From Bedellia somnulentella (Eukaryota; Arthropoda; Insecta; Lepidoptera; Bedelliidae), in assembly GCA_963576735.1 (NCBI GenBank), contig OY755171.1:18104001-18168000 (forward strand): a stretch of DNA of 64,000 nucleotides, written 5' to 3'. The notes beneath the pieces are model-generated. The model did not search any database and was not told where the DNA came from. It worked only from the letters and a program-made list of their open reading frames with translations. Shown here piece by piece: positions 1-64,000 of this stretch (positions within the stretch are counted from its first letter, which is position 1; every line of letters begins with the position of its first letter). Position numbers and translations under genes: made by a program.

Positions 1-99
1 ATAATTTTTTAGTAATGGTTGCGCGCGCAAAAGATAGCCGGGAGTATACATATACTCCCTGTATGTATGCAAAGTTTGTAACTCTGATTGTTTGTTTGC

Positions 100-300
100 A
101 TGGTTTTATTTTTGGAGATACTGAACCGTTCATTAAAGCGCTTTCACAATCACAAAGCTACATTATTCAAGAATGCTATAAATTGCACTAAATTTCTCAA
201 AGGTTGAGCAGTGATTGAAGAAACCTCAGATATTTTTAAAACTACGCTACCCGTGCGAAGCTGGGCCCGATCCACTAGTTCCTAATATAAGCTGAAAACG
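100..300 (-). repeat. Fragment of a dispersed retroposon (family C)
   Basis: This stretch matches, in reverse complement, the sequence at about 59870-60060: the phrases around CCGATCCACTAGT, ACGGGTAGCG and TCAATCACTGCTCAA recur in the same order. The related copies at 540-676 and 4060-4240 appear to be other parts of the same family. I recall such phrases as common lepidopteran LINE debris of RTE type, but that class is an inference. No reading frame survives. Confidence 0.55.
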
Positions 301-389
301 GTAATCAACAAAAAATACTGGTATTATTGTGACAAAGCGTGGGGCGCTCTGTGCCATATTTTTCGTCTACTGAGCAATTATATTTATTT

Positions 390-537
390 TATTATTGTCC
401 CTGATTCTCGATAAGGTTGTCTGGAAGAGATCGCTTTTAGCGATAAGACCGCCGATTGTACCTCACTGTAAACTGTATGATAATTTCTTTTGTAAATTTG
501 TGTTTGATGTACAATAAAGAGTTATTCTATTCTATAA
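390..537 (+). repeat. Retroposon 3' tail with AATAAA signal (family G)
   Basis: The phrase GGTTGTCTGGAAGAGATCGC followed by GATAAGACCGCC, then ACAATAAAGAGTTATTC, recurs at 15143-15262. The polyadenylation-like AATAAA next to a short tandem tail (TATTC here, TTA in the other copy) marks it as the 3' end of a retroposon. The parent LINE is not identified. Confidence 0.6.
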
Positions 538-539
538 GT

Positions 540-676
540 GTTCAAATTTTGAGTTCAATCGGTCCGTTTAAAGTGGGTTAAAATCGAGTTTAAAGGAGTC
601 GTTTACATACATACATACCTACATACATACCTACATACATACTTACATACATTCAGGTGAAGCTAATATAAGCGTG
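540..676 (+). repeat. Family C retroposon 3' end with (TACA)n tail
   Basis: The segment containing GTTTAAAGGAGTCG, a TACA/CATAC tetranucleotide array (about 602-655) and CAGGTGAAGCTAATA is repeated at 4133-4240. A conserved body ending in a tetranucleotide array fits an RTE-like 3' terminus. Confidence 0.55.
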
Positions 677-677
677 T

Positions 678-872
678 TAAAAAGGGGTAGCCAGAGCTTT
701 AGAATTAGGAATAGTTCAGCCACTATTGAAAGATGAGTGGGAAAAAGATGGCGAAACAGGGGATTGTTATGGTCTCCAGCCACACCACCCAACAATCCCA
801 TAAATAGCTCGAAACCCCTAAGTCGCCTATTACGACAAACGGGAAGAAATGGGTAAGTGCTATACTAAGCCT
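678..872 (-). repeat. Family A SINE-like repeat, diverged copy
   Basis: Read in reverse it follows the family A consensus from the GGCTTAG region to the GCTCTGGCTACCCC 3' module. It lies tail-away from another A copy at 883, so the two form an inverted pair. Many substitutions mark it as old. Confidence 0.75.
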
Positions 873-882
873 TATTTACACT

Positions 883-1137
883 AGCCGTGTAGTGTCGGCT
901 TAGAATAACACTACCCCATTTCTACCCGTGGGTGATCGTAAAAGGCGACTAAGGGTATTGGGGCTTTTTAAGTGATTTTTGGGCGATGTGGTTGGAGACC
1001 CGTCACCAAAATCATTTTTTATTATTACCATCCTTTCCCAAATCAACTTCCAAAAGTGGCTGAGGAATTTCTCATTCCAAAGCTCTGGCTACCCCGTTAA
1101 GGGATTTATAGTCGTGAGTATATGTATGTATGTATGC
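883..1137 (+). repeat. Family A SINE-like repeat, full-length type
   Basis: It starts GTGTAGTGTCGGCTTAGAAT and ends GTGAGTATATGTATGTATG. The internal TCGGCTTAGAAT and GGTTGGAGACCC weakly resemble RNA polymerase III A and B boxes (inference). The 3' end carries the hairpin module shared with families L and T. Long frames crossing this copy are chance readings. Confidence 0.85.
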
Positions 1138-1354
1138 ATACATTTGAATGAACAGTCCATAAGCGATCATAGATTTGAACGAACAGCCCACTATAACCGA
1201 CATGAGCGAATAACCAAACTAATTATGCTTGGGCGGGGCACATCGCTATCTGAACAGATGGCTACCGGGCAACCGGGGTCGAGGCGTAAATTTGGAGAGG
1301 CAACACTTGCACGTTTTAAACGTGGCCTAACTGTGTGTAGTCAACAGAATCACC

Positions 1355-1594
1355 TTTTGACATCCGTAGCCGAGTTGATAGGTGACTAGCTTTTCGGGCC
1401 TGAGGTTACGGGCTCGATTCCCGCTTTGAGCAACATTTATGTGATGAGCATAAATGATTGTTTCTTAGTCTTGGATGTTATGTATGATGTATATTAAATA
1501 TATCGTTGAGTTAGTATCCCGTAATACAAGTCTTACTTAGTTTGGGGCTAACTTGATTTGTGTATAATATGTCCGTATATTTATTTATTTATTA
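1355..1594 (+). repeat. tRNA-derived SINE (third type)
   Basis: The head contains TAGCCGAGTTG (1367-1377), an A-box-like motif, and GGCTCGATTCC (1411-1421), a B-box-like motif, at tRNA-like spacing. The body ends in a (TTTA)n-type tail at about 1576-1594. A tRNA-like head plus a simple tail is the standard SINE layout. It differs from family T in head and tail. It is not a functional tRNA gene because no acceptor-stem pairing is visible. Confidence 0.65.
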
Positions 1595-1629
1595 CTTTTA
1601 TCACTGAAGGGTAGGTTAGAGTATAACTA

Positions 1630-1775
1630 CAGAAGGGCAAGCACGAGCACTATTTTATCGACACGATAACGGTTAGAATGAGATGGCAGTATACGATACT
1701 AAGTAAGTGCGTAAGAGATGGCTGCTTTATCCCACGCGATAATTAGTTTAAACACGGCTCGTGCTCGCCCTTCTG
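1630..1775. mobile_element. 146-bp MITE (family M146)
   Basis: The ends form inverted repeats of about 20 bp beginning CAGAAGGGC and reading on to AGCACGAGC. The core (GATAACGGTTAGAATGAGAT, ATACGATACTAAGTAAGTGC) recurs at 30683, 32639, 34405, 34530, 42202 and 42349. The length matches the 30683 copy exactly. It has no coding capacity. I see no certain target duplication here. Confidence 0.85.
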
Positions 1776-2840
1776 CATGCTATTCCGCAGGTGTAGTTAG
1801 TGAGAGGAGACTTAGGGCATTGGCTTTTCAATTAATATAGGGCGTTTTAGTTGTTGAATGTTGGTATTTTCTTGTTTGTAAATCCTGTATATAATTAGGA
1901 TTTAAACCGTGAGAAATACAGAACCTAGTTAGGATAGTTAGAGATACTGATTTTATTTTAATTAGCAGTTAATAAGTCTAAGGTATTGGATTGTGAATAT
2001 ATAGTGGCTTTCTGTCTTGCCTTTGTGCAATCAGCGAGCCATGTTAGATTGATTGTAGGGCTCGCGATAGTAAAGCAAACACTGAGAAGTGTCTGTAATA
2101 CCACGATATGGTGTCTGCTAATGCGTGAATGAAATAAATGGCAAAATATTACCATTCACGAATTACAGTTTTACAAAACATTTCGAAATTGGATTAACAT
2201 AAATGTGTTAAAATTTTGAGAAACAAGAAGTAACCTTCCACCGCCAAGTGGAAAACTGTCACGTTATATTCGGAAGTATTACTTAGTTCAATTAGTAACT
2301 GTTATCCCTTCTAGCATACACGATTAGTCTCAGTTTATTCTGGTCTACAAATACTTATAAACTATTGCTCGCACAATATCAAATAACAGTATAAGTCGGC
2401 CAAGTTGTATGCGGGACCTCATTGAACAATACTCATGTCTATGCTCTCTTTTAAGCAGGACCGCACTCTAGGTAACGGACGGAGAGTAATGGCAGATATT
2501 TATCCGGACAAATAAGCGAAGGGTGTTAGAATAGCTTACGTTTTCTCCGGATTAACCAATGATTTATTGTTCACTTACATTTTATGTAAAGTTTTCTTCG
2601 TAGCTTAGATTAAACAAATCTTGTTTTATTCATATATGTGAAATTATTCGAGCAAAATGAATAAGTATGTATAATTGATCTATCAAAAAATAGTTAGCAA
2701 AAAGTCAACAAAAAGTTTTTTTTCAAACTGGTTCTTATGGGAATGCATAAGCTTTCTTAACAGATGATGATATGTTTAACGAATTCAGTACAACCATTCG
2801 AATAACAACTCAGTTTAGTTAACACAAATCTCTTCAGTCA
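1776..2840. other. No recognisable gene
   Basis: AT-rich sequence with only short chance frames. I see no repeat, RNA gene or splice-bounded exon that I can support. Confidence 0.5.
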
Positions 2841-2844
2841 ATTC

Positions 2845-3060
2845 CGACCGGATTTAGATCTCTAGGATATCAACGCGGACTTTTGGGACCCGTTTAATAA
2901 TCCTGAGCACAAACCAAAAACTAAAAAACAAAACACTATTCACTCCCGTCTGGGTTTAGAAATATCAACATGGACTTTTCCCGAAAACAAAAAAAAACCT
3001 CTCCCCCGTCCGGATTTAGAAATATCGTCACGGTCTTTTCTTCCCCATACTAAAACTGAT
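2845..3060. repeat. Three diverged tandem-like units
   Basis: The motif GGATTTAGA or GGGTTTAGA followed by ATATC and then a GGACTTTT-like stretch occurs near 2850, 2952 and 3012. Spacings are about 100 and 60 bases. This suggests a decayed local duplication. No function is apparent. Confidence 0.45.
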
Positions 3061-4059
3061 TCCGGCCATTAGATCCCAAGCACAGAAAGTCGTCACGTAA
3101 TACGGTGGCACCTGTCTGTCTGTCATTAAACGGAGTGAGGTAAGCACTTTTGTTTGCTGCGGCAACACCTAGCGATCTCAAACACCCACTATTCTCTGGT
3201 TAAATTATATGAGCCTTTGAGCAGCTTTATTGCAACCTGGCAACTTGTATATTGAAAACCGTACAGATGGTACGAAATCTGGAAGTAAAGTAAAGGGTTC
3301 TAGAAACTTTATTACTTAACTTTAATATCACGGGATGGTCTAGTAATGGGTTAATAATGGTAAAGATAAATCCCCTTTTTCCGGACTAGCAAGAACTATA
3401 TACGTACGAAAGAGGCAGCTGATGAAATGTGATACGACAATTTAATGCAAAGCGGTTTTAACAGCTAAAATTATAATCGAAACAACTAAAGTTTACTGTA
3501 TTGTATATTAATTTTTCATGAATAAATAAACATAACTGCAGGCAACAACTCGATTAAATAGCAATAAAGCCGAGGTTAATACTACGATTGTAATTGACTG
3601 AATTATTATATTAAATTAAGTCTATAGAAATAAAATGATGACATATATTTAAGTTCATTAGGTCTAGTATCATTGTTGTTTTAATCGTGAAAAACTTAAA
3701 TTTCAGCAGCTTTTAAAAAGACTATCGTTTTGAAATAAATAACATTCTATTTAACTTTTTAAAATAAGAAGCACCAGTTTTTAAGTCTCTCAAAATATGT
3801 ACATTCCATTTCTTCTCAAAAAAACCTCATTTACACTGTAATAATACCCCGCAGCGAATACTTACCAGCCATCGTAAATACATCCCAACTGTTTTAGTAA
3901 TAATAAAATGAGCGCCTAAAATTACAGGGTTATAAAAATATCCTGTGCGAATGAAAATACAAAGATTGTGAAGTTTAAATAGAACTAGATTTGTGTTCAA
4001 ATTTTTTACAAAGTATGACAGAAGCCAAATAATTACAAATTAAAATCTTAAAAAATATA
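3061..4059. other. No recognisable gene
   Basis: AT-rich, unremarkable sequence. I find no supported coding region or repeat copy here. Confidence 0.45.
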
Positions 4060-4240
4060 GTTTAAAATCCTGGCAACCCTAATCAGGATAATGGGAAGAA
4101 CTTCTGAAATTACTATATTGATCCTGATTTTCGATAAGTGAACAAATTTTAAATTGAATCGGACCGTTTAATGTAGCTCAAAATTGAGTTTAAAGGAGTC
4201 GGTTACATACATATACATACATACAGGTGAAGCTTAAACA
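4060..4240 (+). repeat. Family C retroposon 3' end
   Basis: It shares AATCCTGG-AACCCTAATCAGGAT with about 59815 and GTTTAAAGGAGTCG plus a CATAC array plus CAGGTGAAGCT with 560-665. It therefore links the two partial copies into one family ending in a tetranucleotide tail. Confidence 0.55.
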
Positions 4241-4255
4241 GTACACGGCACAACA

Positions 4256-4470
4256 GAGGACGGCTTCGTAAAACGTTTCTAGACCAGATGGCAAAACAGT
4301 CTTATAAAGGCGGGGGTCCAAAGTGAGAAGAATAAAAGAGCTTGAATGAGAAGAATAATTAATGTCAAGGAGGCAAGAGAGATTTGTCAAGATCGTGCTA
4401 AGTGGCGATCGATAGTTTCTGCCTACCCCAAATGGGAATAATGGGCGTGCGAATAAGTGTATACATACCG
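4256..4470 (+). pseudogene. Family L LINE 3' end, decayed
   Basis: Conserved pieces include GAGAAGAATAAAAGAGC, AGAGATTTGTCAAGATCG and AGTGGCGATCGATAG, followed by CTGCCTACCCC and GGCGTG. In intact copies these encode the C-terminal RACMKR, REVCQDR and KWRSIVSAYP stretches. Indels break the frame and the (TATG)n tail is degraded. Confidence 0.7.
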
Positions 4471-4874
4471 TCTATATCTATTAGATTCAAAAAAAATTGT
4501 AAACAAACCATTGCCGGGTATAAAATCTTTCATTTCATCAAGAAACTACTTCCACATCACTTAAGTTCTACATCCGTCAATCAGGAAAAACTATTGTCCA
4601 CTTATTAAACAAAATTTAAGTATTAATTGGAGCTAAATCTTGCGAAACTCTAAAAATAAGATAAAATGAAAAACATTAAGATTATTTGTTATTTTTTCTT
4701 ATGCAAAAATTTGTGATGGGTATTGAATATTGAATATTGAAGGAATGACAGTAATCGAATACCGATTGATGAATCGATACTACAAGGTTCAATATATATA
4801 TATATACATCGCAGTGAATAATATCTATAACACCATAAAGTATTGTATTTTATATAGAATATATAATATGTAAT

Positions 4875-5105
4875 ATATACTAGCTGTTGCCCGCGACTTT
4901 GTGCGCGTCCATTTCTGTTATTATGATCGCGATTAAGAACTGTTTAAAATAATATATTTTAAAATACTTTTGTGTAAATGATAATTATAGTTTAATATTC
5001 TTGCGGCAGAAATACATACTGATTTTCTCCGCTACCCGATCTTGACAACGCGATAAATATATATATCGCTGTATGTAAAGCAATCTTGACGTAAATCGAT
5101 TTCAA
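4875..5105. repeat. Lepidopteran-type dispersed repeat fragment
   Basis: It contains ACTAGCTGTTGCCCGCGACT and a downstream ACGCGATAAATATATATATCG segment. I recognise these from memory as phrases common in lepidopteran intergenic DNA, probably debris of an RTE-like LINE. No frame survives. Confidence 0.4.
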
Positions 5106-5420
5106 CGTGTTTAAGAGTTTGTTTCTGTGATTTATTAATTGTTAAAAGTAAGAATGTAAAAAATTAAAACTTACCCAAACCGAATCTCGTAATAAAAAAA
5201 ACAAACGTAAGTTGAATAATAAGGTACCTAATAATATATGGGCATTTCTCTGTAAGCTCGTAATTGGCTGTCCCGACCGACTTTTTCCATAAGTAATTTA
5301 ATTATTTAACAAATAATAACTCCTAAAGAAACTCTAATCCCAAAACTTTACAGGCTCATTGTTTTAAGCGCCATTATTATTTTTAATTTTTTTCTACGCG
5401 TGTTAGAAGCTCTAAAAACA

Positions 5421-6046
5421 CAGTCCCCTAGCTGTCCCCATAATTGATTTGTTGACTAAATATGAAATTTACTAAAAAGTTATTAATGCTACATACGTTT
5501 GTCAGTAATTATCATAAAGAAAACATATTAAAATAGATTATTTTTATATAACTAGGTGTAATTATGCATTTTATTATTAAGTAAACACCTGCAAACTTTG
5601 TCCCCAAAATTTTCATACAGTCCCCTGCCAAAATTTTTAATCCATAGTAAAATAAAACTGTAATATTAAATAACATTGTTCTAAGTGAAACAAAACGCAA
5701 TTGATGTGAAGTTCGCTACGATGCCGAAAACGGTGACGAGACGTCATTTTGTTAAGTGTCAGAGTGACATTTGTATGGTGCAACACGCGTGCACCATACA
5801 AATGTGTGTTCCGGTGCTACAAACAGTCCTCTGGTAAGTAATAATATCATGTTAATTACTTTAATTATTCATATAATACAGTTTGTTGAATTTATATTTA
5901 TGTCTAAATCGATCGGTATGTTCTGAAACAATCTATTAACATCAGTTTTTAAAATATTGTGATATCTATTCAAAATACACAGTCCCCTGGCAACAGTCCT
6001 CTGTCAGAAAATGTGGCAGGGTACTGTTTTATATAACAGGGGACTG
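5421..6046. repeat. Left subterminal CAGTCCCCTG repeat cluster
   Basis: Copies or one-base variants of CAGTCCCCTG lie at 5421, 5618, 5824, 5980 and 5994, with inverted forms at 6017 and 6037. The 5980-6046 group forms a local inverted repeat. Further copies at 7849, 7871 and 7891 sit near the right end. Their placement inside both ends of one element suggests protein-binding sites (inference). Confidence 0.75.
5767..5805. repeat. Perfect 16-bp-arm hairpin
   Basis: ACATTTGTATGGTGCA (5767-5782) is the exact reverse complement of 5790-5805, with a 7-base loop ACACGCG. It lies in the predicted 5' untranslated region of the transposon gene, 28 bases before a good splice donor. It may be an RNA structure or a binding site. 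Confidence 0.9.
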
Positions 6047-6180
6047 TGTCTTTGACGTATTGGTATTGTGTTTATGTGTTGTTTGTGCAAATTTCTCGGC
6101 TACTCTGTTTTATCAATAGGCATCCTCAATGTATCATTATATTTCTTTATAAACTTATATTATTTAAACTCATTTTACAG
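5834..6180 (+). other. Predicted intron in the transposon leader
   Basis: A consensus donor (CTG/GTAAGTAATA, intron starting at 5834) and a polypyrimidine-rich acceptor (CTCATTTTACAG ending at 6180) bracket 347 bases just upstream of the start codon at 6203. The donor overlaps one of the CAGTCCTCTG repeats. No transcript evidence is available. Confidence 0.55.
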
Positions 6181-6202
6181 ACCAAGCGAGAAAATAAATG
6201 AT

Positions 6203-7785
6203 ATGGCTCCTAGAAAGAAAAAGTTATCCCGAGAGGAATTACTACAGAAGAATAGAGACGCAGAACGACATCGATATGAAAAACGGAAAAATGTCCCACA
6301 AAAGAGAGAAGAAATGAGAGAAAAGTAAAAATAGAATTACCAAGAGAAGAAGGAAAAAGGTTTGCAAAAGTTGGTAGAGAATATGACACCTCGTGAGCAC
6401 AGAGTTACCCTAAAGAAGTGGAAAAAACATTGTACCGTGTACCTAACCAAAAGATTAAGACTGAAAAGTATCACTAATACATTTATACGAGACAATACGC
6501 CGTTATCGGATCCAGAAGCAGGTCCTCCGGCTACAAGACCCACCACGCCAATCCTAGAGCAGTTTTCTTCAGCTCCAAGTCTGGTAGCTTCCAGTGCTAG
6601 TCTACTACAAAGAAAGAAAGAAACCACGAGGCGACGTAAAAATTTCAATAGGAAACAAATGAAAAAATTGCACGATTAGAGAAAAAGCTTGAGAAGGACA
6701 ACAAAAGGTTGGCTAGATTTAAAAGAAAATTAAGAAAAACGTTAAAGATACACCTAAAACAAAGATGTTAAAAATGTTAGAAGAGCCTGATGAAAGAAAA
6801 GAAGTAGTAAAGAAAGCATTGTTTGGCGACGTCATTAGTAAGTTGATAGAAAATTATTCTACATTGAAACGTACGAAGGAGACTAATTTTCAAAAAAGTT
6901 GTTACTGGTAGTATTGTTCGAAAGTATAGGCAATGGATACCTAAAAAAATTAAATCGTTGTCTAGACCCGATAGAAACGATGTAAAATACCTGAAAGTTA
7001 TAAAAGAGCTGTTCACAATTTCTTTGAAGATGATGGTAATAGTCGTATGGGAGCCGGTAAAAAAGAATTTATAACTAGGAAGGTTGTAAAGAAACAAAAG
7101 AGGTATCTTCTTGACACAGTTATGAATCTTTACAAAAAGTTTATTACCGGTAACTTTAAAATTAGTTACCAAACATTTTGTCGACTCCGTCCATTTTGGG
7201 CTGTGAAACCAAATGCTCAAAACCGCAACATAGATATGAAGCTGAGCGCACTTTTACTGCTAATATATTGACTTACAACAACCACCAGAAGTTACTGGAA
7301 GAGCTATGTTGCGACCGGTATAATGTGAATTGTTTGGCGAGATCCTGTCATACTAGCCTTAATACAAACCCGAAATATAAAGAATTTGATAACAGAAAAG
7401 TCATAAAATATAAGATGTGGATTTCTGAAAGGCAACAAATACAAAATCTTAAGACTAAAAAGCCCCGTGACTAAATATTTGAAAAAAAAAACATTTGAAG
7501 TACATCCAAGACAGCTCATAATTCAATTACAGAAAGATTAAGACAAATATTTTGATCACCAGCGAAATATTGTTCACCAATATAAAGCCATGAAGGATTT
7601 GAAGTGAAACCTGCAAGGTGACGAAGTCCTGATACACGTCGATTACAGTGAAAATTATTGCACTTAGTACTCTGAATAAATTCAGTCCTTTCATTTCGGT
7701 GGATCTCGTGCACAGCTGAGCCTGCATACAGTAGTAGTTTATCTATGAAATTCAATCCTTTCTTTGGATGCCAAAACATGTCATT
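6203..7785 (+). pseudogene. Decayed transposase-like gene
   Basis: The product begins MAPRKKKLSREELLQKNRD, a lysine/arginine-rich N-terminus, and the frame then breaks at 6326 and several later places. Continuing through the other plus frames gives a proline/threonine-rich linker (about 6480-6600), a basic coiled-coil-like part (about 6660-6730), RKVVKKQKRYLLDT and SYQTFCRLRPFW (7078-7200), a Cys-rich ELCCDRYNVNCL (about 7300-7340), and finally HVDYSENY and FHFGGSRAQLSLH (about 7637-7720). I recall this order of motifs from a widespread arthropod gene family that I cannot name. HVDYSENY may hold the first acidic residue of a DDE-type catalytic core (inference). The C-terminal half is missing, so the copy cannot encode a working enzyme. 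Confidence 0.65.
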
Positions 7786-8187
7786 AAAATAATTAACGAT
7801 TGATTAATGTAAAATAACTTTTTTAAACACATCCTCTGTCTCACTTAACAGTACCCTATCACATTAAAAACAGTCCCCTGACGCCCGAAACAGTCCCCTG
7901 TCATGGTTTTTTGAAAAATAGATAATAACTCGAAAAATACGTATAAATTCAGTGGGCCGCCTAATTTTACTAAAACAACAATTTATTTGCTTTGAAATAG
8001 GACACGTTTTATTGGAAAATATTAAAAAAAAACGCCAGGACATCATCTATATGGAACCTTTACGAGCTTACAGAGAAATACCCATATACCCGCTTTTAGT
8101 ACGTATATCCGATTAAATATATGCCAAAGGAATTACCTTAAAATGACTACAGAAATAAATAATGGAAAAAATAATATTATATAGGTA

Positions 8188-8212
8188 GGTGGGTTCGATT
8201 CCTGCTGATACT
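8188..8212 (+). repeat. Isolated B-box-like tRNA fragment
   Basis: GGTGGGTTCGATTCCTGC resembles the T-arm of a tRNA. No A box or acceptor stem is visible, so it is most likely SINE debris. Confidence 0.35.
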
Positions 8213-8677
8213 ACATAGAACTAATGGGACAAAGTTGAAATTGTGGTTTATGTGTTCATTTCAGAATGTTTGTTGGTGCATTAAATTGTACTGTTTTTCC
8301 AAATACTTTAACCAACTGGAAATTTAATCTTTCTTACGAGAGATATGTGCAATATTCTATGCAGTGAGAGTATTAAAAGGTGACATTGTCTTTGAGTCAG
8401 TGTGATACACCCTAAATTATGCATTAATACTAAGTTCTTTTTGCCTAAATTACTAAAATAACCCATTTTAAATTTTCATCATATGAATATAAATGTTACA
8501 TTGTATGCTGTCATCTCTGCTAACAAAAAAATCAAAACTGTGTGCTAACCATACAATAACTATTATTTCATACTTTTCAATTAAATTTTAACCATATGTT
8601 GGTTTTTTGTAGTCGAATACCCTAATAATTATATAAAAAGTGTATTTACATCAAAATAAAAATACTATTTACACCAA

Positions 8678-9020
8678 AAGAAAGATGATATTGTAAGAAA
8701 GATAGAAAAAGGAATGTTGAGATGGTTTGGGCACATAGAGAGGATGGATGATAGAAAATTGGTAAAAGGGATCTATAGAGCTAGTGTGGATGGTAATGTT
8801 AGTAGAGGACGACCACGGAGAACACACTTGGACCAAATTGAGAGTGTGCTCAAAAAGGCTGGCGTCCGAAGTATGAAGAATAAAAGAGCATGTATGAAAA
8901 GATTGATGGATGTAAACGAAGCTAGAGAGGTTTGTCAGGATCGTACGAAGTGGCGATCGATAGTCTCTGCCTACCCCAATGGGAATTAATGGCGTGAGTA
9001 TATGTATGTATGTATGTATG
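8678..9020 (+). pseudogene. Family L LINE, 5'-truncated copy with 12-bp TSD
   Basis: The insert reads open from about 8681 to the stop near 8987, encoding the LINE C-terminus: KDDIVRKIEKG, MLRWFGHIERMDDRKLVKG, a GRPRRTHLDQI stretch and KWRSIVSAYPNGN. The stop is followed within about 20 bases by (TATG)n, so the 3' untranslated region is almost absent, as in RTE-type LINEs. TATTTACACCAA stands at 8666-8677 and again at 9021-9032, an exact 12-bp target duplication. This is direct evidence of target-primed insertion of a 343-bp truncated copy. The enzyme core is missing, so this is a dead copy. Confidence 0.9.
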
Positions 9021-9032
9021 TATTTACACCAA

Positions 9033-12000
9033 TTACGTTTTATATTAACAAGTAAACCAAAAATGAAATCGTTTAAAGTAAAAAAATATGCCACAAGTAA
9101 AATAGCGGCAAAAACTATACTACAGTTCTATATAGAACTGTTAAGATGAAAGTCGGAAAAATCAAAAGTGCCCCAACAGTTAAGTTCGTAACTAATGGGA
9201 TGCACCCGTGTTTGCTTGTCCTACAAACAAAATAAGGTTTGTTATTCCATTCACCACTACATTTATTGGTTATTAAAAATGAAAATTTACGCTATCAAGG
9301 CTTTTCTTGTAATCTTAAATAACGTATTTGGTAGTTAGGACTGTTATGTTTCGAGGAAATAAAGTTATGATAAAATACAGTACTAATAATAATGATGATC
9401 TCTACCTACCTATATGGGAACTTACGGCTTGAGTATTATATTAGGATGTACGTATGTAATAATAAGGGACGCATTCTGTATTTTACGTCTGTTTTATAAG
9501 TATACTATAAAAATGGATGAAAAATTTACTTACCATTAGTAGCGTATTCGATTTTTACGTCGCCGTCAATAATATTGGTAACAACACTAAAATACTGAAA
9601 GGTCATTGACGTTTCATTGTTTACAAAGTTATTTTTTCTAATTGATACAGACTATACGTATGTACGGACACTAACAATATATGCATTTGTGTGCGTAATT
9701 GTTACCAGAACAATAGAAACAACATATTTTACACACATGATGAATGCTTTTTGTTATTAAATGAATAAAGTAGTAACTTACTCTGTAGTTAATCAGGAAT
9801 ATATTCCATTATCCTTTTCGAGAAAATCTATCTGTATGTAATGTAAAATCAAAAATCTGTTAACAAGATTTCAAGAGAACCAGATTGCATTTCCGATGTG
9901 ACTGAAAAATTCGGAGTTAAAATTTAATTAATTATAGTGAAGTATATTGGATGAAACCTTACTACCTGTCTCATGTGCCTGTTAATAATATATTGAATTA
10001 ATCAATCTTATTTTTTTCAGTTCTCGATAATAGGTTTTACGATACAAAAAAGACCCTATTGATATCCTTCACGAGATACTAAAATGTTGAATTTTCAATA
10101 GCCATTTTCCCAAGCGACAATTCAACCACAATATTTCAGGTGATATTTATCATAGTTAGGGTGAGGTGGGGTATTTCCTACAAGCGGTATCATAGTCGAA
10201 ACGTTTCCGTCGCGACCCTTTGTCAACATGTTGCTTTCGAAATACTTCAAAGAGCCCTTCGTTCAGGAAAGTTCTGGTTTTAAAGAATATAGTACGAACA
10301 TGTACCAAGGTTTTTAAACTTTAGACTGTGTTATCTTTAAAATGCGCATCAACACTGCAACATTGATAAAATTGTATAAGAGACATGGGTTTATAGAAAA
10401 CAATATAGGGCATAAGGTGATGAGCTTAGATTTTTGAGACACAATCACGGTCTACAGCTATAATTGAATGATGGAATTGAGGAAATTAAGAATTAAGATA
10501 TTGAAATACAATAAAGAGTGGATTTTTTTCTTCGAGAACTATATAACTTTAAAAATCAGAAATATAAGCTTTACCTCCAGATTGTAAGGGAATCTTCAAA
10601 TCAATTTAAAAAAAATATATTCTAAGGGTTTGCGGAGGTGAGGTACTAGAACGGCCAATAATATAAAGTAAGTATGAACTTGCTTTTTAAAGCTATTGGT
10701 GTTATTGTATCGATCTTTCGCTACGCGGCGGGTGACGGGCGTCCACCACAGACGTCTAATTTGGGACAAAAAATAATATATAAACAACAGTAATTTTCTC
10801 TGAAATGGGAAGGTGAACTGAGAAATTTTAAAATAGAAACACCTTAGCCTGTCTTACAAACCGACTGGAGAATAACGGATTTTTCAGTATTTTACAGTAG
10901 ACAAATCATGCAAAAAAAAATATTTGGTATTAAATAATTTCACATCAACTTTAATAACCATAGTATATGTTTTCTAGTTCTTTTTGTCTACATAAAAGGG
11001 TAAAAAGCTCATTAATGTAGTATAACTTGAATATAAATAGCTGCTAGGCTTCTACTGCCACAAAAAAATAAAAAGGGTTTAATCTGATGTCAACCGTTCT
11101 AAGTAGGCATCTCTGACACAGATCGACATGATTTGGGTTGAGAATAAGATTGCAAGGGGTGTATATTTGTATTAGAGTTCATTCCCTGGAGACTAAAAAA
11201 CGGAGTCAACTTGATAGACCTGTGACGACCCTATTGGATGTGACGACAAACAATGTAATTTGAAACGGAACCTCAGGGGAGTGAATGAGGTAGTGAATCT
11301 TTGGACACTTAAATTTTTTTACGTTACGTTTAATTTCTACTAAACAGGACTTGTATGTAGGTATATAGTATAGGAAATAGTATTGCTACTTAGTATGAGC
11401 ACAAATGCGTGTGCGTGACATTGTCACCCGGCGTACCCAAATAGTAAAAAAAAGCAAAATAAAGCAACTTTGAGGTATGGGTGACATAAAAAGATAACCA
11501 CAAAGTTTTTTTTTTCTAGTTATTACAATTAGTAATTTCTAGCCGAGAGTATGTACTTGCGTACATTTTCACTTCCCTTTTACTTTTACCCATTCTCTTT
11601 TACACTCGTGACTATACTAGCGAAATAGTAAAGTCAATGAGGAAACCTGAGGTAACGTAGTTTGTAGTTCCCTATTTAATATTACAATAGCAGACAGCCT
11701 CGTTTCTTGTCGCGTCCTATTTTGTCACGGAACTTGTTAAAAAGTTAATTAACAAGAAAACAACATGTAGATCGTAAAAATATACTGGACGTAAAGCAGT
11801 TATATAAAAGCTGTAACTCTGCAGATTTCATGATAATAATTCTGTATTTAGGCCGAATGGGTATTTAAAATGAGGTTGGTTTAGAATGCGGTGGCTGAAT
11901 GGGCTTCATATCGGTGAATGAAAATGTAAAGAAAAAACATTATTGAACGCGGGTAAACCGCGATGCGTATTTTCAAATCTGAACTAACTAGGTAATCAAA

Positions 12001-12640
12001 AGTTTTTCATAAAATATTTACTGGTTCCATTTTGATTTACTTTTTTTATCCAATTCATGGTTTAACTACCGATTCGTGTTTATAATAAAGAAATTTATAG
12101 TTTTCTGAATATAGAGATGCATATTACTACTATTTTTCGCTCTAAATATTTTACATGCAGAACGGATAGAAAATGGAACACTTAATAACAAAATTGCATT
12201 AATGTCTCTATTATCATTCGCTATTATTACACTTTTAAAAGAGAAACATAAACAAATTTAATAACATAATTAGGTAGCATAAAGAGTAGATACATTAATA
12301 AAAGTGTCTCACAGGTGATTGGTGACTGTGTGATATTGTTTGTTTAATGAGGAGTAGATAAAATTGACACACTATGTCGTGTAATGACATACATTAATTT
12401 GAAGCGTGTTGTTTTTGTCAATAAAAAACTTTATTCGTGATCATTATATTCCGAATTATATTAAATACCTACTTAAGTTTATTTGCATGCCATTAATTGT
12501 ACAATCAAACAAGTAAAAATTATTTGGAACTATTGTTTACTCGTACACATTGATACAAGAACCAAGTTACTTAAACTTCCAAAACCTTAAATCTAAACTG
12601 CATAGACATAAATTACATAACATTTGTAACGTAAAATGTC
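9033..12640. other. Long stretch without recognisable genes
   Basis: AT-rich sequence containing only short chance frames. A minimal trace of an L tail (CTACCTA, GGGAACTTACGGC) occurs near 9405-9435. I see no RNA gene, MITE or supported exon. Confidence 0.45.
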
Positions 12641-12642
12641 TC

Positions 12643-12840
12643 TCAAAGCTGAATACTCAAAGACCATTCAGATGACTCGATGGTTTTTGAATGGACGACA
12701 TTTCCAGTAGTCATAAAAGACCTTCTCGAACAATAGTCAAACGGAGTGTTCACAGTATCACAATTTCTATAGATACTGACAACCACGTATGCCAATGGTA
12801 CGGGACGAAATGTAATGCTGGGTACACCGCAGCATATCAT
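12643..12840 (-). CDS. Unrecognised 65-codon open frame
   Basis: A minus-strand frame MICCGVPSITFRPVPLAYVV... runs 65 codons in a segment with more balanced base composition than its surroundings. The encoded peptide is not simple or repetitive. I do not recognise it, I see no convincing splice sites around it, and it could be chance. It is listed only because it is the least repeat-like frame in the 9-13 kb gap. Confidence 0.15.
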   Translation of the reverse strand: MICCGVPSITFRPVPLAYVVVSIYRNCDTVNTPFDYCSRRSFMTTGNVVHSKTIESSEWSLSIQL

Positions 12841-13254
12841 CTCTTAAACAATTGTTTTGCAGGTTAACAGTTTACTTCGCACACTCACATGACCAGACTT
12901 TACAAATATAATATAAGGTAATGTAACGAACGAATATGTAAATAAATTATATAAATAATGCAGTGCTTTTTGTCGAAAGAACCTACTTACTAATACCTGA
13001 AGATTTTAACTAATAATCATGCTTCCCCCGCTTTTTTTTATTTTAAATACAATGCCGTTTTAATTTCAATCTGGTCTTCAAACGTCTTGCGTCGCCGTCC
13101 GACACAATCAATAACATCCACATCGGCTCTTTTCATTTCATTTAAATTTCACTACTACACTTTGGCGTTATGAAGCCAAGCTAAATAGAACAGAAGTCAC
13201 CAGGAAAACATGATCACATGGGAAATAATTACCAAAACCTCACTCAAATTCAAA

Positions 13255-13480
13255 AGTTCACGCCGTTTATTTCCGAAGGGGTTGACATTGACAGAGGTAC
13301 TAATACTTCTGAACATTACGTAAAATTGACACCTGGTGTTCAGAGTACTCACGTTTTGCTTGGACAGTGTACTCACGTGATATGAGGCAGGCCTATCGCC
13401 GTTTAGTACGGATACACTATCACATGACAAAATACAACTTCGCCATGTGGGTTTCCTCACGATGTTTTCCCTTACCATTC
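13255..13480 (-). repeat. Family T SINE body
   Basis: Family T segments are recognisable in order: TTCACGCCG, CGAAGGGGTTG, GTACTAATACTTCTGAACAT, ACGTTTTGCTTGGACAGTGT, GTGGGTTTCCTCACGATGTT. The tRNA-like head is not obvious, so the copy is probably 5'-truncated. Confidence 0.8.
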
Positions 13481-13979
13481 CTACTACTACTAGTTAACAC
13501 TATATACAGAAAATTAAAAGCAAATCGAAACCGTTCATTTGTATAAACACCACGTGAATCTTCCAATGCTCAATTGAAATGTCAACCAACAACCAATAGT
13601 TTTTTCAGTCATAAGAATTGTGAAAAGCGTTTTCTTCCGATAATGATTAATACTCTTTTTGTAACGTTAACCCGCGGGCCTACGCGCCTGTTTCTTTTAT
13701 TGACGTTTTTATGACCGCCTTTACAATCGCCTTCGACGTAAAGAGCCTTAAGTGTTTTCATTTCTGTATTTCACTTTGATATACCGTTACGTTTCATTGA
13801 ACATTTTTATGGGTAATTGTGGTATCTGTTTAAAGATCGTCGGTTTGTGTGTACCAAGATAATGGCTTGGAAGGTGTTAAATAGAATAGCTGAATTTGAG
13901 GAAAGTAAAGAAATAATACAAAATTTATGACATGTAGACATTATAATTTAGTTTACTGATTTTGAGAGCAGAATACACA

Positions 13980-14200
13980 TACACTCACGGTTATAAATGC
14001 TAAAAAGTGGTAACGAGTGCTTTGAAATTAGAAATTCTTTAGCAACTTTTGGAAGTTAAGTGAGGAAAGGATTATTAAATAAAGTTGTTGGTGATTGGTG
14101 TCCAACCGAATCGCCCAACAATCACTTAAAAAGCCACAATACACTAAGTCACCTCGTATAGAAATGGATTGGTGTAATTCTAAGCCAACACTGTACCGCT
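13980..14200 (-). repeat. Family A repeat, old copy
   Basis: The reverse complement follows family A from AAGCC to the ATAACCGTGAGT 3' end, with many substitutions. Confidence 0.65.
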
Positions 14201-14487
14201 ATTATTAAGAATGCAAATATTATTATTTGGAGAGAAAGTCATGCACAATATGTTTATCAGTATTTGTATTATCAAATTTTTAATAACCCAAATACGAAAG
14301 AGTCTTAGACATGCAGGGTCATTCTTTGATAACCTTCGCTCTGATGATAGCTTTGAGTGGGCTGAATGAATAGTATTCACTATAGTATTAGAAATAGAAC
14401 TCATTTGTACGAAAAATTGTACCCCGGAAGACACGTTGGTGGACACATTTTTATTTTGAAGGATTTCATTTGCAGCTGCTTTTATAA

Positions 14488-14840
14488 GAAGAAATAAGAT
14501 GATATCGCATATCGCAATAAACTTCAGTGGCTTCCAATTCGTCTCCGCCGGAATGCACATACTCTGTCTCTCCTGTACTCTATCTTGTTTAATCCTGCCA
14601 CCCCCTCCTACCTTAAAGAGCGTTTCCAATTCCTTCACTCTTCACATGACCTCAATCTGCGTTCTTACCACAATCTTTTGTTGAGTACCCCTTCCCATTC
14701 CACCATTTTTTACAGTTCCTCCTTTACCGTCCAGGCTGTACAACTATGGAACGGTCTTCCTGTAGAGGTGCGATTAGCCAAGTCTCTCCCTATTTTCAAG
14801 AAAATGGTAAAAAAACACTTCCTCTCCGAAACATTATAAT
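14488..14840 (+). pseudogene. C-terminus of a CR1/L2-like LINE
   Basis: In one frame the segment reads LQWLPIRLRRNAHTLSLLY, then NPATPSYLKERFQF, AVQLWNGLPVEVR and SLPIFKKMVKKHFL before a stop at 14837. The LNWLPIRLR...LWNSLP...FKKxLKxHL pattern is the usual C-terminal tail of CR1/L2/Rex-type LINE polymerases (from memory of the family). The polymerase palm lies upstream and is absent. AT-rich 3' sequence with a TAGATAGATAA end follows to about 15040. The opposite-strand frame over this region is a shadow. Confidence 0.65.
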
Positions 14841-15142
14841 ATTATTTGTGTTGCATACAAAAGTTTATATATTCTATTATATATTATGTCGTAAAATGTA
14901 TATATGTATTTTATTTAAAAATCTTTATATATATTGCATATGTATTGTATTTATTGAATATTATTTATTTTATGGAATACTATCTGTATCTGTAAGTGTA
15001 TTAGAACTTAATAAATATTTAGTAATACTTAAAATAGATAGATAATAGTTTGATGAATAATTTTTAGTTTTTAAGCAAATCAGTTTAATTTATTGGACAT
15101 CTACCGAACATGTTTTTAATCCAGCAAATCTTTCCATTAATG

Positions 15143-15269
15143 GGTTGTCTGGAAGAGATCGCTCTTAGTGATAAGACCGCCAGTTGTACTTTGGCTTTTA
15201 TACCGATCTTTTTTGTAATTGTTGTTTTTATTTTGTAATGTGCAATAAAGAGTTTTATTATTATTATTT
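15143..15269 (+). repeat. Family G retroposon tail with (TTA)n, target of the Dong-like element
   Basis: It matches 413-535 (GTTGTCTGGAAGAGATCGC, GATAAGACCGCC, CAATAAAGAG) and ends in TTATTATTATTA. The adjacent Dong-like element begins exactly in this (TTA)n array. The other side of the array is at 19182-19202. Confidence 0.65.
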
Positions 15270-15372
15270 TGAGCATGAATTTAAGTTCCTCGCCTCTCCC
15301 ATGGCCGAAAAAGAAAATATAATTTTGAATGGAAGAGGCGGTACTCCCCGACAAAAGAACAGTCGGTCGGGG

Positions 15373-18300
15373 TCAGGGGCTCAGGTTCAAGAACCGACGA
15401 ACGATCCGAGCCGTATCGAGCAGCACCGCCTTCTGCATTTGTGCTGGAACCGACACGCCGCAGAAATCCAACCGCCTCAAGTTGGTCGCGAGGCTGGTTG
15501 GAATTAACCCGTTCGCGGACAAAACAATTGGGATTATTTCTGTCGAAGTCACACCCCACATGTCGGTGATCTCGTGGGCCAGATCGAGATATTTCCGACG
15601 CTTCTCGGTTTCGGCTTTCACGAGACCCTCGTCATGAGGGATAGTGACATCCACTAGAAATACCCTCGACTGCGACCGATCCCATACCACGATATCAGGC
15701 TTATTCGCTAGAATAGTCCTGTCCGTGATAACGGATCGGTCCCAATAGATTTTGGCACGGTCGTTTTCTAGGATTGGCTCCGGCAGATACTTGTAATACG
15801 GCAGCCTCTGTTGCAAGAGTCCGTATTTTAGAGCGAGCTCCTGATGCAGGATTTTGGCTGCTTGGTTGTGTCTGTGCAAGTACTCAGTGTTAGCAAGAGC
15901 CGAACAACCGGAAACAACATGCCTAAGTGACTCTCCGGGACGGCCACATGCTCGACAAACGTCTGTGGTACCGTCCTTTAGGATGTATTTCCGATAGTTC
16001 CGCGTCTTGATAACCTGGTCTTGTATTGCACAGACAAAACCTTCGGTTTCCCCAAAGAGGTCCCCGAAACGCAGCCAATGCAGGGAGGCTTTACGGTCCA
16101 CGAAAGGTTCGTGAAGTACCTTGTAAAACCTCCCGTGCAGCTCCTTCTCTTTCCATACGGACTCCCGATCAGAGGTGCTAAGTACCTCCGGGGTTCGCCA
16201 ATCCTGTGAGGCCAACGATAAGGGAGTCAGTCCTTTATCACTAGCGACCACCTCTCCCCGAATACTATCACCCGTCATCGTCAAAAAATAGTTTCTGAGG
16301 TTGCATACCTCGCGGTTGTGCATGGTTTTGGCACTCAAGAGGCCTCGACCACCACACTTCCGCGGGATATACAATCTCATAACCGACGACCTCGGATGAT
16401 GCATTCGATGAGAGGTCATCATCGTGCGGACTCGTCTGTCCAGAGCGTCGAGTTCGGTCTGAGTCCATCTGAGCACGCCAAATGTGTACATCAGTACAGG
16501 CATGACCCAGGAGTTAATGGCTCGGATCTTATTAACGCCTGACAAGTAGCTATTAAGCACACTTTTCAGGCGTTCATAAAACTCCTCGCAAACACCCTGT
16601 TTCACGTCTGCCACCTTCACACCGATGGTTTGTGACATGCCCAGATACCGGTATGTTTCAGCCTCGGAGAGTGCCCTCAAATGATTGGTGCCGACATCGA
16701 CACCATCAGAGTGCACGACATGCCCCTTCTCAACATGAATGACCGCACACTTATCGACCCCGAGCTCCATCTTGACGGAACCACTGAAATCGTTAGTGAT
16801 CGTCAGTAGCTCCGCCAATCTGTCAGCCGTGGGGGCGTAAAGCTTCAGGTCATCCATGTAAAGGAGATGAGGCAAGCGTGGTCCGCCTCTCCGAAACTGA
16901 AAGCCCGTCCCTGAATTCTCCAAGAGTGTACTTAGAGGATTCAGGGCCAAGCAAAACCAAACTGGACTCAGGCAATCGCCCTGGAAAATCCCTCGCCTTA
17001 TATCAATTTGGTCATCCGCGTCCGTCATCCGCTGACCGTCTAAACTCAGGATCGTTCTCCAGCACCCCATACACTGCCCGAGGAAGTGTCGAACTGTACT
17101 TTCAATTTTGTACAGCTCGAGGACCCTCATGAGCCATGAATGAGGTACCGAATCGAACGCCTTCCTGTAGTCTATCCAGCCAGCGGAGAAGTTCCGACGG
17201 TTGCGTTTGACCAGTTGGCCTACGACCGCGTCGATGAGGAGCAGCTCCTTGCTACCGCGACTACCGCCCCTACATCCGTTCTGAGCTCCAGAGATCACAT
17301 TGTTATCAACAATGTGTTGAGTAATTTTGGAGCTCAGAACGGATGTCAAGGTCTTGTAAATTGTACAAAGACAAGTAATGGGGCGGTATTGTGATGGATC
17401 CGCGGTAGCATCGCTCTTTGGAGCTAAATGAGTGACCCCAGTAGTTAAGAAGTTCGGGAGTGTCCCACTCTCGAGGGCGCTTTGAAACTGACGGGCGAGA
17501 GTAGCGTGACAGCGCGTGAACCCCTTCAACCAGTAATGGTGCAATCCGTCCGGCCCTGGACTTTTCCAGTTCGGAGCCTTACGGATCGCAGCCACCACAT
17601 CCTCCTCGGATATGTTGACGGGGTTCATGGGCGCTATGGGCTCGCACGCTCCCTCGACCGCCTCGAACCATCGGCCCTCTTCGTGATTAACAGGCAGCGA
17701 CCAAAGCCCACGCCAAAAGGCAACCACATCGGCTTTTTCCGGTCGCTGACCCGTCGAAACCACATCGGGACGCTCCAAAGTTCTGTAGAACTTCTTCTGG
17801 TCACTCATGAAGAGACGATTCTGTTGGTACCTCTTTACCCTTTCAGAATATCGCCTAATTCGCTTACCCCAAGCAGCGATCTTCTGCTTCAGATCATCGA
17901 TGCGCTCCACCAGTCTACAGGCAAACTCCGGTGAGTTGTCAAAGACATTCTCACCAGGGAATGCCTCCCTGACGAAGCGCACCACCCTCGGCCTATTGTT
18001 GCCTGATCTGAAGCTGGTCAGTTTGCCGATGAGGACCCTGGCCCTTGTGATACGGCTTTCAATCCGCCTCATCCAGGCTGGTCTAGTTCTAGTCCTGGGA
18101 CTAGTACTGCCAGCCTGGCGGGAGCCACCAGCTTTTGTTGGCGGCATCCTGACGCCGACAAATTGACAAACTGTCATCGCGGCGCCAAAGAGAATTGAAT
18201 CCGTATCCCAAAGGTCCATGCTGCTCTCTAAAAATGAGGGCAGCATGTTATTGACGGCCTCAACGACATCCCGAACCTTGATGCTGAGAGGAACTCGGGG

Positions 18301-18969
18301 CAGCCTTGGCCTCCTTTCGAGAGGCACTTGGCGATATTCCAGGATCGTCTCTTCGAGTGCGCTCCTCACCAAATCCAAATCCAGGGAGACTGTTCCCCAA
18401 TCGCTTTCCGCACCACCCACATCCGGCAGGTTAGCAATTGGCTCCCTCCGTACTTCCCGTTCAGGGAGTGGAGGGAGAACCTGCAAAGGTGGCTCTTCGT
18501 CTAGCGGGGGAACAGCCTCGCGTCGCAATTGTTCGAGTTCGGTAGTGCTAAAAAGTTCTGAGCGCTGTATGTACCGAACTCGATCCGCCAGGTTTTGTTC
18601 TGTGACGGTCAAATTGGGCTCCAGCCGCTGAAATTCGCGGAACATTGCTGCCCGATAACCCGTCCGCCCAGTTCTTGATCCTGAGGCCCTAAGGTAGGCC
18701 CGCATGGCATTTCTATTCATATCAACCGTCCATGCCATGCGGCGCCTAGCTCCACCAGCGGCGGGCACCGACTGCTGGGACTGAGTTGCCCCAGTCCCAA
18801 CCGATGCCAAGCCATCTGGTGGCTGAGGTGGTCGCGCAGACCGGCCAGGTGGTCGGGCCGGTCTGGGACGGCTGGGGGACCGCATGCTGCCACGTCCAGC
18901 CCCAGCTCCAGACGCGCCCCAGCGATAACCCCTGGGGAGCGGCCCTATACGCTCATCGTCGTCTTGCAT
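15373..18969 (-). CDS. Dong/R4-clade ORF: reverse transcriptase plus restriction-like endonuclease
   Basis: The 1198-residue product should nick target DNA and copy its own RNA into the break. The N-terminus (1-70) is rich in Arg, Pro and Gly; no zinc finger is obvious there, unlike R2. Reverse transcriptase motifs follow: SQYRPITCL, motif A with Asp600 (DYRKAFD, 600-606), GIFQGDCLSPVWF (motif B) and YMDD at 704-707. Then comes a CCHC knuckle, Cys1005, Cys1008, His1017 and Cys1022. The PD-(D/E)XK nuclease has KPD with Asp1092 and VDVTIP with Asp1107. The order RT, CCHC, nuclease is that of the R2/R4 group. The single frame, the missing N-terminal fingers and the TAA target favour Dong/R4. The start is the first in-frame ATG after the leader. 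The gene is richer in G+C than its surroundings. It looks intact. Confidence 0.9.
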   Translation of the reverse strand: MQDDDERIGPLPRGYRWGASGAGAGRGSMRSPSRPRPARPPGRSARPPQPPDGLASVGTGATQSQQSVPAAGGARRRMAWTVDMNRNAMRAYLRASGSRTGRTGYRAAMFREFQRLEPNLTVTEQNLADRVRYIQRSELFSTTELEQLRREAVPPLDEEPPLQVLPPLPEREVRREPIANLPDVGGAESDWGTVSLDLDLVRSALEETILEYRQVPLERRPRLPRVPLSIKVRDVVEAVNNMLPSFLESSMDLWDTDSILFGAAMTVCQFVGVRMPPTKAGGSRQAGSTSPRTRTRPAWMRRIESRITRARVLIGKLTSFRSGNNRPRVVRFVREAFPGENVFDNSPEFACRLVERIDDLKQKIAAWGKRIRRYSERVKRYQQNRLFMSDQKKFYRTLERPDVVSTGQRPEKADVVAFWRGLWSLPVNHEEGRWFEAVEGACEPIAPMNPVNISEEDVVAAIRKAPNWKSPGPDGLHHYWLKGFTRCHATLARQFQSALESGTLPNFLTTGVTHLAPKSDATADPSQYRPITCLCTIYKTLTSVLSSKITQHIVDNNVISGAQNGCRGGSRGSKELLLIDAVVGQLVKRNRRNFSAGWIDYRKAFDSVPHSWLMRVLELYKIESTVRHFLGQCMGCWRTILSLDGQRMTDADDQIDIRRGIFQGDCLSPVWFCLALNPLSTLLENSGTGFQFRRGGPRLPHLLYMDDLKLYAPTADRLAELLTITNDFSGSVKMELGVDKCAVIHVEKGHVVHSDGVDVGTNHLRALSEAETYRYLGMSQTIGVKVADVKQGVCEEFYERLKSVLNSYLSGVNKIRAINSWVMPVLMYTFGVLRWTQTELDALDRRVRTMMTSHRMHHPRSSVMRLYIPRKCGGRGLLSAKTMHNREVCNLRNYFLTMTGDSIRGEVVASDKGLTPLSLASQDWRTPEVLSTSDRESVWKEKELHGRFYKVLHEPFVDRKASLHWLRFGDLFGETEGFVCAIQDQVIKTRNYRKYILKDGTTDVCRACGRPGESLRHVVSGCSALANTEYLHRHNQAAKILHQELALKYGLLQQRLPYYKYLPEPILENDRAKIYWDRSVITDRTILANKPDIVVWDRSQSRVFLVDVTIPHDEGLVKAETEKRRKYLDLAHEITDMWGVTSTEIIPIVLSANGLIPTSLATNLRRLDFCGVSVPAQMQKAVLLDTARIVRRFLNLSP
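17272..17346. repeat. Compound hairpin inside the Dong-like ORF
   Basis: Positions 17272-17290 and 17328-17346 are perfect 19-bp inverted repeats (ACATCCGTTCTGAGCTCCA and its complement). Nested inside is a second perfect 9-bp stem, CACATTGTT (17296-17304) with AACAATGTG (17308-17316) and a 3-base loop. It lies within the polymerase-coding part, between SVLSSK and SGAQNG, about 60 codons before catalytic Asp600. Confidence 0.9.
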
Positions 18970-19202
18970 ACCATTATGATGAGCAAAGATTCACCCGGGG
19001 TTTCACTCACTTGCCCCGGGGAGACCGTTATTGCTCTATTTTGCGCTGAGACCAGTTTGTAGACACGGTCAACACCTACAAACTCAAGCGCTGACTATTT
19101 GCATTGCTGGAATGGCAAGCTGGTAAACATTTCATCCTGCCATTCCAACAACGGGCGGTGGGGTCGTCACATCCCTACGCCTTATTATTATTATTATTAT
19201 TA

Positions 19203-19860
19203 AAGGACAGAATATGGATAAAAGATGAGTTGGTTTGTTTTAGCGGAATAGATATTTTATAGAAGACAAAACTATTCAAACCTCTGTACTGTACTGTTTA
19301 TAGACTGATTTTAATCGCACTTTAGTGCGCTGCTGATGTTGAATTAAATCTGTAAGTTGCTACTTTTTTATCAGTTCTACAATACTGTACCTTATATAAT
19401 TCAATGCAATATGAACGTTTTAACTCCAAGTGTGGGGGCCACATACATTTATCAAGTTAATCGCGCCAATAATATAAAGAATACAAAAGATTCTACTCGC
19501 ATTAAAAATAAAACATAACATATATATTTGGTTTCATGTTATACATACATACTTAGATTATAATATGTATAGAATAATTCTTTTATCCACATTAATTAAT
19601 CAAAGCTATCGACTCCTTACGATATTTCTCTTGTCGTGTCAACATTATATGCAAAAAGTCAGTACTCTGAAAACCAGGCGATGTGATAAAACGTATTGTT
19701 TACATTAATTAACATTCAAGCCACCTGCGAACAGTTATGTTATCATTTAAGCCCTAGTGTTTACATTTGAGACAAAACAAACTTTATATAGGAATGATGA
19801 CTAAGTTTTTAATTAGCTTTATAGTTTAAACACGTATAAAGCAGTCAGCAGACTGTAGGC
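19203..19860. other. No recognisable gene
   Basis: AT-rich flank of the Dong-like insertion. Nothing is supported. Confidence 0.45.
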
Positions 19861-19872
19861 GTGTCGATTGAA

Positions 19873-20340
19873 AGAAAGAAAGAAGAAGAAAGAAAAACAT
19901 TTATTCGCTGCTACACACGTACAAAGGAAAACACAGCACAAAAATAAGTATATACAAACACACAGAAAAATAATAATAAAAAGACAATATCATACACACT
20001 AATTCCAAGATATAAAAGAAAAAAAAAACTATAGCCGTATAACCTGCGTAGTAGCAACGAATTTGGAAGCTGCCTCAGCATTATCGTTGTGAAGTAAATG
20101 AATACCTCACAACACTGATTTTCAGTCAGCCCCAAAATAAAAATATATAAAAGAAAAGACGTCACAAAGTCATCATGAAAAAGAGAATAACATACTCGTA
20201 TAAATAAATAATAGCAGTAGAAAGTACCGCGTTACTAAATTATTATATAAAAACTACACGTATAATTATATACTAAAAATATTCATACATAATACATAAA
20301 TATAAATACATAAGAGACTCCACCTGCAGACAAACTGTAA
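19873..20340 (-). repeat. Possible retroposon 3' region with CTTT tail
   Basis: On the minus strand GCAGCGAATAAATGTTTTTC is followed by a TTCTTTCTTTC-type tail (19873-19900 on the plus strand). This is the layout of a retroposon 3' end with a polyadenylation-like signal. The body upstream is AT-rich and not recognisable. Confidence 0.35.
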
Positions 20341-22418
20341 AAACAGTTATGTTAATAAAGGTTAATAAATAAATAATAGTTATAGTAAACTTTAATTATC
20401 AATATGTTGTAGTACTTACTTAATAAAAGGAAAAAATAAATAAACAAAGAAAATTTAATAAAATACGAGTACAGATTTGGTAATAAATAATAATATAAAT
20501 AATTTTTAATTGCAACAAACAGTCAGCAAAACTTGTTGTAGAAGGAACTATTATGGAAGTTGACACGTCAGCGACGCGGGTCATCGTACGTGCTCGTATT
20601 TCACTGGAGTTTCGTGCAGTTTATTGTATTACATTTAGTGAGTGTATTTTAGACGCTTTTGGTTTGCTGAGATCATAAGAACACAGCTTCATGTCAAGCA
20701 AAGCTACTGAAGCACCGATTCTTCTAGGAATAATATCCTGTTTAGTGTTCCCGCTTCTGTTTTGAATGACAATGTTTTAGAAAGCTTATTGCTTTAAAGC
20801 GGGTATACTATAATATCTTCGATTACCAACTGAAGCAAAAACACTTTGTTTGCTGAAAAGGTAACTTAACTATCTTTAGCTGGCTAATAACATTGTACCT
20901 TAGTAGGATAAACTTTTTTTTTGTCAAAAAAATTTCGGCTTCTAGTGTTCTAGCACCAGTCGTTAATAAATGGTAGGTATGTGGTGTTTCCCAACATGCC
21001 TTTTTCCATGTACATACAATTGGAGTATGTAATACAAGGTAGAGTAGAGATATAACGATAAGCTAGTGAAGGGTAGTCGAAGCTCACTCAGCAGCTTTAA
21101 CAAGGTCCTTGACTTTTGCAAACTAGATAAAAAGATCAATTCGCCAACATAGCTTCTAGTACTTTTTGAGTATCTTTAAGTGATGTCGGCCCCGTAGCAT
21201 GGGGCACGTGAGATCTAGTTAGGAAAAACGAATAGACAATTGGTACAAATGATCTTGTTGTTTCACTTCTTATGTGACATAATCGCTCTCACACAACTTA
21301 ACTGCGGACCTATACTCTAAACTAAACTGAACCTATTTAATAAGTTATTTTTTCATTGGATTAAAATAGAACAAGATTATTTTTCGAAAAGTTTAGAAAC
21401 TCTATACTTCTTCAGGCCGAAGTCCTTATGCAATTCAAAGGATATTTTTCCAGTGCATCTTTAGTTATACTGAAGTAACAACGTTTGCGATTTCAAAGAA
21501 TCCTTTGCTTAGAAACTTTGACGTCGTTCGTTACATTTGCATATTTTGTCATGCACTTCCTTTTGTTAGAATATAAGGTACATTAACATTTTATTTAGAA
21601 AGAGAGGTGAAGTGGCTTTAAAATGCAGAAGCTAGGATTGTTGGAAAGAGCTTGTATTTTTTTACAAAGGAGCGAATAATCGGAATTAATCTCGGTGAGT
21701 GTCGGCTTAGTAAATAATATAAAGAATTTTAAATGATCAGTGGAGCTTATTACAATACAATGTCTTACTTCTTTTCCATCAGTAAATGGTTGAAGGAATG
21801 GTTTTCTCAAGCCTTGACTAGGCCCTTTTCAGAGTTAAGTTGTGTGTAGTGTACTATAACTCCGGATTTTCACAGTTGGTTACTAGGTTTACCAGATATT
21901 GGTGAAGAGAAAAGTCATTCTCAAGCTCTGCCTGACCCCTTTTTAGAATTAAGTCATTTGTGTTTTTACGCATCCTCTTTTTCGCAAGCACTGGTATCTG
22001 TCAGAAAATTTACATCTTTCAAGTTAGGTTAGCTCGAAGTTTCCAGAAAACTTTATTCTCGTATCGTCTACTCCCATTTTGAATCGACGTGATTTACCGG
22101 AGTGTCCATCGATACTTGACTTTAAGCGATGCTGTTAAGAGGATTGCCACCATTCTGGACATTTTAGAGTTCAGCTAATCAGATAAGTGTCCTGACTTTA
22201 TGTTACGAGGAGAGATTTTATAAAATAGTCTCTTTAATAAATCAATATGAGATGCCGGACCATTCTTTGTCCTGTTTGAAAATTTCTATCAAAACTTGAG
22301 ATAAAATAACCTACTAAGTTTTATTTAACCTATTTACGTAATTAGAATATTTTTGTTCATAAAAACCTCATGTGGGGATTATTTCTAATTAAGAAAGGAT
22401 AAATATCACCCCCGTATA
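20341..22418. other. No recognisable gene; weak local duplication
   Basis: No supported gene. Two diverged segments near 21799-21850 and 21913-21965 share TTCTCAAGC, TGACT/TGACC, CCCTTTT and AGAATTAAGT or AGAGTTAAGT in order, suggesting an old tandem duplication of about 115 bp. Confidence 0.4.
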
Positions 22419-22458
22419 CCCGAAGGTCGTGGGTTCGATCCCCGTTGGCGTCGAAATT
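22419..22458 (+). repeat. tRNA 3'-half-like fragment
   Basis: GAAGGTCGTGGGTTCGATCC followed by CCGTTGGCGTCG has the look of a tRNA variable loop, T-arm (GGTTCGATCC B box) and 3' stem. The 5' half is missing, so this is SINE debris or a tRNA pseudogene. Confidence 0.4.
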
Positions 22459-22551
22459 TTTCTTTTGGTTTAATTTAATTCATTTTTAAAATACATAGCG
22501 AAAAAAAACAACATTTTCGCTGCCTTGTTATAAGTAAAAGAATTAAAAGAT

Positions 22552-22680
22552 GAGAGATGTATGAGAAGAATGATGAATGTGAGAGAAGCAAGAGAGATTT
22601 GTCAGGGTCGTGCAAAGTGACGATGGATAGTTTCTCTCTGCCCCTACTCCAATAAGAACAATGGGCTGTGTAGGCACAAG
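22552..22680 (+). pseudogene. Family L LINE 3' end, decayed
   Basis: ATGTATGAGAAGAATGATGAATGTGAGAG, AGAGATTTGTCAGG and a degraded CTGCCCCTACTCC module align with the L C-terminus and tail. The frame is broken. Confidence 0.55.
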
Positions 22681-23228
22681 ATGTGTGGCGATACGATTAA
22701 CCATTGCTAAATATGCCGATTTAGTCGTTCTATGTTGACAGTTAAAATCTATGCCTACCCCTTTGAGATACAAGCGTAGCGTTCCTATCAACCATAGTTA
22801 AATTACCGATTTAGTTGGCTTAATATAGCACAAGGCTAGGCATAGATAAAAAACCAGCAAAATTATTATTTCATTGAACAACTGTGGGTCTGTCCTTGAA
22901 GCATTGTGCTAGCTTTGTTAGCAGGTAGCTGGATCATCTACCTGTCGATATGGTTATGGAAACAGGATAGCGCGAAGCTTGGTCAATGACCGATTTTATT
23001 ATACAAGTCTTCTTCAGACATGAGGTTGAAGATATTTTAATGTCAGCATAGAACTAGAATTAGCCCACAGTTGCGTATAAAGGGCTTGTGCTATAGATGA
23101 GCTGTAGTTAATAGCAAACTAGTAGTTGTACATGCAAGGCACTGCCTCATCTCTTTTAGTAGGTGTCCTAAGAAGAAAATAAGGGATTTGGGCCTTTTAA
23201 GGGTTTTTTTTGTTTTCGTGCCAATCAG

Positions 23229-23481
23229 AAAATTGATGAAAGGGATCAATAGAGCCAATGTGGAAGGTAATTTTAGTAGAGGACGACCTCGGAGGCACAT
23301 TTGGATAAAATATAAAATGTGCTCAAAAAGGCAGGTGTCCGTAGTACGAAGAATAAAAGAGCATGTATGAAAAGATTGATGGGTGTTTATGAAGCTAGAG
23401 AGGTTTGCCAGGATCGTACAAAGTGGCAATCGATAGTCTCTGCCTACCCCAATGGGAACTAACGGCGTGAGAATATTGTGA
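23229..23481 (+). pseudogene. Family L LINE, truncated copy with 10-bp TSD
   Basis: TGCCAATCAG at 23219-23228 recurs at 23482-23491, an exact 10-bp target duplication. The insert carries the L C-terminus (LMKGINRANVEG, SRGRPRR, then a shifted frame with ACMKRLMGVYEAREVCQDR) and the tail module CTGCCTACCCC...GGCGTGAGAATA. At least one frameshift is present. Confidence 0.85.
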
Positions 23482-23588
23482 TGCCAATCAGCAATGGTCC
23501 CCTATTCTGGCTTTGAATTCCTCTGTTGGGGCTGTCAATATAGGTATAAAAGTATATTATCTTTATTTCTATACTGACGACTATAAAA

Positions 23589-23713
23589 CCAAATAAAGGG
23601 TAGCCAGAGCTTCAGAATGAAAATAAAACTTACTTTTGGAAGTAGAATTAGGGATTAAAATAAAATAACGCAGGAAGAAATGGGTCAGGCCTATTTTAAG
23701 CCAAAACTATACA
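23589..23713 (-). repeat. Family A repeat, rearranged fragment
   Basis: GGGTAGCCAGAGCTTC and GGAAGAAATGGGTCAG...TTAAGCC are recognisable family A ends, with the middle deleted. Confidence 0.6.
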
Positions 23714-23765
23714 CCTTCTAATATGCAAAAAATATCAGATAAATCAGTAATTCTTACCTGACTAG

Positions 23766-23903
23766 CGCCCGATTTCTGAATTGAGTATTCAAGCTGATAA
23801 CGACTTAAGTATCGTTTTGTCTCATTCAGTTGTTAAGATTTCAATGCGACAAAACGATACTTAAGTTGTTTTCAGCTGGAATACTCAATTCAGAAATCGG
23901 GCG
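23766..23903. mobile_element. 138-bp hairpin MITE (family M138), copy 1
   Basis: The element is almost wholly palindromic: arms of about 57 bp beginning CGCCCGATTTCTGAATTGAG surround a loop of about 24 bases. TAG flanks both sides (23763-23765 and 23904-23906). A same-length copy at 29601 is flanked by TAA. A 3-bp TWA-like duplication would suit PIF/Harbinger. A TA duplication plus one chance base would suit Tc1/mariner. Confidence 0.9.
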
Positions 23904-24586
23904 TAGGAATTGTGTAGTTTAAGTTGGTTTAAGTTATAGCTGCTAGCTAGTCTTTGTAAGCCAAAATTGACAACGAAGCAAGAATCACCATTTTGGAAGT
24001 TTGGAGAATGCTTCATGTGCTTATGACCCTTAATGAGAAAACAATTGATATCTTGGACAAAGGGTTTAAGGATGTCTAATTGCAAGAGATATAAGGCCTG
24101 AAGCCTTATCAGTTGTTTGTAGATTAGGACGAGGGAGGGATTATGTAAATGATCAGGCTAGAAATTTACATGTTATATTTGCAAATATTTTTTGAAGAGC
24201 AAAGTAAAGCAAATCAACGGTTGCCTCACAAACAGTAATTAATGGGAGCGAGGATTGGAATATGAGAGATTCAAAACATACGTTGTTTGATATAATGAGT
24301 ACGGTGCGCTCTTATTTTCTAATATCGTAAAGTAGGTAGTTACGTAAAATTATACTACAAGCAATACAACTTTGGTTTACATTCAGAATCATTGAGTTTT
24401 ATAAATCCGAGTGAAAACAATAATATTCTTGTCCCTTTCACTCCTTAGCATTACTTTACATAGGCGTAATTTAGACGAAACGATTGAAAACAGCAAACAG
24501 CTGTGTATGTTTATCTTTAATACACTTTTTGTATTATCTTTTTTAAAAAAAGTTTTTATTTGTTTCAATTTTCAATTTGAACCTGC

Positions 24587-24677
24587 TGACGTTGAAAAAT
24601 CCAAATGTAAAAAATATATGATGGTTTTGAAACATAGTGCCATTAGGATTATGAAAGCTGATAAATGCCCTGTTTTA
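24587..24677 (+). repeat. Left part of an unknown duplicated segment, interrupted by an insertion
   Basis: ATCCAAATGTAAAAA through TGGTTTTGAAACAT, GTGCCATTAGGATTAT and AAAGCTGA also occurs at 26827-26910. In this copy the sequence is split by the 762-bp insertion at 24687-25448 and resumes at about 25449. An open frame here (KSKCKKYMMVLKHSAIRIMK) is of unknown meaning. Its apparent continuation into the insertion is an artefact. Confidence 0.6.
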
Positions 24678-24686
24678 TTAAATAAT

Positions 24687-25448
24687 GGCACTGATTTAAA
24701 GAGGCAGTTGTATATAGCGGTTTTGGTAAGTTAAAAATTATAAATGGCACGTTTAATAACTAGATCAGCAGTTAAAAGTAAGCAGTAAAGTAAACAAAAA
24801 TGAGTAATAAAAAATAATGAAATGGATCAGTGAATATATAATTGAGTAGGAAAATAATTAAATGGGCTGTTAAAAATATTGAATGGGCGGTTACGCGTGG
24901 GCAGTAATAAATCGGAATTTGTCGGTAAGAAATCTCATTCTAAGCAATTCTATAAAGTAAGTAAGCATGTAGGCATGCATATAGGCATGCATCAGGCATT
25001 TAGGGCTCGCTCCGCTGCGCTACGCTCGCTCGTTTTGTACATAATCTAACCTAACCTAATTAAATGTGACCACCTAACTTTTCTTTGTCTGCAGGGGGCT
25101 TTCGCCCCCCGACCCCCCCAAGCAGGGGGGCTCTGCCCCCCTGCACCCCCCGACATGCAAACAAGCGAGCAAGTATACATACAAACGGGCTTGCATCGTT
25201 ACTATCTGCCGAACTATTTATCGAACTGCCCATTCCATCATTTTAACCGCCCATTTAATTATTGGACTACTCAATTATTTTTAGAATTGACATTGTATGA
25301 GAAAATAACCGACTAATATATTTTTTATTACTGTCTATGTTTTACTGTCACAATAATTATTCAACCGCCATTAAATTAAATAACTGCTCAATAACTAATC
25401 ATAATAACATCTCGAATCTTTAAATAACAGCTCAAAAAATTAGTTCCC
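24687..25448. mobile_element. Foldback/MULE-like element with 9-bp TSD
   Basis: TTAAATAAT stands at 24678-24686 and 25449-25457. The element's ends are imperfect inverted repeats (GGCACTGATTTAAAGAGGCA against GGGAACTAATTTTTTGAGC). Internal inverted repeats continue, for example 24840-24893 against 25215-25270, around AATAATTAAATGGGC. The undisturbed relative at 26827-26990 shows the pre-insertion arrangement. Nine-bp duplications with long inverted repeats are typical of MULE and Foldback elements. No coding sequence is present. Confidence 0.75.
25000..25160. repeat. GC-rich centre of the foldback element
   Basis: Two related runs of G and C (GCAGGGGGCTTTCGCCCCC and GCAGGGGGGCTCTGCCCCCC) follow one another at about 25092-25155, each able to form a hairpin. 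They follow a CTCCGCTGCGCTACGCTCGC stretch at about 25008-25033. The composition is very different from the AT-rich arms. Confidence 0.7.
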
Positions 25449-25457
25449 TTAAATAAT

Positions 25458-25515
25458 TGGTGAATGGCAACAGAGCTTTCCCTCTGTTCATGTTATATCT
25501 TTTTATCAACCGTAT
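25458..25515 (+). repeat. Right part of the interrupted duplicated segment
   Basis: TTGGTGAATGG, TTTCCCTCTGTTCA and TCTTTTTATCAACCG match 26920-26975 (TTGGTTGATTGGG, TCCCCTCTGCTCA, TCCTTTTAACATCCG). This shows that the two halves were once contiguous. Confidence 0.55.
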
Positions 25516-25789
25516 TTTCTACAAGTTATATGGTATTTTACGTTATATGCATCAGTTTCTTATACTGATACAGTTTCTATTGATACCAATACTTGAGCCT
25601 ATCGGATTTCTTTGGGTTAGCCTGATACTAGTAGTATTCGCGTATTTATGGCCCGTGTAGCGATATCTTATCGGTATCATCGCATTGAATTATTCATAAC
25701 TCTTGATTAAGTGTGGTGTGCATAATAAAACTTCAAGTCTATAAAATATTTCATAACTACGGAAAACAATACGATGTGATGGGACAATG

Positions 25790-25995
25790 GTGTGCCAATG
25801 TAGATGGTATTTTTAGAAGAGGACGGACACATAAGGCTTTTGAAGACTAGATGTTGTTACAAGGGCAGAGTCCGAGGGGAGAAGAATAAAAGAGCATGTA
25901 TGAGAAGAACTAAGAATGTGAGGGAATTGAGAATTGTTATAATCTTGCAAAGTGGCGGTCGGTAATGTCTGCCTATTCCAATGATCACAGATCAA
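25790..25995 (+). pseudogene. Family L LINE 3' end, decayed
   Basis: GTGCCAATGTAGATGGTATTTTTAGAAGAGGACGG, AAGAATAAAAGAGCATGTATG and CTGCCTATTCCAATG align with the L C-terminal coding region and tail. Frame and tail are degraded. Confidence 0.6.
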
Positions 25996-25999
25996 TTTG

Positions 26000-26820
26000 C
26001 GTGGGATAAGTAGTGATGTGGCAAGTTCATTATGGCTCTTCTTATCACCACTATTACCGTCAAACTGTGATTGAAGTATACTATAAACAATTAAGATGGT
26101 GGGAAATTTTAATGGATCTAGAAATACTTAGATAAAATGGTTTTTTCAGTTACTTTGGCTAAGGTCAACACTGTTTATTTAAAAGATATTTTAAGTATGT
26201 AATATATTCTATGTTTGACACAAACCTCTTAATATATTAAACCATTGTATGTAATTACGTAACCATTTCCCGAGTTAAAATAAGTTTTATTTACAATGAA
26301 GGTGCGGCTGAAATTGCTGTGACGATGATTCATCGTTTTGTAAAATATAATGAATATAAGATTTAGGTAGTACAAAGCTACTTCTAGCCTGTAATTTACG
26401 AATTGTTTTAGAACTTCAGCGTTTTCAGCTTACTTTTGTCATTTGATATAAATAACACATTATTGGTAAGAAATTGGGTAGAATATAAAGTAAACCATTT
26501 TCTACATATCAATTATATTTAAAAATTCAAAGGTTAGCTCACAAAAACAGTCGCTTACATAATTCTCTTTTTTCATATTAAATAATAAATAATCGTTTTT
26601 CCTTGAATTTTATTAATTAACGTTACGGCTTTAATCACAAGAGGGATAATCGCTTCAATTTCAATGATCCTATAGCCAGGTTAGGCAGAGGAAGCCAACC
26701 ATGCTTAAAAATTTAGAAGACCTAGCAAAACTATTTTAATGGAGCTGCTAACCTTCTCGTAAAAGTATTTTCAAATCAAAATTGTGGTTTAAACATCAAA
26801 TCAAGTACTAAAAATCACGA
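26000..26820. other. No recognisable gene
   Basis: AT-rich sequence. Nothing is supported. Confidence 0.45.
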
Positions 26821-26826
26821 TAAAAT

Positions 26827-26990
26827 ATCCAAATGTAAAAATCATCTGCTGGTTTTGAAACATCAAGTGCCATTAGGATTATAAAAGCTGACAAACGCCC
26901 CGCGTTATTTAGCAATTGGTTGATTGGGAATACTGGCTCCCCTCTGCTCAAGTGATCTCCTTTTAACATCCGATGCTATTCGAGTTCGGG
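26827..26990 (+). repeat. Uninterrupted copy of the duplicated segment
   Basis: This copy aligns with 24587-24677 and then with 25458-25515, so it is an empty-site reference for the 762-bp insertion. Stops interrupt any frame. Its origin is unknown. Confidence 0.6.
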
Positions 26991-27170
26991 AGCCTGGTAA
27001 ATAAATAACAATCACTTCTCCCGCGCCCTAATTTTAGCTCAACTGCCTCAAAAACTTAGATTTCGATAATGTACGAGTAAAGTTTTAAAATGTGTGAAGG
27101 AAAAGTAACACCAATTAGTTTAAACCTAATTTTTTCTTTTTGAAGATTCACGAAAAAAGGATGTCCTTAC

Positions 27171-27527
27171 CTTTTAAAATAAATAATGAATCACTTTGGT
27201 TATTATTGAAGCGAGTGTTGAAGTTGTTTCGGTGCTAAGTCGGTCGTGTAGAAAGCACAGGAGCCGCGGTGAGCGGTCGTTGCGCCGGCACACAACCGGC
27301 CACAAAACGCCGAGGCCAAACCGGCTCATACACTATTTATTTGTACACAAAACTATAACCACACTTTGCCATAAACACAACACTTTTCATCCAAATCATC
27401 CACTGTTCACTCGCGAATAATTTAGACCAGCAAGTTTATTTACGCGATTTTGAAAAGACGTACGGGGATTTTTAATTGCAATTGTGTTACAGTCACATGT
27501 GACTACGACAGCGTCTGGCGCGCGACT
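27171..27527 (-). other. Candidate first (leader) exon of a host gene
   Basis: On the minus strand an arthropod-type initiator CTTCAGTCG lies with its A at 27527. The sequence ends at 27171 with AAAAG followed by GTAAGGAC, a good splice donor. The upstream DNA is GC-rich (GAGCCCCGCCCCC). The 357-base segment has only short upstream frames, including one of about 50 codons that starts in the GC-rich part and stops before the donor. It therefore looks like a non-coding 5' leader whose coding exons would lie at lower coordinates or outside the window. I cannot identify the gene. Confidence 0.45.
27492..27503. promoter_or_regulatory. Palindromic E-box
   Basis: GTCACATGTGAC is a perfect 12-bp palindrome containing CACATG/CATGTG, an E-box of the kind bound by bHLH-zipper factors. 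It lies about 25-35 bases downstream of the proposed initiator. Use in the cell is inference. Confidence 0.5.
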
Positions 27528-27850
27528 GAAGGCGCCAGCGGGGGGTGGAATGATTGTTGCGGCAGGGGGGCGGGGCTCGTCGGCACCGCGCTGGGCTCTG
27601 CAAGTTGCCCTATAAACTTGCTCTCATAGCGTGTAGGCTCTCTCATGCAGTTTTGTGAAAGGCAAATTGCAGCTGTCGGATACCTATATATAAATACGGC
27701 TAGATAAGACTAGTTTCAAACAGATTTTTGATGGTCTCGGTGTACTTTCTAGGAGTGTTACGCGATCAATGGGCCCCGTTATCTCGTGGGCCGGCTGGCC
27801 CGCGGCTGGTTCTGTGGGCGGCCTACCTGCATCAATTCTTTATCAGACCA
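27520..27850. promoter_or_regulatory. GC-rich promoter-like island
   Basis: The region is much richer in G and C than its surroundings, with GGGGGGCGGGGCTCG and GGCCGGCTGGCCCGCGG. It contains a strong TATA-like TATATAAATACGGC at about 27687-27700 on the plus strand. It may be a bidirectional promoter: an initiator-driven one to the left and a TATA-driven one to the right. Confidence 0.4.
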
Positions 27851-28900
27851 GCCGGCAAACTTGTATAAATCGACTATTAAGTAGAGCAATGCGTATTTCC
27901 TACTGCGATGTGTTAAAAGTTAAGGAGTACAAGCACTTTCATAACTAAATCGTTGGGATGATAAAGTACAAGTTTTCATTTAGGCTTCGGGCTGGTAGAG
28001 CAAATGGGGATAGATATTAATTTAAGTTATATGAACTTGAAAACGCAGTACGAAAAGACTAAGCACATGTATTTTAGTGTACAATAAATTTAATGTAAAA
28101 TATTTTTTTACTTACACTTATCACAAAAGAAATTAGATCATACGAATAAATAAAAATAATGATAATAATATAGGTTATACAACTGACTAAATATAAGTAT
28201 AGGTTTAGCAGGTTTCAAATCCAGGAAAAAGGTTTATTTCTGCATTTAAAATTATTCCAATCAGTTTAACGCATGCAGGTATTGGTTCTGTTTCGAATCT
28301 CGATTTCTAAAATAACATAAAACTGAAATCAATAAAATCTGTCTGGAAAGACGTATCACGGTAGGTATAAAATTTCGCCGTGTCTTTTCAGCCGCGGTAG
28401 ACAGATACTATTAATAGTCACTTTGTATAAGCCGTACTAAATTTAATTTAAAAAAATAGTTTTAGCCATAGAATAAAATTCTATAGAATGAAGCTTTCAA
28501 ACCATTTTAATAACACTGTAAAATCGAACACAACACTTATTTTTTTTAATAAATATTTTTTCTCTTATAACAATGGTTTTATCGTTATCTTTACCTCGCT
28601 GGTAGTCGAATTTCGTGCTAAGGTGAAGCCCACACCAGGCGCTCATTCAACTAAAGGGGGCGGGCTCACCAAAAATATGGACCCATTAGCCCTTACTGGG
28701 AACAAAATACCTTATGATTTGGTTTAGGGAAATTTAAATTTTCGTTTACGTATACTTACGGTTATTAATACCAAAAGAGCTTCGGAATGAAGTTCCAACG
28801 CGGAAAAATGGGGTACTGCTAATTTAAATTACCACTAAAATCGTAGCAGTTATATGTTATACTCCACAATATTCATCCACATCGGTCATTCATACAAAAC
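27851..28900. other. No recognisable gene
   Basis: AT-rich sequence. A short open frame near 28488-28727 is not recognisable. Confidence 0.4.
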
Positions 28901-28903
28901 TCA

Positions 28904-29275
28904 AACTCACGGGTTTATGCTGTATATCCCCCAAGGGTCTGGCAGGTGTACTAATACTTCTGAACATCACGCAACATTGTCACCTAGTGTTCAGAGTACC
29001 CACGTTTTGCTTGGACAGTGTAACCACGTGATCGGGGGCAGGCCTATGACCGTTTTGTACGAATACACTGTTATATGACAAAGCATAACAGAACTTATCC
29101 ATATTAGTTTCCCCACGGTGTTCTTCCTCACCGTTAACAACCATGATTTAATAATTAACCACACATTATGATTTATTATAATGAAATTAGTGTAAGTCTG
29201 ATTTGGGATTTGAACCTTCATCATCTGGAAGATAAGCGGAGTTTTACCCACTGAGCTATCAGAGCTGCTATGAAT
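28904..29275 (-). repeat. Family T SINE with intact tRNA-like head
   Basis: Read on the minus strand the head at about 29190-29275 contains TAGCTCAGTGG (A box) and GGTTCAAATCC (B box). The T body follows (AAACGTGGGTACTCTGAACA, GATGTTCAGAAGTATTAG). The 3' module is damaged and the tail is missing. Confidence 0.85.
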
Positions 29276-29600
29276 ATACTGATATCATTCCAACAAACAT
29301 ATGATACTCGTATATGGCCCTTTGTCATATTAGATGAAGCTACATCAGAAGAAACTCATATAATTTGTATACGAATCGTGAGTATAAATAAATCAACTAA
29401 ATAACTCAAAACTAAATAACAAAAAGGTTTTATTGACAACAGCTTTCATGCTATTAATAAACATTTCATATTTATAACGTTTGATTATTTATATTATATT
29501 TATGCAGAATATTCGGGAAACGAGACAAAACTCAAATCAGAAAAGAAAAGCGAATCAAGGTTGCTGGAACTTATCTTGTAACTTTGACCAAAAACACTAA

Positions 29601-29738
29601 CGCCCGATTTCTGAATTGAGTATTCAAGCTGAGAACGACTTAAGTATCGTTTTGTCTCATTCAGTTGTTAAGATTTCAATGCGACATAACGATACTTAAG
29701 TCGTTCTCAGCTGGAATACTCAATTCAGAAATCGGGCG
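29601..29738. mobile_element. 138-bp hairpin MITE (family M138), copy 2
   Basis: Nearly identical to 23766-23903, with the same length and loop, and flanked by TAA on both sides (29598-29600 and 29739-29741). The low divergence suggests recent activity of a transposase encoded elsewhere. Confidence 0.9.
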
Positions 29739-29835
29739 TAAATAACCGATTGTGTGCTCATAGATATCGACCACTGGACGTGTGATTATATAAACTAGGT
29801 ACTCTTACAAACAGATAACAATAATTTTACGTCGT

Positions 29836-29900
29836 GTTCATATTTATAAGTACCTCTGTCACCCCTTTCAGGGATATACGGCGTGAACATTTGAGTTGAG
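29836..29900 (+). repeat. Family T SINE 3' fragment
   Basis: AAGTACCTCTGTCACCCCTTTCAGGGATATACGGCGTGAACAT is the T 3' module (quoted here only as a landmark; key parts are the CTCTG, GGGATA and GGCGTGAAC blocks). Confidence 0.7.
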
Positions 29901-29933
29901 AAGGTATTTTTTTATGTATATTTATAATACACC

Positions 29934-30489
29934 TGTGGGAACAGCAAAGATATACTGGCCAGTACACCCTGCTGTGTACCAACTTATAATTTGTATCTAT
30001 GCTTAACTCGAAAAACATTTACACTCCGCGATGCAGGAATATGAGTGAGACGCTGCTATGTGCGTTTGAGTCCGCAGTAGTGTGCGCTCTAACATGACTC
30101 CCACAGTACTCCCCTCCTAGTCGATACGAGGATATCAAAGCTAGGAGGTACCTATTACCAATTACCAAATTCAGTGTGAGCAGTGAGGCCGGTGATTGCG
30201 TGCCTGTAGATGTTCTGCTGAATGAATGGTGTGGTGAGGTAAGCGAGGAATAGAAGTTGCGGGTAGATCGAGAAATGTAGTAGAAGGAAGCGTGTGTTCT
30301 TATCGAGGGGTCACCACTGTGGGAACAGCAAAGATATACTGGCCAGTACACCCTGCTGTGAACCAACTTATAATTTGTATCTATGCTTAACTCGAAAAAC
30401 ATTTACACTGCGCGATGTAGGAATATGAGTGAGACGCTGCTATGTGCGTTTAAGTCCGCAGTAGTGTGCGCTCTAACATGACTCCCACA
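29934..30489 (-). mobile_element. TRIM: miniature LTR retrotransposon
   Basis: Two direct repeats of exactly 172 bp (29934-30105 and 30318-30489) begin TGTGGGA and end TCCCACA and differ at about four sites. Between them are only 212 bases. On the minus strand the sequence after the first LTR is G then TGGTGACCCC, a plausible tRNA primer-binding site. Just before the second LTR lies AGGAGGGGAGTAC, a polypurine tract. CACC flanks both sides (29930-29933 and 30490-30493), or ACACC if one base is shared with the LTR. There is no coding capacity, so it must borrow enzymes. The open frames crossing it are shadows. Confidence 0.85.
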
Positions 30490-30682
30490 CACCTTATAAT
30501 TAACCATTTCAATATCAATAAACCATCATCGTACTAACTAGATGAGTTAAACACCGCCTATCACTATATTTGGCAGTATCTCGCTTCTTGCGTGACAAAC
30601 TCGCTCTCACACGCCTCATGCTCCGACGGCAAAATAAAACTGGGATATCTCTCAAATTAAGTTATTGTTACCTTCGGGATTA

Positions 30683-30828
30683 CAGCCCGGCTAGTACGAG
30701 CGGTGTTTAAACTAGTTATCGCGTGGGATAAAGCAGCCGTCTCTTACCCACTTACTTAGTATCGTATACTGCCATCTCAATCTAACCGTTATCGTGTCAA
30801 TATAATAGCGCTCGTTCTAGCCGGGCTG
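30683..30828. mobile_element. 146-bp MITE (family M146), variant termini
   Basis: Same core and same length as 1630-1775, but the inverted repeats begin CAGCCCGGCTAG and read on to ACGAGCG. The ends thus differ from the CAGAAGGGC type while the core is shared. Confidence 0.85.
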
Positions 30829-30929
30829 GTTTTCGTGAGGCAAACGCTCGTTGAAGGTAGTGGTGGTGATAATTTTACTACTCATAAATATCTAGCCATG
30901 TCATCATAAATATGAGAAGTTTCTATCTG

Positions 30930-30990
30930 TGACGCTCCGGTTACCCCTTTTTAAGGTTTATAACCGTGAGTATATGTATCATTAATATCA
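30930..30990 (+). repeat. Family A 3' fragment
   Basis: The 3' module and start of a (TATG) tail of one A copy. A second A copy inserted into its tail. Confidence 0.6.
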
Positions 30991-31233
30991 TACATACATA
31001 TACTCACGGCTATAAATCCCAAGAAAGGGGTAGCCAGAGCTAAGGAATTAGAAATTCCTCAGCCACTTTTGGAAGGTGCGTGGGGAATAGATGGTGAAAT
31101 AAAGGTTCTTGGTGATGGGTCTCCAACCGCATCGCCCAAAAATCCCTTAAAAGCCCCAATACCGTTAGTCGCCTTTTACGTACACCCACCGGAAGAAATG
31201 GGGTAGTGCTATTCTAAGCCGACACTACACAGC
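30991..31233 (-). repeat. Family A SINE-like repeat with 10-bp TSD
   Basis: ATTAATATCA at 30981-30990 recurs at 31234-31243, so this 243-bp copy is a retroposed unit running from GCTGTGTAGTGTCGGCTTAG to the (TATG)n tail in minus orientation. Confidence 0.9.
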
Positions 31234-31702
31234 ATTAATATCAATAAACGTAAATTTAACACCCATTACTACCCCTAATCACCACAGTTGTTAAAAAACT
31301 GTAGTATAACATACTTACATAATTAGGTGTTATATCGGGAAATGCCAGCAAAATTTTGCGGTCCATGTTTTAAATACTTTGCCTGCTATAATAATGTAGG
31401 CAGATAAGGTTTGCCGCAGGTGATTATTACAGCCTATATGAGTTTATCGAGTGAGAATTGAAGATAATATTTCAAATATTAAAATGCTTTAGGCAAACAC
31501 TGGTGTACAAGTAATACCACAATAGATAATAGATATACTCATCAAAATAATAAGAATACACTCAAGTTGTTATTGAGAAATCAGGGGCTTTTAGAAACAT
31601 CGGTGGGCGATGTTGTGGTAAATAAACAATCCCTTGTTGTTATACTTAAATAAATTCTCATTTCTTTCAGTCTTCAAAAACGGGTAAGACATTATTGTTT
31701 CG

Positions 31703-31775
31703 ATGATCTACATACAAACATATACTCACGGCCTAAGTTCCCATTGGGGTAAGCAGAGACTATCGATAGCCACGA
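31703..31775 (-). pseudogene. Family L LINE 3'-terminal fragment
   Basis: A (CATA)-type tail, CTCACGGCC and CCCATTGGGGTAAGCAGAGACTATCGATAG mark a very short 5'-truncated L copy. No frame. Confidence 0.65.
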
Positions 31776-32025
31776 AGATCTATCTACTCATTTCTGTTAC
31801 ATAAGTTGGTATAGAGCCTTAAAAGATAACAGGCTTCAGGATATTTAATTTCAGTATTCGAAATATGAGAAGAGGTGGTAATTGAAGCTGTAACTTGTGA
31901 TGGCTAATTGCATCAGTTCACATCGCGCTCATAAGCGCAGATTAACTCGCCCGTTTTACCCTTGCCTGCAGTACCGTTCCGGTACCTGTAGGATGGAAAG
32001 ATATAGTCAAAACTCGTTAAGTTTT

Positions 32026-32275
32026 GCCGTGTAGTGTCGGCTTAGAATAACACTACCCCATTTCTACTCGTGGGTGATCGTAAGAGGCGACTAAGGGTAT
32101 AGGGGCGGTTTTAGTGATTTTTGGGCGATGTGGTTGGAGACCCGTCACCAAAAACATTTATTATTACCATTTTTCCCCCAATCAACTTCCAAAAGTGGCT
32201 GCGGAATTCCTCATTCCAAAGCTCTGGTTACCCCGTTAAGGGATTTATAGCCGTGAGTATATGTATGTATGTACT
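32026..32275 (+). repeat. Family A SINE-like repeat
   Basis: Complete copy from GCCGTGTAGTGTCGGCTTAG to GTGAGTATATGTATGTATG, close in sequence to the copy at 883. Confidence 0.85.
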
Positions 32276-32277
32276 CA

Positions 32278-32490
32278 AAGTTCACACCTTAAATCCCCGA
32301 ACAGTTGGCAGAGGTACTAGTATTTCTGTTATTTTTCTAATATTAGATTACCAAAGTTTTGCTTGAAAATTGTACCTGTATGATATATGACAGACTTATT
32401 TCTATTGCCGTTTTGTACAAACACTGTCAAACTAATAATTGCAACTCAGTCAGTATGTTTTTTTTTTCCTCATGTTAAATTATTGTTAAC
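32278..32490 (-). repeat. Family T SINE, degraded
   Basis: GTTCACACC, CCCCGAACAGTTGGCAGAGG, AAAGTTTTGCTTG and GCCGTTTTGTACAAACACTG follow the T order with many changes. Confidence 0.6.
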
Positions 32491-32860
32491 GGCGAGGGAG
32501 AACATCGTGAGGAAACCTATGCTTAAGTTGTCCATAGACATTTGACAGAGTGTTCGTGCCGCACAGCGATAGGCTGCACTGCACCATATCACGTGATAAA
32601 GTACACTGTCCAAGCAAAACGTCTACTCTGAACATCTGCAGACCAAGCACGAGCGCTACTTTATCGACTCGATAACGGTTAGAATGAGATGGCAGTATAC
32701 GATACTAAGTAAGTGCGTAAGAGATGGCTGCTTTATCCCACGCAATAACTAGTTTAAACACGGCTCGTGCTTTCCCTGCTGGTGATAATACTATCACTTA
32801 TAGTTCAGAATTATTAGAACCTCTGCCACTCCTCCTGGGATATACGGCGTGAACGTTTGA
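32491..32860 (+). repeat. Family T SINE interrupted by a MITE
   Basis: The plus-strand T body runs from GAACATCGTGAGGAAACC to GGCGTGAACG and is split by the M146 element at 32639. This gives the order T first, MITE later. Confidence 0.75.
32639..32778. mobile_element. M146 MITE inserted in a T SINE
   Basis: Ends CAGACCAAGCACGAGC and the complement of CAGGGAAAGCACGAGC. CTG lies on both sides (32636-32638 and 32779-32781), which suggests a 3-bp target duplication. The T sequence reads through when the element is removed. Confidence 0.75.
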
Positions 32861-32975
32861 ATGAACGTTTACATGAGTATTTCATGAGTCAGAATATTTG
32901 TAATATCACTGATGTAAGTGAATACTTGCCGGTCTTAGTTCGTTTGGTAGCTTTACAAATATACTCAGATTACTA

Positions 32976-33238
32976 ATTACATACACACACACATACATAT
33001 AGTCACGACTATAAATCCCTAGAAGGGGTAGCCAGAGCCAAGGAATAAGAAATTTCTCAGCCACTTTTGGAAACTTGTGTGGGAAAAAGATGGTAAAATA
33101 AAGGTTGTTGTTGTTGGTGATGGGTCTGCAACCGAATCGCCCAAAAATCTATTAAAAGCCCCCAATACCGTTAGTCGCCTCTTACGTACACTCACCGGAA
33201 GAAATGGGGTAGTGCTATTCTAAGCCGACACTACACAG
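32976..33238 (-). repeat. Family A SINE-like repeat
   Basis: Full-length minus-strand copy with an ACACAC/CATA tail. GATTACTAATT at its left and GATTTCTAATT at its right may be a slightly mutated target duplication. Confidence 0.8.
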
Positions 33239-33359
33239 AAAAGATTTCTAATTGTAACTATTAAACCAAGGAAATTATTAATTTTCTTAAATATGTACTC
33301 ATTTAGGTTGGTGAATTATTAATTTATACTCACGGCTCACGGTATTACGTAGTAATTGT

Positions 33360-33460
33360 AAGTCTGCCAGCCCGCAATTGGCCAGCGTGGTAGACTAAGG
33401 CCAAATCACCCTATAAAGGGTAAGCTCGAGCCCCTTGGTGGGGACGTATGTGGGCTGTGA
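33360..33460. repeat. Dispersed repeat with GCTCGAGCCCC motif
   Basis: GCCAGCGTGGTAGACTAAGGCC and GGTAAGCTCGAGCCCC followed by GGTGGGGACG recur in diverged form at 47570-47675. I recall similar phrases in other lepidopteran retroposons. The class is undetermined. Confidence 0.45.
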
Positions 33461-33763
33461 GGTACTCACAGCTATAATGATTAGAGGAATTTATAAAAAA
33501 CATCTCTACCTACCCCAATGGGAACGTATGTATGTTGGTATTTAATGAGAAATAATAGAAATGAATATAATCGCAATCCACAATTGTGGAAGGTATTGAC
33601 AGAAAGGTATAAAATACATAAAGTCTGTCTGGTCTGTAAATATATGAATAGCTATTGTAATTTAGTATTTGATACTCGAGAACATAACTGGAATTATGTT
33701 GAAATGAAACTAACTCACGATTATAAAGCTTATGGTTTTATAAGTAGAAGCAAGAACTTAGTG

Positions 33764-34108
33764 TAAGAAATTCTTCAGCCATTACTTGGAAGATTAATGG
33801 GAAAGAACAGTATATTCGTACAAAGCAGCGATAAGCCTATCACGAGAGTACACTGTCCAAGCAAAATGTGGGTTCTATGCACACCAGGTCCCAATATCTC
33901 GTGGTGTTCAGAAGTATTAGTACCTCTGCCAACCCTTTCGTTACTGTTACCGATTTAATGGGGAAAATACTGTAAAATAAAGGATGGCTGGTGATGCATC
34001 TCTAGCCACTACGCCCAAAAACTTTCAAACCCTTAGAACCTTAAGTCACCTCGTACTACACCCGCGGGCAGAAGCGGGTTAGTGCTATTCTAAGCCAACT
34101 CTACACAA
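33764..34108 (-). repeat. Family A repeat split by a T SINE
   Basis: Family A sequence (TTCTTCAGCCA...GGAAGATTAATGGG) stops at about 33814. It is followed by a plus-strand T fragment (33815-33943) and resumes (AATGGGGAAAATACTG...CTATTCTAAGCC) to 34108. Confidence 0.65.
33815..33943 (+). repeat. Family T SINE fragment nested in family A
   Basis: CGTACAAAGCAGCGATAAGCC, GAGTACACTGTCCAAGCAAAA and GTGTTCAGAAGTATTAGTAC are T blocks in plus order. Confidence 0.65.
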
Positions 34109-34110
34109 AG

Positions 34111-34232
34111 ATTGATGGTAGGGAACGAAGCTAGAGAGGTTTACCAGGATCGTGCAAAGTTACGACCGATAGTCTCTGTCTATCCCAATGGGAATTAACG
34201 GCGAGAAAATATTTAAGTATGTATGTATCTAA
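34111..34232 (+). pseudogene. Family L LINE 3' fragment
   Basis: GAAGCTAGAGAGGTTTACCAGG, CTGTCTATCCCAATGGGAATTAACGGCG and a TATG-type tail mark a short, decayed L copy. Confidence 0.65.
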
Positions 34233-34404
34233 TAAAAATACTACTAGTATTAACATACTGTGAAAACTTATACAAAACGGATTTTGAATTGATATCAGAG
34301 AGTAAAATAAAACAATAATTAAATGTACATTTGTGTTTAAAACATAAGAGTAGACATTATTTATTAGCCACAAGTATTTGATAATCCAAGATACAATAAG
34401 TTTC

Positions 34405-34665
34405 CAGTAGGGCAAGCACGAGCACTATTATATCGACACGATAACGGTTAGAATGAGATGGCAGTATACGATACTAAGTAAGTGCGTAAGAGATGGCTGC
34501 TTTATCCCACGCGATAACTTGCCCTTCTGAAGGGCAAGCACGAGCCGTGTTTAAACATGCGTTATCGCGTTGGATAAAGCCGCCATCTCTTACACTCTTA
34601 CTTAGTATAGTATTTCATTCTAACCGTTATCGTGTCGATAAAATAGTGCTCGTGCTTGCTTGCAG
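34405..34665. mobile_element. Two M146 MITEs joined as an inverted pair
   Basis: The first copy (34405-34529) starts CAGTAGGGCAAGCACGAGC and lacks about 20 bases near its far end. The second (from 34530 to about 34665) is in opposite orientation. They meet at CTTGCCCTTCTGAAGGGCAAG, a palindrome made of the two termini. Confidence 0.8.
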
Positions 34666-34823
34666 TTGTTTTCTTCAAGCAGAGCACAAAATGTTAAATT
34701 TTGGAAGATCGTATGATTTATCATCGAAGTGATCCGTAATGCTAATGCACCAACAGAAGACTCCAGCTTGCAGACTGCTTCAACCAGGTAAAACTATTCC
34801 ATATTTCGCACCAATACATAAGA

Positions 34824-34880
34824 AGGGGTAGCAGGAGCTAAGGAATTGGAAATTCTTCAGCCACTTTTGAAAAGTTGAGT
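34824..34880 (-). repeat. Family A 3' fragment
   Basis: AGAAGGGGTAGCAGGAGC, AAGGAATTGGAAATTCTTCAGCC: the last quarter of family A only. Confidence 0.6.
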
Positions 34881-35262
34881 TCGCTTTATTATAATGCATA
34901 TATTTAAATTGAAGTTATTTCGAAGCATTATCGAAATAACAAAACAATCATGGAACAAATTCTGTATAAGATCCTTTTTTCCTCACCACAAACTGAGATA
35001 CAATAAGTTTTCAGTTGTTTCTACCCAAGAAGTACAAATTCGGAAGACAGTATGATTTATCATAATATCGAAGTGATCCGGGCTGCTAATGCACCAACAG
35101 TAGACTGCAGCTTGCAGACGGCCTCAATCTCTTAATCCGCACTAAGACGTATGCAATGTGCATTGTTTACTGTCTCGCCTTGCCGACTGTGAAGGTGTTA
35201 ACACACCATAGTTTGTAGCCGCGGTCTGAGCCATATTGACAAATAAAACATTGCATCATCGT

Positions 35263-35412
35263 ACATACATATACTCGCGGCGATAAATCTTAAAAAAGGT
35301 TTGCCAGACTTAGAAATGCCTCAACTTCTTTCGAAAGTTTAGTGGGTAAAAGATTGCTAAATATAGGTCGTTGGTAATTGGTCTCCAACAGCCTCGCCCA
35401 ATCTAAGCGCAC
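35263..35412 (-). repeat. Family A repeat, old copy
   Basis: CATACATATACTCGCGGCGATAAATC through GGTCTCCAACAGCCTCGCCCAA follow family A; the 5' part is lost. Confidence 0.6.
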
Positions 35413-35604
35413 ACCACCTGAACTTTTATAACTTTAGCACATACTCATTGCAACTTTAGTAGAATATTCACAATGGAGGGTACAGTATTCATTTTTTTCT
35501 AGTAAAATTTGAAATGAGCATGAAAAAGCCCTTGAAAAGAGAATAGAAATATATATTTTTCCCGCGTTTCTCAGAAAAAGGAAATATAAATTGGGAAATG
35601 ATTG

Positions 35605-35712
35605 TTGGGCGATGCAGTTACAATACAAATCTATCACCAACAAACCCTTAAAGAAGTATCCTTCTCCTCTCAACTTAAACAAGTGACTGAGGAATATCTT
35701 GATTATTAAGCT
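35605..35712 (+). repeat. Possible degraded family A copy
   Basis: GTTGGGCGATGCAGTTACAA, ATCACCAAC and GTGACTGAGGAATATC weakly follow family A. The 151-codon frame crossing it on the minus strand has no recognisable content. Confidence 0.4.
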
Positions 35713-36227
35713 CTCGATACCTTTTTTCGACATAATTACAGTGAGTACAGGTTCTTTTTTAGGGAATGAACCATGTTGTGGGACTAAAATATTTGAGTGT
35801 CTTGTCTTCAAATACCGATCAAGAAAATGCAAGAGCCCACTAACGTCTGGAATTAAAAGCGAAATGAATTTAAGACGCAAACAAGTCATTTAAAATTCTT
35901 TAAGCGAATGGAGTTTTCAGAGCGCATTTCTTTTAGAAAGTTTATAAGATTTAGTAATTTATGTTCTGTGAAAGGATCGGAAACTTGTAGTGACATTAAG
36001 AATTGAGGAAGAAGTGAAAAAATAAGTTGAATACTTAGCTTGCACTCAAATGGTTTTGACTAGTTATTAATATGTCAAATCAAATCAAATATTCTTTATT
36101 GTTTTAAAATAATTAAAATCACATTATTAAATTAATATAAAATTATATTCAAATTACTAAATTGAATTATTATTATTCGAGTGTATTATTATTTGGTTTC
36201 GTTCTCTTGTTACAGACAATTGTAATA
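35713..36227. other. No recognisable gene; possible retroposon tail
   Basis: CAAATCAAATCAAATATTCTTTATT at about 36077-36101 reads, on the minus strand, as an AATAAA-containing 3' end with a TTTGA-type tail. Nothing else is supported. Confidence 0.35.
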
Positions 36228-37034
36228 GTATAAGATCCCGCTGCTAAATCTCTACGTTAATAACGTATTGAGTCAAACACACATTTTAACATAAGTTTAT
36301 GAATAGGAGAATACACTGACAAGGCGAATTAATGTTTATTATTTTTCGAAGGCAAATTTCGTTCACTTGTTTTCGTAATATAATAACATCCCTATCATAG
36401 CAGTGTATATAAAGAATATAAAAATCCATAGGTGCCGTTGCAAATTCGGCCGCAACTACCTCGCAGCCAGGTGTAAGTATGTTATATTGACTATCGACTA
36501 TCGATCGATATATAGAGACTATCGATCGCCACTTAGTACCATCTTGACAAACTTCTCTTGCTTCCCTTACATTAATTATTCTGCTCATACATGCTCTTTT
36601 ATTCTTCTCACTTCGGACCCCCGCCTTAATAAGAATGTTTTCTATCTGATCTAGAAATGTTTCACGAGGCCGTCCTCTACTGACTCCACATTGGGTCTAT
36701 ATATCTCTTTCGCTACTTTATTTTCATCCATCCTCTCTAAATGCCCAAGTTTTCACTCTATCATACAACCTTACATTACATATATGCAACGGCACCTATG
36801 GATTTTTATATTCTTCAAATACATTGCTATGATGGGGATGTTATTATATTTCGAAAACAAGTGAACGAAATTTGTCTTCGAAAAATAATAAACATTAATT
36901 AAATTAAAATTACTTGCGGCCACTTTTGCCTGGCTGCGCCTTGTCAGTGTATTCTCCTATTCATAAAGTTATGTTAAAATGTGTGTTAACTCAATACGTT
37001 GTGAACGTAGAGATTTAGCAGCGGGATCTTATAC
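36228..37034. mobile_element. Foldback element with about 200-bp inverted arms
   Basis: The left arm from 36228 (GTATAAGATCCCGCTGCTAA) matches the reverse complement of the right end at 37034 and stays recognisable for about 200 bases through TATGAATAGGAGAATACACT and AACATCCC. TA lies just outside both ends. The right arm carries an internal stretch missing or displaced in the left. The centre is an L-family LINE fragment. No transposase is present. Confidence 0.8.
36505..36770 (-). pseudogene. Family L fragment inside the foldback element
   Basis: ATCGATCGCCACTTAGTACC, TGCTCTTTTATTCTTCTCAC, GGCCGTCCTCTACTGAC and CATCCTCTCTAAATGCCC are the L C-terminal region in minus orientation, followed by TCATACAACCTTACATTACA also seen at 63296-63315. 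It extends further 5' than most short copies and has frame breaks. Confidence 0.7.
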
Positions 37035-37554
37035 TATAAGTATCTTGTCGTATTCTTAAAAATGTGGTGTAATATTATTTGTAAAGCAGTTCGAAATAGA
37101 AATCAAATTTGTAAAAAAAAATGCGTCAAATATATAGTAATGCTTCTAAAGTCTTATAAAAACATTCGGTCAATTTTATCACCAAAAAAACATAACTAAG
37201 CCTTCTTTCTGTTTTATAGTATTCATGCATTTAAGCGATTAAATATTTTTTTAGATAACAAACGATCTCAAGCATTGCTCTTGTAACACTAATACCACCA
37301 CACAATCCTACGTCCATAATAACAGGAGTCATTTCATTCCAGGAAAATCTACTCTACCTAGTGTGAATTAAGCTCGGGATCACGAATAATTTTGGAGGAC
37401 CAAGAAAGATAATCCATCGGGCAGTATTCGGTGGTTGAATTTCATCAAGTCAAAATGAGGATGTATATGATATGTACACGGTGTAGCCATTACATAAACC
37501 TGAATTTCTGTTGGATAGATGTTACATTTATGCAGATGGGGTTATTTATGCGCG
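37035..37554. other. No recognisable gene
   Basis: AT-rich sequence. Nothing is supported. Confidence 0.4.
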
Positions 37555-37905
37555 TCAGCTTTTTAAGGGTTCTGTACCGAGGAAAAAAAGGAGACACGAA
37601 CCCATTAATGAGGATTGTTGTCTGTCCGGACATCTGTTACAAAGCTGTTCCTCATTTTTGAAAGTTTTCATAAATGATATGTATTTCTGTTTTCAAAATA
37701 ATAACTTTTTACATCTCACTTTTTGCCGACATTTGCTTGATATTGGTATAGGTAACACTTTGTCCACATAATATTAATATTATAAATAACTTCAAAAAAT
37801 ATTACAATATAAAATAAAATATTTTAAATGGGGCTCCCATAAAACAAAAATGATTTTTTTGCCGTTTTTATAGATAGACGTGCGAAACTTCTGTCCGGTT
37901 TTAGT
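37555..37905 (+). repeat. Dispersed repeat beginning AAGGGTTCTGTACC
   Basis: AAGGGTTCTGTACCGAGGAAAA, GACACGAACCCATTAATGAGG and GTCTGTCCGGACATCTG resemble, from memory, the AGGGTTCCGTACC...GGAACCC repeat common in arthropod genomes. GGGGCTCCCATA and ACGTGCGAAACTTCTGTCCGG may be its end. Short frames over it are not genes. Confidence 0.4.
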
Positions 37906-37969
37906 AGTTAAGTAAATGCGTCATATTGATAAGGGTTTGATCTGCTTAAATCTCTCTATTATACAATAT

Positions 37970-38465
37970 ACATACATATACTCACAACTATTAATCCCTA
38001 AAAGGGGAGCCAGAGCTTTGGAATAAGAAATTAACATAACATAACATAAACGTTCACGCCGTTTTATCCCCGAAGGGGTTGGCAGAGGTACCAATACTCC
38101 TGAACTCACATGGCAAGCGCCATCTAGTTTCCAGAGAAGGTACCCACGTTTTGCTTAGACAGTGTACTCACGTGATAGGGGGCAGGCCTATCGCCGTTTT
38201 GTACGAATACACTGTCACATGACTAAGTACAACTCAGCCATGTGGGTTTCCTCACGATGTTTTCCCTCACCGTTAGCAACCATGATAAATTAACCACACA
38301 TATGACTTTAGAAAAGACAAATTGGTGAGAATAAGAAATTACTGAGCCTCTTTTGGAAGTTGAGCCGGGAAAAGATGGTAAAAAAATAATAAATAATTGT
38401 TGGTGATGGGTCGCCAAGCACATCGCTCAAAAATCACTTAAGAAGCCCCTATACCCTAATACAAA
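37970..38465 (-). repeat. Family A repeat split by a T SINE
   Basis: Family A reads from CATATACTCACAACTATTAA to the point GAATAAGAAATTA (38021-38033), then resumes at 38329 with the same 13 bases and continues to 38465. Confidence 0.85.
38034..38328 (-). repeat. Family T SINE with exact 13-bp TSD
   Basis: GAATAAGAAATTA at 38021-38033 and 38329-38341 flanks a T copy whose tail is (AACAT)n on the plus strand. The copy lacks the tRNA-like head, so it is 5'-truncated like a LINE copy. This shows that T moves by target-primed reverse transcription. Confidence 0.92.
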
Positions 38466-38835
38466 ATTTCAGAAATTGCGTCTAAAATTACTGTGGATAA
38501 ATGAAGGCATTCCCAGTAAAGAGCCGTTTCTCTCTCTCTCTTTCAGACATTGCAATTTCTAAAAGTATTTATGCTTCCTGTATTCAAAATGTATTAGAAA
38601 ACCTATAAATAATTGAAAAAGGGAGGTATTGATTACGAAATAGTGTCGGCGTATAAAAGCGCTATCCGATGTCTCCCAGTGCTGTAAAATTCAGAGAAAC
38701 ACTTTAATACCTTTTAAACGAAAATTTCATTTTTCATTTTTTTTTTCTATTTCAACTCAAAAAGGCTGAGGATAGAGTACATTTTTTATTTCTTTTTCAC
38801 CTTTTTGGTATGTAGCCATATGTAGGTAGTTGCGC

Positions 38836-39262
38836 CATGTAGTGCCAGCTTAGAATGTCACTACCCCTTTCTACCCACGGGTATCGTAAGAGACGACTTT
38901 GGCTTTTTGGGCTTTTTAAGTTATAATAATAATAAAAGATTTTATTTGTCTTTAACACATACAAAAAAAATGGTGACATGACAACAAACAATAAGAAATA
39001 AGTATTAACAAAGCGAACAATAGCATATAACGGCAAAATAAAAGACAAAATGGTACAGAGCTCGGTCTATCCACTACGAGCAGATAGCTCCGATTTTCAG
39101 CTCCGACCAAACTTGATTTTGGGCGTCGCGGTTGGAGACCAACTGTAGTATATTTCTACCATCTTGTCTCCTATAAAATTCCAAATGAGGCTGAGGAAAT
39201 TTAGCTCTGAAGCTCTGGCTACCCTTTTTTGGGATTGATGGCCGTGAGTATATGTATGTAAG
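38836..39262 (+). repeat. Family A repeat split by a (TAA)-tailed insertion
   Basis: Family A begins GCCATGTAGTGCCAGCTTAG and breaks off after GGCTTTTTAAGT near 38924. It resumes at about 39115 with ATTTTGGGCGTCGCGGTTGG and runs to the TATG tail. Confidence 0.7.
38925..39114 (-). repeat. Small retroposon with (TTA)n tail inside family A
   Basis: On the minus strand this insert ends GACAAATAAAATC followed by TTTTATTATTATTATA, an AATAAA signal and TTA tail. Its source element is unknown. It is about 190 bp, and I see no exact target duplication. Confidence 0.5.
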
Positions 39263-39476
39263 TAGGACAGTTTTGTGACACAGTTCTATTCTAAACTTGA
39301 TAAAGAATTTAAATCATGTGTTAATTAGACCACTCACGGATGTTTTAATTAACCAGTTAAAGCTATTCGGACTATTTTACTGACTGAATTAGTCATGCCA
39401 ATAGCATTTATAATACACAATATGATTATGGCGTTTTTAGAACGAAAACAATTTAATGTTGGTAAGTTCATAAAAA

Positions 39477-39717
39477 GTGTAGTGCCGGCTTAGAATGTCA
39501 CTACCCCTTTCTATCCAAGGATGGCAAGAGGCGTCTAAGGTTATAGGGATTTTTTAAAGTGGTATTTAGGCGATGCGGTGGGACGCGCATACCAACGATA
39601 CTTTATTACTAAGATCTTGTCCCCTATGAACTTCCAAAAGTTGAGTTGTTAATAGCTATAAAGCTCTGGCTACCCCTTTTTGGGATTTATGGCCGTGAGT
39701 ATATTATAAGTATATAT
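39477..39717 (+). repeat. Family A SINE-like repeat
   Basis: Starts GTAGTGCCGGCTTAGAATGTC, the 'GCCGG' variant, and ends GGCCGTGAGTATAT. Confidence 0.8.
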
Positions 39718-39961
39718 GTCAAAAAATATATTTAATCTGAGCAAATCAGTTATTCTTCACAATTAGAGTTATTAAATAAGTAGGTCGAAAATCGTAAAAA
39801 AATATGTATTCAACATTTGCGTGAGCTCGAAATAACTTTTGTTTGCTGTGTGTTAATTTTGTTCGCTGCAATCCTTAATTAGACGAGCATTTAATTTTGT
39901 TCGTTATTTATTTGTATTATCTGTTCAATATTTGCGCAATGTTTAATATTGCATTTATATG

Positions 39962-40213
39962 CCGTGTAGTGCCGGCTTAGAATATCACTACCCCTTTCTA
40001 CCCACGGGAGTCGTAAGAGGCGACTAATGGTATGGGGCTTTTTAAGTGGTTTTTGGGCTATGCGGTTGGAGACCCATCACCAACGATACTTTATTTGTAC
40101 CATCTTGTCCCCTGTAAACTTCCAAATGTGGCTGAGGAGTTTCGAGCTATAAAGCTCTGGCTACCCCTTTTTGGGATTTATGGCCGTGAGTATATGTATG
40201 TATGTATGTATGT
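39962..40213 (+). repeat. Family A SINE-like repeat
   Basis: Well-preserved 'GCCGG' variant with (TATG)n tail. The 3' hairpin has GGC (40159-40161) opposite GCC (40183-40185). Confidence 0.85.
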
Positions 40214-40257
40214 GGTATGAAATAGGCTCGACCACGGCTCTACAACTTATATCCCCA

Positions 40258-40640
40258 TGTAACATAACATAAACATAAACGTTCACGCCGGATATCCCCG
40301 AAGGGGTTGGCATAGGTACTAATACTTCTGAACATCACGTGACTTTGTCACCTGGTGTTCAGAGTACCCACGTTTTGCATGGACATAGTGTACTCACGTG
40401 ATAGGGGGCAGGCCTATCGCCGTTTTGTACGAATACACTGTCACATGACTAAGTACAACTCAGCCATGTGGATTTCCTCACGATGTTTTCCCTCACCGTT
40501 AACAACCATGATAAATTAACCACACATATGTCTTTAGAAAAGACAAATTGGTGTAGGCCCGACCCAGGATTTGAACACTAGTCGTTTGCACGATAACCGA
40601 GTGTTCCACCCACTGGGCTATCACGGTTGCTATGCACCAT
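40258..40640 (-). repeat. Family T SINE, full length
   Basis: On the minus strand: tRNA-like head with TAGCCCAGTGG (A box, 40610-40620) and GTTCAAATCC (B box, 40567-40576), then the T body, then the 3' module with the CCCC-TTC-GGGG stem (40296-40306), then GGCGTGAACG and a TTATG-type tail. It is the best reference copy of the family. Confidence 0.9.
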
Positions 40641-41011
40641 GTGTTTCTGGAAATCTATCTTTCTTGATTCGTCCTTTTAAAACTCATGTTTACTTAATTA
40701 GACTTTATTGTAGATGAAACCTCACGTAGGAATTAGTTTACTCATCAATCCATTGTCACTTATTTATTTTTGAATCCTAACTCTTATCCTCAGCCCTTTA
40801 CAACAGTACATTTGTACAACAGATCAAATATCACTTGTCCCATATCACAAACCTATACAGTAATTCAACAAGCCATGTATTCCTATCGGGATAGGAAGGG
40901 ACTTTTGGTATTAAATTTGTATAATCGTTATACGCTCGACATCCATTCCCATGGGTGTCGTACGAGTCGACTAAGGTTTTTGGGCTATTTTAAGTGAATG
41001 TTGGGTGATGT

Positions 41012-41050
41012 GTCAATTAGTACCTCTACCACCCTTTTAGCGATACTTTA
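41012..41050 (+). repeat. Family T 3' fragment
   Basis: TTAGTACCTCTACCACCC and the following bases resemble the T 3' module; very short. Confidence 0.35.
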
Positions 41051-41576
41051 TGTAGCGATTGATTTTAAAAGGAAAGGTCGTAGAAGGGCTTCATTCAATC
41101 TGAGATCACTATACTAAGAAATAATAAAAAAGAACAAATGCATTGCAGGTAGTAATAAAGCAAACAATTAATAAAATATTTACATTTCTAAAATTTATGA
41201 CACTATTAAAATCCTTATTTACAAAAAAGCAACTAAGCATATCTTGAAGTCCTAAATACCTATTTATAAAATAACAGCAGTGAGCATTTGAAATTATTTC
41301 ATTTAAATATTAGTCCCTGAAGTCACATGATTCGATTGGACCTCCTTCATCATTCATCGCTTTCCGTTGAACTATCCTCCTCCTTCGAAACGGAGGTCAT
41401 TATTCAAATAACAATAGTAATATGGTGATAAATTCTAGCAGATTTACGTTTGAATTTCCTTACAAAACACAATCAATATTTATACTATATGTACGATCGC
41501 AAATTATATATTCGTCGTGTTCCGTCCTATGTTCGTTGTATTTTGAATAAAAAATATTTTGAATAATAGATACATA
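41051..41576. other. No recognisable gene
   Basis: AT-rich sequence. Nothing is supported. Confidence 0.4.
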
Positions 41577-41735
41577 TACATATACTCACGACTATAAACC
41601 CTTTAAAGGGGTGGCCAGGGCTTCACGTTTTAATAAATTAATCACACATATGTCTTTAGAAAAGACAAATTGTTGCTGCATCACTGCATGACGGATGGAA
41701 GTATAAATCCATTACGCTATCGCAGTTGTCTTTTA
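41577..41735 (-). repeat. Family A 3' fragment next to a T head
   Basis: CATATACTCACGACTATAAA and GGGGTGGCCAGGGCTTC are family A. From about 41633, TTAATCACACATATGTCTTTAG and a degraded tRNA-like head (AAATCCATTACGCTATCGCAG) are family T. Confidence 0.55.
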
Positions 41736-42201
41736 AAGATTTTTATGAGATGAAAAGTATTCTATTTCCTTCTCCTGTTCTAATCTATCTTAGATTTAGT
41801 CAAATCGGGTCAGCTGTTCGTGAGTTATAAATAGTGTGAGTAACATAACCTTCTTTTTTAACACTACCAAAAAACAACCAGAACTCAAAAAAACATTATA
41901 TATAGCTATGTTTTAGGTTTTGGCTTGTATTCTATTGTCTAAAACTGACTATAATTTATATAATCAATTGTAACTTAATCTTTAAATGGTTCCATCTCAT
42001 AACATTTTTATTATTCTATTTTTTTCTTATTAATGCATACAGGTGCTTCACCGACCGAAAACTCCCCTTCAATATTCCAACCCTAAGAAAATCCCCTTTA
42101 GCTTAGCCATGCTTTTTTACAACATTACTAACCGCATTTTTGTATCACTTACACTAAGTCAACCTCCATCCGGCAAGGAAACTTCGCGATGATAGCAAGG
42201 G

Positions 42202-42486
42202 CTGCCCGGCTAGTACGAACGGTGTTTAAACTTGTAATTCGCGTGGGATAAAGTAGCCATCTCTTACACACTTATTTAGTATCGTATACTGCCATCTCAT
42301 TCTAACCGTTATCGTGTCGATAAAATAGCGCTCGTGCTTGCCCTTCTGGAAGCCTAGTACGAGCGCTATTTTATCGACACGATATCTGTTAGAATAAGAT
42401 GGCAGTATACGATACTAAGTAAGTGCGTAAGAGATGGCGGTTTTATACCGCACGATATCTAGTTATAAGTTCGCTCGCTAGGCCGG
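42202..42486. mobile_element. Two M146 MITEs joined as an inverted pair
   Basis: Copy one (42202-42348) has a CTGCCCGGC left end and a GCCCTTCTG right end, so its termini are of two different subtypes. Copy two (42349-42486) is inverted and ends near GCTCGCTAGGCCGG. The shared core is clear in both. Confidence 0.8.
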
Positions 42487-42782
42487 AGTCTAACCACAGA
42501 ACTTACTGAAACCCACTAGGGTAACAATAACCGCAAAACAGCAGTTTCGTCCTATGGTGCAAGTTCAGCGGGGTTGCTTAACATACAGTGAAATATGAAA
42601 TTTACCCTTTAAAACTTTTTATTAATTTTATTGATTTTATCGTCCAAAGGTTGACTAATCTCTTTTTGAAACCCCTATTTTAGCTTACAGTTACAAGTTT
42701 TTGCTTAACAGGAAAATTAAAAACGCAACTCAGAAAAATGCTCAACCCAACTTTCTCAGGATGCTCCCAAAAATGAGTCAAC

Positions 42783-42960
42783 CAGATATATTAATGGTTC
42801 TGAGCATCACCTGAAACTTTGTCACTTCGTATTCAGAGTGCACTTTTTATTTTGACAGTGCATTTATGCGACCGGAGGCATATCTTTCACTCTCAGTGTC
42901 TCATTAACTTGACTAATTGTGAATCAGCCACGTGGATTTCTTCACTTGTCTTAATAAATA
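42783..42960 (-). repeat. Family T SINE, old copy
   Basis: GGTTCTGAGCATCACCTGAAACTTTGTCAC, TTTTGACAGTGCAT and CCACGTGGATTTCTTCAC follow T order with many changes. Confidence 0.6.
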
Positions 42961-42965
42961 ATCAG

Positions 42966-43212
42966 GCATGTAGTGTCGGGTTAAAATAGCACTAATCCAC
43001 AACTTGCCAAGGGCGTCGTTAGAGACGACTCAACGCTTCGGGGCTTTTTAAGTGATTGTGGAGCAATTTGGCTAGGGGCATTTTTTCAACTATCCTCTCT
43101 TTTACAATCTTTGTCCCACGCAACATTCAAAAGTGTAGAGTCCAGATCCAGAGTAATTTCTAATTTTCAAGCCCTGACTACCTCTTTTTGAGAATTATAA
43201 GCTGTAAGTATA
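42966..43212 (+). repeat. Family A repeat, old copy
   Basis: GTAGTGTCGGGTTAAAATAGC through TTATAAGCTGTAAGTATATG follow the family with many changes. Confidence 0.65.
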
Positions 43213-43227
43213 TGTAATGTTTATTGT

Positions 43228-43440
43228 ATGTTGCTGTTTAGTGTCGGCTTAGGATAACACTACCCCATTTCTGCCGGTAGGTGTACGTAAGAGGCGACTA
43301 ACGGTATTGGGGCTTTTAAGGGATTTTTGGGCGATGTGCGAGCACAAAAGCGGCTGAGTAACTTCTAGTTTCTTAGCTCTGGCTACCCCTTCTTGGGATT
43401 TGTAGCCGTGAGTATATGTATGTAAGTATATGTAAGTATA
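43228..43440 (+). repeat. Family A repeat with internal deletion
   Basis: GTTTAGTGTCGGCTTAGGAT to GGGCGATGTG joins directly to a late part (GCGGCTGAGTAACTTC), then the 3' module and tail. Confidence 0.75.
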
Positions 43441-45540
43441 AATAAACCACAGAAAACGCCTTAAAAAAGATACATCAGCATCAAAATTGTATCAAAAAGT
43501 ATTTCGTTATATCATTTGATGTCATATTCAATCAAATCAAAAGCATTTCAAAGACATTCCAACACAAAGACGTCATCGGTCCACTTCAAACTCAATTCTA
43601 CCTTATAAAAATACTCGAGTGATTTCAATATCTCGAGCGAGAGGCCTGAAGCTTCAGGACATTAAGTCAATCGTCCCGAGACATGCGGTCAGCTGGAAAA
43701 ACTTGGGACAATCTTTGCCGGGTTGCTCAGGAACTGAATTTGCGAAGCAGATTTTTGCGTAATTGGCTCCAATTATTTTAGTTCTTTAGTGCTTATTGTA
43801 GCAAGCAAATTTAGGCATTGATTGGGTTTGTTTCACTTTTGCGCGTCGCGTCGGTTGGGTTGCTAAATTAGTTACATGATATTTTTCAGTTGGAAAACAA
43901 CAACTTTTTACTAACTACTTAACTTGACTGATTAGGTACCAAACTGGACAAAGTTAATAAGTTCCTATAGTCTTTCCCAATAAAAATAACAGTTGAACCT
44001 TTTACGTTTTCTAAATATGTATGCTCAAATACATTTTTAAATATTTAAACAAATATAACTTGTTATGTCAGCGATTTCTTGATACTAAGAGCTTAAACTA
44101 TCGTAAATAATAATAATAATGTATAAACATATATTATTTGGACAACAAGCCACAGTAGTTTGATTGTAATAAAAAATACAAATTCATAATATAATCTGTT
44201 ATGTTTAGAAACTTGGTCGTATATCGGAGAGCCAAATATTTTTTTGTTTTTCACGAAGCACTTTGCTGCCACTGTCTAAGGAAAATAGCTTTAAAGCGAT
44301 GATAATTATAACTAGGTTTAAACTTTCCTGGTAGTTACATGAGACTTTATCCAGCTAGACATTCAGTACTCGTCTTATAAATATTTTCATCAACAAACAA
44401 ACAAACAGCAAAAGTGAAACTTCGCGCGGAAGTCAGAATGCTAAATTACTTAGATGTGTTGTTATTTCCCTTTACGTATATGAGAATTCAACCACGAGGT
44501 TACCAGATATATAAACATTTGTAAACACCAAAATACTTAGATGTCAACCTAGCCCGTTTAAACAAAGCTTACTTACGTAAAAATGTTGTCTATTCATCAT
44601 ATCTAAATATTTATTTCGGAAAATCCAAATAAATAAAATAGCAGTGATGTTTTGTAATATTGAAATAACCGCTTTCATAGATAAGCATACGCTACAAAAT
44701 CAACATTTTGAAAATTTGCATATCAGATTTTTCTTGCCAATACGGCTGAACCGATTTTAAAGGGACTTTTACTGGCAAATAGTTGATGAATTAAGCAATA
44801 GTTACTTGAATACATTTTTTGCTACGAAGTATTAAAATACTCCATAGTACCGAGTGAAGCCGGGCGTTCCGCTTTTATGATAAAATAATATATTTTAACC
44901 AATTATGAGTCCTATACACCGCGATAACACAATTTAAAGACAACAATACTTTTCAACATCAAAATATACCGACGACTGTTATTCAAAATCTCGTCTCCTA
45001 AATACGTAGCCTAAATCAAATAAAACATTCATTTTGAACCTTAATTCTCTAGAAATTGAGTCGAATTTATCGTGACAGTGACACGGGAAACCGTGTAGCC
45101 CCCTATCTATTGTAGAAGTCTATTTAATCTTGTGCAAAATGTCCATCAAAAGTGTGTCGTGAGAATGAATGGCTACTGGAAAATCCTCATTTGCTACAGG
45201 AAAGGTTCTTTACAGAAAGTTAGTTGGGTGCTTTAGTTTAGTGTACATGAACTTACAAGTAATATTTTATTGCTCGGTAGTGTTAGAGAAATAGTTTTTA
45301 AACATAGTTTATTTTAATGGCTTACTTTACTGACTACTATGCACTAAACAGTATAGAAATATTGAAAATAGAATATCCTAAAAAAACTATTGCTTGCACA
45401 TCACAGATTAAGATGTAACGAAAAATAATAACACAGGTTCAATGACCTTGATAACTTAGTGGAAAAATATCCGCTTCTCATTCAGGAAACGTGAATTTTA
45501 ATACTTAGTCATGTGACAGTTTACTTTTACCAAGTTGCCC
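43441..45540. other. No gene; one LINE-like phrase
   Basis: AT-rich. ATACGGCTGAACCGATTTTAAAGG (about 44740-44763) and ACCGAGTGAAGCCGGGCG (44850-44868) are phrases I associate with RTE-like LINE debris. The rest is unremarkable. Confidence 0.4.
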
Positions 45541-45544
45541 CCAC

Positions 45545-45655
45545 TGGATGCAATGTTTGAGCAATTTTTGGGTACTCTGCCTATCAGTGTCAAAGATGTT
45601 TTAAGAATTAGTACTTCTACCACCCCTTCGGGAATTACGGCGTAAAGGTTGACCT
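45545..45655 (+). repeat. Family T SINE, degraded 3' part
   Basis: GGGTACTCTG near 45569 and TTAGTACTTCTACCACCCCTTCGGG, ACGGCGTAAAGG near 45608-45650 are T landmarks. Confidence 0.5.
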
Positions 45656-45824
45656 TGAGTTGAGTGTTAATGTTTCACAAACTTTTGGATGGAAAGATTA
45701 ATAAATGTCACAAATATACAAATTCCTTAGCTTACATATCTCCTCATAACAATATAATAGGGATTTTTTAGGACCACGAGTTAGACTCAGTTTGGTTGGG
45801 TTTCCATCTCGTTTCTCATGTGAC

Positions 45825-46088
45825 ATACATACATACATACATATACTCACGACTATAAATCCCTAAAAGGGGTAGCCAGAGCTAAGGAATCAGAAATTCC
45901 TCAGCCACTTTTGGAAGTTGCGTGGGGAAAACATGGTAAAATAAAGGTGGTTGGTGATGGGTCTCCAACCGCATCGCCCAAAAATCCCTTAAAAGCCCCA
46001 ATACCGTTAGTCGCCTTCTACGTACACCCACCGGAAGAAATGGGGTAGTGCTTTTCTATGCCGTGTAGTGACACAGCTAATCAACTTC
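45825..46088 (-). repeat. Family A repeat with exact 12-bp TSD
   Basis: TTCTCATGTGAC stands at 45813-45824 and 46089-46100. Between them lies a 264-bp A copy with a CATA tail at the left. Beyond the usual 5' end is a short extra piece partly inverted relative to the start of A, perhaps from a 5' inversion at integration. Confidence 0.92.
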
Positions 46089-46490
46089 TTCTCATGTGAC
46101 CTTTCGAATAAATTGGTTTTTACTAAAAAAAACTTGTGCCATTAACGATTTGATAAATGATAATATTAGTCTGAAAGTTCATGATAAATGGTCGAAGTTG
46201 TAAGTTTGTTTTTGTAAATGAAGAAAAATGTTGATTCTTTATCTGAAATGTAAATTGCGAATAAGAATAATTAAGTTATTGGTTCGAGTTTGCTCAGAAT
46301 TTCAACGAATACATTCAATTAAATAGAATAACAGTTTAAACAAGCCTACTATAATAATCGTTTGTTGCCTACCTTTATATAAGAAGTAGTAGTGCGTATA
46401 TGTATGCAAGTATGTATATAGAGAAAGATAATCATGATTTGGAGCTCTCAGCAATAGCCCGTTTTGTTTTTAAATGCAGATAAATAGTCA

Positions 46491-46739
46491 AGCTGTGTAG
46501 TGTCGGCTTAGAATAACAGTACCCCATTTCTGCCGGTGGGTGTACGTAAGAGGCGACTAACGGTATTGGGGCTTTTAAGGGATTTTTGGGCGATGCGGCT
46601 GGAGACCTATCACCAACAACCTTTATTTTACCATCTTTTCCCCACACAACTTTCCAAAAGTGGCTGAGGAATTTCTAATTCCTACGCTCTGGCTACCCCT
46701 TCTAGGGATTTATAGCCGTGAGTATATGTATGTATGTAT
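46491..46739 (+). repeat. Family A SINE-like repeat, well preserved
   Basis: From GCTGTGTAGTGTCGGCTTAG to GTGAGTATATGTATGTATG. Its 3' hairpin has a perfect 5-bp outer stem, GGCTA (46691-46695) with TAGCC (46713-46717), and an inner CCC/GGG stem. Confidence 0.9.
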
Positions 46740-48294
46740 TAAATTATTATTTTTTTATTGTCATATTTTCCCATAGAATAAGGAATTCGCACTCAACCTA
46801 TTTCCTTAAGAATAAGCTCTGGCTACGAGAACAAGGCTATTTCATTTTGTTAGTTGGGTTTTATATTATTTTGTTTAGTATACCCGAGACCATTGCAGTA
46901 GTCATCTTTTAATACTACCTAGAACAGTAAAAACTATCTCACGATTGTTTTAGCTAGAACGGTATTCCGTAACAGTTACAACACATGATATAAATTAAGA
47001 TGTTGCTATCATATGACACTTAAATGTCCCCAATGTATTTGAGAACAAATAAATCTGACACCACGGTAATTCTGGGAACATTCTATTTTCAGCCCGAGTG
47101 GTTCATGACTCAGGTACGTGATCGCATTTAAACGGTATATGGGTTATTCAATAACCCGTTTCGGTAACCTCAATTGAATTAATGCATGCAATATTTTTGA
47201 TCCTCATGCTATATCAGTCATGCGTTCGTAAGGTCAATCTGACCAGGTAATTACGGTCGCAACCAGTTTCCAAAAGGTCAGTGATTTCTTCTCCTTTGGT
47301 TTATACAAACTGATGATGATTTCGAGTGAAGGGCCAGAAAGTTTCAGTAGAGTTAGGAAACAATTCTTTTTGGTTATATGTGAGAGAAAACAGTCTGAGA
47401 AAACTTACATGCGCAGATATAAGTTAATTTTTAATCATGGGTTATTTCTTGGGTTTTCTCTCATATTTACGTAAGGACACTTTTTTTTATATACCCTTAA
47501 AATTTTAAACTCAACTGGCCGTGATCATCCCTTCATCTCCTTCTGGGCGCCGCGCCGTGTCCATCTGTAGGCACCATGTAGGTCTAGTATGCCATCTGGC
47601 ACTTGAAGCGTGGTGGACTCTGGCCGAAACAACCAAAATAAGGTAGGCTCGAGCCCCACGATGGGGACATAATATATGTAATGAGAGGATATAAAAACCA
47701 ATATTTTAATAGCTATTAGGACATCTGTCTTAAGATATGTTATTTTGTAAAACAAGTTTTTATGTTGCTATTAAATTTACTACTTTCTATGAGTAATTAA
47801 TTGCACATGTTACTGAAAATATTTGCAACAATTACTTTTGTTTCTAAAGGTCTTCAAAAAACATCCGAGACTGAGCCAGGACAAATTGATAAAATAAAAT
47901 TTAAAAGAATTTACCAAAAAACAGACAAATCCAAAATACGAGGAAAAGCAATTCATGTCTGTCAATGTAATTGCTTAGTTCAACAAAACCACAAAAACGA
48001 ATTTAAAGGCTTTCATCTGTAGAGAAATGATTGAAAAGGAAGTTTATGGGATCAATTCCGTTACAATCAAATGTGAATCGGGGTAGCTAGCAGTAGGTTC
48101 TAACTAGAAAAAGTATATTTTCTTTGTGGTTATCTTTTTATGTCACCCATTTACCTTAAAGTTGCTTTATTTTGTTTTTTACTATGTTTGCCACTCTAAA
48201 TCTCTTTGGATTTTGAATGATTTATATTGGATTCGATAGATACTGCCTCAACATGAGAACATAATTTTATCAAAATTAGCTGATATGTTTTTAA
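46740..48294. other. No supported gene; one dispersed-repeat fragment
   Basis: The 47570-47675 part (GGCACTTGAAGCGTGGTGGA, GTAGGCTCGAGCCCC, GATGGGGAC) is related to 33360-33460. An inverted repeat ATATGTGAGAGAAAAC/GTTTTCTCTCATAT spans 47377-47467. The 73-codon frame at 47801-48022 (VSKGLQKTSETEPGQIDKIK...) is not recognisable. Confidence 0.4.
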
Positions 48295-48650
48295 CATACA
48301 TACATATACTCACGCCGTTAATTCCCATTGGGGTAGGCAGAGACTATCAATCGCCACTTCGTACAATCCTGGAAAACCTCTCTTGCTTCGTTTACATCCA
48401 TTAATCTTTTCATACATGATCTTTTATTCTTCATACTTCGGACGCCTGCCTTTTTGAGCACACTTTCAATTTGGTCCAAGTGTGTCTTTCGTGGCCGTCC
48501 TCTACTAACATTACCTTCCGCATTAGCTCTATAGATACCTTTTACCAGTTTCCTATCATCCATCCTCTCGATGTGCCCAAACCATCTCAACATTCCTTTT
48601 TCTATCTTACTTACAATATCATCTTTTACACCACACCTTTCACGAAAGCA
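48295..48650 (-). pseudogene. Family L LINE, 5'-truncated copy, open C-terminus
   Basis: On the minus strand MLRWFGHIERMDDRKLVKG, GNVSRGRPRKTHLDQIES, SCMKRLMDVNEAREVFQDC and KWRLIVSAYPNGN read without a break (48318-48593). The stop is next to the CATA tail. It is a C-terminal fragment with no polymerase core, related to 8678-9020 at nearly every residue. Confidence 0.85.
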
Positions 48651-48913
48651 GTTTAAGAAAGCAAGAAGATAGACTAGCCTAGTCGACCTGTTTGGTATAA
48701 TTTTATTTTTATCATCCTATAAGTGATAAACAAAATATGTCTTTTGACTTTTGGTATTATACTAGTTTTAGTAGTAAATGTCAGTTTTTAAATACTTTGA
48801 AATTTAATGGGAAATGGACTTTCACCAATACCTTTAATTGTAATAATTTTATTGTTTGCAATAATTTATTGAACCAAATACATGTTATCATTTGCAACTA
48901 AAACGCTAGACAT

Positions 48914-49320
48914 CTACATGGTTTTATTAAATCTTGAGGATGTAACATTGAAATATAATTTGTGGTTAAAAGAACTTACCTAAGTGAATTTCTACCATAA
49001 TTACATAAAATGTTACATCCGAAGAGATTTAATACCCACCCTAACCCGTAGAAAGGTAAACTTATCTAACCCCTCAGTTGCAAATTCACAGCTTAGATAT
49101 CTCTAAAATGAATGAAGGACCGAGAAGAGGAACGAGAGTGGAGCACGAGAGACCGAATTTTGAACGGAACAATTATGAAAATCACAATTCTTCACTCTAA
49201 AATGGTGTGACCATGCAGTGTATCCTGAATCGGACTACATGGTTTTATTAAATCTTTTCGGATGTAGTATTTCATATAATTATGGTAGAAATTCCCTTAG
49301 GTAAGTTCTTTTAACCATAA
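48914..49320. mobile_element. Nested palindromic repeat, MITE-like
   Basis: 48957-49031 and 49243-49312 are inverted copies around GGTTAAAAGAACTTACCTAA and TTTCTACCATAATTA. The left unit is itself a hairpin with ends ATTAAATCT...CGGATGTAACATT. CTACATGGTTTTATTAAATC also occurs as a direct repeat at 48914 and 49235. This fits two hairpin MITEs in opposite orientation or one larger foldback element. Confidence 0.7.
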
Positions 49321-49941
49321 ATTAATTAATAATAAATTAATTGTTAGGAATACCTAACAAGTACTTTTTTGCTAGCATATCATTCTTAGAGAGAAATGCT
49401 AGCAATGTACGAATAGTGTATCAATAAACTTTACCTAGTAATTCTGTAATTCATTCATCAACTCAACGAACACATCCCAGATAAACCACATCGTACAAAT
49501 TATCAGGTGGCCTACTTACCCTACACAGTCTACACAGCCTCCTAGCAAACGAGTATATGAGGCAGTCATCAAAATGTTATCAGGGCAGGCGTTAGAGTTG
49601 ATGAAATTACGGTCCGGGACCGAAACCGGTACCTAATAGGGATACAATAATAACCCGACCGTCTCTTGCCCTGAATCATCTAACGTCGGCTTAAGGGATT
49701 TTTACTTGTTGATTTGTGCGTATAAAAGTGCTTGTGAGGAATAAGGGAGTCTCGTGTGGTTTTTTAAAGCCAGATATCATGGTCACGGGAAGACTGTAGT
49801 CAATAGTGAAAGTCAATAGTTGTTTTAATCATAATATGCAATCGTGAAAGTCTTGGAAAATACTAAATAAGGGAGTGTTTAGGTATTTATTTGTTTGAGT
49901 GTTGGGACGAATAGAAATACGTTGTTTTTCAATAAAGCGTG
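49321..49941. other. No recognisable gene
   Basis: Nothing is supported. Confidence 0.4.
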
Positions 49942-49950
49942 TTTTTTTGT

Positions 49951-50394
49951 AATGAGAGGTTTTCCTTTTTTTTTCTTATTTTCTTCTTCCTTGTTCTCCA
50001 GATAGATGGCGCCAGACGTGCTATGTTACTGGTAGGAGCGGAACGTCACACCGTTTTTCACACTTGGATGTAATGATATCGTAAAACGGAACGTACATAA
50101 AAACGTTCTGATTTGAAAGTCTAAATAAATATCAGTTTAAGCCAAGATAGCTTAAAAGTAAATAAACAAAGTCGGTATTTATATTTAACATTCTTTTTGT
50201 TGTTTTTACTCGCCAAAAAGTTACTCTATGGTGATGTGAGACATGTTTTTAAATTTGACATTGGCGAAATTAGTGGCAACACGATTGAGGCCACGAAGAA
50301 AAATTGAAGTAAGTAACGTAGTTACATCAACGCCATCTACAGAGCTCTAGAAAACTATGTTGTTTTTTTATTTCTCAAAAAGAAAACCTCTCAT
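49951..50394. mobile_element. 444-bp element with long imperfect TIRs and 9-bp TSD
   Basis: Ends AATGAGAGGTTTTCC and AAAACCTCTCAT are inverted. A second inverted block pairs GATAGATGGCGCCAGACGTG (near 50002) with the complement of 50325-50343. TTTTTTTGT lies at 49942-49950 and 50395-50403. The low complexity of the duplication weakens it. A long-TIR, 9-bp-duplication layout suits MULE-like elements. Confidence 0.6.
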
Positions 50395-50647
50395 TTTTTT
50401 TGTTTAAAATGCTGAATAAGATTGTATACTGGTTTGTATTAAAGCTGAAGAGTTTGCTTGTTTGAAGACACTAATTTAAGATAGTACTGGTTTAGTTTCA
50501 ATCATAAGTTATAAATATTGAAAATGGAGATAATTCATTAGGATGAATAGAATATTTTACTATGAGAAATTTAAGAACAAAGTAGATAGTTGATCTAACC
50601 AAACTTTTTGATTATTATTATTTTATTTGCTTTTATCTCAAAACTAA

Positions 50648-50843
50648 AACTTTCACGCTGTCTATCCCCGAAGGTGTTGGTAGAGGTACTAATACTTCCG
50701 AACATTTCGTGACATTGTGACATTTGCTTGGACAGTGTACTCACGTGGCCTATCGCCGTTTTGTACGAACACACTGTCACTAACAAAGTACAACATAGCC
50801 ATGTGGGTTTCCTCACGATGTTATCCCTCACCGTTGACTTTGT
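50648..50843 (-). repeat. Family T SINE
   Basis: TTTCACGCTGTCTATCCCCGAAGG, TTGCTTGGACAGTGTACTCACG and GTGGGTTTCCTCACGATG follow T. Internal pieces are deleted. Confidence 0.75.
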
Positions 50844-51064
50844 TTTTTAAAATTTCTCGAATTCACCTAATTATATGTGCAGATTAAGTTCGATATTAAT
50901 TATATGTTCCCAATTCGTTGAATTGGTTCATTTAATTAAAACTTTGAATCACATGTTGAGTTCTAATTACTTTATAAACTTATCTTGTTACCAGCTTAAT
51001 AATTAAGAGTCAAATAAATGACTTTTGATAAATAAAAGAGCATTATTTTGGGATTTCAAATTAA

Positions 51065-51200
51065 ATGTTTGGCGTAGTGATTAGAACCTATCACCAAGCA
51101 TTTTTTGTATTACAATGTTTTTTCTTCCACAATGCCAAAAGTAGTTACAGGGAAGTGCTAACCTTTTACCTATGGATTTATAGCCGTGAGTTCCAGTTTG
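51065..51200 (+). repeat. Family A repeat, highly degraded 3' half
   Basis: TTGGCGTAGTGATTAGAACCTATCACC and GGATTTATAGCCGTGAG are the only recognisable pieces. Confidence 0.45.
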
Positions 51201-51228
51201 TATGTATCTACATGTACTTTTATACTTT

Positions 51229-51404
51229 AACTTTCACGTCGGGTATCCCCGAAGGGGTTGGCAGAGGTACTAGTAATTCTGATCATCACGTGACATTGTC
51301 TCCTGGTGTTCAGAGTACCCACATTTTGTTTGGACAGTGCAATCTCGTGTTAGGGGTCAGGCTTATCGCCGCGCCGTTTTGTACGAATACACTGTCACCA
51401 AGAG
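51229..51404 (-). repeat. Family T SINE, 5'-truncated
   Basis: TTTCACGTCGGGTATCCCCG, GGTTGGCAGAGGTACTAGTA and CGCCGTTTTGTACGAATACA follow T in minus orientation. Confidence 0.75.
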
Positions 51405-51459
51405 GTTGGCATCATGCAGGTTGACCTATTAAAATGACTACTAGCTCTGATAGTTTGTC

Positions 51460-51670
51460 TGCTTAGAATAACACTACTCCGATTCTTCCCGTGGGTGTTC
51501 GTAGGAGGCGACTAAGGGTATTGGGGCTTTTTAAGATTTGATTTGTGGGCGATACGGTTGGAGACCCATCACTACAAATATTTATTAAAAAGACTCTACT
51601 TAACTTCCAAGTGACGTAAGGATTATTTTATACTGTAGTTTTGGCTACCCCTTCTAGGGATTGTTTCTTG
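51460..51670 (+). repeat. Family A repeat
   Basis: CTTAGAATAACACTACTCCG, AGGAGGCGACTAAGGGTATT and TTGGCTACCCCTTCTAGGG. The tail is eroded. Confidence 0.7.
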
Positions 51671-51879
51671 TATGTAGCACTGATAGTAGCTGGGACCAAT
51701 ACTTAAAGTGCCCTCCGAAGTACGTGATCAGGATATGAGGAGGTAATCTAAACACGTTCATTAAATATTAACTATCACATATATTACATACATTGTAACA
51801 CATATATTGTAACGGGAGTAATGTCGGCCTAGAATAGCACTAAGCCGTGTTTGTCACCAAACTAGTGCGAAAAAACTGA

Positions 51880-52010
51880 TCCGATTTAAATGAAATTTTA
51901 CATACACATTTGGTAGGTCTGAGAGTAAGGTTTATAATTATTTTTTATAGTTCTCAGTGATAAGGGTTGTTCACCCCAAAATATTTTATTTTTACTTTAT
52001 CGTCTTATTC
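51880..52010. repeat. LINE-like debris
   Basis: ACTGATCCGATTTAAATGAAAT and GGTAGGTCTGAGAGTAAGGT are phrases I associate with degraded RTE-like LINEs. No frame. Confidence 0.35.
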
Positions 52011-53638
52011 TATAGATTTCTATGGCAAAATAACGTCTGCCGGTTTAGTTAGTGAGTATATACTTTTGGGTGAAATTAAAGAGACATAATCTTTTTGGTA
52101 AACTACTTTTACTTTGAATTAGTAGATATGAAATAAAACCAAGTTTTACACAACTACTACAGATAAGAAAGCAAATATTTGAAGAAGTTTTTTATCACAA
52201 GGAAGTTGAAAATGTGTTTGCTTCAATATTTTGTGCTACGAAAGATATCGTGAGGACGACTACTACGAACCACACTTTCTTGTATTTGAGGTCATTGACT
52301 GATGTTTATATGGTGCTATACTTTCAATAGGTTCTATTCTATCCTAGTATTATTGTTATGTATGGAGATTCAAAATTGTGAAGAGACAAAATATCTGAAA
52401 TTGAATGCGGGCTATTTTGACGATATGTTTCGTATTTGAAAGGATTCGCTGATCGATGTTTTAGATTAGTTATATAAAATATACTTTCAAAATTAATTTA
52501 TATTTTCATATTGCTATGTATATAAAGATATGGACTACATTGAGATATGAAACTGTAAGGCGTATTCATTATTTCAATCATTGATGTGTCAACAACTACT
52601 GTTTATGTCACACATCTAGCATTTCCGACTTTTTATAATTTAACTCAAAAATAAAAAACAATAATAATAGAAATAGAAGTAAAATACTGCAAACTAGGCA
52701 GATACACAGCCAGAAGTCAAAGAATAAATACAGCCATGTGCGCTTCGTCAAGACACTTTCTGTCACCGTCGACACTCCTGACAAATGAGCCACATATATG
52801 ACTTAAGAGAATAGATGTGAGAAAAGAGATTTCAACCAGTGTCTATCGCTGTGAATGCCTACTAATTATGTGTTAGCTACCATTTTTTTAAAATATTTGC
52901 TGTCATCATATTTATTAAAGATTAAATATCATGACAATAAAGCAAATTGAAATCAATATATATTATTAATAGTATTAGTTTAAGCGGCAGGTACATCAAC
53001 TTAATTTTCCAGTATCGTAATAAAATATTATGTTCTCAATGCTTAAAATGTGTGGAAAATACAGAAAGTACCTTTTTAAATAGCGGTTAAAGAGCTCTTA
53101 ATTATTGGACTATGTAAATGAATGCAAACATTTTAAAATATGAATAAAAGAATTATAATGCAATTTATTATTTAATTATACTTTACTTTCGCCGTAAATC
53201 TCAATATATGTCTGAACTGAACGTTACAGGGCAAACCAATCCCAGCAATGATATCTAGTAAAATTTTGTGTACTAAATACTTTTAAATAAACAAGTAATA
53301 TACATTTACCACAATAATAAATAAAAATAAAATGTCACAGTAGTCTACCAAAGTGTTATCGGTTAATAGTTGGGCGCTTCATCGATAATTATTACCACCT
53401 TAATTCAACATCGATATCTGTACTCGATAAAACGGCTATCGATATTTTTAATTGCTTCACTACTCAGCGGCTTTCCGACAGCATTTTTATTTACTTTTAC
53501 TAGTTTTGCGTGTTTCATGATGAAGTTTCGAAATTATGTTTATTCGGCTGAAACTCAGGAATGTCGGTACAAGAGTAATAACAACTTTTAAAATTTAGAA
53601 TAACGTTGAAAGGTAAATTTCTTTTATACTTAAATTGT
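52011..53638. other. No recognisable gene
   Basis: AT-rich. Diverged repeats of a TTGTATTTGAGG/TCGTATTTGAAAGG segment near 52281 and 52430 hint at an old duplication. The open frame at 53370-53591 is not recognisable. Confidence 0.4.
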
Positions 53639-53644
53639 GTCGGA

Positions 53645-53882
53645 GCCAATGTGGAAGGTAATGTTAGTAGAGGACGACCTCGGAGGACACATTTGGATCA
53701 AATAGAAAATGTGCTCAAAAAGGCAGGTGTCCGCAGTATGAAGAATAAAAGAGCATGTATGAAAAGATTGATGGATGTGAACGAAGCCAGAGAGGTTTGC
53801 CAGGATCGTACAAAGTGGCGATCGATAGTCTCTGCCTACCCCAATGGGAACTAACGGCGTGAGAATATGTATGTATGTATGC
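53645..53882 (+). pseudogene. Family L LINE, short copy with open C-terminus
   Basis: ANVEGNVSRGRPRRTHLDQI, ENVLKKAGVRSMKNKR and DVNEAREVCQDRTKWRSIVS read open to the stop at 53852, then the tail. GTCGGA flanks both sides (53639-53644 and 53883-53888), a short target duplication. The start codon proposed by a simple frame search lies outside the insert. Confidence 0.85.
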
Positions 53883-53896
53883 GTCGGATAATATAC

Positions 53897-54046
53897 CACG
53901 TAGTATCGGACTTAGAATAGCACTGCTCCATTTCTTTCCATGGGTGTTCTTAATATTCGTAAGATTTTTGGGCGATGTGGCTGAGGAGTTTTTGATTCCG
54001 AAGCTCTGGCTACCCCTTCTAGGGATCTATAGCAGTGAGTATATTT
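53897..54046 (+). repeat. Family A repeat with internal deletion
   Basis: GTAGTATCGGACTTAGAATAGC at the start and CTCTGGCTACCCCTTCTAGG at the end. About 100 bases are missing between. Confidence 0.75.
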
Positions 54047-54879
54047 GTGTACTTAATGTATCTATTTAATTTGTATGTGGATATATACATTTATTCGAAT
54101 TAAGTCTCGGATTTAGTTGTTACCTGATTTTTTTTTTACTTTGACGTATCATAAAATAAGACTTGACAGGCATTTTTGTATTAGACGAAATTTTTGCAAA
54201 ATAAAATATAAGAATAATATTTTTTGAGAGATTTTCAGGAATGGGATGGCAAGAAATTCTTGTTTAGGCATACTTTATTTAGCTAAATAAATGACTATTG
54301 TTTTCGTTAAACTCTTTCATGTGATACCCAATTTGTAAATGTGCACTAAAACTATTCGGTCAGCCATATTGAATAGTTCACCGTTATGAATTAGGAGTGA
54401 CGTCATTAAGTAATTAATACAACCTATACTATATAATACCTATAGTCTAACCCATATGCTAAACTTTAAAGTAATTAATTTTCCTACTTCATGATTCATC
54501 TGCAAATGAATAACATATGAACACATACAACTGAAATAAACAAAACTTTTGCTAAATCGATTAACTCATAATTTGATACATTTCCTCGATAAATCAAAAC
54601 GTGTCCAACCATTATTATATTAGCGCGGGAAATAACAAAGTCAGTAATATATTTAGCTGTAGGAACTAGGAAAAACTAGTAACTATCGAAACTTGGTAAC
54701 AAGCATCAGTTATCGAAGTTAAATAATTATGGCCCAATCAATGGTGTCTTGACTTGGACCGATATATCTTTAGTTGAAGTTTGAACATTGTGGGATAGTA
54801 AATAATAACTTTATACGAAATGAGTATATTATGAGGAGGTAATTATTACTTGTTATTATATCAAAAAACTTGTACTTCA
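54047..54879. other. No recognisable gene
   Basis: AT-rich. Nothing is supported. Confidence 0.4.
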
Positions 54880-54888
54880 AAAGTAATT

Positions 54889-55087
54889 ACATACATACAT
54901 ACATATATATTCTCACGCCGTTAGTTCCCATTGGGGTAGGCAGAGACTATCGATCGCCACTTTATACGATCCTGGCAAACCTCTCTAGCTTCATTCACAT
55001 CCATCAATCTTTTCATACATGCTCTTTTATTCTTCGTACTTCGGACACCTGCCTTTTTGAGCATTTTCTATTTCATTTATTATTTTT
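54889..55087 (-). pseudogene. Family L LINE fragment with 9-bp TSD
   Basis: AAAGTAATT at 54880-54888 and 55088-55096 flanks a (CATA)-tailed L fragment in minus orientation, truncated soon after the KKAGV-coding part. Confidence 0.8.
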
Positions 55088-55134
55088 AAAGTAATTCTGT
55101 CGATAAAAAATGTCAGCTCATACATTTATACGCA

Positions 55135-55600
55135 CATACATATACTCAAGCCATTAGTTTCCATTGGGGTAGGCAGAGACTACTAATCGCCACTTCGTAC
55201 TATCCTGTCATACCTCTTTAGTTTCGTTTACATCCATCAATCTTTTCATACATGCTTTCTGTTATTTATGCTTTCATACATACTCTTTTAATCTTCATAC
55301 TTCGGACGCCCGTCATTTTGAGTACATAACATAAATATAAACGTTCACGCCGAATATCCCCGAAGGGGTTGGCAGAGGTATCACATTACTAAATACAACT
55401 CAGTCATGTGGGTTTCCTCACGATGTTATCCCTCACCGTTAACAACCATGATAAATTAGCCACACATATGTCTTTAGAAAGACAAATTGGTGTAGGCCCG
55501 ACCCGGGATTTGAACACTAGTCGCTTGCACGTTAACCGGTGTTCTACCCATTGAGCTATCACGTCGTCGTCGTTTTTGAGTACACTTTCACTTTTATAGG
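55135..55600 (-). pseudogene. Family L LINE fragment split by a T SINE
   Basis: L sequence from CATATACTCAAGCCATTAG to CGTCATTTTGAGTACA (55326) resumes at 55574 with TTTTGAGTACA and CTTTCAC. A local duplication of the CATGCTTT/CATACTCTTTT part is present near 55250-55290. Confidence 0.75.
55327..55573 (-). repeat. Family T SINE in an L fragment, 11-bp TSD
   Basis: TTTTGAGTACA stands at 55316-55326 and 55574-55584. The SINE keeps its tRNA-like head (TAGCTCAATGG and GTTCAAATCC on the minus strand) and its ACATA tail but lacks about 130 bases of body. It proves that T moved after this L copy was in place. Confidence 0.9.
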
Positions 55601-55794
55601 CTTGATTAATCAACAGTATTCAAGAGTAATCATATGATTAGGTAAAAAAAAGCTTTATTTTAAAATTTAGTTTTGTTTATAATCTTTGCGAGTGAAGTGT
55701 TTATCTATAATTGTGCATTGGGTCTGTAACGTTTAAATAATCTGAAAAAACTGTGTTATTGCCTTTAGGCATCTTTTTATTCGTATTTTCGTCG

Positions 55795-55990
55795 GCTTAG
55801 GAATTATAAATTCCTCAGCTACTTTTGGAAGTTGAGTGGGGAAAAGATGGTAAAAATAAAGGTTTTTAGTGATGGGTCTCCAACCGCATCGCCCAAAAAT
55901 CCAATAAAAAGCCCCAATACCCTTAGTCGCCTCTTACGGCACCCGTGGGTAGAAAGGGGTGGCGACATTCTAAGCCGGCACTACACGGCT
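55795..55990 (-). repeat. Family A repeat, 3' end missing
   Basis: TTAGGAATTATAAATTCCTCAGC through ACATTCTAAGCCGGCACTACACGG in minus orientation. The hairpin module is lost. Confidence 0.75.
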
Positions 55991-56269
55991 TCCAACGTGT
56001 CAGTGGGAATAATATTGAACATATGAAAGGAGAGATCCATAAAGGAGATGCTTAATTTATTAAGTCAATTCTAAGAATATAAAGCTAACCTAATTTTTTA
56101 TTTCTTTTTCTTATGTTTCGATTTTGTCTGTCACTAACTTTACTTGAAAGATTTATTTTTGCTTTAGATTTTTTTAACACAACGCCCAAAACACTTAAAA
56201 GCCTCGAACCCTTAATAACCTTTCACGACACCCACAAAACATATCCAGTTATAATGAACATAACATAAC

Positions 56270-56597
56270 ATATACTCACGGCTATAAATCCCTAGAAGGG
56301 GTAGCCAGAGCTAAGGAATTAGAAATTCCTCAGCCACTTTTGGAAAATTGAGTGGGGAAAAGATGGTAAACATACATACATACATACATATACTCACGCC
56401 ATTAGTTCCCATTGGGGTAGGCAGAGACTATTGATCGCCACTTCGCAGATGAAGATGGTAAAGTAAAGGTTGTTAGTGATGGGTTTCAACCGCATCGCCC
56501 AAAAATCCCTTAAAAGCCCCAATACCGCTAGTCGCCTCTTACGTACACCCATCGGTAGAAACGGGGTAGTGCTATTCTAATCCGACACTACACGGCA
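56270..56597 (-). repeat. Family A repeat split by a tiny L insertion
   Basis: Family A from CATATACTCACGGCTATAAATC to AAGATGGTAAA (56370), then from the repeated AAGATGGTAAA (56452) to GACACTACACGG. Confidence 0.88.
56371..56451 (-). repeat. 81-bp family L insertion with exact 11-bp TSD
   Basis: AAGATGGTAAA at 56360-56370 and 56452-56462 flanks only the L tail (CATA)n, the CTCACGCC...CCCATTGGGGTAGGCAGAG module and a few codons. Such extreme 5' truncation shows that this 3' end alone is enough to be recognised and inserted. Confidence 0.92.
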
Positions 56598-56739
56598 ATA
56601 TATTTAAATATAATGAAATTAGCTATAATTGAATATAGTAAGGGATATCAATTGTTTTAAGTAATACTATTAGCATACATTATGCTTTCACTCTTACAAA
56701 ACATATTAATTGTACAATTATATTGATATTGCCTAAAGT

Positions 56740-56880
56740 AATAATCCTATTGTTCTCTCCGTAAACGGGTTAATTCCAATCAGCCTCGCTTGCAAGTTCA
56801 GGCTAGATTTCTGTGGTTTCACCCAGTACAGTGAGTTTGCAACTCGGTGTGGCTGGCTGCTATCGTTTGTCAGGCTGAGC
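56740..56880 (+). pseudogene. Relic of a Dong/R4-type C-terminus
   Basis: In one plus frame PIVLSVNGLIP, ISLACKF and RLDFCG match PIVLSANGLIP, TSLATNLR and RLDFCG of the intact 1198-residue protein near its C-terminus, and the DNA matches as well (AACGGGTTAATTCCAA). The match fades after about 40 codons. This is the remains of a second, older element of the same clade. Confidence 0.75.
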
Positions 56881-56992
56881 GCAAGTTTTCAATTAAATTT
56901 ACTTTAATAATTGCTGAATTTCATTTTAAATCTCTTGTAAATTGATGATGAGCTATGAAGATTACTCTTGAAGATTGTGTATGTCAATACCG

Positions 56993-57140
56993 ACCGTGAT
57001 AGCCCAGTGGGTAACATTATCGTTTCTCATGCGAGGCGTGGATTCGAACCCTGATTTGGCCCTACACTAATATGTCTTTGTGTGCTAAGTGGCAATTGAT
57101 GAGAATGGCTTTCCTATTGGGAATGAGGGGTTGAGTATAA
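56993..57140 (+). repeat. tRNA-like SINE head (family T type)
   Basis: TAGCCCAGTGG (57000-57010) and GGATTCGAACC (57040-57050) are A and B boxes. CCCTACACTAATATGTCTTTG follows, as in family T heads. The body ends early. Confidence 0.75.
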
Positions 57141-57216
57141 GTGATTAAATTTTCTTTGATTATCGTATTTACTTAAAGATCATATATAATATTTCATTGG
57201 TCATATTAACGCCGAC

Positions 57217-57462
57217 ATATATACTTACGGCTATAAATCCCAAGAAGGGGTAACCAGAGCTAAGGAATTCGAAATTCCTCAGCCACTTTTGGAAAATTGA
57301 GTGGGGAAAAGATGGTAAAATAAGGGTTGTTGGTGCTGGGTCTCCAACCGCATCGCCCAAACATCCCTTAAAAAGCCCCAATACCGTTAGTCGCCTCTTA
57401 CGTACACCCACCGGAAGAAATGGGGTAGTGCTATTCTAAGCCCACACTACACAGCAACTACA
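57217..57462 (-). repeat. Family A repeat with exact 12-bp TSD
   Basis: ATTAACGCCGAC lies at 57205-57216 and 57463-57474. The 246-bp copy runs from the GTTGCTGTGTAGTG 5' end to the tail. It fixes the 5' end of the family together with 62392-62604. Confidence 0.93.
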
Positions 57463-57675
57463 ATTAACGCCGACTAAATATAAAAATAAAAATGACGAAT
57501 TTACGAGTATGGTTGATTTTCAATCACTGGACGAACCAAAGTTTTTATAGTTTTACAAGTACTAGTCTATCTAAACGGGGGACTTTTAAAATTAACATGA
57601 TATAACAAATTGGCAACTCCTTTGAAAGCCTGGGCATCTAGTACTTTTGCAGTTTTGTCAACCGTTTACTTTAGT

Positions 57676-59273
57676 CTTTGCCTATGAACACTATAGACAG
57701 AGTCATAATACAACGGGAGCGTACCTCTTTTAGATAGCAATATTTTTCCCTGTAATGTTGCGATCACTAGAAAACAATTACCCCAAAATACTATAATCAC
57801 CATTCTAAAAGCTACTTTTTAATTTAAAATTGATTACGTCAATTTATTGTTTAATTAAAGGTTTACTATATTATTTCCTGCAATCATATAATTATACATA
57901 CTTGCTCCTAGTATTATACAATCTTTTTTGTTTAATTTTACCATTTATTTTGATGTTTAATACACCGTGAAATCTGAAGCATTGTACTAACTTTCAGGGC
58001 TGAATCTTCCCATGATTACGAACAAATTTTTGTACGGGACTGACCTTGTTACTGGACAAAAAAAAACAGCTGTTCCATAAGTGCAAGTTATGTAAATATC
58101 ATACGGGTCATGGGTATAGTGGAGTCTATGTTTGTATTTTCAAAAATAAAAGCCAGCGCTATTTTATACAAGAGTTTTATTGCATTATTTACTATTGACC
58201 TTTAAACAAAATCAGTTTCGTGTGAAAATTTCGAATTCTTTCGTCTATTTTAGCCACATTTTTCATAAGATGATGTATTCGTACATCTAAGTATTTTAAA
58301 GCTATAGCCTTTATTAATAGCACAAGGTGGTTTTCGAAGGTGGCTCTGATGTGGTCGTTTAATGTCGGAAATATTCTTTTACCTAAATTCTTTTTCAAAA
58401 CAACTGCGACCATTTGAGCCAAAGCTTAGTCTTTGGACAAAAACGAGGTGCCTTTCAATTTTATAATATGCCTCAAAACTTTGGTTGATTTCCAATTGCA
58501 TCTTCCAGTGGCCGCAATCCATTTTTCTCGTAGATTCGGGTCTTTAGGAAAACTGTAATGAATACGAAGAAATTAAATAAATATAACAAATTTATTACTT
58601 ACTAATTCCGTAGATAACAATTGGAAATCATTCAGCGTCGCTATAGCGCGACGAAATTCATAATATACTCACTCATTAACATCAGTTTATTAATTTGAAA
58701 ATTTTACCCTAACGACAGGGTAGGATAAAAACGTGAATTATGGCAACACTGAGATACTGCATATTTTTAGGTTATACTATTAAAAAATTGCTCAAAATAA
58801 CTAAAGAAAATGCTAGTAATCTAGTTCAACGTAATTAACATTTGAATCACTTATTTTCTGATCGCGCAATGTATTTATTATGTATTTATCTGTAGAAAAA
58901 CATTAAAAAACTCTCTCACTTGTGGAAAGTCAATCCTTCGATGTGTTTTTCGCTGTGGCTTCCGCAGCCAAGCACGCTACACCCAACCATACCCCACTAA
59001 ATAATAACTTAATTAATGGAGTCTTTTTTGTCACAATAACAATATACAAAAGAATAAAATCTTTCTCAAAATAAAAAAAAAAACCAAAATCGCTCACAAG
59101 TCGACGCTTTGTTTGTCACAATTTAAAAGTGTGACATCAACAAAATGGGTTACGCGATAGAGATGACAATAAAGATTTGTGTCTCTTTTTAGCATATAAG
59201 AACTTAAATAAGGGCTTCCATTTTTAAAATGGATGACGTAACATCGCTCTGTCTATAGTGTTCATAGTCAAAG
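57676..59273 (-). mobile_element. P-like transposon with THAP remnant, 27-bp TIRs and 8-bp TSD
   Basis: The left end at 57676 (CTTTGCCTATGAACACTATA) and the reverse complement of the right end at 59273 (CTTTGACTATGAACACTATA) match at 26 of 27 positions. ACTTTAGT flanks both sides (57668-57675 and 59274-59281). Inside, a minus-strand gene remnant has a THAP-like segment. THAP domains and 8-bp duplications are features of the P superfamily. At 1.6 kb it is too short for a full transposase, so it looks like an internally deleted derivative. Confidence 0.8.
58192..58631 (-). pseudogene. THAP-type transposase remnant
   Basis: A start codon at 58631 is followed by a short exon, a 50-bp intron (donor GTAAGT at 58602, acceptor TTACAG at 58553) and FPKDPNLREKWIAATGR, NWKSTK and KGTSF, which resemble the middle of a THAP DNA-binding domain. 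The expected zinc ligands (C2CH) are not all present. After one stop the same frame continues AQMVAVVLKKNL, LLIKAIALKYLDVRIHH and ends TKLILFKGQ at 58192. This may be the C-terminus of the same transposase, brought next to the N-terminus by an internal deletion. No catalytic core remains. Assignment to the P superfamily is inference. Confidence 0.6.
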
Positions 59274-59809
59274 ACTTTAGTCTATTATTAAGGTGAGCGC
59301 TAACTGAAACATTTTTCACATTTTACAAACATTTTAACTTTGTATTAGGCGCATCACTTTACACTTCGAGCTGATGCTGCCAAGTTTCGTAGTATATTTG
59401 TAATTTATTTTGCTACAATAAAGATTAAGATTACTTCGTGAATAAAAACAAATTTAAGTGGCTATTGACTGGGTTACACGAACCAGTTAATAGTTTACTT
59501 TTCCATCTCCATTATTTACTTACCTTAATTTAAAAAGTACATAATAATCACTCCCATCATCCCAATAATTACATTTGTAATAAAAATTGTTAAAAAAACT
59601 GAAATACATGCATTTGAAGCACATTTAACTAAAAAAATTAAAAAAAAAGTTGATCGAGCGACGAAAAATATGCCCCAAGCGCCCTACGCTTTTTTTTATG
59701 ATTTTCACCTTATATCGGGAATTATTTTTTAGTTAAATGAAAAAACGTGTTTTTCAGTTTTTTGAAATTACATTTATTTTTAACTTTTTAGTACTAAATC
59801 ATTTGAAAT
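59274..59809. other. No recognisable gene
   Basis: AT-rich. Nothing is supported. Confidence 0.4.
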
Positions 59810-60060
59810 TATTTAATCCTGGCGACCCTAATCAGGATGAACCTATAAAATTATTATATTGTCCGTTATTCTCGACTAGTGGATCGGCCCAGTTTTGCAC
59901 GGGTAGCGTTGTTTTTTTAAATATTTGAGGTTACTTCAATCACTGCTCAAGCTTTGTGAAATTTTGCGTAATGATTGCAATATAAAGCACTCCTGAACAG
60001 TGTAGCTTGGTGATTTTGAATGCGTTTTTATGAACGGTTCAGTATCTCCGTCTCCGTTGA
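59810..60060 (+). repeat. Family C retroposon fragment
   Basis: AATCCTGGCGACCCTAATCAGG matches about 4067. The later part, from GACTAGTGGATCGG to GAACGGTTCAGTATCTCC, matches the reverse complement of 120-285. Confidence 0.55.
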
Positions 60061-60864
60061 GAAGCAAATTTTCAGACCACATTAGCAGCGACAGTAACTT
60101 AAAGTAGGAATGCCAAGCGCATTTGTAAACACCTAAACCAGAAGTCCTACTACGGTCTCGTTTTCAATGTGCGGTTACCTCAACTCTACTCTGTATCGAC
60201 TTGTTTGGATAGGAAGCTGCGCTGGTCGTCAAAGGGATCGCAGACACGAACATAAATAGACATCCGCCAACAAGATGTGAGACGCCAAATTTACACAAAT
60301 ATTTAACGAATACGCCAGCTATTTTTGAAAATGTCTTATGCTGGGATCTTCGTGGAGATTAAAAGTCGTTTCCTTGTGTTGTTTTCTGAATATTTTTTGT
60401 TTAGGCTATAAGTACAATAGTAATGTTTGTTGGAGAAATTTCGTTCTGTATTTTAAACTAAATTTTCATTATAGATTATTAGATTACCGAAGACAAGAAA
60501 CACTGTGAAATATTTTTTATTATTTAACAGTGTTTCTTAACTGTTTTATTAACTGTCTAGATACCTGCTGTTCATTTCAATTGTTAGAAGCGTAATCTTT
60601 TACTTTTTTTGGCTAAGCAATGGACTATCTTAACCCTTTGACAAGAATCCCATACAACCGCTAACGAGATCTTAATCAAAATAGAACATTTAAACACCGT
60701 GTTTTTTTTATAAAAGAAAGATCAGAATAAATAAAATACACATGTCTGGCCGACATACTCTCCTAATAAGCGATTAATAAACCAGTCTACATGCGACGGG
60801 CACGCGAGACGCCTTTTTAAGTTATTTCCGTTTGGCGTTGACTCAGACTAAATAAAACACATGC
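60061..60864. other. No recognisable gene
   Basis: Nothing is supported. Confidence 0.4.
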
Positions 60865-61113
60865 ATACATACATACATATACTCACGGCTATAATTCCCT
60901 AAACGGGGTAGCCAGAGCTTTGAAATGAGAAATTCCTCAGCCACTTTTGGAAGTTGAGTGGGGAAAAGATGGTAATAATAAATGATTTTGGTGACGGGTC
61001 TCCAACCACATCGCCCGAAAATCCCTTGTAAAGCCCTTATACCCTTAGTCGCCTCTTACGATCACCCACGGGTAGGAATGGGGTAGTGTTATTCTAAGCC
61101 GACACTACACAAC
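60865..61113 (-). repeat. Family A SINE-like repeat
   Basis: Minus-strand copy with a CATACATACATAC tail. AACACAT occurs on both sides and may be a short target duplication. Confidence 0.85.
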
Positions 61114-61290
61114 ACATCTAAAAGTAAATTTAATTTAATTGGTATTTTAAAAGTTTAATAAGAAGACTTATCATATTAGCTTTCTATAGCCTTTTAAGGA
61201 CATAATGATGATTTAACTTTGACCTATAATCGGTAGATCGCGATATCGTTAGATTTCGAACTACCTATTGGATATGGAGTCAAACTATAC

Positions 61291-61520
61291 CTTCTTCTTC
61301 TTCTTCTTCTAGTGCCTCTCCACTACTGGAGGTTGGCGGTCAGCTCCGAGTATTCCCTTTGGTCTTGGGCTAGGCGAAACAGGTCTTCGACGCCGGCAAT
61401 GTTGGTCCATTTTCTGATGTTTGAGAGCCACGATGCCCTTCTTCTTCCGACGCTCCGTTTCCCTTCAATCTTTCCCATCATGACCACTTGAAGCAGTTGG
61501 TAACTATACCTTGAGAATAA
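61291..61520 (-). pseudogene. C-terminus of an RTE-like LINE with (GAA)n tail
   Basis: On the minus strand VVMMGKIEGKRSVGRRRASW, LSNIRKWTNIAGVEDLFRLAQ and a stop at about 61323 are followed by GGAGAGGCACTAG and a GAA array (61291-61309 as TTC). The GKRSVGR...W...RxW pattern and a tail of short repeats directly after the stop are typical of RTE-type LINE ends. It is a different LINE from family L. The first codons of the open frame precede the homologous part. Confidence 0.7.
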
Positions 61521-61530
61521 ATTATATAAA

Positions 61531-62391
61531 GACCATAAAACTGCGTATATACTCATTAAAATTGGTGTTCGGCGTTAAACATCTACATTTTTTTAATAAG
61601 TCTCGGTTGTGAGCATATTCGTTGGCGGTGAGATCAAACCGAATACATTTAGGTAGATGTCACTGATTGTTAAATTAAAAATAACATGCACTTATTTTAT
61701 TTCCATCGGGAGTTTCTGTCAGTGGAGATAAATACCAGTTGTTTTCTTTCTCGACTTTATTTTAAGTGTAATTTCAAATTTAAATAGTACTACCATTTGT
61801 AGAGACTGCATGCTGTGGCGATGACTGAGTATATGGATTTTTAAATATTTATTTTAAGATGCAGTTAGATCTTATCACGTGAAATCCTTTACTTCGTCGT
61901 TCATTTATATTTTACTGCTTAAAACAAAACAATGTATGCGAAGCTCTTGTGTAATAGGCCAGTTTTTCTGTAGTTTTTTCGTGTTGTTTCTAAATTAATA
62001 ATGTTAATTTAAAATTTAAGCTGGATCGATATGAAACATAACCCATCTTTTAGCAAGTGACCGCTTTTTGGGCACTTGTGAAACAACGATAAACGTATTT
62101 TTCGGCGATAATATCGTAACAAATCAATACTAACTCTTCCTACAATTTTACATACAATCCATATCGCATCAAGTATAACTCAACTTATGCATTTCTGTAC
62201 TTTTCTGTGAAGTGTAATACATTGTGTTATAGCAATTGTCACTTGTACAGAATGAATGAGCTAGTGTTCTTCATAAATAAAAAATCTTCATTTACTTAAT
62301 CCCAGACATATTCCCGTTATAATTAGTGCACTCCATTCAAAAGTAAACGGCTATCGGTGAAAATCAGCGTATACCCTTTAACTTTCACACT
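61531..62391. other. No recognisable gene
   Basis: AT-rich. Nothing is supported. Confidence 0.4.
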
Positions 62392-62604
62392 ACATACATA
62401 CATTATATAAGGAATTAGAAACTCCTCAGCCACTTTTGGAAAGTTGAGTAGGGTAAAGATGGTAAAATAAAGGTTATTAGTGATGGGTCTCCAACCACAT
62501 CGCCCAAAAATCTCTTAAAAGCTCCAATACCGTTAGTTGCCTCTTACGTACACCCACCGGCAGAAATGGGGTAGTGCTATTCTAAGCCGACACTACACAG
62601 CAAC
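62392..62604 (-). repeat. Family A repeat with exact 15-bp TSD
   Basis: TTTAACTTTCACACT lies at 62377-62391 and 62605-62619. The copy has the GTTGCTGTGTAGTG 5' end; the tail side has lost the hairpin module by a later deletion. Confidence 0.93.
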
Positions 62605-62945
62605 TTTAACTTTCACACTGTAACTTGAAAATTCCAATCAGACACTTTTATTAAAATTATTTGTGTAGATCAATATTCATAACTCCGATTACAAGGATAT
62701 CGGTCCTTCCTAAAGGTTACCAGGTCAGAGATTTAACCGGATCTCTCATTACTGGCTGATTGCATAAATATGCACTTAAATGAAAGTTTGAGAAAGAATT
62801 ACGAGCAGGCTTGTAGGTCAATGAAACGCATATAATTAGGTATAACTAATTCAGCAAAATAAGTCTTGTTGAGAAATGCTGTTGCAACTGCAGAGAAGAG
62901 ATTGACTAAAGAGATGTAAAAAGCGCAAATGTACCAAACGGTTCT

Positions 62946-64000
62946 TACTTACTTACTTACTTATACTCATGCCCATTGTTCCCATTGGGGTAGGCAGAGA
63001 CTATCGATCGCCACTTTGTACGATCCAGGCAAATAACTTTTGCTTATGTTACATTCATCATTCTTCTCATACATGCTCTTTTATTCTTCATACTTCGGAC
63101 GCCGGCCTTTTTGAGCACACACTCTATTTGGTCCAGGTGTGTCCTCCGTGGTCGTCCTCTACTCACATTACCTTGCACGTTGGCTCTATAGATCTCTTTC
63201 ACCAATTTACTGTCATACATCCTCTCTATGTGCCCAAACCACACACATCTTTCACACCTAAACGTTCACGAATTACACTATTTCTCACTCTGTCGCACAA
63301 CCTTACATTACATATACTTCTGAGGGATCTCATTTCCACTGCATTCACTCTACTTTCATGCCTCTTTTGCCATGCCCAACATTCACTACCATACATCAGC
63401 GTAGGAACCAGTACAGCATTGTGAACTGCCATTCGCGCCTTTTCAGACAGGAACTGGCTCGACATTAGACTGTTTATGGCTCCATTTACCGCATTTCCCT
63501 TTTTTACTCTCCTTTCAATATCTTCCTCGCATTTTCCGTCCCTTGTAAACAAACTTCCCAGATATACAAACTCTTTCACTTGTTCCACTTTCTTGCCACC
63601 TATTGTAATCTCACATTCTGTCATACTTTCCTCTCTCTGGAAAACCATTGTCTTGGTTTTGTCCACATTCACTCGCATGCCCTTTCTTTCAAAAGACTTA
63701 CACGCAATATTCACCATCTCTTGCAACTCATTTACCGTTGATGCAAGTAATACTTGATCGTCAGCGTATATGACATTTAGGCATTTGATGACGAATCCAC
63801 CCATTCTCAGACCATAATCACTTTCGCGTAGTTCTTTCAAACAGTCATCCATGAACAGATTGAAAAGCCACGGAGAAGCTACACAACCCTGACGTACACC
63901 CCTAGAGATTTCAAACCAGTCCGTGTTTTCTCCGTCTATTCTTACACATGCACTGGAACCCTCATAGAGTGACTCCAATGCACGTATAAGTTGGCTCCCC
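62946..64000 (-). pseudogene. Family L LINE, polymerase and C-terminal part, running off the right edge
   Basis: From the window edge the minus strand reads QLIRALESLYEGSSACVRI, GVRQGCVASPWLFNLFMDD (motif B), YADD (63757-63768, motif C, two catalytic Asp), VNVDKTKTMVF, VKEFVYLGSLFTRDGK and LMYGSECWAWQKR up to 63226. A deletion with frameshift near 63240 removes the GVKDDIV...LRWFGH junction. A second frame (WFGHIERM, GRPRRTHLDQIE) then runs to about 63044, and later codons are broken. The end is CTGCCTACCCCAATGGG with an (ACTT/AAGT)n tail at 62942-62963. The N-terminal nuclease would lie outside. The tail directly after the frame suggests an RTE-like clade, but I am not certain. It cannot make a full protein. 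Confidence 0.8.

Follow-up and report, generated by a model that had tools for sequence, protein, structure and literature searches.

A LINE and two SINE families of Bedellia somnulentella share a 3' end that likely forms a hairpin

Described LINE/SINE partnerships and the new example

The closest described systems are from Lepidoptera. In Helicoverpa armigera, HaRTE1, HaSE1, and HaSE3 have one tail within one species; HaSE1 has a tRNA head and HaSE3 has a 5S head, and 43 bp of the LINE end is found in HaSE1 at 82% identity (PMC3272025). PxLINE1 is a LINE of 3228 bp with EN, RT, and ATGT repeats: 43-56 bp of its 3' end is found in SINEs, among them PxSE5 (5S head) and SfSE1 (tRNA head), which come from different species (PMC8010984). 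The words "stem" and "hairpin" are absent from the main texts of both papers. Searches of the open literature turned up no description of a hairpin for this lepidopteran tail; subscription papers, figures, and supplements lay outside the search. More broadly, the occurrence of RTE C-termini beside microsatellites is general in Lepidoptera (PMC2887409), and in Heliconius, Metulj is suspected of partnering with an RTE LINE (PMC6685494).

We analyzed a 64-kb stretch of the B. somnulentella genome (the window; 36% GC) and, for some counts, 264 kb made up of the window and the next 200 kb. A LINE (L) and two SINE families (A and T) have different bodies but the same 3' hairpin of roughly 36 bases (a likely structure, not a proven one). 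An earlier note, which was made from the letters of the window, had stated that it knew of no description of this three-way sharing. However, such sharing is already in print (PMC3272025; PMC8010984; PMC3747384, table), and L, A, and T are a fresh example of an already known kind of LINE/SINE partnership.

As in the HaRTE1 system, a single LINE of the kind called RTE has its 3' end in two SINEs with different heads, target-site duplications (TSDs) are present, and the 3' UTR is very short and contains repeats (PMC3272025). As far as the descriptions go, the systems differ in that the H. armigera tails end in TGA repeats and that HaSE1 and HaSE3 share a body too (PMC3272025). PxLINE1, again by description, resembles L: it is an EN/RT LINE with ATGT repeats and a 3' end common to SINEs (PMC8010984). 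T is similarly like SfSE1 and its relatives, which have tRNA heads and (ATGT)n, (ATGTT)n, or (TGTTA)n tails (PMC8010984). SfSE1 is a lead to the identity of T, likened by its description and not by its letters. In the sections and passages of PMC8010984 that we consulted, no SINE headed by the LINE's 5' end, as A is, appears in the PxLINE1 system.

Outside the Lepidoptera, the ruminant elements Bov-B (a LINE), Bov-tA (a tRNA-headed SINE), and Bov-A2 (a SINE headed by the LINE's 5' end) correspond to L, T, and A (PMC3747384, table), but these are vertebrate elements, and the likeness is in element makeup, not in tails. The same table lists the arrangement with both LINE ends for Bov-A2 and several RTE SINEs. 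In grasses, LINE1-1_ZM, ZmSINE2, and ZmSINE3 have a common 3' end of ~50 bases with a hairpin and compensatory stem changes, as L, A, and T probably do (PMC3747384, section 4.3). However, those are plant elements of the L1 clade, and their stem is variable while the loop and the 3' flank are conserved. UnaL2, ZfL2-1, and ZfL2-2 have a tail stem-loop and a repeat, as L probably does, and in those LINEs the protein binds the stem-loop (PMC4176376). In zebrafish, the stem-loop in the ZfL2-2 tail is bound by that LINE's own protein, and ZfL2 LINEs with the stem-loop deleted or swapped are immobile (PMC4176376). Unlike L, the ZfL2 elements are of the L2 clade and were tested at the bench, and loop identity matters there, whereas the loops of L, A, and T differ.

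Three families with one tail

Family L codes for the C-terminal part of a LINE reverse transcriptase. The 5'-truncated copy at 8678..9020 (plus strand) is flanked by a 12-bp TSD (TATTTACACCAA, at 8666-8677 and 9021-9032). Its C-terminal frame (8680..8989, plus strand) ends in ...WRSIVSAYPNGN and a stop, and the TAA lies within the 3' internal loop of the tail hairpin (8965..8998, plus strand). This hairpin reads CUCU-GCC, inner CCC/GGG, and GGC-G-(U)-GAG and is followed by (TATG)n. The longest L copy within the window (62946..64000, minus strand) includes the RT domain (RVT_1; E = 3.4e-18 for the window's L piece), and its likeness to another LINE copy runs on to position 65231 of the 264-kb stretch.

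Full-length L is about 3.4 kb, and its full-length copies have the identical C-terminal ending. We fetched five 4-kb stretches around LINE copies, all of which were found by searching with L. In all five, CTCTGCCTACCCCAATGGGAATTAACGGCGTGAG is followed by TATG-type repeats, and in three the frame is unbroken to SAYPNGN. The stop-to-stop frames have 1057 codons (L092 and L094) or 1007 codons (L095), and SAYPNGN ends a few bases before the repeats. These are the traits of the type named RTE in Lepidoptera: one long frame that includes RT and a 3' UTR of little beyond repeats. Three of the five full-length copies have candidate TSDs (11, 10, and 9 bp). A piece of the L058 copy has a weak match to Exo_endo_phos_2 (E = 0.0035; 17.6 bits, below the cut-off of 27.4), and a shorter piece gave no match.

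Among the 120 of 149 related proteins listed, the best-scoring relatives of L with named hosts are lepidopteran (Phthorimaea, Parnassius, Pectinophora, Cydia, and Plutella); the source names are mixed, and no clade is readable from them. The C-terminus of L had one close relative and one weak match in a protein database and no locus in a viral contig collection. A genome search with the last 160 bases of L gave no match, but the tool skips very common words, so this result is uninformative on copy number.

Other repeats lie nearby. At about 1156-1588 of L059 (C1:18249156-18249588), five L-like tail matches in one orientation occur in about 430 bases, resembling a tandem array that expanded from the end of a LINE. 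A 1205-aa stop-to-stop frame at 15373-18990 (minus strand; RVT_1, E = 3.4e-25) is from a different LINE. By eye, this frame has a C-terminal zinc knuckle and a PD..D-type stretch, which we take to be like the restriction-like endonuclease of R2/NeSL-type LINEs. The region at 5800-7900, in which weak coding stretches (6056-7474) are surrounded by recurring CAGTCCCCTG-type motifs, looks like another mobile element or its remains.

T is represented by a copy at 55327..55573 (minus strand), which lies within an older L copy and has an 11-bp TSD (TGTACTCAAAA, at 55584-55574 and 55326-55316). Its tRNA-like head (55495..55562, minus strand), which is also present in the longer T copies, contains stretches that resemble A and B boxes by eye. 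ARAGORN reported no tRNA in the window. The tail hairpin of this copy (55344..55377, minus strand) reads CTCTGCC-AA-CCCC-TTC-GGGG-ATATTC-GGCGTGAA and is followed by a TTATG-type tail. The T copy discussed in the earlier note is at 40266..40700 (minus strand), with its hairpin at 40311-40287. A T-body pattern hit 7 stretches in contig collections, and BLAST across 50 loci gave one 18-base match to T. At 41675-41566 (minus strand), an A-type tail stands no more than about 10 bases after a piece of T body; template switching may have joined the two.

Family A is about 250 bp long, and the earlier note gave it no clear tRNA origin. Its head does have a recognizable source, as the first ~87 bases of A are homologous to the 5' end of L; in the copy at 46491..46739 (plus strand), this head is followed by a body of unknown origin and an L-like tail. 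The 264 kb contain 99 matches to the A head, and for 8 of these there is no A body within 400 bases. One such match, about 74 kb past the window (L058, from 3862 downwards on the minus strand), stands at the start of a LINE copy whose identity to the L at the window's edge is 79.5% across 1.7 kb. A whole-genome search with the first 763 bases of this LINE, in which 40 of 2749 candidates were scored, gave at least 42 matches, and 27 of those listed start at query base 1-3. In 19 of the 20 LINE 5' loci that were fetched, the match starts at the A-head boundary. Because the query itself began at that boundary, the real test is the preceding bases: the 40 bases upstream of the LINE start are unrelated between loci (mean identity 0.33 and maximum 0.62 across 190 pairs).

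Compared with the start of the LINE, the A head has 74, 74, and 75 of 87 bases in common in three copies and 63 of 70 in a fourth. Its score against the LINE 5' end is 87, while the best of 500 shuffles scored 32. The head aligns at the LINE 5' end in four of the five fetched 4-kb stretches; in the fifth (L091), the best A alignment is to a neighbouring A copy, but L072 shows the 5' end of the LINE in question. Given this head and the shared tail, A bears both ends of L. We rejected the idea that the A body derives from the LINE's 5' UTR, as the score of the body against the remainder of the LINE's 5' region was matched by 388 of 1000 shuffles. BLAST of the A body against the whole LINE element gave weak matches only, and an A-head pattern had no match in either the viral or the genome contig collection. 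In L078, L080, and L084, a partial second copy of the LINE's first ~17 bases lies directly before the 5' end, which is perhaps a trace of 5'-end completion.

With the repeat included, the L end is 77-85% identical to A copies over about 50-64 bases (best E = 2.6e-13 within the window). Without the repeat, the scores between tail consensuses were matched by 1 of 2000 shuffles for L and A and by 0 of 2000 for both L and T and A and T. From 36 aligned window tails (alignment A1), we built a profile that uses sequence letters only. At E<=0.01, it matches 139 tails across the 264 kb, and the window accounts for 39 of these. Sorted by the body upstream, 63 of the 139 belong to A, 28 to T, and 25 to L; the other 23 have no assigned body, but many of them are plainly pieces of L, A, or T. 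So, the claim that a LINE and two SINE families have one 3' end in common is borne out by alignments, shuffle tests, and the profile, and these families share 3'-terminal sequence as partners of the stringent type do. Rfam at its gathering threshold found nothing in the window. In the viral and genome contig collections, some tail patterns had no match. The 43 tail-pattern stretches that did turn up there, with CGTGA near 3 of them, all looked like chance and were set aside.

TSDs were found on copies of L, A, and T, and TSDs with a 3' repeat are the marks of target-primed reverse transcription. Clear TSDs of 9-13 bp flank 9 of 35 copies (4 A, 2 T, and 3 L); the others have none or short chance-like repeats. 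The insertions are also nested: L in A, T in A, and T in L. Inside the A element at 56596-56258 lies a 5'-truncated L (56371..56451, minus strand; aligned at 56445-56370) with an 11-bp TSD (TTTACCATCTT, at 56462-56452 and 56370-56360). We had considered 56596-56370 as an A-L chimera, but the TSD is present and L was inserted in A. Another A element contains a T copy at 38034..38328 (minus strand) with a 13-bp TSD (TAATTTCTTATTC, at 38341-38329 and 38033-38021).

Two A copies lack most or all of the hairpin. The copy at 62391..62603 (minus strand; the edges are ambiguous by a few bases) lacks the hairpin stretch but has a perfect 15-bp TSD and a TATG repeat; with its TSDs, it spans 62618-62376. 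This copy may reflect a skip during reverse transcription, a later deletion, or a dispensable hairpin. In the copy at 55989-55808, most of the hairpin and the repeat are missing, and no TSD was found.

The hairpin and the swapped pair

The paired segments lie where the earlier note had placed them. In L, GCC at 8969-8971 is opposite GGC at 8991-8993 around CCC/GGG. In A, GGCTA at 46691-46695 is opposite TAGCC at 46713-46717, and these form the outer stem of the hairpin at 46687..46722 (plus strand). In T, on the minus strand, GCC and GGC lie inside 40311-40287 around CCCC-TTC-GGGG. The reported stems hold, but they are too short: in both L and A, RNAfold adds CUC/GAG and a U-G pair on the outer side, and one U is bulged. 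The outermost C of the T consensus is opposite an A.

Copies of L vary in their outer stem. Nine L tails in the window have both arms, and in 6 of them the reported part of this stem measures 3 bp; the 5-bp outer form seen in A occurs in L copies 63001 and 4409, and L copy 31760 is broken. The common L form is predicted to fold at -8.0 kcal/mol, L copy 63001 at -12.7, L copy 4409 at -9.1, A at -15.0, and T at -9.1. Nine stretches that were folded singly had z-scores of -1.7 to +1.0 versus shuffles, so no single stretch folds exceptionally.

The middle pair of the outer stem is C-G in L and T and G-C in A. As claimed, pairing is kept through this swap: among the tails in the 264 kb with letters on both sides, the pair is intact in 22 of 25 for L, 60 of 61 for A, and 25 of 27 for T. 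(These counts omit the 23 tails without a body, and one tail counted as A has the L form and is probably the nested L at 56426.) The swap is one between-family event, on the branch to A. Thus, the compensatory change that the earlier note described is real, but it lacks significance on a phylogeny-aware null. We checked covariation with our own script, a tree-based null in the manner of R-scape. Within the window, the swap pair ranked seventh (E = 9.06; 33 of the 36 tails, three being incomplete). Across the 264 kb, it was the best of all column pairs (129 of the 139 tails), with a score that was reached in 1 of 150 simulations of that pair; still, as E = 1.29 on this null, the covariation is suggestive only.

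The A tail at 30935-30980 reads GGTTA/TAACC, which is a second change on both sides, but this is one decayed copy. It is one of two A tails at 30913-31233 that are inverted relative to each other and about 10-20 bases apart.

How the tail may be recognized

The best overall explanation, to which we give a probability of roughly 0.82 from the sequences, is that the L protein copies the RNA of A and T by recognizing their tail, as in partnerships of the stringent type. L would be autonomous and one of the LINEs that go by the name RTE in Lepidoptera: a single long frame would span RT and an endonuclease-like part, with hardly any 3' UTR after it. The RNA of L would end in the hairpin and then (UAUG)n. 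Most likely, this tail is where the L protein binds, and reverse transcription then begins within the repeat at a nicked target; A and T, which are non-autonomous and have the same tail, would use the L enzyme. We infer both the mobilization of A and T by the L enzyme and its reading of shape, not just of sequence.

It could be sequence that is recognized: the L protein might respond to the repeat and to the letters that are conserved, and a chance pair of changes in the founder copy of A might account for the swap. Most of the pairs hardly vary, so they cannot test structure, and the swap pair's E value on the phylogeny-aware null leaves room for chance. T keeps 9 of 10 L pairs, which random placement often reaches (P = 0.119, post hoc), and pairing is broken in some T copies. 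However, A differs from L at 6 of 31 comparable columns with 10 of 10 L pairs intact (P = 0.015 for random placement), and it has 7 differences from L copy 63001 with 12 of 12 pairs intact (P = 0.002 if changes are uniform or 0.010 if transitions are favoured); both tests were framed after the swap had been seen. Sixteen window copies with changes in paired columns keep 138 pairs versus 131.9 expected, a small excess. Also, over ten pairs (seven outer and three inner, counted in the inner register CCC-AAT-GGG, although RNAfold shifts the L inner stem by one base), 92.6% of cells are paired, as against 33-49% if the partners are slid by 1-3 columns. We consider recognition of sequence alone to be unlikely. 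As for the protein, the L hairpin letters GCC TAC CCC AAT GGG AAT TAA encode Ala-Tyr-Pro-Asn-Gly-Asn-stop, and the 3' arm alone is untranslated, a point absent from the earlier note. The letters might thus be kept as the C-terminus S-A-Y-P-x-G and merely inherited by the SINEs. The letters for N-stop follow the Gly codon in all five fetched LINE tails and in 8 of 11 aligned L window tails. SAYP was reached in 24 of 122 fetched relative proteins, with G two residues on in 21 of the 24 and an Ala end in 20 of the 24; back-translated from the proteins, these Ala ends could place a TGA stop in the 3' arm. Because most of the L hairpin is coding, conservation of the tail in the LINE alone says little about RNA and cannot tell RNA constraint from protein constraint; the L arm is held by protein and also, perhaps, by RNA. 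The tails of A and T are non-coding, which makes the SINEs the proper witnesses for RNA constraint. Nearly all of their tails (63 and 28) keep both arms, and A has changed both partners of one pair, which makes a purely coding explanation improbable.

It is quite improbable that A and T owe their movement to some other LINE whose tail is similar. Such a LINE might account for the TTATG repeat of T and the swapped pair in A, and the five full-length LINE 3' ends that we read all came from a search with L. But the A head is the 5' end of L, 116 of the 139 tails have an L, A, or T body, and we recognized no fourth family in the 264 kb. Mobilization by the L enzyme is favored by three bodies with one tail, TSDs, nesting, the match of the A head, and the kept swap pair, and by the ZfL2 paradigm (PMC4176376). 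Against it are the covariation E values, the unremarkable folds, and the conserved letters CTCTG, CCCC, GGG, and CGTGA, which are readable as sequence, along with the A copy that has a TSD but no hairpin, the use of TTATG and not TATG in T, and the small share of copies with clear TSDs. More tentatively, and at slightly less than even odds, the tail signal may be a shape that overlaps the end of the L gene, so that one RNA stretch serves as the final codons with the stop and also as a landing pad for the enzyme; the SINEs, relieved of coding, would have re-tuned it by paired changes, and the L enzyme would accept the middle pair in either orientation.

LINEs that are parasitised by SINEs via a common tail are widespread. 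In the main texts of the two closest lepidopteran papers, the common ends are handled as a matter of sequence similarity (PMC3272025; PMC8010984). A genome with full-length L and two SINEs whose tails differ offers a clean test of sequence versus shape recognition. If recognition by shape is true, then two SINE lineages, one of them with both LINE ends, would amount to a natural mutagenesis of the recognition site.
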